Shown: positions 1 to 64,000 of the stretch, one piece after another
How positions within the stretch are numbered: the stretch's first letter is position 1
Layout: each line of letters starts with the position of its first letter
NCBI GenBank assembly: GCA_913056195.1
Contig: CAJXMF010000003.1
Span: 35,406 to 99,405, forward strand
Direction of reading: 5' to 3'
From: an uncultured Methylococcaceae bacterium
GTDB taxonomy: Bacteria > Pseudomonadota > Gammaproteobacteria > Methylococcales > Methylomonadaceae
DNA length: 64,000 nt
Notes under the pieces: generated by a model
The model's input: the letters and a program-made list of their open reading frames with translations, nothing else
Databases searched by the model: none
What the model was told of the DNA's origin: nothing
Made by a program: the position numbers and the translations under genes

Positions 1-565
1 ACAATACGGTATTATCCGCGGCCACATCTTCCTGCCTGACGATGCCGGATACGCGGATAAATTCATCGCCATCATTCAGCGTCATACGCTTCTCGCCCCG
101 GACTTTCAAATTACCATTGGGCAACACCTGAACGACGGTGACGGAAACTTTACCGGTCAGAGTATTGTTCTGTTGCGACGTCCCTGTCCCCTGGAATCGA
201 TGCGTCGATTTCATTTTGGTTTTCAAGTCATGTCCCAGCAAGGCCTGACTGGCAACTCCCCATAATGTGGGTGCCGTCACCGAAACCGAATTATCCTTGC
301 CGGCATCCAGACTGGCCTTTTTTTTGGCTTTGTTCTTTTCTTGCAAGACAATCGTCAGAATATCGCCGACCCGTCTGGCGACACGGTTTTCGAACAGTCG
401 GGTATCATAACCCGCTTGGTAAATTGAACCGGTATTTTGTGCCGGCGGCCTTAAATCACTGGCCTGCGCCGGTGCGAAGTCCGGGTCACGTTTGGGCAAA
501 CTGCCCCCACACGCCGTCAACAGCGACGCCATCAGTACAACGCTTACTATTTTAATCCTGTTCAT
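1..565 (-). CDS. flgH: Flagellar L-ring protein FlgH (C-terminus beyond window)
   Basis: Minus-strand reading from ATG at 565 gives MNRIKIVSVVLMASLLTACGGSLPKRDPDFAP... with a lipobox and FlgH-like motifs; next to flgG. Confidence 0.9.
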   Translation of the reverse strand, partial: MNRIKIVSVVLMASLLTACGGSLPKRDPDFAPAQASDLRPPAQNTGSIYQAGYDTRLFENRVARRVGDILTIVLQEKNKAKKKASLDAGKDNSVSVTAPTLWGVASQALLGHDLKTKMKSTHRFQGTGTSQQNNTLTGKVSVTVVQVLPNGNLKVRGEKRMTLNDGDEFIRVSGIVRQEDVAADNTVL

Positions 566-587
566 AACATGACCTGCATGTATTGCA

Positions 588-1376
588 CTAGAGCTGTTGG
601 GTAACAAAGGACAACATTTGGTCGGTTTTCGAGATTGCCTTCGAATTCATTTCATATGCCCTTTGTGTCTCGATCATATTGACCAGCTCCTCGACCACGT
701 TGACGTTAGAGGTTTCCAATGAACCTTGAAACAAAGGCCCGTATTCATTCTCACCCGGATTACCAATAACCGGCGCACCACTGGAAACCGATTCACGATA
801 CAGGTTTTCCCCCACCGGCTCCAGACCCGTCGGGTTAACAAAGTCAGCCAGTTGAATCTGGCCTAGCTGAACCGGTGTTGCATTGCCGGGCTGCAAGGCG
901 GATACCGTACCATCGCGGCCGATAGTGAGTGACATGGTATCCGGCGGTACCGTAATCGCAGGTTGTAATTCCAGACCGCCAGAGGTTACGATTTGTCCTG
1001 TAGAGCTGAGTTTGAACTCACCGTTCCGGGTATAGTTGATATCCCCATTGGGCATCAGTATCTGGAAAAAACCACGCCCGCTGACCGCCACATCCAGGGA
1101 GTTTTTCGTTTGTTGGAGATTACCCTGGGTATGAATTTTTTCAGTGGCTACGGTTCTGACCCCGGTGCCTAACTGCAAACCTGAGGGGAGCGTTGTATTC
1201 TGTGTGGATTGTGCACCGACCTGGCGTATATTTTGATACACCAGGTCTTCAAACAAAGGTCGGGATTTTTTAAATCCGGTGGTATTTACATTGGCCAGGT
1301 TATTGGAAATAACCGCCATTCTGGTTTGTTGGGCATCAAGGCCGGTTTTGGCCACCCATAATGCGCGTTCTGTCAT
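588..1376 (-). CDS. flgG: Flagellar basal-body rod protein FlgG
   Basis: ORF with [23 protein letters not shown] and C-terminal [23 protein letters not shown]. Confidence 0.97.
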
Positions 1377-1425
1377 AACACCCTCCTGATGACATTTTTT
1401 TGTCTTATCAAGAGTAATGCAGTTT

Positions 1426-2166
1426 CTATGCCATTTGCATCAGTTTGGCCGCAGCACTGGCGTTTTCGTCGGCATTTTTCATAACTTTGGTCTGCAACTC
1501 AAAATGACGCGCTAATTCAATCATCGACACCATCGCTTCGATAGCATTGACATTACTGCCTTCCAGCGCGCCTTGAACCAAGCTGACATCGGCGCTGGCC
1601 GGCAAAGCGTTACCCGCTTTGTCATACATCAGACCATCGAGTCCTTTTTCCAGAGCCTGAGTTTCGGGTTTAACCAGTTTGATCCGGTCAACGACAACCA
1701 GGGTCGCTGCATTGCTACCTAACGGCACAATACTGATTGTGCCGTCGCGACCAATCTCCAGCTTATCGTATGGCGGAATGGCAACCGGCCCCTGAGCACC
1801 TAAAACCGGCAAACCTGCTTCAGTTTGCAATTGACCTTGCGGTGAAATTTTCAAATTTCCTGAGCGAGTATAGGCTTCCTGACCATCCTTACCGGAAACC
1901 GCCAGCCAACCATCCCCTTTAATCGCCACATCCAGATTTCGCCCCGTTGTTTGCAACATCCCCATGCTCATGTCTGTCGCCGGACGTTCGGTCATCGCAT
2001 AAACCCGGCTCGGATACCCTGGACCAAATACCGGCATACTGCGAAATTGATGTAAATCCGACTTGAAGCCCGTGGTCTGACTGTTCGCCAGATTATTGGC
2101 GTTCGCCGTTTGCGCCAGCAAGGTCTGCTTAGCGCCACTCATTGCAATAAAGAGACTACGATCCAT
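1426..2166 (-). CDS. flgF: Flagellar basal-body rod protein FlgF
   Basis: FlgF-like N-term [16 protein letters not shown] and C-term [24 protein letters not shown]. Confidence 0.96.
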
Positions 2167-2183
2167 GCGCGTTTCTCCTGGCT

Positions 2184-3470
2184 TTAAATATTCAGAATAC
2201 TCTGAACAATCTGGTTTTCAGTGGTAATGGTTTTGGCATTGGCCTGGTAGGACTGTTGAGCCACGATCAAATTTACCAATTGCTTTGACAATTCAACATT
2301 AGAGGCTTCAACTGATCCCGATTGAATCACCCCAAAATTATTGGACCCCGGTTGCCCCGACACCGGATCACCGGAAGCGGCATTTTGTCCCCAAATGGTA
2401 TCACCTTGTTTGGATAAGCCTTGCGGATTCGAGAATCGACTTAATGCCACCTGTCCCAATGTCTTGGAACCGCCATTACTGAACCGGGCAAAAATCACCC
2501 CTTCTTTATCGGTATCGATCCCCGTCAATTGCCCGGCAGGCAAACCATTCTGTTTAAGCTCATTAACACTGAACTTTTGATTGAACTGAGTTGAACCAAA
2601 ATAACTCAGCTTGTTGATCTCAATATCGCTGGCACCCGTCGCTGGCGTAATCGCATAAGGCGCTAAATCGAATAACCCATCCACGACACCACTTGAGTTC
2701 ACCGGTGCTTTTAGATTGCCAGCGGCATCAAATTTCAGCTCACCAAAAGCGGCTCCCGATTGCAAATTAACCGGATTACCATCAATATAATGATGAACCT
2801 CCCAAGTCGGGTCACCGGCAACCACGCCCTTATTGACGAAATAAGTGGTAAAAATATGCGACGTCCCAAATGAATCATACACAGTGCCCGAGGTTTGACT
2901 CGTATAGGTATTGACATTTGTTTTATCAAAAGGCGTGACCGCTGCGATAGGTTTACTAGCATCAAGATTGACCCCAATACTAAGCTTATCTGTTGCACGC
3001 GGCTGACCGGCAATGGTATTAATTTGGATAGGTTGCATCACACCGGTACTGAAACCATCGGCTACGGTATTTCCATTTGGCCGGTAGGCCAGTAAGGCCT
3101 GCCCCTGATTGTTGACAATATAGCCATCCTTGTTGAGTTTGAACTCTCCGGATCGCGTATAAGAACGATTGTTCACATCAGTTGGGCTGGCGGCCAGGCT
3201 AAAAAAACCCTCACCACTGATCGCCAAATCAAGATTGTTGCCGGTAAAATTCAGATTTCCCTGCTTAAATTGTTGTGCCACATTGGCAACCCGTACACCT
3301 GACCCTGCCGTAATCGCACTCACCCCACCCAAACTTGCTGCATAAACATCGGCAAATTCAGCCCGTGACTTTTTAAAGCCTGTCGTGTTGGCATTGGCAA
3401 TATTATTGCCGGTTACCGCCAGATTCTTGGATGCGGCCGCCAGGCCACTTAATGCTGTACTAAATCCCAT
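2184..3470 (-). CDS. flgE: Flagellar hook protein FlgE
   Basis: MGFSTALSGLAAASKNLAVTGNNIANANTTGFK; C-term VELSKQLVNLIVAQQSYQANAKTITTENQ. Confidence 0.97.
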   Translation of the reverse strand: MGFSTALSGLAAASKNLAVTGNNIANANTTGFKKSRAEFADVYAASLGGVSAITAGSGVRVANVAQQFKQGNLNFTGNNLDLAISGEGFFSLAASPTDVNNRSYTRSGEFKLNKDGYIVNNQGQALLAYRPNGNTVADGFSTGVMQPIQINTIAGQPRATDKLSIGVNLDASKPIAAVTPFDKTNVNTYTSQTSGTVYDSFGTSHIFTTYFVNKGVVAGDPTWEVHHYIDGNPVNLQSGAAFGELKFDAAGNLKAPVNSSGVVDGLFDLAPYAITPATGASDIEINKLSYFGSTQFNQKFSVNELKQNGLPAGQLTGIDTDKEGVIFARFSNGGSKTLGQVALSRFSNPQGLSKQGDTIWGQNAASGDPVSGQPGSNNFGVIQSGSVEASNVELSKQLVNLIVAQQSYQANAKTITTENQIVQSILNI

Positions 3471-3482
3471 CGTTCACCTACC

Positions 3483-4157
3483 TCACAAAATTTGTTTGAT
3501 TTCACTGAATTTGACTGAACCGAGGCCTTGCAGATTAACCTTTAGGCCTTGTCCACCCTGATTCAAACTGACGCTTTCCACTTTGGACTTTATATGTGTT
3601 TGCAATACCGTATTCTGTTTTCCGATTTGAGCTTCGACCTTGACCTGATAAACACCAGGGTTTGCCAATTCATTGTTATCGGTCATCCCATCCCAACTGA
3701 ATGCCATATCACCCTTAGCCTGTGTGCCTAAATCAATGGTCCGAACCGGCTCGCCCGTAGCTGGGTCTGAAATCTTCAAAATCACAGAACTGGCTGAATC
3801 AGGCAGTGTCACGCTTCCCGAAATCGTGCCGCCAGCGGCGAGCAAACCTTCTGTTGCCGGAGCGGCAACATATCGCCCCACCAGACTTGCCGCCTGCAAA
3901 GCCTGGCCGGAGCTGACAGAGCCTGCAAAATCCTTAAACGATTTTTGCAAATCCTGAATGCCGGAAACTGTGCTGAATTGTGCCATTTGCCCCAAGAAAT
4001 TGCCGTTATCCATCGGCTTTAACGGGTCTTGATGCGTTAATTGCGTTGTCATCAGCTTTAAAAATTGATCTTGCTGTAACGTCGCTTTTTTAGGTTTATT
4101 TTGATCAACAGTCGCCAAACCTAAGTTTTTATATTGACTCAGTGCATCGATAGCCAT
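3483..4157 (-). CDS. flgD: Flagellar hook-capping protein FlgD
   Basis: QDQFLKLMTTQLTHQDPLKPMDNGNFLGQMAQFSTVSGIQ. Confidence 0.96.
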   Translation of the reverse strand: MAIDALSQYKNLGLATVDQNKPKKATLQQDQFLKLMTTQLTHQDPLKPMDNGNFLGQMAQFSTVSGIQDLQKSFKDFAGSVSSGQALQAASLVGRYVAAPATEGLLAAGGTISGSVTLPDSASSVILKISDPATGEPVRTIDLGTQAKGDMAFSWDGMTDNNELANPGVYQVKVEAQIGKQNTVLQTHIKSKVESVSLNQGGQGLKVNLQGLGSVKFSEIKQIL

Positions 4158-4168
4158 CGATTAATCTC

Positions 4169-4582
4169 CTATTGTCCCATTCTCAAGGTCTGCAACATCA
4201 ACTGCTTGGCCGTATCCAGCACTTGAACATTATTCTGATAGGAACGCGATGCCGACATCATATTGGCCATCTCTTCGACCGTATTGACATTGGGTTTATA
4301 GATATAGCCATTTTCATCCGCCATCGGATGATTAGGCGCATATTCCATCACCGGAGGCGCTTGGTTTTCGACGACACCTTTAATCATCACCCCGCTGGCC
4401 GCCTGCTGCGTATCCAATAAATTTTTAAGTTCGGCAGCAAACACCGGCTGTCTGGATTTATAAACCTGATCAATGCTGCTGCTGACACTGTTGGCATTGG
4501 AAATATTACTGGCTACCAGGTTTAAACGCAGGTTTTGTGCATTCATGCCACTGCCGGCAATATCAAAGATTTTCATAGTCAT
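4169..4582 (-). CDS. flgC: Flagellar basal-body rod protein FlgC
   Basis: FDIAGSGMNAQNLRLNLVASNISNAN and NVNTVEEMANMMSASRSYQNNVQVLDTAK. Confidence 0.96.
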   Translation of the reverse strand: MTMKIFDIAGSGMNAQNLRLNLVASNISNANSVSSSIDQVYKSRQPVFAAELKNLLDTQQAASGVMIKGVVENQAPPVMEYAPNHPMADENGYIYKPNVNTVEEMANMMSASRSYQNNVQVLDTAKQLMLQTLRMGQ

Positions 4583-4584
4583 GG

Positions 4585-4974
4585 TTATTGTCCTTTAATC
4601 GCCGCCATCAATCCGGAAAATTTGCCATTGAGAAACCGCAGGCTGGCTTGGTATTGCACCGCATTTTCAGCATATTTAGCCTGTTCGATATGCTCTTCCA
4701 CCGTATTACCATCTAATGAAGCCTGCTGGGGATTACGGTATTTAAGCTCGCCACCCAGCCATTGCTGATCTGGCACGATATGCCGTTGCCGCGTTTTTTC
4801 GAGACTGATATGAGAAGACTGCTGCTGTAAAACCGCTTTGAAATCCAGGTCACGCGCCTTATAGTCAGGCGTATCCGCATTCGCCAGATTGGCGGCTAAA
4901 AGTTCGCTGCGTTTCTCCCGCAGCATCAACGCGTCAGGATGAAGGCCTAAAGCCGATTGAAAGTTGATTGCCAT
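4585..4974 (-). CDS. flgB: Flagellar basal-body rod protein FlgB
   Basis: LHPDALMLREKRSELLAANLANADTPDYKARDLDF; start chosen at MAINFQ. Confidence 0.95.
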   Translation of the reverse strand: MAINFQSALGLHPDALMLREKRSELLAANLANADTPDYKARDLDFKAVLQQQSSHISLEKTRQRHIVPDQQWLGGELKYRNPQQASLDGNTVEEHIEQAKYAENAVQYQASLRFLNGKFSGLMAAIKGQ

Positions 4975-5007
4975 AACTGTCACCATTTTGTCTTTTTACA
5001 AAATGAC

Positions 5008-5024
5008 ATGCAGTTTATGTACCA
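5008..5024 (-). promoter_or_regulatory. Candidate sigma54 (-24/-12) promoter of the flgB operon
   Basis: Minus strand TGGTACATAAACTGCAT: GG and GC separated by 10 nt, 34 nt upstream of the flgB ATG; one mismatch in the TTGC box. Confidence 0.65.
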
Positions 5025-5082
5025 ACTTTTATAAAGAAAAAATCAAAAAGAGGGAAGTGTATCAAACGGCAGCGGACACTCA

Positions 5083-5904
5083 CTATTTCTTGCGATAAAA
5101 GCGTGCGCCGCCCATTCTGACCGATTCAAATTGTGTTAATGTCTGCGGCATGGCTTCGGTACTGCTGAGAAAAATAGCACCACCCGGCTCCAGAGCATCC
5201 GCCATGCGCCGTAAAATATCGACTTTAATCGGATTAGGAAAGTAAATCAGTACATTACGACAAAAAATAACATCGAAACGTCCTAGCACCGAAAATGGTT
5301 TAAGCAAATTAAAGGGTTGGAATTTGACCCGGTTTGTAATCCTGGAATTTAAACGATAACCGTCGGCAACCGGTGAAAAATAATGCGCTTTATAGTAATG
5401 GTCCAAGCCTCTGGACACAGCGAGTTCACTATAAACTGCCTGCCGCGCGCGTACCAGAACCGCTTCGGAAATATCGGTGCCGATAATTTGCACGTTTTTC
5501 GACTTACCCAGCTTTTGAATAACACGTTCTGCACACATACTGATGGAATACGGCTCCTGCCCTGTCGAACAGGCCGCCGACCAGATTTTGACAGAGCCTT
5601 CCTTGCGCGCCAGCAGCTCGGGCAACACATAATCCAGTAACACATCGAATTGTACGGAATCTCTGAACCAAAATGTTTCATTGGTCGTCATCGCATCCAC
5701 AACGGCCACTTTAAGCTGTTGAGTCATCGGCTTTAATGAATTCAGGCCTTGTACCAATTCGGGAAAAGACGTCAGATCAAATTTTTTCAACACCGGCGAC
5801 AAACGGCTCTGTACCAGATACTGCTTGTTTTTACCCAGCTCTATTCCACTATTTTCAAGCAAAAAATCACAAATAGCCTGATAGTCCAGCGCCGAAATAT
5901 CCAT
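5083..5904 (-). CDS. cheR: Chemotaxis protein methyltransferase CheR
   Basis: TTNETFWFRD, WSAACSTGQEPYSI, FDVIFCRNVLIYF motifs. Confidence 0.96.
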   Translation of the reverse strand: MDISALDYQAICDFLLENSGIELGKNKQYLVQSRLSPVLKKFDLTSFPELVQGLNSLKPMTQQLKVAVVDAMTTNETFWFRDSVQFDVLLDYVLPELLARKEGSVKIWSAACSTGQEPYSISMCAERVIQKLGKSKNVQIIGTDISEAVLVRARQAVYSELAVSRGLDHYYKAHYFSPVADGYRLNSRITNRVKFQPFNLLKPFSVLGRFDVIFCRNVLIYFPNPIKVDILRRMADALEPGGAIFLSSTEAMPQTLTQFESVRMGGARFYRKK

Positions 5905-5971
5905 CTTAAGTATGCTCTGCCATTAATACAATCATGCTTTTTTAACAAGCACCCAAACAGCACTGACCTTT

Positions 5972-6910
5972 CTAGTTATCAAATTGTGCATGATACCGTT
6001 TCAACTGATTTTGGATGGTTTTTATCAATTCATCAGGCTCAAATTTAGCCAAAAACTCATTGGCACCAACCTTTTCCACCATGGAAGAATTAAAGACCCC
6101 ACTCAATGATGTATGCAAAATCAAATAAACATCCTTCATAAGCGGATCATTTTTTATTTTTGTCGCCAAGGTATAACCATCCATTCGCGGCATCTCGACA
6201 TCGGAAATGATCATGGTGTAATGCTCCGAAATATCAACACCCTGTTCGGACAATTCCTGTAAATGCTCCCAAGCGTCCAAGCCATCTTTATGCAATTCAC
6301 ATTCCAGCCCAACCTGTTCGCACACTTTTTTAACCTGATTCCGCGCCACCAGTGAATCATCGACAACCAGCACCCTGTCTTCTGCCTGACTTAAGCCTTC
6401 CTCGACCAATTCTTCCTGGGCCTGTTCTCTTGAACCGATGACCTCCTTCATCACCTTCTCGACATCAATAACCTCAATCAATTCATCTTCGAATTCTGTC
6501 ACCGCCGTTAAATAACTGTTTCGTCCACTGCCGCCCGGCGGTGCATTGACAGCGTCCCATCCGATATTGATGATACGATCGACCGACGCCACCATAAAGC
6601 CTTGTACGCCCCGATTATATTCGGTCACAATCACATAAGCTCCCTCGCCCCGATTAAGCGGCGGCATTCCAATCGACATGGCCAAATCCAATACTGGAAT
6701 GGTTTCCCCCCGCAAATGGGCGACACCACAAATCACTGAATTTGCTTTGGGTATCTGGGTGAGCTGTGGACATTGAATGACCTCCTTCACCTTAAATACA
6801 TTGATACCGAAGCGCTGCTGCCGTCCACTCAATTTGAATAACAACAATTCAAACCGATTGTGACCGGCCAGCTTTGTTCGTTGATCGACACCGTCGAGTA
6901 CTCCAGCCAT
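5972..6910 (-). CDS. cheV: Chemotaxis protein CheV (CheW + receiver)
   Basis: CheW domain (FGINVFKVKEVIQ) followed by receiver domain (VLVVDDSLVARNQV...MIISDVEMPRMDGY). Confidence 0.93.
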   Translation of the reverse strand: MAGVLDGVDQRTKLAGHNRFELLLFKLSGRQQRFGINVFKVKEVIQCPQLTQIPKANSVICGVAHLRGETIPVLDLAMSIGMPPLNRGEGAYVIVTEYNRGVQGFMVASVDRIINIGWDAVNAPPGGSGRNSYLTAVTEFEDELIEVIDVEKVMKEVIGSREQAQEELVEEGLSQAEDRVLVVDDSLVARNQVKKVCEQVGLECELHKDGLDAWEHLQELSEQGVDISEHYTMIISDVEMPRMDGYTLATKIKNDPLMKDVYLILHTSLSGVFNSSMVEKVGANEFLAKFEPDELIKTIQNQLKRYHAQFDN

Positions 6911-7011
6911 ACTAAAACCTCATTACACTTTTTATTTAAGGCCAGGAAAGGCCTGGCTCCCAAAACTTTCCCTACAGTATAGCGAGCTTCCAGCATTTTA
7001 CTATTTTTTTA

Positions 7012-7028
7012 TGGCCCGATTTATGCTT
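7012..7028 (+). promoter_or_regulatory. Candidate sigma54 promoter of flgA
   Basis: TGGCCCGATTTATGCTT: GG-N10-GC spacing, upstream of flgA ATG at 7067. Confidence 0.6.
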
Positions 7029-7066
7029 AATATTTTTTGACGTTATTTGACAAAAAACTGACGCAC

Positions 7067-7774
7067 ATGATCAGGACTTTCATACTCTTCATCAGCCTTA
7101 TCTTTTTCAGTCCGTTACTTTATGCTGGAAAATTTCAGGACTTACAGGGTGTACAAAACTTATTCAAAACATTCCTTGATGCACAACTGGCTAAAAATTC
7201 CGCCGTTACCGATGATGTTGAAATCAGTTATCGTCTTTCAAAACTGGACAATCGCCTGAAGCTCCCGGCATGCGCTCAAAAACCCGAGGTTTTTGTTCTG
7301 AAAGAGCCATTGAAAGCAGGAAGAAATACATTGGGAATACGTTGCCGAGCCAATAAGAGATGGACAATCTATAACGGTGTTACGATAAAACTGGTCAAAC
7401 CCGTTCTGGTTATGACACAATCACTTAACCGCGGCGATCAACTGACAAAACAGCATTTGCGTTATCAAAGAATGGATATTGGCTTGTTGCGCCAAGGCTA
7501 CCTAAGCAATCCTGAATCGGTTTTAAATAAACAAGCCAAACGCTACTTGCCGGCAGGGTCGCTGGTCAACCCACGTTATTTTGAAGCACCTGACCTGGTC
7601 AAGCGCGGCGAAATCGTCAAAATTCAGGTAAAAAGTCCCGCTTTTCAAATCAGCATGGCCGGCATTGCCTTGATGAACGGAAAAGCAGGACAAAATATAC
7701 GCGTTAAAAACATCGCCTCAAAACGCATCATTCAGGCACGCGTCACCAAACCAGGCCTGGTGACAATTTTTTGA
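7067..7774 (+). CDS. flgA: Flagella basal body P-ring formation protein FlgA
   Basis: Signal peptide plus SAF-type C-term (PVLVMTQSLNRGDQLTKQHL... NIRVKNIASKRIIQARV); start taken at MIRTF. Confidence 0.92.
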   Translation: MIRTFILFISLIFFSPLLYAGKFQDLQGVQNLFKTFLDAQLAKNSAVTDDVEISYRLSKLDNRLKLPACAQKPEVFVLKEPLKAGRNTLGIRCRANKRWTIYNGVTIKLVKPVLVMTQSLNRGDQLTKQHLRYQRMDIGLLRQGYLSNPESVLNKQAKRYLPAGSLVNPRYFEAPDLVKRGEIVKIQVKSPAFQISMAGIALMNGKAGQNIRVKNIASKRIIQARVTKPGLVTIF

Positions 7775-7829
7775 CCCAATCGAATAACAAAAACATAACA
7801 CATGGTTTTACAAAAAATGACTTATTTAT

Positions 7830-7856
7830 TAAAGTTATTGATTAAAATGCCGATAA
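7830..7856 (+). promoter_or_regulatory. Sigma28 (FliA) promoter of flgM
   Basis: TAAAGTTA-N11-GCCGATAA, near-perfect FliA consensus, 32 nt upstream of the flgM ATG. Confidence 0.85.
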
Positions 7857-7888
7857 CCACTATAGGAAAATAGTCACTGGAGATTCTT

Positions 7889-8194
7889 ATGGCAATTAAT
7901 TCAATAACCGGAAAAAATACACCGCTTGTTACAACAGGCTCAAATACAAAAAAAGACACCGTCGAGCAGGCGACAAAAAAATCGCCTCCGGCACGTACGG
8001 AGTTTGATAACTTTGATGCAACGGCCGTCAGCCAGAAAATAAAACAGGCATTAACCAGCAATCCCTCACCCGTACTGAACGAGGAAAAAATCAATGCGGT
8101 CAAAGAAGCGCTTCAAAAAGGCAATTACCAGATTAATGCCGATAGTATTGCTGAAAAAATGCTGCAATTTGACAACCCATTTAACAACCCATAA
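7889..8194 (+). CDS. flgM: Anti-sigma28 factor FlgM
   Basis: Small ORF with FlgM C-term (EEKINAVKEALQKGNYQINADSIAEKMLQF). Confidence 0.93.
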   Translation: MAINSITGKNTPLVTTGSNTKKDTVEQATKKSPPARTEFDNFDATAVSQKIKQALTSNPSPVLNEEKINAVKEALQKGNYQINADSIAEKMLQFDNPFNNP

Positions 8195-8196
8195 TT

Positions 8197-8691
8197 ATGA
8201 TCAAAAAAACCTATCCGATTACTGAAAAACTGCTGATACAAGGGTATAAGTTGAATCAGGAATTACTGAGTATTCTTGAACGCGAAGCGGAAAAGCTGAA
8301 CAGTCGTCAGGATGCCGCAACGATTGCCCAGCTTGCCGAGCAGAAAAAACGCATTTCACAGCAAATTGAACAATTCAGCCTGCAATTAACGCAGATTTTG
8401 GCAACAGAAGATCTTGAACTAGCGTCTTCTGGCGTACAAGAATATTTTGCCAGGGCCCGGTCTGCAAACCTACCGTTAAAACAAGGCCTTGAAACCTGGC
8501 AAAAATTGACTCAACTGATCAAACAATGCCAGCAGATGAATGAACAAAATGGCGCGAGTATTTCACTTTTAATGCGACATAACCAACGCATTCAACAGAT
8601 TTTTCGTGGCAACAGCCCATTCGCAACAACCTATACTGCAAAAGGCTCGACCACGGCCACACATATTTCGCGCGCGATCGCCTCGGCTTAA
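8197..8691 (+). CDS. flgN: Flagellar export chaperone FlgN
   Basis: Helical protein directly downstream of flgM; MRHNQRIQQIFRG motif region. Confidence 0.85.
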   Translation: MIKKTYPITEKLLIQGYKLNQELLSILEREAEKLNSRQDAATIAQLAEQKKRISQQIEQFSLQLTQILATEDLELASSGVQEYFARARSANLPLKQGLETWQKLTQLIKQCQQMNEQNGASISLLMRHNQRIQQIFRGNSPFATTYTAKGSTTATHISRAIASA

Positions 8692-8811
8692 TGACAAAAA
8701 CGGCTTAGGCGGCGATTTTTCCTAACCAGGGCAAGGAAAAAACGATTTCTTGCTGGGTGTTCGCCGTATAAATCTTTATGTTCTATACTGCAAAAAACAA
8801 TTGCAAATATC

Positions 8812-9603
8812 GTGCTTATGTTGAAAACAATAAAAAAAATTTTTGCGCGTTCAGCCGACGTTTCCTTGCAAAATAACCAAGAGATTGAACCTGCGCCGAG
8901 GAAAACCGGGCCTAATTTTGTTACCGAGCCTTTCCGGATCAACACGATCTTACAAAAACTGGAAAACAACGCCCAATTGTGCACCATTACATTCTCCGAC
9001 CAAGGCGAAAAGTTCACCTCTTCAATTCTGGCCGTCCACCCGGAAAGACAAGAAATCTTATTGGATGAACTAGTCCCTGCACATGGAAATACCTTACTTG
9101 AGCAAAAAAAAGGCTGCAAGCTGTCAGCCTATTTAGAAGGCATCCACCTTGCCTTCACACTAGAAGACCTGACCCCTGTCACACACCAAGGCGAAATACA
9201 TTACAAAACCGGTTTACCACCGCGAATTTATTATCCGCAACGGCGAAAATCGCCGCGCATTCCGATTCAGTCATTACGCATTGCATTTGCCGGCATCAGC
9301 CGTGCAAATAATGCTACCTTTGGTGGCCAACTCTATGACCTGAGCCGAACCGGCATTGGCGTCAGCTTAAGCGACAACCATGGACGTATCAAACGTGGCG
9401 ATCAGTTAACCCGTTGCCATATTCGGCTCGATGAGCACCGAATAGATTTCAACCTGCATGTCCGTTTTGTAAAAAAGACGCCACAAAACAAAATCAATCT
9501 GGGTGGTTTTTTTGAAAACCTGTCCAGCCGGGATCAAAAGCGCTTGTCTTCATTTGTTGCCCAACTGGAACGGCAATACATTCGGCAGACTAAAAACAAT
9601 TGA
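8812..9603 (+). CDS. YcgR-like flagellar brake / PilZ domain protein
   Basis: QRRKSPRIPIQSLRIAF...YDLSRTGIGVSL PilZ motif with N-terminal YcgR-like domain; start codon uncertain. Confidence 0.82.
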   Translation: MLMLKTIKKIFARSADVSLQNNQEIEPAPRKTGPNFVTEPFRINTILQKLENNAQLCTITFSDQGEKFTSSILAVHPERQEILLDELVPAHGNTLLEQKKGCKLSAYLEGIHLAFTLEDLTPVTHQGEIHYKTGLPPRIYYPQRRKSPRIPIQSLRIAFAGISRANNATFGGQLYDLSRTGIGVSLSDNHGRIKRGDQLTRCHIRLDEHRIDFNLHVRFVKKTPQNKINLGGFFENLSSRDQKRLSSFVAQLERQYIRQTKNN

Positions 9604-9633
9604 CCCGAATACCATCCGATAGGACAAACACAC

Positions 9634-12294
9634 TCATACCAGACTCTTGCTGGCAACCTCATACACATCGCGCGAAATAGAATCAATCTTCATAATCCGC
9701 TGTAATTGCGCTTTCATCTGCTGCTGACGCACAGTGTCGAAACGACGCCATTGCGTCAATGCCGCCAGCAAACGCGCCGCGACTTGCGGGTTGATGACAT
9801 CCAACGCAATAATCTGATCAGCCAAAAATTGATAACCTGCACCATCACGTCGATGAAAATGCACGGGATTAGCCTGACTGAATGCGCCAATCAAGGCGCG
9901 TACCCGGTTGGGGTTCTTCAGGTCAAAAGCTGGATGTTGCGCCAGAGCGTGCACGCTGTCAAAAGCATCCGCTGTTGGACTGCTCGCTTGCAGACTGAAC
10001 CATTTATCAATCACCAGCACCTCATCCTGCCATTGTTGATAAAACTGTGCTAACACATTGTCTTTTTCAGGATGCTGGCTATTGACGATAACCCCTAGTG
10101 CCGCCAGCTGATCGGTCATATTTCCCGCCTTAGCATATTGCTCCGACATCAATTCATAGACAGAACCTTTTTCCAAATGACTTAAATAATGCAAACATTG
10201 GTTTTTGATCCGCCTGCGACCGATGGCGTTACTGCTGAAATCACCCGATTCGTCACGATGATATTTATGATAATAATTTAAAAAGGTGTCTTCTAATGCT
10301 TCAGCCAAAGCCTTGACGACAAACTCCCGGGCTTGATGAATGGCATCGACATCAACTACATCCATCTGTTCTGACAAATAACTTTCTTCCGGCAGTTCCA
10401 GCAACAAGGCTAAATAGGACAAATCCTGCCAGGATTGCTTGAGAACGGTGGCAAAAGCATCCGTCAATAATGCACTCATTTTCAAGGGTCTATCATGCTG
10501 AATATCGTCGATTAAGCCCAAAATAACCTGGCTGGCCAGTTGTTGCCCGGCCTCCCAGCGATTGAAGCTGTCGCGGTCATATTGCAACTGAAACGCCAGC
10601 TGCGCTAGCGTACGATCCAGGCGTAATTTAAGCGGCGCTGAAAAGCCTCGCAGCACAGACAGCAATGCCCCCTCCGGCACATGATTCAATACAAACGATT
10701 GTTCGGCTTCTGTCAGCGACAATGTCACCTGCTCTGAAGACGCCATGCCATCTATCTCGACAGCAAGCGACTGTCCGTCACGACCGATCAGCCCAATTGT
10801 CACTGGAATATGCAGTGGTTGCTTGTCGGACTGACCCGGTGTCGGCGGGCAGGTTTGAGAAAAAACAACCCGCAGCTGACGGTTTTCGGCATCATAATGT
10901 TCTTTCAATGCCAGCTCCGGCGTTCCCGCCTGCGCATACCAGCGTCTGAACTGGCTTAAATCGACCTGATTGGCATCTTCCATGGCTTTGACAAAATCAT
11001 CGCAGGTGACCGCCTGACCATCATGACGCTTAAAATAAAGATCGCTACCGCGCCGAAAACCGTCAGCCCCGAGAAGGGTATGCAGCATTCTGACCACTTC
11101 CGCCCCTTTCTCGTACACGGTCAGGGTATAAAAATTATTGATTTCGATATAGGAATCCGGCCGTATGGGATGCGCTAATGGCCCAGCATCTTCAGCGAAT
11201 TGTCGGCTTCTGAGCATTTTGACATCTTCGATCCGCTTGACGGCACGCGATGTTTGATCAGCCGTAAATTCCTGATCCCGGAAAACCGTGAAGCCTTCTT
11301 TTAAACTGAGTTGAAACCAGTCTCGACAGGTGACACGGTTACCGCTCCAGTTATGAAAATATTCATGCCCGATGACACCCTCTATATGCTCATAATCGGC
11401 ATCGGTTGCCGTATCCGGCCGCGCCAACACAAACTTGGTATTAAAAATATTCAAGCCCTTGTTTTCCATCGCACCCATGTTGAAATGACCGACGGCAACA
11501 ATCATGTACAGATCCAGATCATATTCGCGGCCATATACCTGCTCATCCCAGCGCATGGCGTTTTTAAGTGACTGCATGGCATGATCACATTTATCCAGAT
11601 CATGTGCCTCAACATAAATTTCCAGCGTGATCTCGCGCCCGGATTGCGTCACAAACCGATCCTGGATTTTTTCCAACTGCCCTGCGACCAATGCAAACAG
11701 ATAGCACGGTTTGGCAAACGGGTCTTCCCAGGCGACCCAGTGTTGATTATCCGGCAAGTCGCCCTGATCGATTTTATTACCATTCGATAACAATACGGGA
11801 TAACGTGCTTTATCCGCTTCCAGCCGCACCTTGAAACGACTCATCACATCCGGCCGATCGATAAAATAGGTAATCTTGCGAAACCCTTCGGCCTCACACT
11901 GGGTGCAAAGCATCGTGTTGGACAGATACAAGCCTTCGTAAGCGGTGTTGGCAGCCGGATTGATGCGGTTGACGATTTCCAGGGTAAACACGCGATCTTG
12001 CGGCACCTGAAAAATAACCAGGCTTTCGGCCGTCTGCCGATATTGCTCGGCATTCAATGCCTGACCATCCAGTTTTACGCTGTCCAGTTGCAATCCTTCG
12101 CCCATTAACAGCAATTCAACACCGTGTCGCTCACTGGCAGGATTACGTCGAATCGTCATATTTGAGGCAACCTGGGTGTTATCAGCATCCAGTTTAAAAT
12201 CCAGCTCGACCTGATCAATTAGATAATCAGGAACGGTATAATCTTTCAAATAAATTATTTTCGGGTTTGCGTCTTTCATATCCTCTTCCATCAA
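9634..12294 (-). CDS. pepN: Aminopeptidase N
   Basis: GAMENKGLNIF and HEYFHNWSGNRVTCRDWFQLSLKEG motifs. Confidence 0.97.
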   Translation of the reverse strand: MMEEDMKDANPKIIYLKDYTVPDYLIDQVELDFKLDADNTQVASNMTIRRNPASERHGVELLLMGEGLQLDSVKLDGQALNAEQYRQTAESLVIFQVPQDRVFTLEIVNRINPAANTAYEGLYLSNTMLCTQCEAEGFRKITYFIDRPDVMSRFKVRLEADKARYPVLLSNGNKIDQGDLPDNQHWVAWEDPFAKPCYLFALVAGQLEKIQDRFVTQSGREITLEIYVEAHDLDKCDHAMQSLKNAMRWDEQVYGREYDLDLYMIVAVGHFNMGAMENKGLNIFNTKFVLARPDTATDADYEHIEGVIGHEYFHNWSGNRVTCRDWFQLSLKEGFTVFRDQEFTADQTSRAVKRIEDVKMLRSRQFAEDAGPLAHPIRPDSYIEINNFYTLTVYEKGAEVVRMLHTLLGADGFRRGSDLYFKRHDGQAVTCDDFVKAMEDANQVDLSQFRRWYAQAGTPELALKEHYDAENRQLRVVFSQTCPPTPGQSDKQPLHIPVTIGLIGRDGQSLAVEIDGMASSEQVTLSLTEAEQSFVLNHVPEGALLSVLRGFSAPLKLRLDRTLAQLAFQLQYDRDSFNRWEAGQQLASQVILGLIDDIQHDRPLKMSALLTDAFATVLKQSWQDLSYLALLLELPEESYLSEQMDVVDVDAIHQAREFVVKALAEALEDTFLNYYHKYHRDESGDFSSNAIGRRRIKNQCLHYLSHLEKGSVYELMSEQYAKAGNMTDQLAALGVIVNSQHPEKDNVLAQFYQQWQDEVLVIDKWFSLQASSPTADAFDSVHALAQHPAFDLKNPNRVRALIGAFSQANPVHFHRRDGAGYQFLADQIIALDVINPQVAARLLAALTQWRRFDTVRQQQMKAQLQRIMKIDSISRDVYEVASKSLV

Positions 12295-12668
12295 TCCTGT
12301 TTTTTAGCGGCATAGGCCAATAATAAACACCACGCAATCAACCATGATACCCCACCCAGGGGGGTAATCATGCCTAACCTGGGCCAATCCAATAACACCA
12401 ATAAATATAAACTCCCGGAAAATAAGACAATGCCGACAAACATCAAGCGTCCGGCCCAATGCAACAAGACGTTGTCTTCATTGTGCTGCTGAACCAGCGC
12501 TACCAGCCCCAAACCCAGGGCATGCCACATTTGATACTTCACCGCTGTGTTATAAACCGCAAGCATCTCAGCGGTCAGTACGGTTTTTAACGCATGAGCA
12601 CCAAAAGCGCCCATCGCCACAGCCAACGCGGCGCTCAATGCCGCTAATGCCAGAAAAGATGAACGCAT
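12291..12668 (-). CDS. DUF423 family membrane protein
   Basis: LAVAMGAFGAHALK...YQMWHALGL...GSLYLLVL motif set. Confidence 0.92.
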   Translation of the reverse strand: MRSSFLALAALSAALAVAMGAFGAHALKTVLTAEMLAVYNTAVKYQMWHALGLGLVALVQQHNEDNVLLHWAGRLMFVGIVLFSGSLYLLVLLDWPRLGMITPLGGVSWLIAWCLLLAYAAKKQD

Positions 12669-13186
12669 CAGACCTCCTTCAGCCGAGGCATTAACTGCAC
12701 CAAATTACACGGTTTTGTGCGACTGTCGAGTTGGTGTACGACAATTTCATCCCACGCCGTACGACAGGCATTCGAGGAGCCGGGCAAACAAAAAATATAC
12801 GTGCCATTGGCGACACCAGCAATGGCGCGCGATTGTATGGTTGAGGTTTTAATCGTCTCCCAGGACAGCATCCGAAACACTTCACCGAACCCATCGAGCC
12901 CCTTATCCAGCAATGGTGAAACCGCCTCCGGCGTCCCATCGCGGCCGGTCACCCCGGTACCACCTGTGGTTAAAATCACATCAACCTCGGTGTCGGCAAT
13001 CCAGGCCGAAACCCGTGCGCGTATTTGATAAACATCATCGGCTACAATGCTTTTCTCATAAACCTGATGGTCGGCAGCGCGAACGCGCTCGCATAATGTA
13101 TTTCCAGACACATCATCCGCCTCAGTACGGCTGTCAGACACCGTCAACACGCAGATATTCAACACGTTTGCTTTTATTTCTGTCAT
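12668..13186 (-). CDS. moaB: Molybdenum cofactor biosynthesis protein B
   Basis: LTVSDSRTEADDVSG, DVILTTGGTGVTGRDGTPEAV. Confidence 0.95.
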   Translation of the reverse strand: MTEIKANVLNICVLTVSDSRTEADDVSGNTLCERVRAADHQVYEKSIVADDVYQIRARVSAWIADTEVDVILTTGGTGVTGRDGTPEAVSPLLDKGLDGFGEVFRMLSWETIKTSTIQSRAIAGVANGTYIFCLPGSSNACRTAWDEIVVHQLDSRTKPCNLVQLMPRLKEV

Positions 13187-14532
13187 TTCAACACCAAAAA
13201 GAATGCTTCACCACCGCGCTGAATATTGATCAGCAACGGATTTCCCGGCCTGACAACTTTCGCCAGATCCTGCAGATTATGCACACGATAGCGATTGGCC
13301 GACACGATAATATCACCCGGCCGCAAGCCGACATGCCAGGCATAAGAACCGGTATGAATTTTTTCAAACATAACCCCTTCAACCCGGCCTTTTGGGCTAT
13401 TCATCAGCACCGTTCCTGTCAACCTTGGATGTAATGTGTCGCCGGCTATGGTCTGTTTTTTCGGTTTCCCGATCACCGCCTGAATACGTTTTTCCTCGTT
13501 ACCCCGAAGAACATCGAGCTCGACGTTATCGCCCACTTCCATCAAGCCGATCATATTTCGGATTTGTGTACTGTTTTTAATCGAACGACCATTGACCCCG
13601 ATGATAATATCACCTGGTTCCAAGCCGGCCCTGGCCGCGGCAGAATCAGAATCGACCCGGCTGACGACTGCACCGTGCCGACTTTTCAAACCGAATGCCG
13701 CCGCCAGCTCCGCCGTAATATCCTGTGTCGAGACACCCAAACGTCCGCGCCGGACTTTCCCATGCTCAACCAAGGCATCGACCAGCGTCATCACCATATT
13801 GGCCGGAATCGCAAAGCCAATCCCGACATTACCACCATTCGGCGCCAGAATCGCGGTATTCATGCCAACAAGCTCACCGCGCAAATTGACCAGTGCACCA
13901 CCCGAGTTACCGGGATTAATCGACGCATCGGTCTGAATAAAATCTTCATAGCCTTCAATCCCCAGGCCTGAACGCCCCAAAGCACTGACAATCCCGGATG
14001 TCACCGTTTGATCAAGACCAAAAGGGTTACCAATGGCCACCACGAAATCACCGACTCTTAGCCGGCTGGAATCGGCCACCTTCAATGCCTTCAGGCCATC
14101 GGCCGGAATTTTTATCACCGCAACATCGGCTTCAGCATCTGCCCCTAGCAATTTAGCATCGTACTGTCGTCCATCACGTAACGTAACCTGAATCTTATCA
14201 GCCTGATCAATAACATGATTATTGGTGACAACATAGCCTTTTTCAGCATTGATGATCACACCAGACCCCAAACTGTTACGTTGTTGTCGCGGCCGATTGG
14301 GAATCTGGAAAAAATAGCGGAAAAACGGATCGTTCATCATCGGGTTATTCCGCACCGCTTTGGTCGTCGAGATATTAACCACCGCAGGCATGGTTTTTTC
14401 CAGCATCGGCGCTAATGAGGGTAATGGCCGTCCCTCAACAAAAGCGGGAAGAATATTTCGAGCCAATGCCGGGCTGAAACCATCGGCTACCATTAACGCT
14501 ATCACAACAAGCCAAAGGGCTTTTATTTTCAT
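13183..14532 (-). CDS. Do/Deg-family periplasmic serine protease (trypsin + 2 PDZ)
   Basis: NNHVIDQADKIQV, DVAVIKI, QTDASINPGNSGGALVNLRGELVGMNTAI; two PDZ modules. Confidence 0.94.
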   Translation of the reverse strand: MKIKALWLVVIALMVADGFSPALARNILPAFVEGRPLPSLAPMLEKTMPAVVNISTTKAVRNNPMMNDPFFRYFFQIPNRPRQQRNSLGSGVIINAEKGYVVTNNHVIDQADKIQVTLRDGRQYDAKLLGADAEADVAVIKIPADGLKALKVADSSRLRVGDFVVAIGNPFGLDQTVTSGIVSALGRSGLGIEGYEDFIQTDASINPGNSGGALVNLRGELVGMNTAILAPNGGNVGIGFAIPANMVMTLVDALVEHGKVRRGRLGVSTQDITAELAAAFGLKSRHGAVVSRVDSDSAAARAGLEPGDIIIGVNGRSIKNSTQIRNMIGLMEVGDNVELDVLRGNEEKRIQAVIGKPKKQTIAGDTLHPRLTGTVLMNSPKGRVEGVMFEKIHTGSYAWHVGLRPGDIIVSANRYRVHNLQDLAKVVRPGNPLLINIQRGGEAFFLVLK

Positions 14533-14645
14533 ACAACCTCATCTATTGATTATTCGGATAACTGCCATAAATGCATATTTTGATCTATCATTATATCAGC
14601 ATATCAGCGTTCTAATTTTTCCAAACATACGCGCATCATGAAACT

Positions 14646-15953
14646 ATGACAATTGAAATTCCGTCAACGGATGCCAGTCTTATTCGAACTTTCTTTCCTC
14701 TCTGTCATCTACCGCAAAAAAGCTTCACAAAACTTTGCCATCAGCTTGAGATCACAACGGCACAAGCGGGCGATTTCATTTTTCAACTGGGGCAAGAAAA
14801 AAATCAGCTGATATATTTGTTAGACGGTAAAATAAGTTTACAGTTAAAGGAGTTTGAACTGGAATCTGTCCAGGCACGAACGGAAGCGGCGCGTTTTGCC
14901 CTGGCGCATCAAATTCCTCGCAAAGTTAACGCTTGCGCAGAAACGGCAATACGTTATATCGGCCTGGATGCCGCCGTCTTAAACACACTACAACAACAAA
15001 ATACCACAACCGAGGATTTAAGTGAGATGATTGTTGAAGAACCTGAAGAAAGCAGTGATGACTGGATGACAACACTGCTAAAAGCACCAATTTTTCGCGC
15101 CTTACCGCCTGCAAATTTGCAGCGCATCCTGATAAACCTGAAGTCGATGGAATTCAAACAAGGTGAAACCATCATCAAACAGGGCGAGCCTGGCGACTTT
15201 TATTACTTGATTAAACAGGGCGAGTGCTTAATATTACGCCAGCCATCTCCGAAACTCAAACCCATCAAGTTAGGTGAGTTAAAAGCACAGGATACATTTG
15301 GCGAAGATGCGATTATTTCCGGCAATCCCCGCAGTGTTTCGGTCATTGCAAAAACAGATGTGTCATTGCTGCGTCTGGATAAAGAAAATTTTATTGAACT
15401 GATTAAAAAACCTTCATTAAAATTTATTACTCTGGAACAAACCCAGCAAAAACTCGCACAAGGAAGTATTTTGATCGACCTTCGTTCAGCCGAAGACTTC
15501 AATCAACAACATTTGCCAAACAGCATCAATATCCCTTTCTTTTCTTTACGGATGCATTTAAAAACACTGGATCGTAAACAACCCGTTATCATGGTTTGTG
15601 ACGATGGAAAAACGAGCCAGGCCGCGGCTTTTTTATTACTGCGTCATAAATTCGATGCCTCAATCCTTGAGGGAGGAATGGCGACTGTAGACACATCGAG
15701 CAAAAGCGCACCGGCTTCTTTTTTGATTGATGATGGTGTTGAAATTGATGTAAAAACAGTGGCCGAAAACGGCATCGATACCGAACAAGAATCGCGTCCA
15801 CCAAAGGATAGCGACGAACCCGGCATCGACGCATTACAAAAACGAATTACAGAACTGGAAAATCAATGTGCCGCCCTTAAAGCGGAGAAACAGGCTATTC
15901 TGCAGAAATATCAGCAACTCCAACAAAAAATTACCCAGGTACGTCGAAAATAA
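14646..15953 (+). CDS. Cyclic-nucleotide-binding domain + rhodanese domain protein with C-terminal coiled coil
   Basis: KQGEPGDFYYLIKQGE...FGEDAIISGNPRSVSV (cNBD); ILIDLRSAEDFNQQHLPNSINIPF...VCDDGKTSQAAAFLL (rhodanese); C-term heptad-like region. Confidence 0.85.
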   Translation: MTIEIPSTDASLIRTFFPLCHLPQKSFTKLCHQLEITTAQAGDFIFQLGQEKNQLIYLLDGKISLQLKEFELESVQARTEAARFALAHQIPRKVNACAETAIRYIGLDAAVLNTLQQQNTTTEDLSEMIVEEPEESSDDWMTTLLKAPIFRALPPANLQRILINLKSMEFKQGETIIKQGEPGDFYYLIKQGECLILRQPSPKLKPIKLGELKAQDTFGEDAIISGNPRSVSVIAKTDVSLLRLDKENFIELIKKPSLKFITLEQTQQKLAQGSILIDLRSAEDFNQQHLPNSINIPFFSLRMHLKTLDRKQPVIMVCDDGKTSQAAAFLLLRHKFDASILEGGMATVDTSSKSAPASFLIDDGVEIDVKTVAENGIDTEQESRPPKDSDEPGIDALQKRITELENQCAALKAEKQAILQKYQQLQQKITQVRRK

Positions 15954-15970
15954 TTTCGAGCGCGCATTAA

Positions 15971-16003
15971 AAAGGCCGCCACCGTTACCGGTAAGCGGCC
16001 TTT
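15971..16003. terminator. Probable bidirectional intrinsic terminator
   Basis: AAAGGCCGC ... GCGGCCTTT hairpin between convergent genes. Confidence 0.75.
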
Positions 16004-16025
16004 AAAATACCTCAGAAGATATTTT

Positions 16026-16154
16026 TTAGTCTTCGTCTTTAGGTTCTGCGAAAACCCATTTTACGAAAAAATAACCTGCAGCGATAATTACAACCGCTCC
16101 AATCATGCCTGACGGCTCTTTTAATAGTTCTGTTAAGTCTAAGATCGCTCCCAT
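16026..16154 (-). CDS. 42-aa single-TM membrane miniprotein
   Basis: Minus-strand ORF not in the supplied track: MGAILDLTELLKEPSGMIGAVVIIAAGYFFVKWVFAEPKDED*; flanked by a terminator. Confidence 0.7.
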   Translation of the reverse strand: MGAILDLTELLKEPSGMIGAVVIIAAGYFFVKWVFAEPKDED

Positions 16155-16462
16155 GAGTATCCTACCTTTTTGTGTTGTTGTTGATAAATGTACCAATTAA
16201 CTGGCATCTGAGGGTTCTATGTTACTTTGGATTCCTTCAAAGTCAAGTAATTCTATTTTTCACAGATGGAATATATCTTTTATAGTCCATTATTTTCACC
16301 CGCTAACATTTTTAAATCCCGGACAACTGTAGTATTTATTCAGATTAAGTCCAGATTGCCATCTGCGGTTATAATGAGTAATATGGGCAAGGGTGAAAAC
16401 CGCTTGTGCGTGTCATACACGCCCATGATAACAATAACCTAAGAACACAAAGAGGAAGAAAA

Positions 16463-16894
16463 ATGATCGGTGGCATAATAATGATTCTTGTTGCAGTCTG
16501 GATTTACCAATCCGTCAGCAAAGTAAAAAAACCGAATGGCTTATTTTGGGTTGCCGGCTGCGCCGCACTCTTTTTTGCCGTCCAATGGTTACTGGTTCAA
16601 CTCAATATCATCTTCATCGATACCTATCAAGGCGATGATATTGGCAGTAGCTATGATCGTGATTTAACCAGTGTCGGTGATCGCATGACGGATGAGCAGA
16701 GTTCTGGCGGCGTTTTTATGAATGCTCTGTTTGAATTGCTCCCACCTTTCGGCGCGTTTTTAGTCGTCGCGCTGGTACGAACCAAATTCATCATGCAGGA
16801 AGCCATTACTGTGGCTAACTTGTTCGGTGGCATTAAAGAAATGTTTCTCAGCATCAAAAACAGCTTTAAATCGACAGCTGAAGACAAAGAATAA
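16463..16894 (+). CDS. Conserved hypothetical membrane protein
   Basis: MIGGIIMILVAVWIYQS... with upstream GAGGAAG ribosome-binding site; at least two TM segments. Confidence 0.75.
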   Translation: MIGGIIMILVAVWIYQSVSKVKKPNGLFWVAGCAALFFAVQWLLVQLNIIFIDTYQGDDIGSSYDRDLTSVGDRMTDEQSSGGVFMNALFELLPPFGAFLVVALVRTKFIMQEAITVANLFGGIKEMFLSIKNSFKSTAEDKE

Positions 16895-16911
16895 CCCCCA
16901 TCTACATCGAC

Positions 16912-16940
16912 TAAAACCCGGCTAATCTCCGGGTTTTAGT
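16912..16940 (+). terminator. Intrinsic terminator
   Basis: AAAACCCGG ctaatct CCGGGTTTT. Confidence 0.75.
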
Positions 16941-17099
16941 CCTGACTCCAGCCTCATCCCGCGGATCTTCGCTATTGTTTTGTTATCAATAGCTTACCCT
17001 TGATACAATAGCCTGTCGCACGATCTGACGCCATGCGATAACTTTAGATGAAATCAGCCTGAATCTGACGCATTTTCCAATACAAAACCCAATGACTCT

Positions 17100-20000
17100 A
17101 TGACCCGTTCTGATCTTTTAAAACAACAATTATCTCAACGTATTTTGTTTCTTGATGGCGCCATGGGCACCATGATTCAAAGTTATAAACTGGAAGAACG
17201 TGATTATCGGGGCAGCCGCTTTGCCCATTGGCCATCTGATTTAAAAGGCAACAATGACCTGTTATCGCTGACTCAGCCTGACATCATCAAGTCCATACAT
17301 CGCGCCTATCTTGATGTCGGCTCCGATATTGTTGAAACCAATTCTTTCAATGCAACCGCTATCGCCATGGCCGATTACGGCATGGAAGATCTGGCTTATG
17401 AAATCAATTATGAATCAGCGCGTTTAGCACGCGAAGCCTGTGATGATGTCACCCAATTGACACCTGATAAACCCCGTTTTGTTGCCGGTGTACTCGGCCC
17501 GACCAACCGCACGGCCTCGATGTCGCCGGATGTCAATGATCCCGGTTTCAGGAATATCAGCTTTGATGATCTGGTTACAGCCTATACCGAATCGGTACGC
17601 GGCCTGATTGATGGTGGAGCCGATATTGTTTTAATCGAAACGATATTTGATACCCTGAATGCCAAAGCGGCGATTTTTGCTGTCGAACAACACTTTGAAA
17701 AAATCGGTTTCAAATTACCCATCATGATTTCCGGCACCATCACCGATGCCTCGGGCCGAACTTTGTCAGGACAAACCGCTGCGGCATTTTTTAATTCCTT
17801 GCGCCATGCCGACCCGATTTCTATCGGCTTTAACTGCGCGCTGGGTGCCAAAGAGCTGCGCCAATATATCGAAGAGCTGGCTCATATTGCCGATACTTTT
17901 GTCTCCGCCCACCCAAACGCCGGTCTTCCGAATGAATTTGGCGAATATGATGAATCGCCGGATGATATGGCAAAAGAACTGGAAGATTGGGCTAAAAGCG
18001 GCTACCTGAATATCATTGGCGGCTGTTGCGGCACCTCACCCGATCATATTAAAGCCATTATTGAGGCGGTCAAAAAACATCCACCACGTAAAATCCCTGA
18101 TATTCAGAAACAGTGTCGTCTATCAGGTCTGGAACCATTGAACATCGGCCCCGACAGTTTGTTTGTCAACGTTGGCGAACGTACCAATGTCACAGGTTCT
18201 GCCCGTTTCAAACGCCTCATTGTCGAAGAAGATTATGACACCGCGCTTGATGTTGCCAGGGAACAGGTTGAAAACGGCGCACAAATCATCGACATCAATA
18301 TGGATGAAGGCATGCTGGATTCCAAACAGGCGATGGTACGTTTTCTGAACCTGGTCGCCGCCGAACCGGATATCGCCAAGGTACCGGTGATGCTGGACTC
18401 CTCAAAATGGGAGATTCTCGAAGCCGGCCTGAAATGTATTCAAGGTAAAGGGGTGGTCAACTCGATTTCGATTAAAGAAGGCGAGGAAAACTTTATTCAA
18501 CAGGCCAAACTGGTGCGGCGTTATGGTGCGGCCGTGATTGTGATGGCCTTCGACGAGCAAGGCCAGGCGGACACTTACCAACGTAAAGTCGAAATCTGTA
18601 GCCGCGCCTATAAAATATTGACTGAACAAGTCGGCTTTCCCGCGGAAGATATTATCTTTGACCCCAATATCTTTGCCATTGCCACTGGTATTGAAGAACA
18701 TAACAATTATGGCGTTGACTTTATTGAAGCCACGCGCACCATTAAACAAACCCTGCCCTACGCACTGATTTCCGGCGGTGTGTCCAATGTTTCGTTCTCG
18801 TTCCGGGGCAATACACCGGTTCGGGAAGCCATCCATGCCGTCTTCCTCTATCACGCCATTCAGGCCGGTATGGATATGGGCATTGTCAACGCCAGCCAAC
18901 TGGCGATTTACGAAGATATTCCCGAAGAATTACGCAATGCGGTTGAAGATGTGGTCTTGAACCGCTCACCAGAAGCCACCGAACGCTTACTGGACATTGC
19001 CGAGAAATACCGCGGCGACGGCAGTGTCGCCAATAAATCTGAAGATTTGGAATGGCGTAGCTGGCCGGTGAAAAAACGTCTGGAACACGCCTTGGTCAAA
19101 GGGATTGCTGATTTTATTGAAGAAGACACCGAAGAAGCACGCCAAATCTCAGACAAAGCCTTGCATGTGATCGAAGGCCCATTGATGGACGGCATGAATG
19201 TCGTCGGCGACTTATTTGGCGCCGGTAAAATGTTTTTACCTCAGGTCGTCAAATCGGCACGCGTCATGAAAAAAGCCGTCGCGCATTTAATGCCTTACAT
19301 GGAAGCTGAAAAAGAGGACAAAAGCGAGCCTAATGGCAAAGTATTGATGGCCACCGTCAAGGGCGATGTTCATGATATCGGTAAAAACATCGTGGGCGTT
19401 GTGCTGCAATGTAATAATTATGATGTCGTCGATCTTGGCGTCATGGTGCCCGCCGAAACCATTCTCAAAACAGCGCGTGAGGAGAAGGTCGATATTATCG
19501 GCCTCAGTGGTCTTATCACCCCCTCTTTAGATGAAATGATGCATGTCGCCAAAGAAATGGAACGACAAGACTTCGATATTCCTTTGCTGATTGGTGGCGC
19601 GACCACATCGCGCGCCCATACGGCAGTCAAAATAGAACCCCATTACCACGCGCCTACGGTTTATGTCGTCGATGCCTCCCGTTGTGTCAATGTTGTCAAT
19701 TCCTTGCTCAGTGATGAACTTAGCCCGGATTATGTGGCTAAAATTCGACAAGAATATGCCCAGGTTCGAGAACGCCATAAAGGACGTAAGGCGAAAAACA
19801 AGCAACTTTCACTGCAACAGGCACGCGAAAACCGCTTTCGCCACCGCGATGACCATCAACCCGTAAAACCGGCATTTCTAGGCACTAAGGTCATCGATAA
19901 TTTTGACCTTAAACAACTCGTCCCCTATATCGACTGGACACCTTTTTTTCAGACCTGGGAATTATCCGGCAAGTATCCGGCGATTCTTGATGACGAACTG

Positions 20001-20774
20001 GTTGGTGAAGAAGCGAAAAAACTGTTTAAAGACGCTAAACAAATGCTGGAAAAAATTGTCACTGAAGGTTGGCTGAAAGGCCGTGCCGTGATTGGTTTTT
20101 TCCCGGCCAACAGTCAGGGTGATGACATTATCCTGTATCGCGATGATGATCGTCATGAAACATTGGAAATACTGCATCATCTACGCCAACAAAACATGAA
20201 AGCGCCAGGCAAGCCAAATTATTGTCTGTCTGACTTTATCGCCCCCGTTGAAAGCGGTAAAAAAGATTATCTGGGGGCCTTTGCAGTCACCACCGGCATC
20301 GGCATTGAAGACAAATTGGCTGAATTTGAACGCGATCATGATGATTACAACAGCATCATGCTCAAAGCCCTGGCTGACCGGCTGGCAGAGGCCTTTGCCG
20401 AATACCTGCATCAGCAGGTACGCAAAACGCATTGGGGATATGCAGAAGATGAGCGACTGGATAATGACGATTTAATTGCCGAAAACTATCAGGGCATTCG
20501 ACCGGCGCCCGGTTATCCGGCCTGCCCCGATCACACCGAGAAAGAAAAGCTGTTTGAACTGCTTAACGTTACCAAAAACACGGGCATTGAACTGACCGAA
20601 AGCTTTGCCATGATGCCGGCCTCCGCCGTGAGTGGCTGGTATTTTGCCCATCCGGAATCCCAGTATTTCAATGTCGGTAAAATCGACCGTGATCAGCTAA
20701 AAGATTATGCACATCGCAAAGACATGATTGAAGACGTTGCTGAACGTTGGTTATCCGCCCATTTATTTCACTGA
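17100..20774 (+). CDS. metH: Cobalamin-dependent methionine synthase
   Basis: 1224 aa; [64 protein letters not shown]. Confidence 0.98.
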
Positions 20775-20776
20775 TT

Positions 20777-21286
20777 ATGAATAAACTGGAACAGATACTC
20801 GAAAAACTCATGTACGCCAGCCGCTGGCTGTTAGGCCCGGTTTTTATTGGGCTTAGCCTGGTTTTATTGATGCTGACCATTAAATTCTTTCAGGAAATCA
20901 TTCATTTTATTCCCTATTTATTGACCATGTCGGAATCGGATCTGATTTTGAAAATCCTGACCCTGGTTGACCTGACGCTGGTCGGCAGTCTGACCGTTAT
21001 CGTCATGTTCAGCGGTTATGAAAACTTCGTTTCACAGCTCGACATCGGTCAAAAAACAGAGAAACTGGATTGGCTTGGCACCCATGATTACGGCTCGCTC
21101 AAACTGAAAGTCGCCTCATCCATCGTCGCTATTTCATCCATCCATTTATTAAAGATATTCATGAATGTGCAGGACACCGATAACGACAAAATACAATGGT
21201 ATGTCATAACGCATATCACGTTGGTCGTTTCCGCCTTGTTAATGGCGATTATGGACAAAATAAGTCGACACCAAAGCCACAAATGA
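20777..21286 (+). CDS. YqhA / UPF0114 family membrane protein
   Basis: [24 protein letters not shown]...[26 protein letters not shown]. Confidence 0.92.
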
Positions 21287-21522
21287 ACAGGTATTATTTA
21301 TTTTCCACCGCTGGCTGCCACCTGTGTGAACAGGCTGAACAGCTATTGCAAACATTGCCAGAACCTGTAACCTATTCGATTAAAGACATCGCCGATAATG
21401 ATGAATGGGTAAGCCGTTATGGCATCCGTATTCCGGTTCTGCATCACAAAACCAGCGCTGATGAATTAAACTGGCCTTTTGACGCGGATGCGCTGCAACA
21501 CTTTATTCAACACCATGCCTGA
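21283..21522 (+). CDS. Glutaredoxin-family protein
   Basis: [22 protein letters not shown] CxxC motif; IRIPVL cis-Pro; start overlaps upstream stop (ATGA). Confidence 0.88.
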
Positions 21523-21632
21523 CGTTATCATAGCTTATCGTCGCATTCACTAAAAGTCATTGAAATATCAAATAGATATTGTAATACTAACAGTCGGTAT
21601 AAATATGATGCTGTACTAGCCCTCTAAATCTC

Positions 21633-23158
21633 ATGACACTAATTCGCGAACACGATTTTATTCAAAGCATTGCCGATGCGCTGCAATTTATTTCCTACTA
21701 TCACCCTAAGGACTTTATTCAGGCCATGCACCAGACCTACCAGCGCGAACAAAACCCCGCGGCTAAAGACGCCATTGCCCAGATTCTGATTAACTCGCGC
21801 CTCTGCGCCGAAGGCCATCGCCCGATCTGCCAGGACACCGGCATCGTCAATGTATTTTTAACCCTCGGTATGTCCGTGCAATGGGATACCCAACGCAGCA
21901 TTGAGGCTATGGTCAATGAGGCTGTGCACAGAGCTTACACCCATCCCGACAATATTCTCAGAGCCTCGGTGCTGGCCGACCCGGCGGGCAAACGCCAAAA
22001 TACCGGTGATAACACACCTGCCATTACGCATATGACACTGGTGCCGGGCAACACCGTCAGCGTCAATGTTGCCGCCAAAGGCGGGGGCTCCGAAGCGAAA
22101 AGTAAATTTATCATGCTCAACCCGTCCGACAGCATTGTTGACTGGGTGCTGAAAACAGTCCCCAGCATGGGCGCGGGCTGGTGTCCGCCAGGAATTTTAG
22201 GCATCGGTATCGGCGGCACTGCCGAAAAAGCCATGCTGATGGCGAAACAAGCCTGCATGGAAAACATCGATATCCAGGACCTGATTGCACGCGGCCCCAG
22301 CAACACCACTGAAGCCTTGCGCCTGGAGTTATACGAAAAAGTCAATGCGCTTGGTATCGGCGCACAGGGTCTGGGCGGCTTGACAACGGTTCTGGATGTC
22401 AAAATTCACGATTACCCGTGTCACGCCGCCAATAAACCGGTGGCGATGATTCCTAATTGTGCGGCGACCCGACACGCCCATTTTACACTGGACGGCTCAG
22501 GCCCTGCCGAATTAAACCCTCCTGGGCTTGATGACTGGCCTGAAATCAGTCAGTACGGTTCAACCAGGGCAAGACACGTCAATCTGGATAGACTGAGCAA
22601 ACAAGATGTGCAAGACTGGAAACCCGGCGAATCCCTACTATTAAGCGGCACCTTGCTAACCGCCCGGGATGCCGCGCATAAACGACTGGTTGACATGCTT
22701 GAACGCGGTGAAGCTTTACCTGTCGATCTCAACAACAAGTTTATCTATTACGTTGGCCCGGTTGATCCGGTCGGCGATGAAGTGGTCGGCCCTGCCGGCC
22801 CGACCACCGCGACGCGAATGGATAAATTTACGCCCATCATGCTGGAAAAAACCGGCTTGATCGGCATGATTGGTAAAGCCGAACGTGGCCCTGAAGCCAT
22901 TGCGGCTATCAAACAACACCATGCCGTATCCCTAATCGCTATCGGCGGCGCGGCTTATCTGGTATCAAAAGCAATCCGCAAGGCCAAAATTGTCGCCTTT
23001 GCCGATTTAGGCATGGAAGCCATACACGAATTTACCGTCGAAAATATGCCGGTGACTGTCGCCGTTGATAGCCATGGCGTCTCCATCCATGCGCAAGCGC
23101 CTAAACTGTGGCAAGCAAAAATCGGAAAAATACCTGTTACCCTGGAGTCCCGTTAATG
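21633..23158 (+). CDS. Class I fumarate hydratase
   Basis: [72 protein letters not shown]; about 507 aa. Confidence 0.95.
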
Positions 23159-24535
23159 GAAAAACTCAGCTGTTTCAAAGCCTACGACATACGCGGCCAA
23201 TTAGGCTCTGAACTTAATGAAGACATTGCCTATCGCATTGGCCGCGCAACCGGTCAATACCTGAATGCCCAACGAATGGCAGTTGGCGGTGATATACGCC
23301 TTAGCTCAGAAGCCTTAAAACAAGCTGTCGCCAACGGCTTGATGGATGCCGGTAGCGATGTCATCGACATTGGCATGACCGGCACCGAAGAAATTTATTT
23401 TGCCGCTCAACATCTGGATGTCGATGGCGCGATCGAAATTACCGCCAGCCACAATCCAATGGATTATAACGGTATGAAACTGGTTCGAAAAAATGCACGC
23501 CCGATCAGTGGCGATACCGGGCTTCATGACATCCAGAAGCTTGCCGAATCGCAAAATTTCGAGGCGACAAGCACTCCGGGGACATTATCCAGGCAATCGA
23601 TTCTGCAACCTTATATCGCGCATTTGATGGGCTATATCAATCCGGACACTATTAGCCCCTTAAAATTAGTCGTTAATGCCGGCAATGGCGCGGCAGGCCA
23701 TGTTATCGATGCCTTGGAAGAAATCTTCCAGCAACAACGGCTCCCGATCGAATTTATAAAAGTACATCATCAACCTGATGGCAGCTTCCCGCATGGCATC
23801 CCTAATCCACTGCTGCCCGAATGCCGCCAGGATACCACCGATGCCGTCATCAAACACCAGGCCGATATGGGCATTGCCTGGGATGGTGATTTTGATCGGT
23901 GTTTTTTATTTGATGAAAAGGGCCAGTTCATCGAAGGCTACTATATTGTAGGGCTGCTGGCCGAAGCCTTTCTGAAAAAATATCCGGGCAGTAAAATCAT
24001 CCATGACCCGCGTCTCACCTGGAATACCATTGAATGCGTAAAAGCAAGTGGCGGTATTCCTGTTCAATCAAAAACAGGCCATGCCTTCATCAAAGAAAGA
24101 ATGCGCAAGGAAGATGCTATTTATGGTGGCGAGATGAGCGCGCATCATTATTTTCGTGGTTTTGCCTACTGCGATAGCGGTATGATTCCTTGGTTATTAG
24201 TTGCCGAATTATTGTCGGTAAAAAAACAACCCTTATCCGAACTTGTCGAACAACGCATACAGGCGTTTCCATCCTCTGGTGAAATCAACTCCAGACTGGA
24301 AAATCCCAGCGCAGCTATCGCCAGAGTCAGACACGCTTTTGAAAAAGACGCGCTTAACACGGATGAAACGGATGGCATCAGCCTGGAATTTGAGCAATGG
24401 CGCTTTAATTTGCGTTCATCGAATACCGAGCCTGTGGTTAGATTAAACATCGAATCCCGAGCCAATCCCGCGTTAATGCAACAAAAAACCCAGGAAATTC
24501 TGGATTTATTGCGTCAAGAATCCTGGAAAAAATGA
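23156..24535 (+). CDS. Phosphomannomutase/phosphoglucomutase
   Basis: [57 protein letters not shown] overlaps the upstream stop. Confidence 0.95.
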
Positions 24536-24557
24536 GTCAAAATGCACGTCTTAAGCA

Positions 24558-24950
24558 TTATTTTTTATCGGATTCCATAATAATCGCGGCATAACAATTC
24601 ATTATACTTTCTGTATAATTTGCATGGGCTGCTGCCAGGGCTTTTGGTGAACCAAAGGCCTGACGCAATCCTTCGAGTGTTTTCTTCGGGTCTTTGCTTT
24701 TATGCAAACTCAACATTTTCGTATAATTTTGATATGCGGTCATCCGCGCAGGATCGAAAGGAAACAACCCCGGCATTTTTTTTGTCGATAAATCCACGAC
24801 ACAATCGGTTATATGTTGGGGATCAATTTTGTAATCAGCAACATCTTTTTCTGATTTCATTTGCTCTAAAACAGCTTCTTCATAGTGCTGCTTATCCGAA
24901 CAACCCGCCAAAAAACTTGCAAAACCTAACACTAATAAAATTCTTTTCAT
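24558..24950 (-). CDS. Hypothetical lipoprotein
   Basis: MKRILLVLGFASFLAGCSDKQ lipobox. Confidence 0.7.
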   Translation of the reverse strand: MKRILLVLGFASFLAGCSDKQHYEEAVLEQMKSEKDVADYKIDPQHITDCVVDLSTKKMPGLFPFDPARMTAYQNYTKMLSLHKSKDPKKTLEGLRQAFGSPKALAAAHANYTESIMNCYAAIIMESDKK

Positions 24951-25020
24951 ATTTTCTTCATTTAAACATCAACAACCTGGTATTTAACACAATACCCACC
25001 AATATCCATTACCAAAAACA

Positions 25021-25776
25021 TCACTTCATCTGGCTAATTTCCTGCATGGCCTGCTTTATCCAGGCCGCCGCCTCTTCATTGATTTCCTTAGCCTTTTTAC
25101 CTTTAACCGAAATTATTGGTCCAATTTTAACCTTAATGGTTCCGGGATATTTTAAAAAACTGTTTCTCGGCCAAAATTCACCGGCATTATGAGCAATGGG
25201 CAAAACGGGATAGCCCGATTTTTGCGCTAGCATTGCGCCGCCGGCATTAAATTTTTTATTTTCCCCCGGTGCTGCCCGCGTCCCCTCCGGAAATACAACG
25301 ACAAACAACCCTTCTTGCAATCGCTGTGTACCCTGCTCAATCAACATTTTCAATGCTTCACGTTGATTTTTCCTGTCTATGGCAATCGGCTTTAATGTCG
25401 CCAGCGCCCACCCCCCTATCGGAATCCAGGTTAGCGATTTTTTTAATAAAGCCGTCTGACGTGGCAAGAAAAGTCTGAGCGCAACAGTTTCCCAAGCTGA
25501 TTGATGCTTACACAACACCACACAAGGTTGATCCTGGGGAATATTCTCCATACCCTCAACACTATAGCTCAACCCGCAGGTGATCTTCAAAACCGCTAAC
25601 AACCATTTAACCCAAAGCGTTGCCAAGGCATAGCGAGCCTCAAAAGGCAGGATAACACACAGTAAAATTACCGGTCCAAATATCACAGTCGAAATAATGA
25701 TGTACAAAAAGAACAACGTTGAGCCAATATATATGCGTAAACTATTCTTTTTTGATTCCTGAGTCTGTCGTTTCAT
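25021..25776 (-). CDS. 1-acyl-sn-glycerol-3-phosphate acyltransferase (PlsC family)
   Basis: CKHQSAWET, FPEGTRAAPGE motifs. Confidence 0.93.
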   Translation of the reverse strand: MKRQTQESKKNSLRIYIGSTLFFLYIIISTVIFGPVILLCVILPFEARYALATLWVKWLLAVLKITCGLSYSVEGMENIPQDQPCVVLCKHQSAWETVALRLFLPRQTALLKKSLTWIPIGGWALATLKPIAIDRKNQREALKMLIEQGTQRLQEGLFVVVFPEGTRAAPGENKKFNAGGAMLAQKSGYPVLPIAHNAGEFWPRNSFLKYPGTIKVKIGPIISVKGKKAKEINEEAAAWIKQAMQEISQMK

Positions 25777-25827
25777 GCTCTATCTACTTCCAAACTAAAT
25801 ACAGCCAATGTTTTATCACGTCTAAGC

Positions 25828-27894
25828 CTAAGCCTGTAATTTTGAAATATCGGCTATTTTTAAAAAATACCGGGACAATTGTTGCAACAATGCCAAACGA
25901 CTTTTACGCAACGCTTCATCATCGGTATTCACCATCACATGGTCAAAAAATGTATCTACCGGCTCTTTTAATTGTGCTAACCGCGTTAATGCCGCCGTAT
26001 AATCTTTATTATTCAACATCGGTTCGACGACATCCCATGTTTGTTGCGAAACCTCAAGTAAGCGCTTCTCTTCAGGCTGCTGCAAGCCCACAACGTCATC
26101 AGGAATAGCGTCTTTGGCTTTTTTCAAAATATTATTGATACGTTTATTCGCTGCCGCCAAACTTTCCGCTTCAGGCATCTTACGCAAAACTTGAACCGCC
26201 TTAAGTCGCTGCATGAAATCGCAAGGGTAATTCGGCTTAACTGCCATGACCGATTCAAATTCGTCAATACTAAAACCGCGATCCAGACAATAGCCTTTAA
26301 GGCGATCATAGATGAAGTCAATAACACTTTTCCTGACGTCTAACTTATCAAAATCATGTTTAAATTGAGCTAACGCCACATCGACCAAATCAGTGACATC
26401 CAGTGCGAGGTCACCTTCAATGATGATTCGTAAAATCCCCAGCGCCGCACGCCTCAACGCATAAGGATCTTTATCCCCCGTTGGTATCAAACCCGCACTA
26501 AAAATACCGCATAAGGTATCTATTTTTTCGGCTAAGGCCAGAATTTTGCTTGTTTGCCGTATTGGAATCGGTGCTCCGGCGTGTTTCGGATAATATTGCT
26601 CCTCCAGAGCCCAGGCAACGTCTTCATGTTCGCCGTCAACCCGTGCATAATAGCGACCCATGATGCCTTGCAAGCTCGCAAATTCGCCCACCATTTCAGT
26701 CAATAAGTCTGTTTTGCAAAGCTCTGCCGCGCGTTTTGCCAAGCCAATATCCGCATGTAATTGTGTCGCAATATGCTCTGCAAGATAAATGACGCGGTCA
26801 GTTTTGTCCGCCAAGGTTCCTAATTTTTGCTGAAACACGATATTTTGCAATCGTGGTAACCTATCTGCCAATTTTTGACGCGTATCCTGTTTCCAGAAAA
26901 ATTCAGCATCGGCCAAACGCGGCAAAATAACTCGTTCATTGCCTTGCTTAATGGACTCCGGGTGGCGGCTTTCAATATTACTAAAGGTAATAAAATACGG
27001 TAATAAAGCATCCTGCTCATTTTTAACCGGAAAATATTTCTGATTACTCTGCATGGTAGTAATCAATACTTCCTTCGGCAAATTCAAAAAATCCGCATTA
27101 AATTCACCCAGTACAGGTACAGGCCACTCGTTTATTGCCGCAATCTCATCCAGAAGCGATTCTTCTACCAATGCCTCGCCGTTTACGGTACTCGCAGCTT
27201 CATTGGCTTTTGATCGAATAATTTCCTTGCGCGCTTCCATATCGACCAGAACTTTTCCTTGCTCGTCCAATACTGTTTTGTACATAGCGGGCGCGTCAAT
27301 TTTTATCCACTTCAAGGCATGAAATCGATGTCCAACCGTTTCTTGTCCAGTCTTAATTCCTAATATTTCCGTCTCTATGAGGGTATTGCCATAAATCAAC
27401 ACAATCCAGTGTACAGGGCGAACAAATTCAACTGTGCCACTGCCCCAGCGCATCTTCTTCGCTATCGGCAACATATTGATACTTTGCTGAATTATTTCCG
27501 GCATGATCTCGGGTGTCTTCCGTCCTTGAATATGCTGGCTATAAACCAGCCATTCGCCTTTTTCAGTTTTTAAGCGGCCTAATTCATCTATTTCAACGCC
27601 GCAGCTTGCCGCAAATCCCAATGCGGCTTTTGTCGGCTTACCGTCTTTATCGACGGCGGCTTTAACAGCCGGCCCACGCCGTTCAACCGTTTGATCCGGT
27701 TGCGCAGATTCCAATGCTCTGATAATGACGGCCAAGCGTCTTGGGGTTGCAAATTTTTCAATACCCTCAAATTTTAGCTGATTTTTATTTAATCCCTCTT
27801 CAATATTTTCCGCCAATGCGTCCTGTAAGCGTCTTAAGGTTTTTGGCGGCAGTTCTTCGCAACCTATTTCAAATAATAAATCCTGCGTTTTCAT
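25828..27894 (-). CDS. glyS: Glycyl-tRNA synthetase beta subunit
   Basis: [18 protein letters not shown]; 688 aa; next to glyQ. Confidence 0.97.
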
Positions 27895-28820
27895 TTTGCC
27901 TCCTGTCCTTGTGTTTGCAACATGGGAAATCCGAGTGCTTCCCGGCTCTGATAATAGGTTTCGGCAACCGATTTGGCCATATTCCTGACACGCAAAATAT
28001 AACGCTGCCGCTCTGTTACCGAGATGGCATGACGCGCATCAAGCAAATTAAATGTGTGTGAAGCCTTTAACACCATTTCATAAGCCGGCAAAGCCAGATT
28101 TTTTTCAATTAATTTTTCGCACTCTTGCTCGTATGTATCAAAACATTCAAATAAAAATGGCACATTCGCATGTTCAAAATTAAAACCCGACATTTCCACT
28201 TCGTTTTGATGATACACATCACCATACGTCACATGCCCTTGTGGCCCTTTTGCCCATGTTAAATCAAACACACTTTCAACGCCCTGGATATACATTGCGA
28301 TGCGTTCCAATCCGTAGGTTAACTCTCCCGTTACCGGCCGACACTCCAACCCACCAACTTGTTGAAAATAGGTAAATTGCGACACTTCCATGCCGTTTAA
28401 CCAGACTTCCCAACCCAGCCCCCAGGCACCCAGCGTTGGTGACTCCCAATTGTCCTCCACAAAACGCGCATCATGCTCTAATAAATCCAGGCCCAGATAA
28501 CGTAGTGAACCTAAATATAATTCCTGAATGTCCAAAGGAGACGGCTTCAGGATGACCTGAAACTGATAATAATGTTGCAGGCGCATTGGATTTTCACCAT
28601 AGCGTCCGTCGGTTGGCCGCCTTGATGGCTGTACATATGCTGTATTCCATGGCTCAGGACCAATGGCTCTTAAAAATGTTGCAGGATGAAAGGTACCTGC
28701 ACCCACTTCTTGATCCAATGGTTGCAACAATACACAACCTTTTTCTGCCCAATATTCCTGTAATGCAAGAATTAGCCCTTGAAATGTAGATAAATCGTGT
28801 TTTGTTTTTTCCACGGCCAT
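27891..28820 (-). CDS. glyQ: Glycyl-tRNA synthetase alpha subunit
   Basis: [47 protein letters not shown]. Confidence 0.98.
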
Positions 28821-29021
28821 CTTCCGTATTTAATCAAAGCCCCTTATTTTAAAGCATATTCCCCTAAACTTCTGCTATTTTGCTGCTGTTCTTAGTGCAA
28901 ATTGATTTTAACTTCGAATTAACACTGATGGACACGGATTTTTTCTTTTTTCCCTAAGTTCGGTGGTATCACATACTTTTACAGTTTCGGCAAAGCTTTC
29001 TTATGGCAGGCCAAACGATTT

Positions 29022-29068
29022 GAAGCAGAGCTTCTAAACCAGGCGTTCCCAAACTCCGTTTGGGAACG
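29022..29068. repeat. Tandem pair of short hairpins
   Basis: GAAGC-AGA-GCTTC followed by perfect 11-bp CGTTCCCAAAC-tcc-GTTTGGGAACG. Confidence 0.6.
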
Positions 29069-29084
29069 AGATCATTCTTTTTTT

Positions 29085-29238
29085 GTAACTACTCAGCGAG
29101 TTTGGGGCTGAAGGCATAGGCTATTGATTTATAAGGACGCGTAAATACGTCCCTGTAAGCTCTGCTGCAACGTCCTGTTGCAGAAGCCTGATAAATCAAG
29201 AGCCTATGCCCACAGAAGAATTTACGCTGAGTAGTTAC
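29085..29238. mobile_element. 154-bp MITE, copy 1
   Basis: Perfect 14-bp TIR GTAACTACTCAGCG/CGCTGAGTAGTTAC; by eye differs at two positions from copy at 41245. Confidence 0.85.
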
Positions 29239-29247
29239 TTATTTTTA

Positions 29248-29529
29248 TCAATGTAACGTATTAACGCTCTGACTGATTACTTGATCGACGATGTCTTTAA
29301 TCTGATGGATCTTTGAAAAATCCAGTGTCAGGCCGTTAAACATATCCTCAATTGAATCTGATAATAATTGACGTTCCTTTTCGGTCAAATGAAAATCACG
29401 TTCTAAATCCTGTTGATCTTCTAATTCCATCGCATCAATATCTAATACATCGGCAATTACAAAATAAGCGGACATTGCCATCATATTTTGCATGGAATCT
29501 ATTTCATTGTTCCCCATTTTTCCGCACAT
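29248..29529 (-). CDS. Small acidic protein with acyl-carrier-protein-like pattern but no DSL serine
   Basis: YFVIADVLDIDAMELEDQQDLERDFHLTEKERQLLSDSIEDMFNGLTLDFSKIHQIKDIVDQVI. Confidence 0.6.
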   Translation of the reverse strand: MCGKMGNNEIDSMQNMMAMSAYFVIADVLDIDAMELEDQQDLERDFHLTEKERQLLSDSIEDMFNGLTLDFSKIHQIKDIVDQVISQSVNTLH

Positions 29530-29848
29530 ACTCGTTCTCCTGTAACTGTAATGACTTCAGTTACAGGGTAAAGCGAAAAAGGATTTAAAAATTTGATATT
29601 TATCCGGTTTTGCAAAAATAAAATGTGAAGTATCTCAGGATTTTTAAAGGTTTTAGCCTTATTATTTTAATTTTTAGTGCCCCTTCCAAACTATCGATCT
29701 TGAAAATTACTGAGATACCCCCCTCATCCTGTCTTTTTTGCTAATGAGTGTCAATGAGCAACGTGAGGCTTTACCGCAATTATTTGAGCAACTACGAGTA
29801 AATGCTTTTCTAAGCGAGCGGACGCTGCTGACTTTTGTGCTACCGCGA

Positions 29849-30580
29849 TTATTTACTCTTGTCCATAATATTTCCAGCATGCAGGCCGCATTCTTTTTTG
29901 TTTTCGCCTTCCCACCACCAGCGGCCGGCGCGTTCGTGTTGATTGGGGAGTACTGGGCGGGTGCAGGGTTCGCAGCCGATGCTGATGTAGCCATGCCGGT
30001 GCAGTTCGTTGTAGGGGACTTGCCAGGCTTCAATGTAGTCCCAGACCTGAGATGAGCGCCAGTTGAGAAGGGGGTTGAATTTGATCAGCTGTTTTTGAGG
30101 ACTTGAGAAGGTGGTGTCGAGTTGGACTTCCGGTATATCGCTGCGAGTATCCTGGCTTTGATCTTTACGTTGGCCGGTTATCCAGGCATCGAGTTGTGCC
30201 AGTTTTCGTTTTAATGGAGCAACCTTACGAATAGCGCAGCATTCCTGATGACCATCTTCATAAAAGCTGAACAGGCCCTTTTGTTTGATAAAGGGTTCGA
30301 GCTCGGTTGGATCCGGAGTGAGCAGTTCGATGTCAATCTTGTAATGGGTTCTGACTTTTTCGATGAAACGATAGGTTTCAGGATGCAGGCGGCCGGTATC
30401 CAGACTGAAAACCTGAAAATCGCGGCGAATTTTTAACGCCATGTCAATTAATACGACATCTTCGGCGCCGCTGAATGAGATGGCGATATTGTCGAAATTT
30501 TCCAGCGCGGCTTTCAGAATAGGTGTGGGTTTTTTGTCTTTTAATTGTGTTTGGTAATGAAGCAGGTTGAATTCAGTCAT
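29849..30580 (-). CDS. cysH: Adenylyl-sulfate/phosphoadenylyl-sulfate reductase
   Basis: [55 protein letters not shown]...CxxC pattern of [4Fe-4S] APS reductases. Confidence 0.93.
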
Positions 30581-32160
30581 AGTGTTTGCGCAAAGTAATG
30601 TTGCAGAAATTCATCAAAACTCAAGCGGTCGTTATTTTCAATTTCTTTTTGTTTAAGATGCGACATGCGCGCGAGTTCTTTGAAATAATGCTGCCGCTCT
30701 TCAGGCAGAGGCTGTTGTTTGAAGTTTTTGTCATGTTGGGCGGAAATATCCAGGACATAGCGGCCGAAGGGGATTTCTTGTTCGCGCATTTCGGCCAACA
30801 TTTTTGCCGAGGGGGTCAGGTTCGGGTCTTTGACGACAGTGAAAAAATGGGTCAGGGCGTCTTGATAGGGGTGTCCTTTTTCCTCCTGATCCAGAATTTC
30901 ACAAATCGGGTGCATGCTTTGCAGGATTTGTGTCGCCCAGTCTTGTAACGATATTTGGCCATCGGCGTGTTCAAGCATCAACCCGGGTTTGCGGCCTTCA
31001 TTGGCGACTTTGAGCTGATTACGGTTGTTTTGTGCGTATTCGTCGTGTTGCTGGTCAGGACAGTCCTGCAATAAACAATGGAGCAGGAAGGCTTCAATAA
31101 AGCGTGATGTGTCGGCATCAATGCCAATCGGGTTGAATAAATCAAGGTCTAAGGAACGCACTTCAACATACCGTACGCCGCGCCGCTTTAAGGCCAGGGT
31201 AGGTTTCTCGCCGGAATTGGCAATCTGCTTAGGCCTAATGGTACTGTAAAATTCATTTTCAATCTGCAGAATATTGGCGTTTAATTGCCGGTATTCGCCA
31301 TCGACTTTTACGCCAATTTTTTCGTATTCCGGGTAGGGGGTTTCGATGGCCGCACTTAAGGTTTTGACATAGCCATCAAGTGAATTGTAATCAATGTTGA
31401 GTTGTTCCTGGTTTTTGCTTTTATAGCCGATATCACTCATGCGTAATGAGGTGGCATAGGGATGGTATAGCGTATAGCGATCAAATTCATCGAATTGTGC
31501 CATCAGTTGGGGGCGGCTTTTGAAGAATTTTTTGCAAATAGCGGGTGATGCGCCAAACAGATACAAAATAAGCCAGTCCTGACGTTGAAAATTTCGTATT
31601 AAACCGAAATAGCTTTCGGAGATGAAATGATCGAGACTGTCGAAAGAGCCACTTTGTTGGTGCAGTAAAGGCCATAAGGCGATCGGTACGGAATAGTTGA
31701 AATGGATACCGGCAATCGCCTGCATGGTGCGTCCATAACGGTACCAGAGCCCTTTGCGATAAACATGTTTCATCTGGCCAATATTGGATGTGCCGTATTC
31801 GGCAATACGAATACTGTCATCGCCATCAATACCGCAGGGCATGCTGGTGGTCAATAGCATTTGATCGTGCAGATGTTGATACACAAAGCGATGAATGTGC
31901 TGCATGAACAGCAGGCTTTCATTGATATCGGAAAAAGGGGGGGTGATAAATTCCAGCAGGGCTTCGGAATAGTCCGTAGTGATATGCGGATGGGTTAGTG
32001 CGGCACCTAATGAGGCAGGATGATCGCTTTGTGAAATACACCCTGAAGAATCAATACGCAGACTTTCTTTTTCGATGCCTTTCAGACCATGTTTCAGCAA
32101 GTGCTGTTGTTGGTGTGCAATGATATATTTTAAGCGGGATGATGATAGATGCTTGTTCAT
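30577..32160 (-). CDS. gshA: Glutamate-cysteine ligase
   Basis: [46 protein letters not shown]. Confidence 0.96.
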
Positions 32161-32298
32161 TAATCAGGCTACGCGAATGACGCGTCTTAGGTATAATCGA
32201 TCTATTATAGAGTGTTGTCACGGTTTTGAGAACCTTCTCGACAGCGTGCAGGCGGAGTAGACGTTTATGCATAAAAAATCAAGGGGTGGTGTCGTATT

Positions 32299-34434
32299 AT
32301 GAACGATAAGGTGTTGCACACATTACGCACGGTTTTTGGCTATGATAAATTCCGTGGTCAACAGGCTGAAATTATCGAGCAGGTGATTGCAGGTAATGAT
32401 GCGCTGGTTTTGATGCCGACCGGGGGAGGGAAATCCTTGTGTTTTCAGATTCCGGCCGTGCTGATGGATGGCGTGGCAATTGTGATTTCACCGTTGATTG
32501 CGTTGATGGAAGATCAAGTCAATGCCTTGCATCAGTTGGGTATCCGGGCCGCCTTTTTAAATTCAACCTTGTCACTAGATAACGTTCGGCAGATTGAGAC
32601 GCAGTTCCAGCAAGGGGCGTTGGATTTGCTGTATATGGCTCCTGAACGTTTGAACAACGAGCGTACCTTGGCGTTGTTTTCTCGCGTAAAAATCGCTTTA
32701 TTTGCAATCGATGAGGCGCATTGTGTGTCGCAGTGGGGGCACGATTTTCGTGCCGATTATTTGCAATTGTCGTTGTTGCAGGCGCGCTTTCCTAAGGTGC
32801 CGCGCATTGCCTTGACCGCGACGGCGGATGATAAAACCCGCGCTGAAATTATCAAACGTTTAGGCCTGGAACAGGCCAGGATTTTTATCAGCGGCTTTGA
32901 CCGGCCTAATATCCGCTACCGAATTGTGCAGAAACAACAGGCGCGGCAACAATTATTGCAGTTTATACAGCAAGAACATGCCAGTGATGCAGGTATTGTT
33001 TATTGCTTGTCCCGAAAAAAAGTCGAGGCGACAGCCGCGTGGTTGAATGAACAAGGGATTACCGCCTTGCCCTATCATGCCGGGATGAGCAATGAACTGC
33101 GGCAACGTCATCAGCAACGTTTCATCAAAGAGGAAAGCCTGGTTATCGTGGCGACGATCGCATTTGGCATGGGTATAGACAAACCGAATGTACGTTTTGT
33201 TGCACATCTGGATTTACCTAAAAGTATCGAAGCCTATTATCAGGAAACCGGCCGCGCTGGACGTGATGGCTTACCGGCGAATGCCTGGATGGCCTATGGC
33301 TTGCAGGATGTGATTACCCTGCGTCAAATGATGACGAGTTCGAATGCCAGTGAGGCACATCGGCGGCTGGAATTGCATAAGCTCGATGCCATGCTGGCCT
33401 TGTGTGAAACTATTCACTGCCGCAGACAAGATTTACTGGCTTATTTTGGTGATATGCTGGAGGCACCCTGCGGTAATTGTGATACCTGCCTGGAGCCGGT
33501 TAAGACCTGGGATGGAACGGTGGTGGCACAACAAGCCTTGTCCTGCATTTATCGTACCGGCCAGCGTTTTGGGGCCAGTTATTTGATTGATGTATTGCGC
33601 GGCAAGGATAATGACCGGATACGGCATTTTGGCCATGACAAACAATCAACCTTTGGTATCGGTAAAGACCTGGATGAACAACGCTGGCGTTCGGTGTTCA
33701 GACAATTGGTCGCGCGTGGGCTGATTGAGGTTGACTTTGAAGGATTTGGTGCCTTTAAACTTACCGAGGCGTGTCGGCCTGTATTGCGCGGCGAACAAAC
33801 CTTGATGCTGCGTCGCGATATTCAGTCCAAAAAAGTGCGTTCGGGGGCATCGAAAAAAGTTCAGCCTGATAACCCTTTATGGGAAGCATTACGCACTAAA
33901 CGCCGGGAAATTGCACAGCGCCAGGATGTGCCGCCGTACGTTATTTTTCATGATGCTACCTTAATGGAAATGATGGCGACAAGGCCGCAAACATTGAGTC
34001 AGATGGCACATATTTCGGGTGTTGGCGAGCGTAAACTGGCGCTTTATGGGGATGAATTTATTGACGTGATTCAACAGTTTTCAGGTGTTGAATTCGCGGA
34101 GGAAAAAATCAGCGATACGGTACAGGAAAGCCTGGACTTGTTCCGGCTAGGGTACACGGCAGAACAAATTGCTGAGCAGAGAGAACTTAAAGCGGACACC
34201 ATTTATCGACATTTATCGGTTGCGATTGAGCAGGGACAGATTGTATTGAGCGAGGTGGTATCGTTGCCGGAGTCTGAAATAGACACGCTGCAAGAGGCCA
34301 TATTAGCGCTGCCAGACGATCAAAATAATCGTTTGAAGCCGGTTTATGAACAATTTTCGGGGGCCTATTCATATGGAGTTTTGCATTGTGTCAAGGCGTC
34401 TTTAACACACGAGATTGAGGTGTCTTCGGGTTGA
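32299..34434 (+). CDS. recQ: ATP-dependent DNA helicase RecQ
   Basis: [62 protein letters not shown] and extra C-terminal helical domain. Confidence 0.97.
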
Positions 34435-34451
34435 ATCAAGGCTTTCCCGGG

Positions 34452-34904
34452 TTAAGCCGGGGCTAAGTCCTGCGTTTGGCTGGAAAAGTGGTAATGATTT
34501 TTCAAGCAGTGTGTCAGCCATTTGTCCAGAAAATAATTAAGTCGCCATTTATAGTGCATGATGGCAATCGATTCGGTGGCTGATTTGTATACGCGCGACA
34601 CCGGGTGACGGGCATGGTCGCTTAAAACTTCGGCCAGTTGGGCGTCAAAATAGATGCGGATGACCACCTCAGGCATCATGAATGTTTCCAGTTCATCACC
34701 GAAACGATGAGAGAGTTTGATGGTGACGGTGTAACGGCTTTTTTCCAGCATTTCAAGATGAATGGCGGGTTTGTTCGCACACACGCCTAACGCTTCAGTA
34801 TTTATCTGTTTGAGTTCGGGAATCAGGCACAGCAGTTTTTGATAATTGGATTCGCAGATTTTTTCCAGGCACCAGGCGGTGTTGACAGGTTGAACATGGC
34901 CCAT
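34452..34904 (-). CDS. DUF1249 family protein
   Basis: CESNYQKLLCLIPEL... HPVSRVYKSATESIAIMHYKWRLNYFLDKWL. Confidence 0.8.
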   Translation of the reverse strand: MGHVQPVNTAWCLEKICESNYQKLLCLIPELKQINTEALGVCANKPAIHLEMLEKSRYTVTIKLSHRFGDELETFMMPEVVIRIYFDAQLAEVLSDHARHPVSRVYKSATESIAIMHYKWRLNYFLDKWLTHCLKNHYHFSSQTQDLAPA

Positions 34905-34907
34905 GAT

Positions 34908-35312
34908 TTAATCTTCCCGGTAGCAGGCGCAGGCACTGTCGGTTTCCCATAAGACAACCTGATCGAGATCGAATCCCTGGTTTTTTAAATGACGATAAAT
35001 CATTTCGCTTAATACTTCTGCTGTCGGGTGTTCATCCAGTAACATAAAACGCTCGTTATTGGCACGCAACGCCGGTACTAAGGGATCATCTTTATGCAGT
35101 AAGAAGTTGTGATCGAGTTGGTTGTCAATATACGATTTAACCTTGGCTTTGATATCTGAGAAATCACAGACCATGGCCTGGTTATTCAGCTGTTCCCGGC
35201 GAATGGATATGGCGGCTTTGACGCTGTGGCCGTGCAGGTTACGGCATTTTCCCGGGTGGTTCATCAAGCGATGTCCATAGCAAAAATAAACCTCCTTGGT
35301 AATGATGTACAT
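34908..35312 (-). CDS. 6-carboxy/6-pyruvoyl-tetrahydropterin synthase family protein (QueD-like)
   Basis: GKCRNLHGHSVKA, VCDFSDIKAKVKSYIDNQLDHNFLL, PTAEVLSEMI. Confidence 0.88.
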   Translation of the reverse strand: MYIITKEVYFCYGHRLMNHPGKCRNLHGHSVKAAISIRREQLNNQAMVCDFSDIKAKVKSYIDNQLDHNFLLHKDDPLVPALRANNERFMLLDEHPTAEVLSEMIYRHLKNQGFDLDQVVLWETDSACACYRED

Positions 35313-35318
35313 GAATAG

Positions 35319-35615
35319 TCAGCCTTTTATGCTTTTGATTGTCGCGGCGATTTCGTATTGGTCAGGCGCTTTTTCTGTGCAGCGCACAACTTCAATCAAT
35401 GCGTTCATCGGGGGCGTGAGTGATTTTTTAGGTTTCACGCAAACATCCATGGCCAGGCCAGGTTCAAACGGTGTGTCGGCGATAAATGATAAGCCGGCAC
35501 CGCTGAGTGAGGTGCAATGACCACGTTTTTCATCGCTGCCGTCAAGGGTTTTGTAGGTAATGTCACAGTCGACATTCATGCGCATATAGTTACGTTTTTC
35601 ATCATAATCCAGCAT
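35319..35615 (-). CDS. PilZ domain protein
   Basis: DEKRNYMRMNVDCDITY...GHCTSLSGAGLSF. Confidence 0.82.
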   Translation of the reverse strand: MLDYDEKRNYMRMNVDCDITYKTLDGSDEKRGHCTSLSGAGLSFIADTPFEPGLAMDVCVKPKKSLTPPMNALIEVVRCTEKAPDQYEIAATIKSIKG

Positions 35616-35740
35616 CGCTATTTCCTCTGAAGTAAAGGGATATCATAACAAAATATTTAGCGTTTAATTTATAGACGTATTCGAAATATTTTTCCAGGTT
35701 TGGGCTTTTTCATTAAGCCTGAGATATACATCACGTAACA

Positions 35741-36946
35741 TCAGATATTCAGTAATAAATGGGCCGGTGCCTCCAGGCATTCTTTAATGGTGACGAGAAA
35801 TTGCACGGCTTCTTTGCCATCAACCAGACGGTGGTCATAAGACAGGGCTAAATACATGATTGGCCGAATGACGATTTCGCCATTTTCAACCACCGGGCGT
35901 TCCCTGATGGCATGCATACCTAAAATGGCACATTGCGGCGGATTAAGGATGGGGGTCGATAGCATGGAACCGAAAATACCGCCATTGGTAATGGTGAAGG
36001 TACCACCGGTTAAATCGTCCACACTGATGGTACCCGCTTTTGCTTTGCCACCAAATTCGGCGATATTTTTTTCAATGCCGGCAAAATCCAGTTGGTCGGC
36101 ATCACGAATGACAGGAACGATGAGTCCACGGGGCGATGAGACCGCGATGCCGATATCGTAATAGCCGTGATAGATAATATCGTTACCATCTATCGAAGCA
36201 TTAATGGCCGGGAAGCGTTTTAAAGCTTCAATTGAGGCTTTGACAAAAAATGACATAAAGCCGAGTTTGACGTCATGTTTTTGTTCAAAACGTTCTTTAT
36301 ATTGCTGACGAAGATTGATGACCGCCTGCATATTCACTTCATTGAAGGTTGTCAGCATAGCGGCATTTTGTTGTGCCTGCAGCAAGCGTTCGGCAATTTT
36401 TGCCCGTAGCCGGGTCATGGGAACGCGTTGTTCCGGCCGTATTGGCGAGGATGTGGCGTAAACCGGGGTTTCTATATCCTGTGTGACGAGGGGTTTATTG
36501 GCTTCTGTTGATTTTTTGGTTTCGGCGTGTGCCTGTTTTTCCAGATAGTCGAGAACGTCTGTTTTTAAAATACGGCCATGTTTTCCTGTGCCCAGAATTT
36601 TATGGGGGTCCAACTGATTTTCCTGGATTAAGCGTCTGACGGCGGGACTTAATGGAATATCGGCATTGGATTCGGCGGCCGTTTCGGTTTGCTCAGGTTC
36701 CGCAATGTCTTGTTCTTCCATGATGGCGATAACGTCACCTGCTGTGACCGTTGTGCCATCCGGTTGGATAATTTCTTTCAGGATACCTGTGACGGGTGCG
36801 GGTACTTCCAGCACCACTTTATCGGTTTCCAGGTCAACCAGGGTTTCATCCTGGGTAACCGCGTCACCGGGATGTTTGTGCCAGGCGACCAGTGTTGCAT
36901 CGGAGACTGATTCAGGTAAGTCCGGGACCAGAATTTCATGTTTCAT
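35741..36946 (-). CDS. sucB: 2-oxoglutarate dehydrogenase E2 (dihydrolipoamide succinyltransferase)
   Basis: Lipoyl domain [13 protein letters not shown]-term [19 protein letters not shown]. Confidence 0.96.
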
Positions 36947-39767
36947 GTTTATTTCCTGTCAGGTTTCCATAGAGGGCGGATTGAACGACGGCGCGTTGTT
37001 CTTGAATATGTGTTTTGAAGCTGCCAACTGCGGGTGCCGCCGAAGCCGGACGCCCAACATACTCAATATTGGCATTGGCATCAAGATTGTTGTAAAAATT
37101 ATGTTTGCTTTGATACCAGGCCCCTTGGTTTTTGGGTTCTTCCTGGCACCAGACATATTCCTTGATATGGGGATAGTGCTGAATGATGCGGCGAAACGCC
37201 TGTGCCGGGAAGGGGTATAATTGCTCGATCCGAATGATGGCGATGTGATTCAGTTTGTCGCGGCGACGCGCTTCGAGCACATCATAATAAACCTTACCCG
37301 AGCACATGATCAAACGCGTGATGCGGGCTTTATCCAGATCGTCTATTTCGTCAATGACGGTCTGGAACTGTCCTTGACTCAATTCTTCCAAGGTGGATAC
37401 AGCCAGTTTATGTCGCAGTAGACTTTTAGGACTCATTACAATCAGGGGCTTACGGTATTGTCGGATTAACTGTCTGCGCAGCAGGTGAAAAATCTGCGCG
37501 GGCGTGGTGGGGTAACACACCTGAATATTCGCATCGGCACACAGTTGTAAATAACGTTCCAGTCGTGCCGAGGAGTGTTCAGGGCCTTGACCTTCGCAGC
37601 CATGCGGCAGCAACATGACCAGGCCGCTTAAACGTCCCCATTTTGATTCACCCGAGCTGATGAATTGATCAATAACAACCTGGGCGCCATTGGCGAAATC
37701 ACCAAATTGCGCTTCCCAGATGATCAGCTTGTTCGGTTCGGTGGAGCTGTAGCCATATTCAAAGCCTAAAACCCCTTCTTCCGACAGTAACGAATCGAAT
37801 ATTTGCGGGCGCGCCTGATTTTCAGCCAGATGTTTTAAAGGGATATAAGGTTCGCCGTTGATTTGATTATAAAGTATGGCATGACGATGGAAAAAGGTGC
37901 CTCGGCCGACATCCTGGCCGGTTAAGCGGATTTCGTAATTTTCCAGCAATAAGGTGGCATACGCCATGGTTTCGGCAAACCCCCAATCCAGTGGCAAGGC
38001 ACCAGCCGCCATTTTATTCCGGCTTTCCATGATTTTGGCGACGCGCGGATGTAGCTCAAAGCCAGACGGCAGGCGTTGCAGCCTGTCATTACAAAAACGA
38101 ATCCGCTCCAGGGCAACACGGGTATCGGCCGGTTCTTCCCAGCTTTTATGGAGAAAAACATCCCATTGGCGTGAATAAGAATAACTGGTGTTATCAAGAA
38201 TCGGGCGGGAGACGACCTGGTCCTGGTCTAGTTTATGCTGATAATTTGTCTCCATGGCTTTGGCGTCGTCGGCGCTGATGAGTTGATCCTGCATGAGTTT
38301 GTCAGCATAGATTTGCCGCGTTGTCCGATGATTATGGATGATTTTATACATGATTGGCTGAGTGACAGCAGGTTCATCCGCTTCATTATGGCCCCGGCGA
38401 CGGTAACAAATCAGGTCAATCACGACATCTTCATGGAAGCGCATGCGGTATTCGAGTGCTAATCGGGTGACAAAAATAACCGCTTCAGGGTCATCACCAT
38501 TGACATGGAATACCGGCGTCTGAATCATATTGGCCACATCGGTGCAGTACAAGGTGGAGCGCGCATCGAATGGATTGCTGGTTGTGAAGCCGATTTGGTT
38601 GTTTATAACGATATGGACGGTGCCGCCGGTCGAAAAGGCACGGGTTTCCGACATATTCAAGGTTTCCATAACCACACCCTGGCCCGCAAAAGAAGCGTCA
38701 CCATGAATCAAAACCGGGATGACGGTATCAACACTGCCTTTTCCGCGTCGATCCTGTCGTGCCTTGACTGAGCCCTCTACCACTGGATTGATGATTTCAA
38801 GATGGGATGGGTTGAAGGCCAGGGTGACATGCAGCGGACCACTGGAGGTCTCGACATTGGATGAAAAACCCATGTGATACTTGACGTCTCCCGTCAAGGC
38901 GCCGGGTGAGGACACATGGGTGCCTTCAAATTCACCAAACAAGGCTGCCGGGCTTTTACCGAGTATATTGACCAGAACATTGAGACGGCCACGATGCGCC
39001 ATGCCAATAACCAGCTCTTTGGCTTGCCTGGTGCCGGCGAGTTGAATCAGTTCATCCAGGATTGGAATTAATGATTCACCGCCTTCTAATGAAAAGCGTT
39101 TTTGGCCGACATATTTGGTATGCAGGTGTTTTTCGATGGCTTCTGCAGCGGTGAGTAAATGCAACAGCCAGCGTTTTTGTCCGGGGTCGGTCAATCCCGG
39201 ACGCGAGCTTTCCAGTTTGGTTTGAATCCAACGTTTGGCATCGGTATCGACAATATGCATATATTCCGTGCCGATACTGCCACAATAAATATCCTTCAGG
39301 GTGGTGATGATTTTCCGCAGCGGCATGCGATCCTTGCCATATAAATTACCGGTATGGAACAGCGTATCCATATCCGGCTCTGCCAGGCCGTAATAAGCCG
39401 GTTCAAGATCGGGCGGGATGTGAATATCTTTACCCAGTGGATTGTTGTCTGCAATCTGGTGGCCTTTCATGCGGTACTGATTAATCAGGCGGGCGACGGC
39501 GGATTGTTTTTTGACGCTTTCTTCCGTAAAGCCCTGTAATTTAGCTAAACGCCCGGGAGAACTGACGGCAAGTTGTGCAAACCGTTCTACAATCGGGCTG
39601 TGCGGGATGTCGTGCTGATTCAGTTGACGAATTTCGCTGAACTTTTTTTGCCAACTTTCAGGGACAGAATCAGGGTTTTCCAGATATTGTTCATATAAGT
39701 CTTCGACAAAGCTGGCGTTATTACCATACAAAGCCGAAGTGTCGTAAAACATTTTGACAAGACTCAT
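36936..39767 (-). CDS. sucA: 2-oxoglutarate dehydrogenase E1
   Basis: [59 protein letters not shown]; start taken at [11 protein letters not shown]. Confidence 0.97.
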
Positions 39768-39885
39768 GCAAAATTCCCGTTTTAGCAAGTGATGCTTAAT
39801 GATAGGCTGTAAGTGGTATATTACCAAGTCAAAATGACACCCGCGATTCAAATCGCATCTTTGAAGCCTAAGCTAGACCAGCATC

Positions 39886-40620
39886 ATGACTGAAAAAAGA
39901 ATAGTTATCAAAATCAACCGGAAACAAATGCAGGATACAGTATCGTCTGTCGATCCCGAGGTGATTACAGAGTGGAATATTCCACGGCTTATTATGTTTT
40001 TTTTAGGACTTGCGTTAATTATTGGAATGGTATTTTTTGGGCTGACTAATCAATCCGCAGAAGAAGCCCATAACAGGCCGGTGCAAAATGTGCCAAGTCA
40101 TCATGACGTAAGAAATAAGCATGCTGAAGTTAATAATGTAATGACTTCAGCCGTAGTTAAGAAAAAGATCGGCACATTCCCTGTTAAACCCAAAGAAACT
40201 GTGGTTTCTGAAGTGCCAGATAACCACATTAAAAAAGATACGGATCGTGTTACAGAGAAAAATAAAAACCCGGTTAAAATCAATATAGTTGATAAAAGAA
40301 TAAGTCGGGCTGCTATTGCCTATTCATTAAAACAAAAGGAGCCCGAAGACATTGTAACAAGGCCGATTAAGACGGATAAAGCTAAGGCAGTCGGTGTTTA
40401 TTTTTTTACTGAAATCAATAACATGAAAGGCGATATTTTATTTCATAAATGGTATCTGAATAATAAAAAAGTATTTAGCAGAAGACTTAATATACTAGGC
40501 AATCATTGGAGAGCTTCAACCAGTAAATTGATAACTTATTCACAAAAAGGCGAATGGCATGTCACGTTAGTTAATCAAAATCAGCAGGTTTTAGCTGAAA
40601 TAAGATTTTATGTTATTTGA
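39886..40620 (+). CDS. DUF2914 domain membrane protein
   Basis: Single TM near N-terminus; VGVYFFTEINNMKGDILFHKWYLNNKKVFSRRLNI...GEWHVTLVNQNQQVLAEIRF. Confidence 0.75.
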   Translation: MTEKRIVIKINRKQMQDTVSSVDPEVITEWNIPRLIMFFLGLALIIGMVFFGLTNQSAEEAHNRPVQNVPSHHDVRNKHAEVNNVMTSAVVKKKIGTFPVKPKETVVSEVPDNHIKKDTDRVTEKNKNPVKINIVDKRISRAAIAYSLKQKEPEDIVTRPIKTDKAKAVGVYFFTEINNMKGDILFHKWYLNNKKVFSRRLNILGNHWRASTSKLITYSQKGEWHVTLVNQNQQVLAEIRFYVI

Positions 40621-40693
40621 TTAATGCTTTTGTTTTTATAAGAATATATATATAATATCCAGATTGATTTTTATTCATAACCAAGAGGATATT

Positions 40694-41026
40694 ATGACCG
40701 AATTGAGTAATCTTTCTGAAGTGGAATTGCAAGCTATGATTCAAAATGCTGAAAATGCATTAAGGGAAAAACAGGAACGTAAAAAGAAAGAGGTCATGGC
40801 TCAAATCAAGGCATTAGCCGATTCTGTCGGTATTAATGTCGTTATTCAGGATGGTGTCAAACAATCTTCTCGGAAAGGCGTTAAGGTTCCACCGAAATAT
40901 CGGAATCCGTCTAATCCCGAACAAACCTGGACTGGCCGCGGCATGTCTCCTAAATGGATGCAAGAACTGATGGCAGCAGGGCATGATAAATCTGAATTTG
41001 AAATTCAGCAAAACACTCTGGCGTAA
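40694..41026 (+). CDS. H-NS family nucleoid-associated protein
   Basis: Coiled-coil N-term and PPKYRNPSNPEQTWTGRGMSPKWMQEL DNA-binding motif. Confidence 0.92.
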   Translation: MTELSNLSEVELQAMIQNAENALREKQERKKKEVMAQIKALADSVGINVVIQDGVKQSSRKGVKVPPKYRNPSNPEQTWTGRGMSPKWMQELMAAGHDKSEFEIQQNTLA

Positions 41027-41151
41027 TGCTAAAACGACTTAAATCTTATCTGCAGGTGCGTAAATATTCAGAGTCTCCTGCTTTTGACGCCCTCATCTCA
41101 GTCTTCTCACAAGGGTAGAAGGCGATATTGAAAGGGGGCGGTGTTTACGTA

Positions 41152-41185
41152 TGAACGGCTTACTGTTGTGATGGTAAGCCGTTCA
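41152..41185. repeat. 12-bp perfect inverted repeat hairpin
   Basis: TGAACGGCTTAC-tgttgtgatg-GTAAGCCGTTCA; no T-tract. Confidence 0.6.
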
Positions 41186-41236
41186 AATTCCATCAAAAAC
41201 TTGTCTTACCTCTAATCACGTTGCTTCCAGGATAAA

Positions 41237-41406
41237 GAACTGGCGTAACTACTCAGCGAGTTTGGGACTGAAGGCATAGGCTATTGATTTATAAGGACGC
41301 GTAAATACGTCCCTGTAAGCTCTGCTGCAACGTCCTGTTGCAGAAGCCTGATAAATCAACAGCCTATGCCCACAGAAGAATTTACGCTGAGTAGTTACGA
41401 ACTGGC
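41237..41406. mobile_element. 154-bp MITE, copy 2 (41245..41398), with 8-bp target duplication GAACTGGC
   Basis: Same TIRs as copy at 29085; GAACTGGC at 41237-41244 and 41399-41406. Confidence 0.92.
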
Positions 41407-41444
41407 TTGATATTCCAATCGATTGTTTCGTTCTGTGTGTAACA

Positions 41445-42326
41445 TCAGTCAATATAACGTTTATTCAAGTCGTCGTAGGCATCAATCCGGCGGTCACGAA
41501 AAAAGGGCCAGATGTTACGGACATCCTGGCTGCGCGTTAAATCCAAATCCTGTATCAGGATTGTATCGTCCTCATCGTTAGCGCGCTGTAGAATTTCGCC
41601 TTGCGGGCCAGCAATAAAGCTGTTGCCCCAGAATTGAATGCCGTCGTTTTTATCGGAGGCATGCTCAAATCCAATTCGGTTACAACTGATAATCGGCAAA
41701 CCATTGGCAATGGCATGACTGCGCTGAATCGTTATCCAGGCATCGAGTTGGCGTTGCTTTTCGGCGGCTGTGTCGGCAGGCTCCCAGCCGATTGCAGTCG
41801 GGAATATCAACACATCCGCACCCGCCAGGCTCATTAAGCGAGCCGCCTCTGGATACCACTGGTCCCAGCAGATTAATACGCCCAGTGTACCAATCGAGGT
41901 TTTAATCGGTGTAAAGCCCATATCACCCGGAGTGAAATAAAATTTTTCATAATAACCCGGGTCATCCGGAATATGCATTTTGCGATAACGGCCTGCAATG
42001 GCACCATTTTTATCCAATACGACACAGGTGTTGTGATAAAGACCGGGCGCGCGTTTCTCGAACAGGGTTGAGACAATCACCATGCTATTGTCTTTGGCGA
42101 CCCGGCTTAATAAGTCCGTGGTCGGGCCGGGAATGGTTTCGGCTTGTGCAAAAACGGCGGTATCTTCGCTTTGGCAGAAATACGGACCACAATGCAGTTC
42201 AGGCAGGACGGCCAGGTCAACATGCTGTTCTGCAGCGTGTTCTATTTGCCGGATGGAGCTGGCTAGATTCTCTTGTTTGGGTAACGCGCAGGATTGTTGT
42301 ATGGCACAAACTTTTAGGTGGCTCAT
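41445..42326 (-). CDS. aguB: N-carbamoylputrescine amidase
   Basis: Nitrilase fold: VLPELHCGPYF, YRKMHIPDDPGYYEKFYFTPGD, GVLICWDQWYPEAARL; overlaps aguA. Confidence 0.93.
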   Translation of the reverse strand: MSHLKVCAIQQSCALPKQENLASSIRQIEHAAEQHVDLAVLPELHCGPYFCQSEDTAVFAQAETIPGPTTDLLSRVAKDNSMVIVSTLFEKRAPGLYHNTCVVLDKNGAIAGRYRKMHIPDDPGYYEKFYFTPGDMGFTPIKTSIGTLGVLICWDQWYPEAARLMSLAGADVLIFPTAIGWEPADTAAEKQRQLDAWITIQRSHAIANGLPIISCNRIGFEHASDKNDGIQFWGNSFIAGPQGEILQRANDEDDTILIQDLDLTRSQDVRNIWPFFRDRRIDAYDDLNKRYID

Positions 42327-43345
42327 AACGTGAGTTCCAGGCTGGATGGAAATTGCATGGTCATGCAATGCAGGCTTCCATATTGGTGAACAAGGGGGCG
42401 GCTGGGGACAGGAATGATGTCCCGTTCCGGAAAACATTGGGCGATGCGGCCCAGTGCAATTTCATCGTTGTGATCACCGTAGACCGGCATCAGAACGGCA
42501 TGATTGATAATCAAAAAGTTGGCGTAGTTCGCCGGCAAGCGTTGGTTCTCGTCATCGACAATGGGGGCGGGTAAAGGGAGTGCGACCAATTGGTAAGGTT
42601 TGCCGCTGGCTGTGGTGAAGGTTTCCAGTTGTTGGCGCAGGTTCTGCAATCCTGTGTAGTGCGGATCATCAGGATTTTCAGAGGCGCTGTAGGCGATGAT
42701 TTCAGGGCTGCAAAAGCGCGCGAGAGTGTCGATGTGGGCATCGGTGTCGTCGCCGGCCAGCTTGTTTTGTTGTAGCCACAGGATTTTTTCACAGCCGAAA
42801 TGGTTTTCCAGGGTACGGCTGATGGCAAAACGGTTGTAACCCGGGTTGCGGTTGGGGTTGAGCAAGCAGTTTTCGGTGGTCATCAGGGTAGCGATACCAT
42901 CGGATTCAATGCTGCCACCTTCCAGCACAAAATCGATATGTTGACAGGGCAGGTCTGAAAAAATCGGATGTTGCAGCAATTGCTGATTTAATTGATTGTC
43001 TGCGGTGTGAGGGTATTTATTGCCCCAGCCATTGAATCTAAAATTCAGTAACCGCGCCTGCCGGTCTTCTTCGACAGTCAAAAAGGTCGTGTCCCGCAGC
43101 CATATATCATCATAATTGGCCTGGATGAAATAGGTTTGTGTCGATGTTTTTAACCGCTGTTCGATATGCTGTTGATGCACGGCATCGCGACACAGAATAA
43201 TCAAAGGCTGATAATGACTGATCGTATGGGCGATGACACAATAACTGTCTTCAACCTCGGCCAGATTGTTAAAGTCGCCATCACGATGTGGCCAGGCAAT
43301 CATGACGGCAGACTGGGGTTCCCATTCGGCTGGAAAACGGCGCAT
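42323..43345 (-). CDS. aguA: Agmatine deiminase
   Basis: PAEWEPQSAVMIAWPH, WLRDTTFL, FVLEGGSIESDG, TDAHIDTLARF, GSLHCMTMQFP. Confidence 0.93.
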   Translation of the reverse strand: MRRFPAEWEPQSAVMIAWPHRDGDFNNLAEVEDSYCVIAHTISHYQPLIILCRDAVHQQHIEQRLKTSTQTYFIQANYDDIWLRDTTFLTVEEDRQARLLNFRFNGWGNKYPHTADNQLNQQLLQHPIFSDLPCQHIDFVLEGGSIESDGIATLMTTENCLLNPNRNPGYNRFAISRTLENHFGCEKILWLQQNKLAGDDTDAHIDTLARFCSPEIIAYSASENPDDPHYTGLQNLRQQLETFTTASGKPYQLVALPLPAPIVDDENQRLPANYANFLIINHAVLMPVYGDHNDEIALGRIAQCFPERDIIPVPSRPLVHQYGSLHCMTMQFPSSLELTL

Positions 43346-43347
43346 GA

Positions 43348-45024
43348 TTAGTGTTCTCCTGTGTGCTGTAGCATTTCGGCGGCATGGTTACGGGTATTTT
43401 GCGTAATATGAATGCCACCGAGCATGCGTGCGACTTCTTCGATACGTTGCTCTTGGGTCAGCGTTTGTACGCTGGAACTGGTGACCGCGTCTTCGGTGTC
43501 TTTTCGGACATGCAGATGTTGATGGGCTTGTGCAGCTACTTGTGGCAGGTGGGTGACACATAACACTTGCCGGTTAGCGGCGAGTTGGCGCATTTTTCGG
43601 CCTACGATTTCAGCAATGCCGCCGCCAATGCCGGAATCAACCTCGTCAAAAATCATGGTCGGGACTGTTTTATCACGGCTGGTTATCACCTGAATGGCCA
43701 GGCTGATGCGCGATAATTCGCCGCCTGATGCGACTTTTGCCAGTGGTTTGGGCGGAAGGCCCGGATTGGCGCTGATTAAAAATTGAATGTTATCCAGGCC
43801 ATTGAGTTTGGGTAGTGATGACAGGTCGGTATCAATCTGGATAATAAATTCGCCTTGCGGCATGCCGAGTTCCTGAATCATCGCACTGATTCGGCGGGAT
43901 AGAATTTCACTTTGTTGCAGACGGCGTTGGCTTAATTCTTGAGCCAGTTTTTGATATTGCTGATGATATTTTTCGCATTGTAGCGAAAGTTGTGCAATCC
44001 GTTCATCGCTATGGGTCAGAAGGTCGAGTTCTTGCTCAATCTGCCGGGCTATTTGTGGTAATTCTTCGGCCTGGCAATGGTGTTTTCGGCTTAAATCCAT
44101 AATCAGGCTGATTTGGGTGTCTAAATCGGCCAGGCGTTCGGGGTCGAGTTCCTGTGATTCCAGAAAGCGGCGGAGCTGGTGACTGGCTTCGGAAATTTGA
44201 ATCTGAGCCTCTTCCAGCAAGGCGGTGATTTCGCCTAATTCAGGCGTGTATTGGCTTAGGTCAGTCAGTGCAGTGAGCGATTGTGCTAATGACTGGTTTA
44301 AAGATTGCTGTTCATTATCATAGAGTACATCCAGCTGTTGCTGGCCTTGGCATAAAATCAGGCCTAAGTTGGATAATTTGCTGTGTTCTTCAGAAAGCGT
44401 CTGAAAATTAAATTGTTCCAGATCGAGTTGTTGCAGTTCTTGCAGTTGATAATGCAGAAATTCTTCACGTTCGGTTTGGTCTTTGTTGTTTTGAGTTAAA
44501 CGCTTAAGTTCGGTTTGGGTTTGTTTCCAGTCGTTAAAAACCTGGTTTAATTGGGCGACTAAGGGCGGGTTCGAGGCAAAACTGTCCAACAGCCTGCGCT
44601 GTTCGTCATGTTGTAATAAGGTCAGGTGGGCATGCTGCCCATGAATTTCGACCAGTAAGCGTCCTAGCGCTTGCAGGCTTTGAAGTGTGGCAGGGCGATT
44701 GTTGATCCAGGCTTTGGAGCGGCCCTCTTGATTGATGATGCGGCGGATAATGCAATATTGATCATCATCAAGTTCGTGTTCTTGTAACCATTCTTTCGCT
44801 TTCGGTGCATCACTCAAATCAAATTCAAGCGAAATTTCAGCGCGTTGGCTGCCAGGACGGATAAAACCGGAATCGGCGCGATCGCCAAGCGCCAGCCCCA
44901 GTGCGGTCAGTAAAATGGATTTACCGGCACCGGTTTCTCCGGTTAAAACAGACATGCCTGGCTTGAGTTCAAGCATGAGGTTTTTAACGACGGCCAGGTC
45001 AATGATGTTGATAGTCGTAAGCAT
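43348..45024 (-). CDS. recN: DNA repair protein RecN
   Basis: LTGETGAGKSILLTALGLALGDRAD, LASGGELSRISLAIQV, FDEVDSGIGGGIAEIVG. Confidence 0.96.
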   Translation of the reverse strand: MLTTINIIDLAVVKNLMLELKPGMSVLTGETGAGKSILLTALGLALGDRADSGFIRPGSQRAEISLEFDLSDAPKAKEWLQEHELDDDQYCIIRRIINQEGRSKAWINNRPATLQSLQALGRLLVEIHGQHAHLTLLQHDEQRRLLDSFASNPPLVAQLNQVFNDWKQTQTELKRLTQNNKDQTEREEFLHYQLQELQQLDLEQFNFQTLSEEHSKLSNLGLILCQGQQQLDVLYDNEQQSLNQSLAQSLTALTDLSQYTPELGEITALLEEAQIQISEASHQLRRFLESQELDPERLADLDTQISLIMDLSRKHHCQAEELPQIARQIEQELDLLTHSDERIAQLSLQCEKYHQQYQKLAQELSQRRLQQSEILSRRISAMIQELGMPQGEFIIQIDTDLSSLPKLNGLDNIQFLISANPGLPPKPLAKVASGGELSRISLAIQVITSRDKTVPTMIFDEVDSGIGGGIAEIVGRKMRQLAANRQVLCVTHLPQVAAQAHQHLHVRKDTEDAVTSSSVQTLTQEQRIEEVARMLGGIHITQNTRNHAAEMLQHTGEH

Positions 45025-45060
45025 GGTTGAGGCTGTGTTAAACAGGCGTAAAGCATTCAA

Positions 45061-45948
45061 TTATATATGGTAACCGCTGCTCCAGTTGAGTTTATCGCGC
45101 AAAATACGAAAGAAATCATGGTTTTCAGGGTGTAGAATAATCAGTTGTTTGGCTTCTTTTTTGATTTTAATAATATCGCTGATGTGGACATCCGGGATCT
45201 CCAGGTGATCGCAAGTCACTAAGGCCTGGATTTGCTTGGTCTGGCTAAAGCGGATTTCAATTTCACAATCATCATCAATAACGACTGGGCGGTTAGATAA
45301 GGTATGTGGATTTAGCGGCACTAAAAGCAGTGCATTCAATGAGGGCTGAATAATCGGGCCGCCGGCGGATAAAGAATAGGCTGTGGAGCCGGTCGGGGTG
45401 GCGACGATCAGGCCATCGGAGCGTTGGGTGTTGAAATAAGTGCCGTTGATGGAGGTAATGATTTCAATCATGCTTGGCGTGACCCAGCGGTGGATAACGA
45501 CTTCATTCAAGGCGGTTTGCTGATGAATAATGGCATTGTCCCGAATGACCTGAGCATTAAGCAGGCTGCGTGATTCTTTTTGATAATGGCCTTGTAAAAT
45601 AAGATCCAGATGGGTCGCCAGCTCATCGGGCGAAATATCGACTAAAAAACCGAGACGGCCCAGGTTGACGCCAATCAGCGGAATTTGATCATTGACCACA
45701 GCGCGTGCCGTCGCCAGGAAAGTCCCATCTCCGCCGACAACGATGACAACATGACATTGTTTGCCCAGTGATTCAAGCGGGCATGGGGTGTAGTCAAAGC
45801 CTGATGCATATTTTTGGCTATGTTCGGTCAGAAATATGCGATAGCCTTTTTGCGCTAAAAAACGTCCCAGGCGGCAGAGTACGCTGGTGATTTCAGGTGC
45901 ATCAGGCTTGGTTGTGATGCCAATATTCTTAAAATTATAAGCGTGCAT
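45061..45948 (-). CDS. nadK: NAD kinase
   Basis: VVGGDGTFLATAR, GVNLGRLGFLVDI, TPTGSTAYSLSAGGPII. Confidence 0.96.
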   Translation of the reverse strand: MHAYNFKNIGITTKPDAPEITSVLCRLGRFLAQKGYRIFLTEHSQKYASGFDYTPCPLESLGKQCHVVIVVGGDGTFLATARAVVNDQIPLIGVNLGRLGFLVDISPDELATHLDLILQGHYQKESRSLLNAQVIRDNAIIHQQTALNEVVIHRWVTPSMIEIITSINGTYFNTQRSDGLIVATPTGSTAYSLSAGGPIIQPSLNALLLVPLNPHTLSNRPVVIDDDCEIEIRFSQTKQIQALVTCDHLEIPDVHISDIIKIKKEAKQLIILHPENHDFFRILRDKLNWSSGYHI

Positions 45949-45984
45949 GGGTGATGAGCAGCCAGTTGATTAAATGCTATAGTT

Positions 45985-46247
45985 TTAACCTGGATATTTC
46001 ACCAGCCGGTTTTGGGCCTCTGAACAAGTCACTGATGTATAAATATAAATCAAGGTTATTCATGACAAAAGGCAAGATTCATTTTGTCCCCGGTCCAAAT
46101 CCTATCCCGGCCCTGGCTGGTCCAGGCACGCCTGGGCTTGAATTTCCCTCAAGCCATAGCTATGGCACTGCCTTTCGGTCCAATTCATCGCTCAGACGCA
46201 CCTGTCCTGCGCCATCATCCGGGATACTGATAAAATATCCAGGTTAA
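45985..46247. mobile_element. 263-bp TIR-bounded element, putative MITE
   Basis: TTAACCTGGATATTT(CACCAG) at left and AAATATCCAGGTTAA at right: 15 bp perfect, 19/21 extended; TTAA at both ends. Confidence 0.6.
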
Positions 46248-46268
46248 TTTTAAATCAATTATAGTCTC

Positions 46269-46781
46269 ATGTTTTATTATTCATTACCTTTGTTTTTTAA
46301 TCAGATCAAAGGGGCCACACCGTCCGAATTATTTGGCATCGTCTTACTTTTTTTGCTTGTTTTAAGTTTGACGGCGCCGCCACCTGAACAGAAAGAAGAG
46401 GTGGAGCAGTCGTTGTTTGATGAGCATTATGTGCATCTATGCTGGTTGGGGTTGAAGCCTTTATGGACGGTGTTTTGGCCTTGGTTTGTGTTTTTTAATC
46501 TGGTTGTTTTTGGGGTCGATAGCTTAGTGCTTGCAGGCCAGCTCAGCGCATCGAGTTGGGATGATGTGTACTTTGTTCTGTGCTTGCCCAGCATCCTCTG
46601 GACAATAGCCGTCTGGCGGAATTCAGCGAATACACAGTATCGGATTTGGGCGGCTCTGGCACGATTGATGACTTTGGCGTTGTGGTTTGAATATGGCTTG
46701 AAATGGGTGATACGCTTTGATTATGCACGCATTTTTTTTAATTGTAATGAGGTCGTGTTGGATTATGCGGCGTGTTTTTAG
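46269..46781 (+). CDS. Hypothetical membrane protein
   Basis: ORF with several hydrophobic segments; adjacent to the DUF3047 gene. Confidence 0.55.
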   Translation: MFYYSLPLFFNQIKGATPSELFGIVLLFLLVLSLTAPPPEQKEEVEQSLFDEHYVHLCWLGLKPLWTVFWPWFVFFNLVVFGVDSLVLAGQLSASSWDDVYFVLCLPSILWTIAVWRNSANTQYRIWAALARLMTLALWFEYGLKWVIRFDYARIFFNCNEVVLDYAACF

Positions 46782-46784
46782 ACG

Positions 46785-47432
46785 ATGAAAAACAGGGCCT
46801 GGTTTTTTTTGAGTGCGCTGATGATGAGTGCGGTTTTGCTGGCGTCTGAGCGATTGATGGTCGGAAGATTTTCAGCTGGGGATTTATCGGGCTGGACGAC
46901 TCACAAATTTGACGGCGAAACCGATTATCGCTTGATATTTGATCAGAGTGGCCAAATATTAGAAGCCGATAGCCAGCAGGCCGCCTCCGGTTTGGTTAAA
47001 CAGCAAACGATTGATTTAAGCAAAACGCCTTTTTTAAATTGGCGTTGGAAGGTCATCAAGCGATCTGCTGCCCGGGATGAGCGGAGTAAAAGTGGCGATG
47101 ATTATGCGGCCAGAGTGTATGTGATTAAAAAAGGCGGGTTGGCCTTTTGGCGCACGAAGGCGATAAATTATGTATGGTCGGCGAATCAGCCACAAAACAG
47201 CGTATGGGAAAACGCATTTGCAGGCAGGCAAGCCATTATGGTAGCGGTCAGGGGGAAGGAGGATGTCGGCGGTGAGTGGATGTTTGAAAAAAGGGATGTA
47301 CGCAAGGATTTTAAACGCTTTTTTAATGAGGATATTCTGGAAATTGATGCGGTCGCGATTATGACCGATACCGATAATGCTGGCGGGCAAGCCATCGCGG
47401 AATATGGCGATATTTATTTTACAGCAGATTGA
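46785..47432 (+). CDS. DUF3047 family protein
   Basis: LNWRWKVIKRSAARDERSKSGDDYAARVYVI...AINYVWSANQP...DTDNAGGQAIAEYGDIYF. Confidence 0.85.
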   Translation: MKNRAWFFLSALMMSAVLLASERLMVGRFSAGDLSGWTTHKFDGETDYRLIFDQSGQILEADSQQAASGLVKQQTIDLSKTPFLNWRWKVIKRSAARDERSKSGDDYAARVYVIKKGGLAFWRTKAINYVWSANQPQNSVWENAFAGRQAIMVAVRGKEDVGGEWMFEKRDVRKDFKRFFNEDILEIDAVAIMTDTDNAGGQAIAEYGDIYFTAD

Positions 47433-47463
47433 CAGATGGCTGATTAGCTGGTAGCTTTGCCCG

Positions 47464-47490
47464 CTGGCACTCGTTTATACTGAGTGCTAA
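47464..47490 (+). promoter_or_regulatory. CIRCE element (HrcA operator)
   Basis: CTGGCACTC-N9-GAGTGCTAA (two mismatches in left arm), just upstream of hrcA; TATACT -10-like hexamer inside the spacer. Confidence 0.88.
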
Positions 47491-47502
47491 CAGGTGAGGT
47501 TT

Positions 47503-48549
47503 ATGAATACATCAATTGATAATCACAATTTAGATGAACGGTCACTGTTGCTTTTGAAAGCCCTGGTTGAGCGTTATGTGCAGGATGGTCAGCCAGTCGG
47601 TTCCAGAGTCTTGTCAAAAGACAGTCAACTGAATCTGAGTCCGGCTACGATTCGCAATGTGATGGCAGATCTGGAAGACATGGGGTTGATTCGTTCGCCG
47701 CATACGTCAGCGGGTCGGGTGCCGACGGTGAGTGGTTATCGTTTGTTTGTCGATAGCTTGTTGACCGTTCAATCGGTCGACAAGGCCTTGTTAAACAAGG
47801 TAAATAATGAATTTAACGCCTCAATGGAAAAGGATGAGGCCGTGGAGAAGGCATCCAAAATCCTGTCAGAAGTGACACGGATGGCGGGTGTCGTGACCTT
47901 ACCTAACCGGGAGATTGTTCAGTTCAGGCATATTGAGTTTCTGAAATTATCCAATAATCGGATTTTGGTGATTTTTGTCGCCGATGAACAGGAGGTTCAT
48001 AATAAAATCATCCATACGGATCGCACATTTTCGGCCGCGGAGTTGCAGCAGGCGGCGAATTATCTGAATTCAATTTATGCCGGCGAGAGTCTGGCGGACG
48101 TTCGGGAAGCCATCGTCAAAGACCTGGAGCACAATCAACAGCAGGTCAATCAGGCGATGATTGATGCGGTGACGATGGCGCAGCACGTGTTTGAAAACAC
48201 GCCACATGAAGATTACGTTGTCAGTGGACAGACTAATCTGATGGATTTTTCAGAATTATCCAATATGGAGCGCTTGAAACAATTATTTGAAGCGTTTAAT
48301 CAAAAACAATCCGTATTACATTTATTGGACAAGTGTCAACATGCCGAGGGTGTGCAGATTTTTATCGGTGAAGAATCGGATTATGAACCGTTCCAGGAAT
48401 GCTCGCTGGTAACCGCTCCGTATAGCGCCGAGGGTCAGGTATTGGGCGTTTTGGGGGTGATAGGGCCGACCCGGATGGCCTATGAAAAAGTCATTCCTTT
48501 TGTGGATGTGACGGCAAAATTATTGGGCGCGGCCTTGAAGAATCGATGA
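47503..48549 (+). CDS. hrcA: Heat-inducible transcription repressor HrcA
   Basis: LVERYVQDGQPVGSRVLSKDSQLNLSPATIRNVMADLEDMGLI; VLGVLGVIGPTRMAYEKVIPFV. Confidence 0.97.
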   Translation: MNTSIDNHNLDERSLLLLKALVERYVQDGQPVGSRVLSKDSQLNLSPATIRNVMADLEDMGLIRSPHTSAGRVPTVSGYRLFVDSLLTVQSVDKALLNKVNNEFNASMEKDEAVEKASKILSEVTRMAGVVTLPNREIVQFRHIEFLKLSNNRILVIFVADEQEVHNKIIHTDRTFSAAELQQAANYLNSIYAGESLADVREAIVKDLEHNQQQVNQAMIDAVTMAQHVFENTPHEDYVVSGQTNLMDFSELSNMERLKQLFEAFNQKQSVLHLLDKCQHAEGVQIFIGEESDYEPFQECSLVTAPYSAEGQVLGVLGVIGPTRMAYEKVIPFVDVTAKLLGAALKNR

Positions 48550-48561
48550 TTGCCCCCATTA
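48534..48561 (+). promoter_or_regulatory. Candidate sigma32 promoter upstream of grpE
   Basis: CTTGAA-N14-CCCCATTA at the 3' end of hrcA. Confidence 0.7.
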
Positions 48562-48601
48562 CTGGATTTATTAAATAAATATTTCATTGGAGCGAATGAT
48601 T

Positions 48602-49216
48602 ATGAGTGACAAACAACCGACATCTGAACAGGATTTGCCGGAGCAAGAACTGGATTCTGCTCAAAATGATGCTCAGGTAGAGAATGCAGTAGATGACGAT
48701 ATTGAAACACTGAAGAAAAAGTTGGCCGAGGCCGAAAAAAAGGCTGAGGAAAATTGGGATAAGGCGGTGCGTGCCGTCGCTGAAATGGAAAATATGAAAA
48801 AGCGTATTCAACGTGATCTTGAAAATGCGCATAAATATAGTCTGGAAAAAATGGCTAAAGAACTGTTGACGGTTATTGATAGCCTTGAGTTGGGCATATT
48901 GGCTGCAAACAGCGACCATCCTGAAGTGCAAAAGCATAAGGAAGGCAGTGAGTTAACTAAAAAGCAACTGGAGTCTGTATTTTCCAAGTTTAACATTGAA
49001 GCCATTGATCCAATGGGGCAGCCGTTTGATCCGGAAAAGCACCAGGCCATGTCAATGCAGCCGACATCGGATGTCGAGCCTAATACGGTTATCAATGTGT
49101 TTCAAAAGGGTTACACCTTGAATGACCGGTTGATTCGGCCTGCGATGGTCGTGGTGTCCAAAGCGGATGACGCGCAAAAGCCCGATGAGAACACAAAAAT
49201 TGATGAGCAGGCTTGA
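48602..49216 (+). CDS. grpE: Nucleotide exchange factor GrpE
   Basis: RAVAEMENMKKRIQRDLENAHKYSLEKMAKELL...FDPEKHQAMSM. Confidence 0.96.
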   Translation: MSDKQPTSEQDLPEQELDSAQNDAQVENAVDDDIETLKKKLAEAEKKAEENWDKAVRAVAEMENMKKRIQRDLENAHKYSLEKMAKELLTVIDSLELGILAANSDHPEVQKHKEGSELTKKQLESVFSKFNIEAIDPMGQPFDPEKHQAMSMQPTSDVEPNTVINVFQKGYTLNDRLIRPAMVVVSKADDAQKPDENTKIDEQA

Positions 49217-49281
49217 AATTGCAATAACGAGCCGCATATTAAAACTAACAGATTAATTTAAGACAATAACTGGAGAGATCA

Positions 49282-51222
49282 ATGGGAAAAATAATTGGAA
49301 TTGACTTGGGAACCACAAATTCCTGTGTGGCGGTGCTGGAAAACGGTAAGCCACGTGTGATTGAAAATAGTGAAGGCGCAAGAACGACGCCTTCGGTTAT
49401 CGCATTTACTGATAACGATGAGGTTTTAGTCGGTCAAGCGGCCAAGCGGCAAGCGGTAACCAATCCTGATAACACGTTATTCGCCATCAAGCGCTTGATT
49501 GGGCGTAAATTTGAGGATGATGTGGTACAAAAAGACATCAGCATGGTGCCTTATAAAATCGTTAAGGCTGAAAATGGTGATGCCTGGGTTGATGTGCGTG
49601 GTAAGAAAATGGCGCCGCCTGAAGTGTCATCAAGAGTATTGATGAAGTTGAAAAAAGATGCTGAAGCATTTTTAGGCGAAGAAGTCACAGAAGCTGTCAT
49701 TACGGTACCGGCTTATTTTAACGACTCACAACGCCAGGCGACAAAAGATGCCGGACGGATTGCGGGTCTCGATGTCAAACGGATTATCAACGAGCCAACG
49801 GCTGCGGCACTGGCTTATGGTATGGACAAAGCACCGGGTGATGTGACGCTGGCCGTTTATGATCTGGGGGGTGGTACCTTTGATATTTCTATCATCGAAA
49901 TTGCGGAAGTCGAAGGCGAGCATCAGTTTGAGGTATTGTCTACCAATGGTGATACCTTCCTGGGTGGTGAAGATTTCGACTTGAGAATCATTGATTATTT
50001 GGCCGATGAGTTCAAGAAAGATGCTGGCATTGATTTGCATAACGATCCATTGGCGCTGCAGCGTTTGAAAGAAGCGGCCGAGAAAGCCAAGATTGAACTG
50101 TCATCAGCGGAACAAACCGATGTCAATCTGCCTTATGTTACAGCTGATGCTTCAGGGCCTAAACATTTAAATGTCAAGCTGACGCGCGCGAAACTGGAAT
50201 CGCTGGTTGAAGATCTGATTGAAAGAACGCGTAAACCGTGTGAACAAGCGTTGAAAGATGCTGGATTATCTGCTTCCGACATTAATGATGTGATTCTGGT
50301 GGGTGGCCAGACGCGTATGCCTAAAGTTCAGGAGATGGTTAAAAACATCTTTGGCAAAGATCCGCGCAAAGATGTTAACCCCGATGAAGCGGTGGCATTA
50401 GGTGCAGCGATTCAGGCGGGTGTGTTAGGCGGCGATGTCAAAGATGTCTTGTTGCTGGATGTCACACCACTGTCTTTGGGTATTGAAACCATGGGTGGTG
50501 TGATGACCAAACTGATCGAGAAAAATACCACGATTCCGACCAGTGCATCACAGGTATTCTCGACAGCGGAAGACAATCAGACGGCGGTAACGGTGCATGT
50601 CTTGCAAGGTGAGCGGGAAATGGCATCGGCGAACAAATCGTTAGGGCGGTTTGATTTGACTGATATTCCACCTGCTCCACGCGGTGTGCCACAAATTGAG
50701 GTGACCTTTGATATTGATGCCAACGGTATTTTGAATGTATCGGCGAAAGATAAGGCCACTGGAAAACAGCAGTCGATTGTCATCAAGGCGTCCAGCGGCT
50801 TGTCTGAGGAAGAGGTCGATCGCATGGTTAAGGATGCCGAGGCACATGCTGAAGAAGATAGAAAACTAAAAGAGCTGGTGACGGCGCGTAATGCGGCAGA
50901 AGGTATGATTCACGCGACTGAAAAATCGCTGGAGGAACTCGGCGATCAGGTCTCTGGCGATGAAAAATCGGCGATTGAAACAGCAATCAATGAACTGAAA
51001 GAATCGGTTAAAGGCGATGATAAAGACGCCATTGAGGCTAAAACCAAAGCCTTGACTGATTTGTCAGGTAAATTAGCCGAAAAAGCTTATGCACAGCAAG
51101 GCGGTGCAGACGCTTCGGCAGAATCGGCTGCGGCGGGTGCAAATGCTGAATCAGCTTCTTCAGCCGATGACGGTGTTGTTGATGCTGAATTCGAAGAAGT
51201 TAAGGATGATGATAAAAAATAA
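49282..51222 (+). CDS. dnaK: Chaperone DnaK
   Basis: [29 protein letters not shown]. Confidence 0.99.
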
Positions 51223-51376
51223 GTCGATAAGGCTTTTATGATGAAGAACTGCGTCAGGTTTTGGCGCAGTTCTTTTTGTTTGTGGATGCAGAAACAAGAT
51301 TTGTAGGTACGGTTAGCGTCAGCGTAATCGTACAGCGCTATAGGAACTATGTTAAAATCGACAGATTTCGATTTTG

Positions 51377-51412
51377 ATGCGCAATGCATATTTTAGAGTG
51401 TGTATTGCGCAT
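51377..51412. repeat. Inverted repeat in the dnaK-dnaJ intergenic region
   Basis: ATGCGCAATGCA...TGTATTGCGCAT with one G-T type mismatch. Confidence 0.55.
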
Positions 51413-51487
51413 TAAAAACACACTATAGATTAACACTGAGGGTAAAAAAATCTCCTGCATTTTAACTATAAGGAGGTTGATTGAATC

Positions 51488-52630
51488 ATGGCAAAAGAAG
51501 ACTACTATAAAATTTTAGGGATAGCCAGAACGGCCAGTGAAGTCGAAATCAAGAAGAGTTATCGCAGGCTTGCGATGAAGTATCATCCTGACCGGAATAA
51601 GGGTGATTCTGCAGAGGCTGAAATTAAATTCAAGGAAATTAAAGAGGCTTATGAGGTGTTGTCCGACCCGAAAAAAAGATCGGCTTATGATCAGTTCGGG
51701 CATGCCGGCGTGGATAACTCATTTGGTGGTGGTGCCGGTGGTTTCAGCGGCGCTGAAAGTTTCAGTGATATTTTTGGTGATGTCTTCGGGGATATTTTTG
51801 GCGGAGGCGGACGCCAGCACAGTGGTGGCGGTGCACAGCGTGGTGCAGATTTACGTTACAATCTGGAGTTGACGCTTGAAGAGGCTGTGCATGGAACCGA
51901 AGCTACGGTCAAAGTGCCGGTTATGGTCAAGTGTGACGAATGCGGCGGCTCGGGCGCTAAAAAAGGCAGTGCGCCGGTGACCTGTAGCACTTGTCATGGT
52001 CATGGTCAGGTCAGGATGCAGCAAGGCTTCTTTTCTATTCAACAAACTTGTCCAACCTGTCATGGATCGGGGCAGAAAATCAAGGACCCTTGCCGTAAAT
52101 GCCACGGGCAGGGGCGGGTTCAAGAAACGAAAACCTTGTCGGTTAAAGTCCCGGCCGGGGTTGATACCGGGGATCGGATACGATTGGCCGGTGAAGGTGA
52201 AGCCGGGGTTATGGGCGGCCCTGCCGGTGATCTTTATGTTCAGGTTCATGTCAAAGAGCATCCGATTTTTACGCGGGAGGGCGCGGATTTATATTGTGAG
52301 GTGCCGATCAATTTCCCGACAGCTTGTCTGGGCGGAGAGATGGAGGTGCCCACTTTAGATGGCAAGGTTAAATTGAAAATACCGGCTGAAACCCAAACCG
52401 GAAAATTATTTCGTTTGCGTGGAAAAGGTGTAAAACCGGTACGGGGTGGTGCGGCTGGTGATTTAATCTGCCGGGTCGTTATTGAAACCCCCGTAAAGCT
52501 GAATAAAGAGCAGCGCGAATTATTGGAAAAATTGCGACAATCATTGTCGGGTGGTGGCAAGCATCATAGTCCTCAGGAACATTCCTGGACCGATAGTGTG
52601 AAAAGCTTTTTTGATAAATTGACAGGATAA
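51488..52630 (+). CDS. dnaJ: Chaperone DnaJ
   Basis: J domain [13 protein letters not shown]; four CxxCxGxG zinc repeats. Confidence 0.98.
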
Positions 52631-53440
<810 letters not shown>

Positions 53441-53460
53441 TTGTGAAGGGTTGATAGTTC

Positions 53461-54372
53461 TTGGGCAGAATCGTAATTTTTACCGATGACCCGGGTTGGC
53501 ATGGAGAGCAGTTGCGGCTGTCTTGTGCCAAACGGGGATTTGCGGCTGACTATGTGTCATTGACCCGCTGCCAATTGCAGTGTCAACCAGGCTTGCCATA
53601 CATTCACATTCCAGGCTTTAAATCATTGCCGGATGCCGCTGTGGTACGCGGTGTGCCGGGTGGTTCATTGCAGGAAGTCATTTTTTATCTGGATATTTTG
53701 CATGCACTGCAAATTGCCGGCGTGCCGGTCTATAATGATGCAGGCGCTGTTGAGCGCAGTGTCGATAAAGCTATGACCAGTGTGTTGTTACAACAGGCAG
53801 GCTTGCCCACGCCGCCGACCTGGGTAGTGCGTGACAGGGATGAGGCGCTGGCCATTGCAGAATCTGAACTGACGGCTGGTCATTTGTTGATCAGTAAGCC
53901 AATATTTGGCTCACAGGGCGAAGGCATTCGGCGACTTGAAAAAATGACCGATTTGTTCTGGCTGACCAGTAGCCAGGGCATTTATTATTTACAGCGTTTC
54001 ATTAACTGTCGCGGAAACGGCTATTCAGATATTCGGGTTTTTGTTATTAATGGCCAAGTGATGACGGCTATGCGTAGAATGGGCCAATCCTGGTTGAATA
54101 ATGTCGCCAAAGGTGCTGCATGCGAGACGATTAAAATTTCGGACTATTTAGCTGATTTGGCGATTCAGGCTGTTGCAGCCTTGCAAATGGATTATGCGGG
54201 TGTCGATATTATTCAGGATAATGATGGGCGCTATCATATTATCGAAGTGAATAGCATTCCAGCGTGGAAAGGCCTGTATAAAACGACTGGACTGAATATG
54301 GCGGATTATCTGGTAGCGGATCTGGTTGATCGTTATTTGTCCTCACCTTTCAAATGCAGTGCCGTAACATGA
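53461..54372 (+). CDS. RimK-like ATP-grasp ligase (methylotroph H4MPT-cluster type, orf5)
   Basis: ISKPIFGSQGEGIRRL, RDIRVFVI-like YSDIRVFVINGQVMTAMRR, VDIIQDNDGRYHIIEVNSIPAWKGL; start codon TTG as annotated in the ORF track. Confidence 0.82.
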   Translation: MGRIVIFTDDPGWHGEQLRLSCAKRGFAADYVSLTRCQLQCQPGLPYIHIPGFKSLPDAAVVRGVPGGSLQEVIFYLDILHALQIAGVPVYNDAGAVERSVDKAMTSVLLQQAGLPTPPTWVVRDRDEALAIAESELTAGHLLISKPIFGSQGEGIRRLEKMTDLFWLTSSQGIYYLQRFINCRGNGYSDIRVFVINGQVMTAMRRMGQSWLNNVAKGAACETIKISDYLADLAIQAVAALQMDYAGVDIIQDNDGRYHIIEVNSIPAWKGLYKTTGLNMADYLVADLVDRYLSSPFKCSAVT

Positions 54373-55223
54373 GACAAGCCTTGATAGAGGCGTATCGGAA
54401 GGCGTGTGAGGTTGAGTTGCAAGCCTTTAAGCCGGGAAATGTGAGTGTTTATAACGATGGCCATGACATGACCGTCGAGGATTTTAGAATCAGTATGGAT
54501 GTTAGTTCTGGTCCTGTCTGCGATCCGAACTATTCATTAGGTGAGAAAATATACTATGCCGTCCGTGCAACGCGGGAGGCGGTAGGCTGTAATACCAATT
54601 TGGGGATTATTCTGCTTTGCGCGCCATTGATTCATGCGGTACAGAATCGGCAAACAGGACAGATATTGCGGGATGCCTTGCAAGATGTGTTAAAGACGAC
54701 AACAACGGATGATGCGGATTGGGTGTTTCGCGCTATTACGCTGGCATCGCCAGGCGGGCTGGGTGATTCGGAGCAGGCGGATGTCTCTGAAAAGGCTTCT
54801 GTGACATTACTTGAAGCGATGGAAATCGCCGCAAATAAGGATAGAATTGCTTATCAGTTCATATCTTGTTACAAAGATATTTTTGAATTTACAATTTTGC
54901 TGTATAATTCCAATCTAGCGAAATTTGGTAATTTTTATTGGGCGGCATTGGCTGTTTACGCAGGAATGCTGGCACAATATCCCGATAGCCATATTGAGCG
55001 CAAATATGGTCGGAAGTATTCTGGCTGGGTTTCTTCGCAGATGCGGGAGATTCAGAAGGCATTGATCAATACCGATAACCCTGAATCATTGCTTCCGCTT
55101 CTCTATGAAGTGGATCAAGCCTTCAAGGAAAAAGGGATCAATCCAGGTACCACGGCCGATATAACAGTGGCAACTGTACTGGTGGTGTTTTTGGAGCAGT
55201 TGGTCAATAGAGAATTCTGTTGA
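54369..55223 (+). CDS. Triphosphoribosyl-dephospho-CoA synthase-like protein (CitG family, orf7)
   Basis: ACEVELQAFKPGNVSVYNDGHDMTVEDF; NTNLGIILLCAPL; immediately upstream of fae. Confidence 0.83.
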   Translation: MRQALIEAYRKACEVELQAFKPGNVSVYNDGHDMTVEDFRISMDVSSGPVCDPNYSLGEKIYYAVRATREAVGCNTNLGIILLCAPLIHAVQNRQTGQILRDALQDVLKTTTTDDADWVFRAITLASPGGLGDSEQADVSEKASVTLLEAMEIAANKDRIAYQFISCYKDIFEFTILLYNSNLAKFGNFYWAALAVYAGMLAQYPDSHIERKYGRKYSGWVSSQMREIQKALINTDNPESLLPLLYEVDQAFKEKGINPGTTADITVATVLVVFLEQLVNREFC

Positions 55224-55301
55224 TTGGGCATAAATGGATTTGCCGATTTTTTTGATTCATTCTTATTATTGTGTTTATTTTCTTTAGGAGAGAAAACTAA
55301 A

Positions 55302-55811
55302 ATGGCTAAAATCAACAATTTACGTGTTGGCGAGTCTCTGGTTGGTGAAGGTAACGAAGTTGCTCACATTGATTTAATGATTGGACCTCGTGGTTCAGCA
55401 GCTGAGTCTGCATTTGCAAACTGCCTGACAAACAACAAAGACGGCTTTTCCAGCTTGTTAGCTGTTGTTGCGCCTAACCTGATGGTTAAACCGGCCACTG
55501 TTATGTTCAACAAAGTCACCATCAAAGGTTCTAAACAAGCTGTGCAAATGTTTGGGCCAGCACAACGTGGTGTTGCCATGGCTGTTGCTGATTGTGTTGA
55601 AAACGGCACAATTCCTGCTGACGAAGCGGACGATCTGTTTGTTTCTGTGGGTGTATTCATTCACTGGTTGGCTGATGACGATGCTAAAATTCAGGAATAC
55701 AACTACAAAGCAACTAAAGAAGCGATCGAGCGCGCTGTTGCTGGTACACCAACTGCAAAAGAAGTTGTTGCACAAAAAGCAACTGCTGAGCATCCATTCG
55801 CTGCAAAATAA
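55302..55811 (+). CDS. fae: Formaldehyde-activating enzyme
   Basis: [56 protein letters not shown]; good RBS AGGAGAG. Confidence 0.97.
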
Positions 55812-55831
55812 GTTTAGTTTTACAGTTGAAG

Positions 55832-55861
55832 AAAATACCCCGCCTATGCGGGGTATTTTTT
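55832..55861 (+). terminator. Intrinsic terminator after fae
   Basis: AAAATACCCCGC-ctat-GCGGGGTATTTTTT. Confidence 0.9.
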
Positions 55862-55896
55862 GCCTGCTGTTTTTACAGTTTTTTATGAATCCGCTA

Positions 55897-56577
55897 TCAG
55901 GATAATGATTGAATGTCGGCGGCGGTGAGTTTGCCAAAATGCAGGCAGCTGGAAACCAGCGCGTTTTTTATGCCAAGATGAAACAGTTCTTGTAAGTCGG
56001 CCAGTCCGCGAATACCGCCAGCAGCAATAACGTTTTTGTCCGGATAATATTGGCGATAATAGGCTAATTTTTTGAAGTCGGGGCCGCTGTTCATGCCAAC
56101 TTTGTTCAGTGTCATCAAGATGATTGAATCCGGCCAGAAACGACTGTCATCAAAGATTGTTTGTGCCCCCAAAGGTTTTTCATCTTGAAAGTCCAGGGAA
56201 AGAAGGCTATTGGCCGGTAACGGTGCTTTTATCTGTGTCTGGGATTCAGTGCCGAAAACGATACGATAATTGGGTGGATAGCTATATTTATTCATATCCA
56301 CTACGTTTAAGCCATTATCCACCCAAAATATAATATCGGGGTAGTGCCGGAGTACATTTTGAATCAGTTCAGCATGGCTGCCTTGATTCAAAATGGCATC
56401 TAAGTCGGCAATATAAAATTGTTTGAACGGGTAAAGTGCCAAAAAATGCTGGATGACCTCAAAAACATCCGCGGATGGGCAAAGTGGTGTGTTAAGCGGT
56501 TGATAGTTTGAGCGCTTTCCGGCCTGAGCTAGAACCACATGCTGATTTTTTAAGTCAATAACAGGGATAATGTGCAT
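55897..56577 (-). CDS. HisA/HisF-like protein of H4MPT-linked C1 pathway clusters
   Basis: MHIIPVIDLKNQHVVLAQAGKR...FYIADLDAILNQG...AAGGIRGLADLQEL. Confidence 0.82.
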   Translation of the reverse strand: MHIIPVIDLKNQHVVLAQAGKRSNYQPLNTPLCPSADVFEVIQHFLALYPFKQFYIADLDAILNQGSHAELIQNVLRHYPDIIFWVDNGLNVVDMNKYSYPPNYRIVFGTESQTQIKAPLPANSLLSLDFQDEKPLGAQTIFDDSRFWPDSIILMTLNKVGMNSGPDFKKLAYYRQYYPDKNVIAAGGIRGLADLQELFHLGIKNALVSSCLHFGKLTAADIQSLS

Positions 56578-57584
56578 TGGTAAAAATCTTAATTGTTGAA
56601 TTTATGACCGGTGGCGGTTTAGTGGCTGAAAAAGTGCCTGAATCGCTGGCCCGGGAAGGGTGTATGATGCTACAGACTTTATTAGCGGAACTCAGTGCGC
56701 TAAAGGGCCTGGAGTGTGCTGTCATGCTCGATTGGCGTTATCAAAACACGGTGTCGGAACAGCGACTGACAAAAATTATCGTGCAACCACATGAAGAATT
56801 CTATCAGGTTCTGGCGCGTACCTTGCCGGATTACGATGTGTTTTGGCCGATTGCGCCGGAAACCGATCAGGTTTTGAGCAGGATGGTTAGATTGAGTGTT
56901 GAAATCGGTGTAAAATGCGCCGCCTCCTGTCCGTCGGCTATCGAATTATGTACGGATAAATTAGCGACAATAAACGCCTTGAAATCCGTTTTTCCGGTTC
57001 CTGAAACTCACCGCCTGACCGCTTTTACGCCAGAATTTCCACCTGTATGGGTGATAAAACCGATTGATGGGGTCGGCTGTGAAAAGATGACATTGGTGTA
57101 TGATAAGAAAAGCTATCGGCAATGTCTGGTCGAGATAGATCAGCCGGAGACATTTATCGCACAACGCTATGTTACCGGCAAAGCCATCAGTCTTTCGGTA
57201 CTATTTAAAGCCGGTCAGGGCTGGTTATTATGCTGCAATGAGCAACAGATAAACATTGGCGATGATCACTTTGTTTTAACAGGCTGTCGAGTGAATCGTG
57301 CCGTTGACGATTTAACCGCTTATGACAAGGTGATTGATGCCGTTGCACGCCGTATTCCCGGGTTATGGGGATATGTTGGCATTGATTTAATTGAGACCCC
57401 GGGTAAAACCGGAAAACATCAACTCCAGGTGCTGGAGATCAACCCGCGGCTGACGACATCCTTTACGGGCATTCAGGCGGCAACCGGTATCAATGTGGCC
57501 GAACAGGTCTTGCGATTGTTTGACGATGAGCCGGATATGACACGATCACACAACGAAACGGTGACATTAACACTTCAAAAATGA
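56577..57584 (+). CDS. ATP-grasp protein of the H4MPT-pathway cluster (orf17 / MfnD-like)
   Basis: TTG start; ILIVEFMTGGGLV, VWVIKPIDGVGCEKMTLV, LQVLEINPRLTTSFTGIQAATGINVAEQ. Confidence 0.82.
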   Translation: MVKILIVEFMTGGGLVAEKVPESLAREGCMMLQTLLAELSALKGLECAVMLDWRYQNTVSEQRLTKIIVQPHEEFYQVLARTLPDYDVFWPIAPETDQVLSRMVRLSVEIGVKCAASCPSAIELCTDKLATINALKSVFPVPETHRLTAFTPEFPPVWVIKPIDGVGCEKMTLVYDKKSYRQCLVEIDQPETFIAQRYVTGKAISLSVLFKAGQGWLLCCNEQQINIGDDHFVLTGCRVNRAVDDLTAYDKVIDAVARRIPGLWGYVGIDLIETPGKTGKHQLQVLEINPRLTTSFTGIQAATGINVAEQVLRLFDDEPDMTRSHNETVTLTLQK

Positions 57585-58630
57585 CTCAATTTATTATTGG
57601 CTGGGATATCGGTGGCGCGCATGTTAAAGCGGCGTTGCTAACGCAAGAGGGCGCGCTGAACAATTTGGCCTTACAGGCGTGTCCGTTATGGAAAGGACTG
57701 GATTATCTCCAGCGAGCCGTTCAGGCGATTGAACGACAATTTGCTACGCAATCCTGTCAGCATGCCATTACCATGACGGGCGAGCTGGTTGATTTATTCG
57801 ACAACCGGGTGCAAGGCGTTGAAGCGATTGTTGGCGCGATGCACGCTTTGTTGCCCAACTCGTCTGTGATGATTTATGCCGGTGATCAGGGCTTTATAAC
57901 ACCCTCAATGATTGACCCGGCGCAGTGCCTGAAGATTGCCTCAGCCAATTGGCTGGCAAGTGCGCATTTTGTCGCGGCACAGGTAAGCAATGCCGTCTTT
58001 GTCGATATTGGCAGTACCACGACAGATATATTATTGATCGAAAACCATGCGCTCAATGCTGTAGGTTATACCGATTATCAACGTCTCGTGTCCGATGAGC
58101 TGGTTTACACCGGCATCGTCAGAACCGCCGTCATGGCGGTGGCGCCACAGGCGGTATTCAAACAGCAGAAAATGTCGCTTATGGCTGAATTTTTTGCCAC
58201 CATGGCCGATGTTTATCGTGTGATCGGTGACTTAAACGACGCGCATGATTTAAGCGATACCGCCGATGGCGGGCCAAAAACACAGGTGGCGAGTGCGCGT
58301 CGATTATCCAGAATGACCGGCTATGATTTTGACGAAAACGATATGGCATTGTGGCGTGATTTTTCCAAAGACATTAAAACTCAGCAAAAGACAAGAATCA
58401 TGCAGGCAATAACACGACAGCTTGCCCGCAGCAGACAGCAGGATATTTCCTTGGTGGGGGCGGGTATTGGACGTTTTTTAGTTAAGGAAATCGCACAGGA
58501 AATGGGACACCACTATATTGACTTTGACAACTTGATCGAAACAAACAAGCCGCAAAATGCCTTACACAGTTCAGATTGTGCACCGGCGGTTGCCGTGGCC
58601 AAGTTGGCGTTACAATCAAGCCTGGTATAA
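57581..58630 (+). CDS. H4MPT-linked C1 transfer pathway protein (MfnF-like, COG1548-type)
   Basis: FIIGWDIGGAHVKAALL, TMTGELVDLF, FVDIGSTTTDILLIE. Confidence 0.85.
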   Translation: MTQFIIGWDIGGAHVKAALLTQEGALNNLALQACPLWKGLDYLQRAVQAIERQFATQSCQHAITMTGELVDLFDNRVQGVEAIVGAMHALLPNSSVMIYAGDQGFITPSMIDPAQCLKIASANWLASAHFVAAQVSNAVFVDIGSTTTDILLIENHALNAVGYTDYQRLVSDELVYTGIVRTAVMAVAPQAVFKQQKMSLMAEFFATMADVYRVIGDLNDAHDLSDTADGGPKTQVASARRLSRMTGYDFDENDMALWRDFSKDIKTQQKTRIMQAITRQLARSRQQDISLVGAGIGRFLVKEIAQEMGHHYIDFDNLIETNKPQNALHSSDCAPAVAVAKLALQSSLV

Positions 58631-58639
58631 AATCCCATA

Positions 58640-60016
58640 ATGGCCGCTGCAAAATTTCAAATTCATCCCTTACCGTATTTTCCCGATTCTTCGGACTTGT
58701 TTTCCGCCATTGCCCACAAACCCTGGGCGATTTTCCTGGATAGTGGTTATCCGGCCACGCATCAGGGGCGATTCGATATTTTAGCCTGCGATCCGGTGGT
58801 GACGCTTGAAACCCGAGGCCAGAAAACAACCATTAAACAACACGGCGACGTCTCCGTATCAGAAGCCGACCCGTTCGCACTGGTTAAACAGTTTTTAGAT
58901 ATTCCGCTGTCCAATGAAGAGGATTTACCCTTCAATGGCGGAGCAATCGGCTATTTTTCCTATGACTTGGCAAGGCGACTGGAAAAACTCCCCGAAATCG
59001 CCGAAGATGCCGAGCATATTCCGGAAATGGCCGTTGGCATTTACCATTGGGCGGTGATTGTCGATCATCATAAACAGCAGACCCATCTGATTGGCCATCA
59101 TTTAACTGAAGATGTCTGGGAGACATTGATTGATCAGTTTAGTCTGTTACCGGCTGAGCCGCAGGATGACCGTTTTAGTGTGTTGGAAGCACCGGTTTCC
59201 AATATGGATCAGGGTTATTACGCGAAAGCCTTTGACAAGATAAAGCATTATTTAAAGGAAGGGGATTGCTATCAAGTGAATCTTGCCCAGCGTTTCAGCA
59301 GTCCTTGTCAGGGCAATCCATGGCTGGCTTATCGCCATTTGCGTCAAATCAATGCCGCACCGTTTAGTAGTTATATTAATCTGCCGGATGTGCAGGTGTT
59401 GAGTTCTTCGCCCGAGCGTTTTTTAAGCGTCAACGATGGCGAAGTGGAAACCAAGCCGATTAAAGGCACGCGGCCACGTAAATTTTCCGAACAACTGGAT
59501 GTATTGCAAATTGGCGCATTGGTTGAAAGCCGCAAGGATCGCGCCGAAAATGTGATGATTGTCGATTTATTGCGTAACGACATCAGCAAATGCTGCAAAC
59601 CAGGATCGGTCAAAGTACCCCGCTTGTTCGATATTGAAAGCTACGCGACCGTACATCATCTGGTCAGCACCGTCAAAGGCGAGTTAAAAGACGACCAGCA
59701 TGCGCTTGATTTGTTGCGCAGCTCTTTTCCGGGTGGCTCGATTACCGGCGCGCCAAAAATCAGAGCGATGGAAATTATCGAAGAACTGGAGCCACACCGG
59801 CGGGGGGTTTATTGTGGTTCGATCGGTTATATCGGCTTTAATGGCAATATGGATACCAATATTGCCATCCGCACGCTGGTACATTCAGATGGCACGATTC
59901 GATTATGGGCTGGAGGCGGTATTGTCAATGACTCCAGTATGGAAGAAGAATATCAGGAAAGTTTTGACAAGGCCGCCGCCTTGTTGAACATGTTGGCCTA
60001 TTTTAAAGCCTCATGA
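58640..60016 (+). CDS. pabB: Aminodeoxychorismate synthase component I
   Basis: DCYQVNLAQRF, ETKPIKGTRPR, RSSFPGGSITGAPKIRAMEIIEELEP. Confidence 0.93.
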   Translation: MAAAKFQIHPLPYFPDSSDLFSAIAHKPWAIFLDSGYPATHQGRFDILACDPVVTLETRGQKTTIKQHGDVSVSEADPFALVKQFLDIPLSNEEDLPFNGGAIGYFSYDLARRLEKLPEIAEDAEHIPEMAVGIYHWAVIVDHHKQQTHLIGHHLTEDVWETLIDQFSLLPAEPQDDRFSVLEAPVSNMDQGYYAKAFDKIKHYLKEGDCYQVNLAQRFSSPCQGNPWLAYRHLRQINAAPFSSYINLPDVQVLSSSPERFLSVNDGEVETKPIKGTRPRKFSEQLDVLQIGALVESRKDRAENVMIVDLLRNDISKCCKPGSVKVPRLFDIESYATVHHLVSTVKGELKDDQHALDLLRSSFPGGSITGAPKIRAMEIIEELEPHRRGVYCGSIGYIGFNGNMDTNIAIRTLVHSDGTIRLWAGGGIVNDSSMEEEYQESFDKAAALLNMLAYFKAS

Positions 60017-60558
60017 CAACCGTCATTAAAGTTGGTGGCAGCCTGGCTAAAAATGGCCGATTAAACGACTGTCTGAATCGAATCGACCGGCAGTATAAAA
60101 AGGCCTGCATCATTGTGCCTGGCGGTGGTGGCTTTGCCGATCAGGTCCGCGCCGCCCAACAACACTGGCAATTTGATCAACACACCGCACACAACATGGC
60201 GCTGTTGGCGATGCAGCAAATGGCGCTGCTGTTTAAAGCCTTACAACCGGCGTGGCAGCTGGTCGCCAATAGCCAGGACATCAGCTATGATTTGCATGGC
60301 ATTATGATTTGGCAGCCCGACATTACAGAACTTGATGCGGCCGGTGTTGAAGCGAGCTGGGATGTCACCTCAGACAGCTTGTCCGCCTGGCTGGCCGGGG
60401 CGATTCACGCCGATAGGCTCATTATCTTAAAATCGACACCGGTAGCGGTCAGTAGCCCTATTGACGCATTGCAACACGCCGACATTGTGGATCCGGCATT
60501 TCATCGTTTTATAGCGGCCGATATTCCATTTGATGTGCGTTATTATGAACAGCTGTAA
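60013..60558 (+). CDS. Amino-acid-kinase-family protein (MfnE-like, orf9)
   Basis: VIKVGGSLAKNGRL, IIVPGGGGFADQVRAAQ, WDVTSDSLSAWLAGAIHADRLIILKST. Confidence 0.83.
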   Translation: MTTVIKVGGSLAKNGRLNDCLNRIDRQYKKACIIVPGGGGFADQVRAAQQHWQFDQHTAHNMALLAMQQMALLFKALQPAWQLVANSQDISYDLHGIMIWQPDITELDAAGVEASWDVTSDSLSAWLAGAIHADRLIILKSTPVAVSSPIDALQHADIVDPAFHRFIAADIPFDVRYYEQL

Positions 60559-60600
60559 CGTGTTATCATTTTGCCGATGATGGACAGATATGACTGAATT

Positions 60601-61257
60601 ATGTATTCAAAACTAAGACATTTTGTTCGAAGATTTCTTAATCAGGTCTATTACAAAGGCCGAGAATCTCTGCTTGGGCATCATAAACGCGATATTGTCG
60701 TGGTGCATGTCGATGCCGCCTGCGACAGCCTGGAAGACAGCCGTGAACAATTTGAAGATACACTGGAAAAGTTTAAAACCCTGTTGACACTGCCTGAACT
60801 GTCCCTGGAATACCGTTATCAGCAGCTTAAAAAACAATATGAATTCTGTCGCGTTAAAACCGATGAAGTGAGTCATCGAATCCGCGCAATTGAAGAAGTT
60901 TCTGAAGCCCTGTTTGAGGAATGGGAACAGGAACTGGATTTATACACTAACCGCACATTAAGAATGCGCAGTAAGCAGCAGCTGGGAAAATCACGCCGAC
61001 AATATAAAAAACTGATTAATGCGATGAAAAAAGCTGAGGCGCGTATTTATCCGGTGTTGAATGCCTTTCAAGATCAGGTTCTGTTTTTAAAGCATAATCT
61101 CAATGCACAAGCAATTGCGGCATTGCAACAGGAATTTGCAGTGATCAGCCTGGATATTTCCAAACTCATTGCCATCATGGAAAAAACCATTGCTGAGGCC
61201 AGCCAGTTTGTGTCGGTGTTAACCGAGCAAAAACAACTGCCAGGCTCAACAACATAA
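60601..61257 (+). CDS. DUF2959 family protein
   Basis: HKRDIVVVHVDAACDSLEDSREQFEDTLEKFKTL coiled-coil protein. Confidence 0.8.
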   Translation: MYSKLRHFVRRFLNQVYYKGRESLLGHHKRDIVVVHVDAACDSLEDSREQFEDTLEKFKTLLTLPELSLEYRYQQLKKQYEFCRVKTDEVSHRIRAIEEVSEALFEEWEQELDLYTNRTLRMRSKQQLGKSRRQYKKLINAMKKAEARIYPVLNAFQDQVLFLKHNLNAQAIAALQQEFAVISLDISKLIAIMEKTIAEASQFVSVLTEQKQLPGSTT

Positions 61258-61307
61258 CTTAGATAGCGGGAGAGCGACCAAGAACTGGCCGCTTCCCCAA
61301 CGCTTGA

Positions 61308-61736
61308 TTATATATTGCTCAGGTTATACAAAACATTATTTTGACGATCGCGCGGGTCAGGGCGTTTATGGCGATTTTGATCCATCCGTTGCTTGGTATA
61401 TTCGGCAATCATTTGATCCCAACTATCGAATTTATCATAGCCTTTAAATCCCGCATTTTTCCGTTTTTGGAACAGTTTTTTACCTTCTGCAATCAATTCT
61501 TCCGGCGTTTTGCCATCAACGGCTTTCAGGAAGTCTTTTCTATCCCGAATCGCATCCCTGAGCGACCAGAAAGACACTTCAAACTCAATCCGCTTGTCTA
61601 CCGGCAAACGGTCTTTAATATGACTGACAGAACGGTTTGCAGTGCGTAAACTGCGCCCATTGATTTGATTGCCTTTGCTGCACGACGTCAAAAACAAACA
61701 TAAAATCAGGGTAAGAATGGTGGGTAAAACTTTCAT
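61308..61736 (-). CDS. Hypothetical lipoprotein
   Basis: MKVLPTILTLILCLFLTSCSKG lipobox; charged C-terminal region. Confidence 0.7.
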   Translation of the reverse strand: MKVLPTILTLILCLFLTSCSKGNQINGRSLRTANRSVSHIKDRLPVDKRIEFEVSFWSLRDAIRDRKDFLKAVDGKTPEELIAEGKKLFQKRKNAGFKGYDKFDSWDQMIAEYTKQRMDQNRHKRPDPRDRQNNVLYNLSNI

Positions 61737-61978
61737 AATTAACCTCAAAAAAGATTGGCATTGGATGGTTTATTTTAGTTATAAATTCAAATGCTTAGGA
61801 TTATAACAAGGAGATAGTTAAGTCAAATTGTACCGCATCAGTCAGAGAATTTCCTGTTTTTAAAAACACGACGTCAGAATCAGATTGATTGATAGCATAT
61901 TCTCGAACCCTCATCTTCATCTCCGGCTACCGCAACCGTTCACGGGACTTGCAAAAAACCGGCGTTTTATAACAGCAC

Positions 61979-62012
61979 TTTTGTTGTGCCAAGCTTTTTT
62001 AGCACAACAAAA
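61979..62012. repeat. 11-bp perfect inverted repeat
   Basis: TTTTGTTGTGC-n12-GCACAACAAAA. Confidence 0.6.
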
Positions 62013-62109
62013 TCGCTGCAGAAAAACGTCCTAGGCGATTGCTTTTGCTAGCCTTTTTATACATAAACCTGAATCAGTGACTTTAAAATCATCAGAGATA
62101 TTCCCGTTT

Positions 62110-62319
62110 TTAATTTAGAAATATCCCCAAAGTTTTACTCAATTTATTCAGAAACGGATGGAGGCTATCTTTATCAAAAGGATCATGATGGTACTTATGA
62201 CAAAAATCCCAATAAAAGCGAAACCATTTTTTATAATAGGAATGAATATTTTTGGGGATTGCACGGTGATGCAATGATATGTCAAAGTGATCAGCGATTT
62301 TTTTAGGGAGTGCTTGCAT
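62110..62319 (-). pseudogene. Truncated tyrosine recombinase, N-terminal SAM-like domain only (integron-integrase-like)
   Basis: MQALPKKIADHFDISLHHRAIPKNIHSYYKKWFRFYWDFCHKYHHDPFDKDSLHPFLNKLSKTLGIFLN*; catalytic domain absent. Confidence 0.7.
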
Positions 62320-62452
62320 TGGCTGTTATATAGTTAACGGTATATCCTCTTATTAGGATAGATATACAGTTTAGAAATTCAACTTTTTGACAGCATTTTT
62401 GCCAATTTTGAGAAATAAGCGTATAAGATGAACAGAAACTATTTAATAACTT

Positions 62453-62459
62453 GTTAGGT
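62453..62459 (+). other. Putative integron recombination core site (attI-side GTTAGGT, GTTRRRY)
   Basis: GTTAGGT between the divergent integrase remnant and the cassette ORF; mirrors the attC R'' box ACCTAAC at 63943. Confidence 0.65.
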
Positions 62460-62477
62460 GATGAGGAAGAAACAGAA

Positions 62478-63938
62478 ATGTACGCGGGCGTAGACTTTGG
62501 GACATCAAATTGTTCTATCGGAGTATGGGAGAAAAAAGGCCCGATCCTTCTTCCGCTTGAAGGGGAAAGTACCAGATTACCGTCAGCTCTGTACACGTCT
62601 CGCCCAAATGTTCGCATCGAAGAAATAGACGAGATCGAGTTAAAGAAGCGTGTTACAGACGCAAAGAGGCGACAAACCACTGAGTCGAAGAAGGCCAAGA
62701 AGGAAAATAGAAAGGTTAAGGAATTCTCTGATGCTGAACTCGAAAATATTGAACGAGGAATCATGCGCAGAGAGATCGCGGAGCGCGCGAAAGCTAGATA
62801 TGAAGGTCAATCCATAAGTGAAGCTTTATACGCTGATACTGAGGTTGTTTTTGGGGAGGCAGCAATCCTCCGTCACATCCAAGATCCGCAAAGCGGATAC
62901 TTCATTAAGTCACCTAAATCCTTTCTCGGTGCAGATATTAAGCATCAGCATATTGAGTTATTCTCGGAAGTAATCACGAGAATGCTGGCTTTCATCAAAG
63001 ATAATGCAGAAAAGAATACTCAAATAGAAATACAGAATATTGTTCTTGGGCGCCCAGTAAACTTTCACGGCACAAGAGGTGAAGAAGGGAATGTGCAAGC
63101 GCTTAGCATTCTTGAGAGAGCAGCAATAGCGGCGGGATTCAAAAATGTTGAGTTCCTTATGGAACCAATCGCCGCTGCTCTTGATTACGAGCGGAGCATA
63201 TCTGAAGACCTTGTCGTACTTGTCTTAGATGCTGGTGGCGGCACAACTGATTGCTCAATGGTTAAACTAGGACCATCTTATATCCAGTCGAGAGAGAGGA
63301 ATGGTTCTGTACTCGGCTATGCTGGTGATCGTATTGGAGGCACAGATCTCGATATAAAATTGGCCCTAAGAAAAATTATGCCTTATTTTGGAAAGGACTC
63401 TTTGTTGAGTAACGGACTGCCTGTACCAAACACGCTATTCTGGAGTGCTATAGCAATAAATGATGTTAATGCGCAGCAGCAGTTTTTGTCTGATAGCACT
63501 CAGCGCGAAATTGCCTCGTACTTGGCTCAAGCAATAGATAAGCGGAAAGTACAGCGTCTACAAAGTCTTCAGAAAGGCCGGCTGATGGTTCGTCTTAACC
63601 GTAGCGCCGAACTCGCGAAAATCCATTTGTCAGACCGTGATCCCATAAACCTTCCGCTCCGATACATTGAGCGCGAATTCGTTATTCCAATCTCTCGGCG
63701 TGACTTGCGAGAATCGATAGAGCGTGAGCTTGATGTTTTTCTCTCGTTGATGAATGAGGTAGAAAAGCAGGCAGGCGCGAAGCCTAACATTGTATACGTA
63801 ACGGGTGGCACAGCAAAATCGCCTATAGTAGAAGAGTGGATACGATCCAGTTATAGAAATATAGAAATAGTGGTGGGGGATGCATTCGGAAGTGTTGCTT
63901 CAGGTCTTACGACATGGGCCCATCGAATATACGAATAA
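62478..63938 (+). CDS. YegD-type Hsp70 family protein in an integron cassette
   Basis: MYAGVDFGTSNCSIGVW, FIKSPKSFLGADIKHQHIELF, LGRPVNFHG, EPIAAALDYERS, VLDAGGGTTDCSM, RIGGTDLDIKLAL, VTGGTAKSPIVEEW; RBS GAGGAAG. Confidence 0.92.
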   Translation: MYAGVDFGTSNCSIGVWEKKGPILLPLEGESTRLPSALYTSRPNVRIEEIDEIELKKRVTDAKRRQTTESKKAKKENRKVKEFSDAELENIERGIMRREIAERAKARYEGQSISEALYADTEVVFGEAAILRHIQDPQSGYFIKSPKSFLGADIKHQHIELFSEVITRMLAFIKDNAEKNTQIEIQNIVLGRPVNFHGTRGEEGNVQALSILERAAIAAGFKNVEFLMEPIAAALDYERSISEDLVVLVLDAGGGTTDCSMVKLGPSYIQSRERNGSVLGYAGDRIGGTDLDIKLALRKIMPYFGKDSLLSNGLPVPNTLFWSAIAINDVNAQQQFLSDSTQREIASYLAQAIDKRKVQRLQSLQKGRLMVRLNRSAELAKIHLSDRDPINLPLRYIEREFVIPISRRDLRESIERELDVFLSLMNEVEKQAGAKPNIVYVTGGTAKSPIVEEWIRSSYRNIEIVVGDAFGSVASGLTTWAHRIYE

Positions 63939-63942
63939 AATC

Positions 63943-64000
63943 ACCTAACGAATTAGGTTATGTCGTGATCGCGAAGCGAGCCACGACATGAACCGTTTGT
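63943..64000 (+). other. Integron attC recombination site (3' end truncated by window)
   Basis: R'' ACCTAAC; imperfect palindrome GGTTATGTCGTG...CACGACATgAACC with one extrahelical G; final GT fits the start of an R' GTTRRRY box. Confidence 0.85.

Follow-up and report, generated by a model that had tools for sequence, protein, structure and literature searches.

A decayed chromosomal integron at the end of a Methylococcaceae contig, probably interrupted by an IS91-type element with an attC-like end

Remains of an integron and its first cassette

The window analysed here, a stretch of 64,000 nt, corresponds to bases 35406-99405 of contig C3 in a 2.5-Mb, 76-contig draft genome (G000), and window base 64000 is the final base of that contig (99405). 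The draft is 94.5% complete, and this sets the scope of every whole-genome absence reported below. Its genes point towards a methanotroph-like gammaproteobacterium. Relatives are represented by G001, a complete genome from the same genus, and by further genomes that include G003, G012, G037 and G063. The last part of the window (62110-64000) holds the left edge of a chromosomal integron in decay, with an N-terminal remnant of a long-form integrase gene (intI), an attI-type core site and one Hsp70-like cassette.

The intI remnant occupies 62110..62319 on the minus strand, where a 69-aa ORF (62319-62110, with homology over 62134-62319) resembles residues 1-62 of long-form (475-500 aa) TIGR02249 integrases at 43-51% identity. 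The best match was 48% identical to residues 1-62 of 478-aa integrases (E 2.8e-16), identity to the G063 protein reached 51%, and the matched integrase loci of relatives (G063, G041, G080 twice, G046 and G007) pass the TIGR02249 cut-off; the score of the ORF against PF13495, the phage-integrase SAM-like domain, was weak. The match breaks off at 62134, and a search back to 59000 revealed no credible remains of the rest of intI, which indicates that most of the gene has been lost: where an integron would have an intact intI, about 62 N-terminal residues are left. Nothing in G000 scored over the TIGR02249 cut-off, the top matches being an Xer-like protein on C12 and a fragment on C6. Matches over the cut-off were present in 93 of 151 related genomes and thus the loss appears to be local to G000, within the limits of this draft. 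An earlier sequence-only reading of the window had described a divergent minus-strand fragment of a tyrosine recombinase, had proposed a chromosomal integron whose own integrase was destroyed and had suggested searching the same genome for full-length IntI. The fragment is now identified as the start of intI, and the remnant together with the empty genome search agrees with the proposed destruction. Isolated N-terminal integrase fragments, with no catalytic part at the match, were also observed in G005 (L082), G063 (L077), G027 (L084) and elsewhere in G000 (C2:38003, L104), and may reflect repeated decay of the long-form integrase.

The interval between the intI remnant and the first cassette (62320..62452) is a candidate attI region by position alone, and a promoter scan of this interval found no promoter-like site. 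The core site G^TTAGGT follows on the plus strand (62453..62459), 134 bp from the start of the intI remnant; it conforms to GTTRRRY, with the cassette boundary after the G. The sole plus-strand ORF (62478..63938) encodes a 486-aa protein of the Hsp70 superfamily, of the YegD/PRK11678 type (PF00012; NF008673 'molecular chaperone', 479 bits against a cut-off of 331), for which PADLOC gave no match. The cassette opens with the 10 nt GTTAGGTGAT, to which 63940-63949, ATCACCTAAC, is exactly complementary, and within this stretch the core pairs with the R'' box ACCTAAC (63943..63949, plus strand). Since such complementarity is the signature of cassette ends that meet in a circle, the Hsp70-type ORF is a genuine first cassette, and the core site and single cassette ORF of the sequence-only reading are both retained.

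This complementarity supplies the one or more gene cassettes that an integron must contain, and there are more on C49 and C29. Complementarity between cassette start and R'' extends over 9 nt for a DUF4268 cassette and 7 nt for an FkbM-type cassette on C49, and over 9 nt for a HigBA-like pair on C29; two ordinary attC-like sites, judged by eye, are visible on these contigs. Gene cassettes are thus real in G000, which is now apparently without an integrase to serve them. The DUF4268 cassette (C49, L007, 17651-18617) is located downstream of fabI with no integrase, and its protein matches the candidate defence family PDC-S11 (426 bits). The HigBA-like toxin-antitoxin cassette (C29, L006, 782-1459; HigA 106 bits) is followed by a truncated end of the mobile element described below.

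The hairpin at the end of the contig

Where a complete attC would follow the first cassette, the R'' box alone precedes a folded structure that runs to the contig end. The region 63940-64000 folds better than 200 of 200 shuffles (z -5.1), and the 58-nt hairpin beginning with ACCTAAC had been read as the attC of the cassette. The good fold and the ACCTAAC, as an R'' box, survive from that reading, but the hairpin from about 63949 onwards appears to be the end of a mobile element. The terminal 52-58 bases recur in G000 at C29:1453 and at the ends of C49 and C66, with 52 nt identical on C49 and 31 nt on C66, where the copy is cut short. On C29 the copy continues further, with element sequence that can be aligned to the end of a complete G003 copy. 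The end of C35, a contig that is not linked to C3, carries the opposite element end and the start of a recombinase gene and also aligns with the G003 copy. Six dispersed 2427-bp copies in G001, near-identical in that they differ at one position, have the hairpin at their end.

On these comparisons the hairpin is very probably the attC-like end of a mobile element of 2.1-2.5 kb and not the attC of the Hsp70 cassette. Judged from the junctions of other copies, the element appears to be inserted in reverse in the R'' box of this attC, which on the minus strand reads as its target core G^TTAGGT, and the contig to break inside the repeat. The attC-like end would thus occupy 63949..64000 on the minus strand, so that C3 holds 52 nt of element before it stops. 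That the structure is instead an ordinary attC of the Hsp70 cassette, with the contig breaking in an array of near-identical attC sites, is very improbable. Such arrays are known in Vibrio, and the fold and the complementarity of R'' to the cassette start are as an ordinary attC would have them; yet the genuine attC sites of G000 differ from the hairpin, its C29 copy leads into element sequence, and in C66 and G001 this end occurs away from any array. The bulge and the order of R' and R'' also fit the opposite strand, as the unpaired base in the 5' arm, a feature of the aadA1 attC, is found solely on the minus-strand reading. An Rfam search of the region returned nothing at gathering score and no attC family. 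A homogeneous VCR-like array was ruled out because the 3' continuation is element sequence, and cassettes at attG sites were dropped as a cause of dispersal because the dispersed copies are full IS91-type elements.

The interior of the element is unassembled in G000, as expected for a repeat, and we therefore infer from other copies that the one at 64000 carries the same recombinase and transposase genes. Beyond the contig end there should be approximately 2.4 kb of element followed by the remainder of the Hsp70 cassette attC. With its attC interrupted in this way, the usual excision of the cassette would be prevented.

Other occurrences of this end have varied surroundings. On C66 (L008, 7730-7884) it follows a pilin/O-antigen-ligase-like gene pair outside cassette arrays and lies beside an 18-nt inverted repeat. 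Half of the same end (CCTAACGAATTAGGTTAG) is joined to unrelated sequence at the end of C41 (L165, ~2886-2906) and may represent another related or broken element. In G037 (C304, L107, from 1556) the same attC-like end is followed, after TTTGT, by sequence resembling the 5' end of a group II intron (GTGTGCCCGGCATGGG...). C3 ends at TTTGT, the position of the intron-like sequence in G037, and contig ends differ among the copies.

The element family and its insertion sites

Copies in relatives hold two genes, one for a tyrosine recombinase (PF13495, PF00589) and one for an IS91-family transposase (PF14319, PF04986). On the coding strand the layout is G^TTGRACGAAGC (with minor variants), the two genes, RTYCAAC, a bulged hairpin and YG^TT. 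The R'' of the element is complementary to its own start, the 5' arm has an unpaired base and the boundary is G^TT, all of which are marks of gene cassettes; across 22 elements, 6 of the 11 stem pairs show compensatory changes that preserve the hairpin. In its sequence organization, then, the element is laid out like a gene cassette that carries its own recombinase and transposase.

Scanning a single genome per species gave at least 570 relatives. The 80 loci kept from these were mostly from Gammaproteobacteria and Desulfobacterota; the few assigned to other phyla come from draft assemblies in which misbinning is possible. For 47 copies, 2142-2484 bp long, the two ends could be placed; these are separate sites and not 47 species, as several come from one genome. 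Among plasmids, a protein search turned up the recombinase together with the transposase in Salinivibrio, Photobacterium, Thiodictyon and on an E. coli IncC plasmid; no copy of this last element was present in the E. coli genome collection. On a plasmid of Shewanella sp. ANA-3 (L177, 4001-4248) there is a 248-bp piece of the attC end that shares 95% identity with the copy on the E. coli plasmid; no transposase is annotated next to it, and it is possibly a truncated or non-autonomous form. The element also occurs outside integrons, on C66 in G000 and at several sites in G001.

The transposase scores 344-376 bits against NF033538, over the cut-off, and in relatives' copies has both the Zn-binding and the Y2 HUH domains by which the IS91 family is recognized. 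The recombinase reaches 154 bits against TIGR02249, below the cut-off of 265, and scores 170 bits against XerA and 159 bits against XerD. It is Xer-like and, by the curated cut-off, not an IntI, and family membership therefore does not imply use of a folded attC. In copies from methanotrophs and in several from Desulfobacterota (L135, L143, L162, L167, L168 and L230-L244, two lineages) the recombinase ORF is split at a run of A8 (A7 in one copy) just before the catalytic HxLRH motif. Most other copies have a single frame and a few are split without an A run. The A8 split likely reflects programmed -1 frameshifting or (transcriptional) slippage, with decay, leaving the recombinase inactive in methanotrophs, as a possible alternative.

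Insertions sit at GTT[A/G][G/T] cores, including the R'' boxes of attC sites, where they are oriented opposite to the cassettes. Among 41 target sites, position +3 was A in 37 and G in 4, and position +4 was G in 26 and T in 15; the TT of the target is not independent evidence, as the search for ends demanded TT after the terminal G. Left flanks were mostly NTTG^ (CTTG in 11, ATTG in 9, TTTG in 4) and the element itself ends in TTYG^.

One attC target is in the class 1 integron of the E. coli IncC plasmid RCS41_p. Here aadA1 and qacEdelta1 flank the element, which is oriented against the cassettes and is inserted exactly at GAATTG^TTAGAC, in the R'' box of the aadA1 attC. Once rejoined, the 107-nt aadA1 site has matches in 3294 plasmid records; in 2070 of these the match covers 80% or more of the site, and the best are 100% identical from end to end. 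A G003 copy also interrupts an attC, for which an intact homologue exists in G012. In G001, a copy lies inside a membrane-protein gene, a target that is clearly not an attC; there the rejoined site aligns, with no gap at the junction, to an intact G003 homologue and the reading frame is restored. These empty sites indicate that insertion is precise, with no net gain or loss. Automatic detection in a too lenient form called attC at 18 of the 41 targets and 192 of 606 controls, a second version did so at 7 of 41 and 49 of 606 (p = 0.054), and strict R'/R'' complementarity at targets was not above null. For this reason, attC targets are claimed only for the sites that were checked individually.

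Possible mechanism and relation to known systems

We tentatively propose, at somewhat less than even odds, that the element is an autonomous gene cassette, in which a Xer-like recombinase integrates the folded attC end at GTTRRRY cores (R'' boxes, attI-like sites and dispersed sites) and a coupled HUH transposase makes the single-stranded circle. A circular, perhaps single-stranded, form of the element would arise, with the IS91 transposase making or copying the circle; this would then be recognized through its folded attC end and recombined into a GTTRRRY core. Of the three candidate enzymes (the recombinase, the Y2 transposase and a host IntI), the element's own tyrosine recombinase seems to us the likeliest agent of integration, at about even chances. 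It is favoured because the target is two-sided, because R'' complements the element start and because the recombinase is conserved, whereas the A8 split in methanotrophs and the likeness of NTTG^ to TTYG^, as an HUH mechanism predicts, count against it.

This likeness would suit a model in which the Y2 (HUH) transposase alone moves the element, cutting the target after NTTG and the end after TTYG, with the hairpin as a recognition structure and the recombinase reserved for another step, such as resolving copies. The conserved transposase and the frame-split recombinase gene of some lineages also speak for it. We consider it rather unlikely as a whole, since the target of an HUH enzyme is expected to be one-sided and the bases across the cut are strongly preferred as well (TTA[G/T]), and since the complementarity of R'' to the element start is that of cassettes. 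Movement in trans by a host integron integrase, as for an ordinary attC cassette, is less probable again. The cassette layout, the GTT core targets, the frequency of over-cut-off integrases among the related genomes and the position of the E. coli copy within a class 1 integron would all suit it; G000, however, has several copies and no intact integrase was found in it, the dispersed near-identical copies in G001 suggest self-driven spread, and insertion is reversed and in R'', as against R' for usual cassettes. Considering the explanation as a whole, namely an integron edge, an inserted IS91-type element with a tyrosine recombinase and the mechanism proposed for it, we put its probability at about 0.6.

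IS91-family elements that also carry a tyrosine recombinase seem to have been catalogued earlier, and gene cassettes are thought to depend on the integron integrase for their movement. The element shares with integron cassettes, including integrase-less attC clusters, the complementarity of start and R'', the bulged hairpin and the G^TT boundary, but differs in encoding its own recombinase and HUH transposase, in being multicopy and dispersed, and in entering R'' in reverse. With IS91/ISCR rolling-circle elements it shares the Zn_Tnp_IS91 and Y2_Tnp transposase, to which it adds a tyrosine recombinase, an attC-like end and a two-sided target of the GTTRRRY type. The closest described case is the IS91-like ISShvi3, which adjoins an attC in an integron of Shewanella sp. 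Choline-02u and was presented in 2022 as 'a new gene cassette structure' (PMC9229058). As described there, it is a single case with no IS interrupting the attC, whereas in the present family the attC forms one end of the element itself, and targets and empty sites are known. Two other groups of mobile elements also target attC and are oriented opposite to the cassettes, according to the citations in PMC9229058 and PMC3589745: IS1111-attC elements and group IIC (class C-attC group II) introns. Their enzymes differ (a DEDD transposase, and a ribozyme with reverse transcriptase, respectively), and they are not known to have an attC of their own as an end. Our literature search, with subscription journals and ISfinder outside its scope, found no paper describing attC as part of IS91-type elements or as their target.

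A cassette-like element with its own recombinase and HUH transposase that inserts precisely in attC sites, one of them in an IncC resistance integron, would link integrons with rolling-circle transposons and offer a concrete system for asking where attC sites originated. Among the attC sites now taken for lone cassettes or integrase-less arrays, some would then be the ends of transposons, and insertions of this kind could lock cassettes in place. If the proposed mechanism is true, the element would be a self-mobile relative of gene cassettes with integrons as its homing targets, and attC sites may have been seeded or copied by it.
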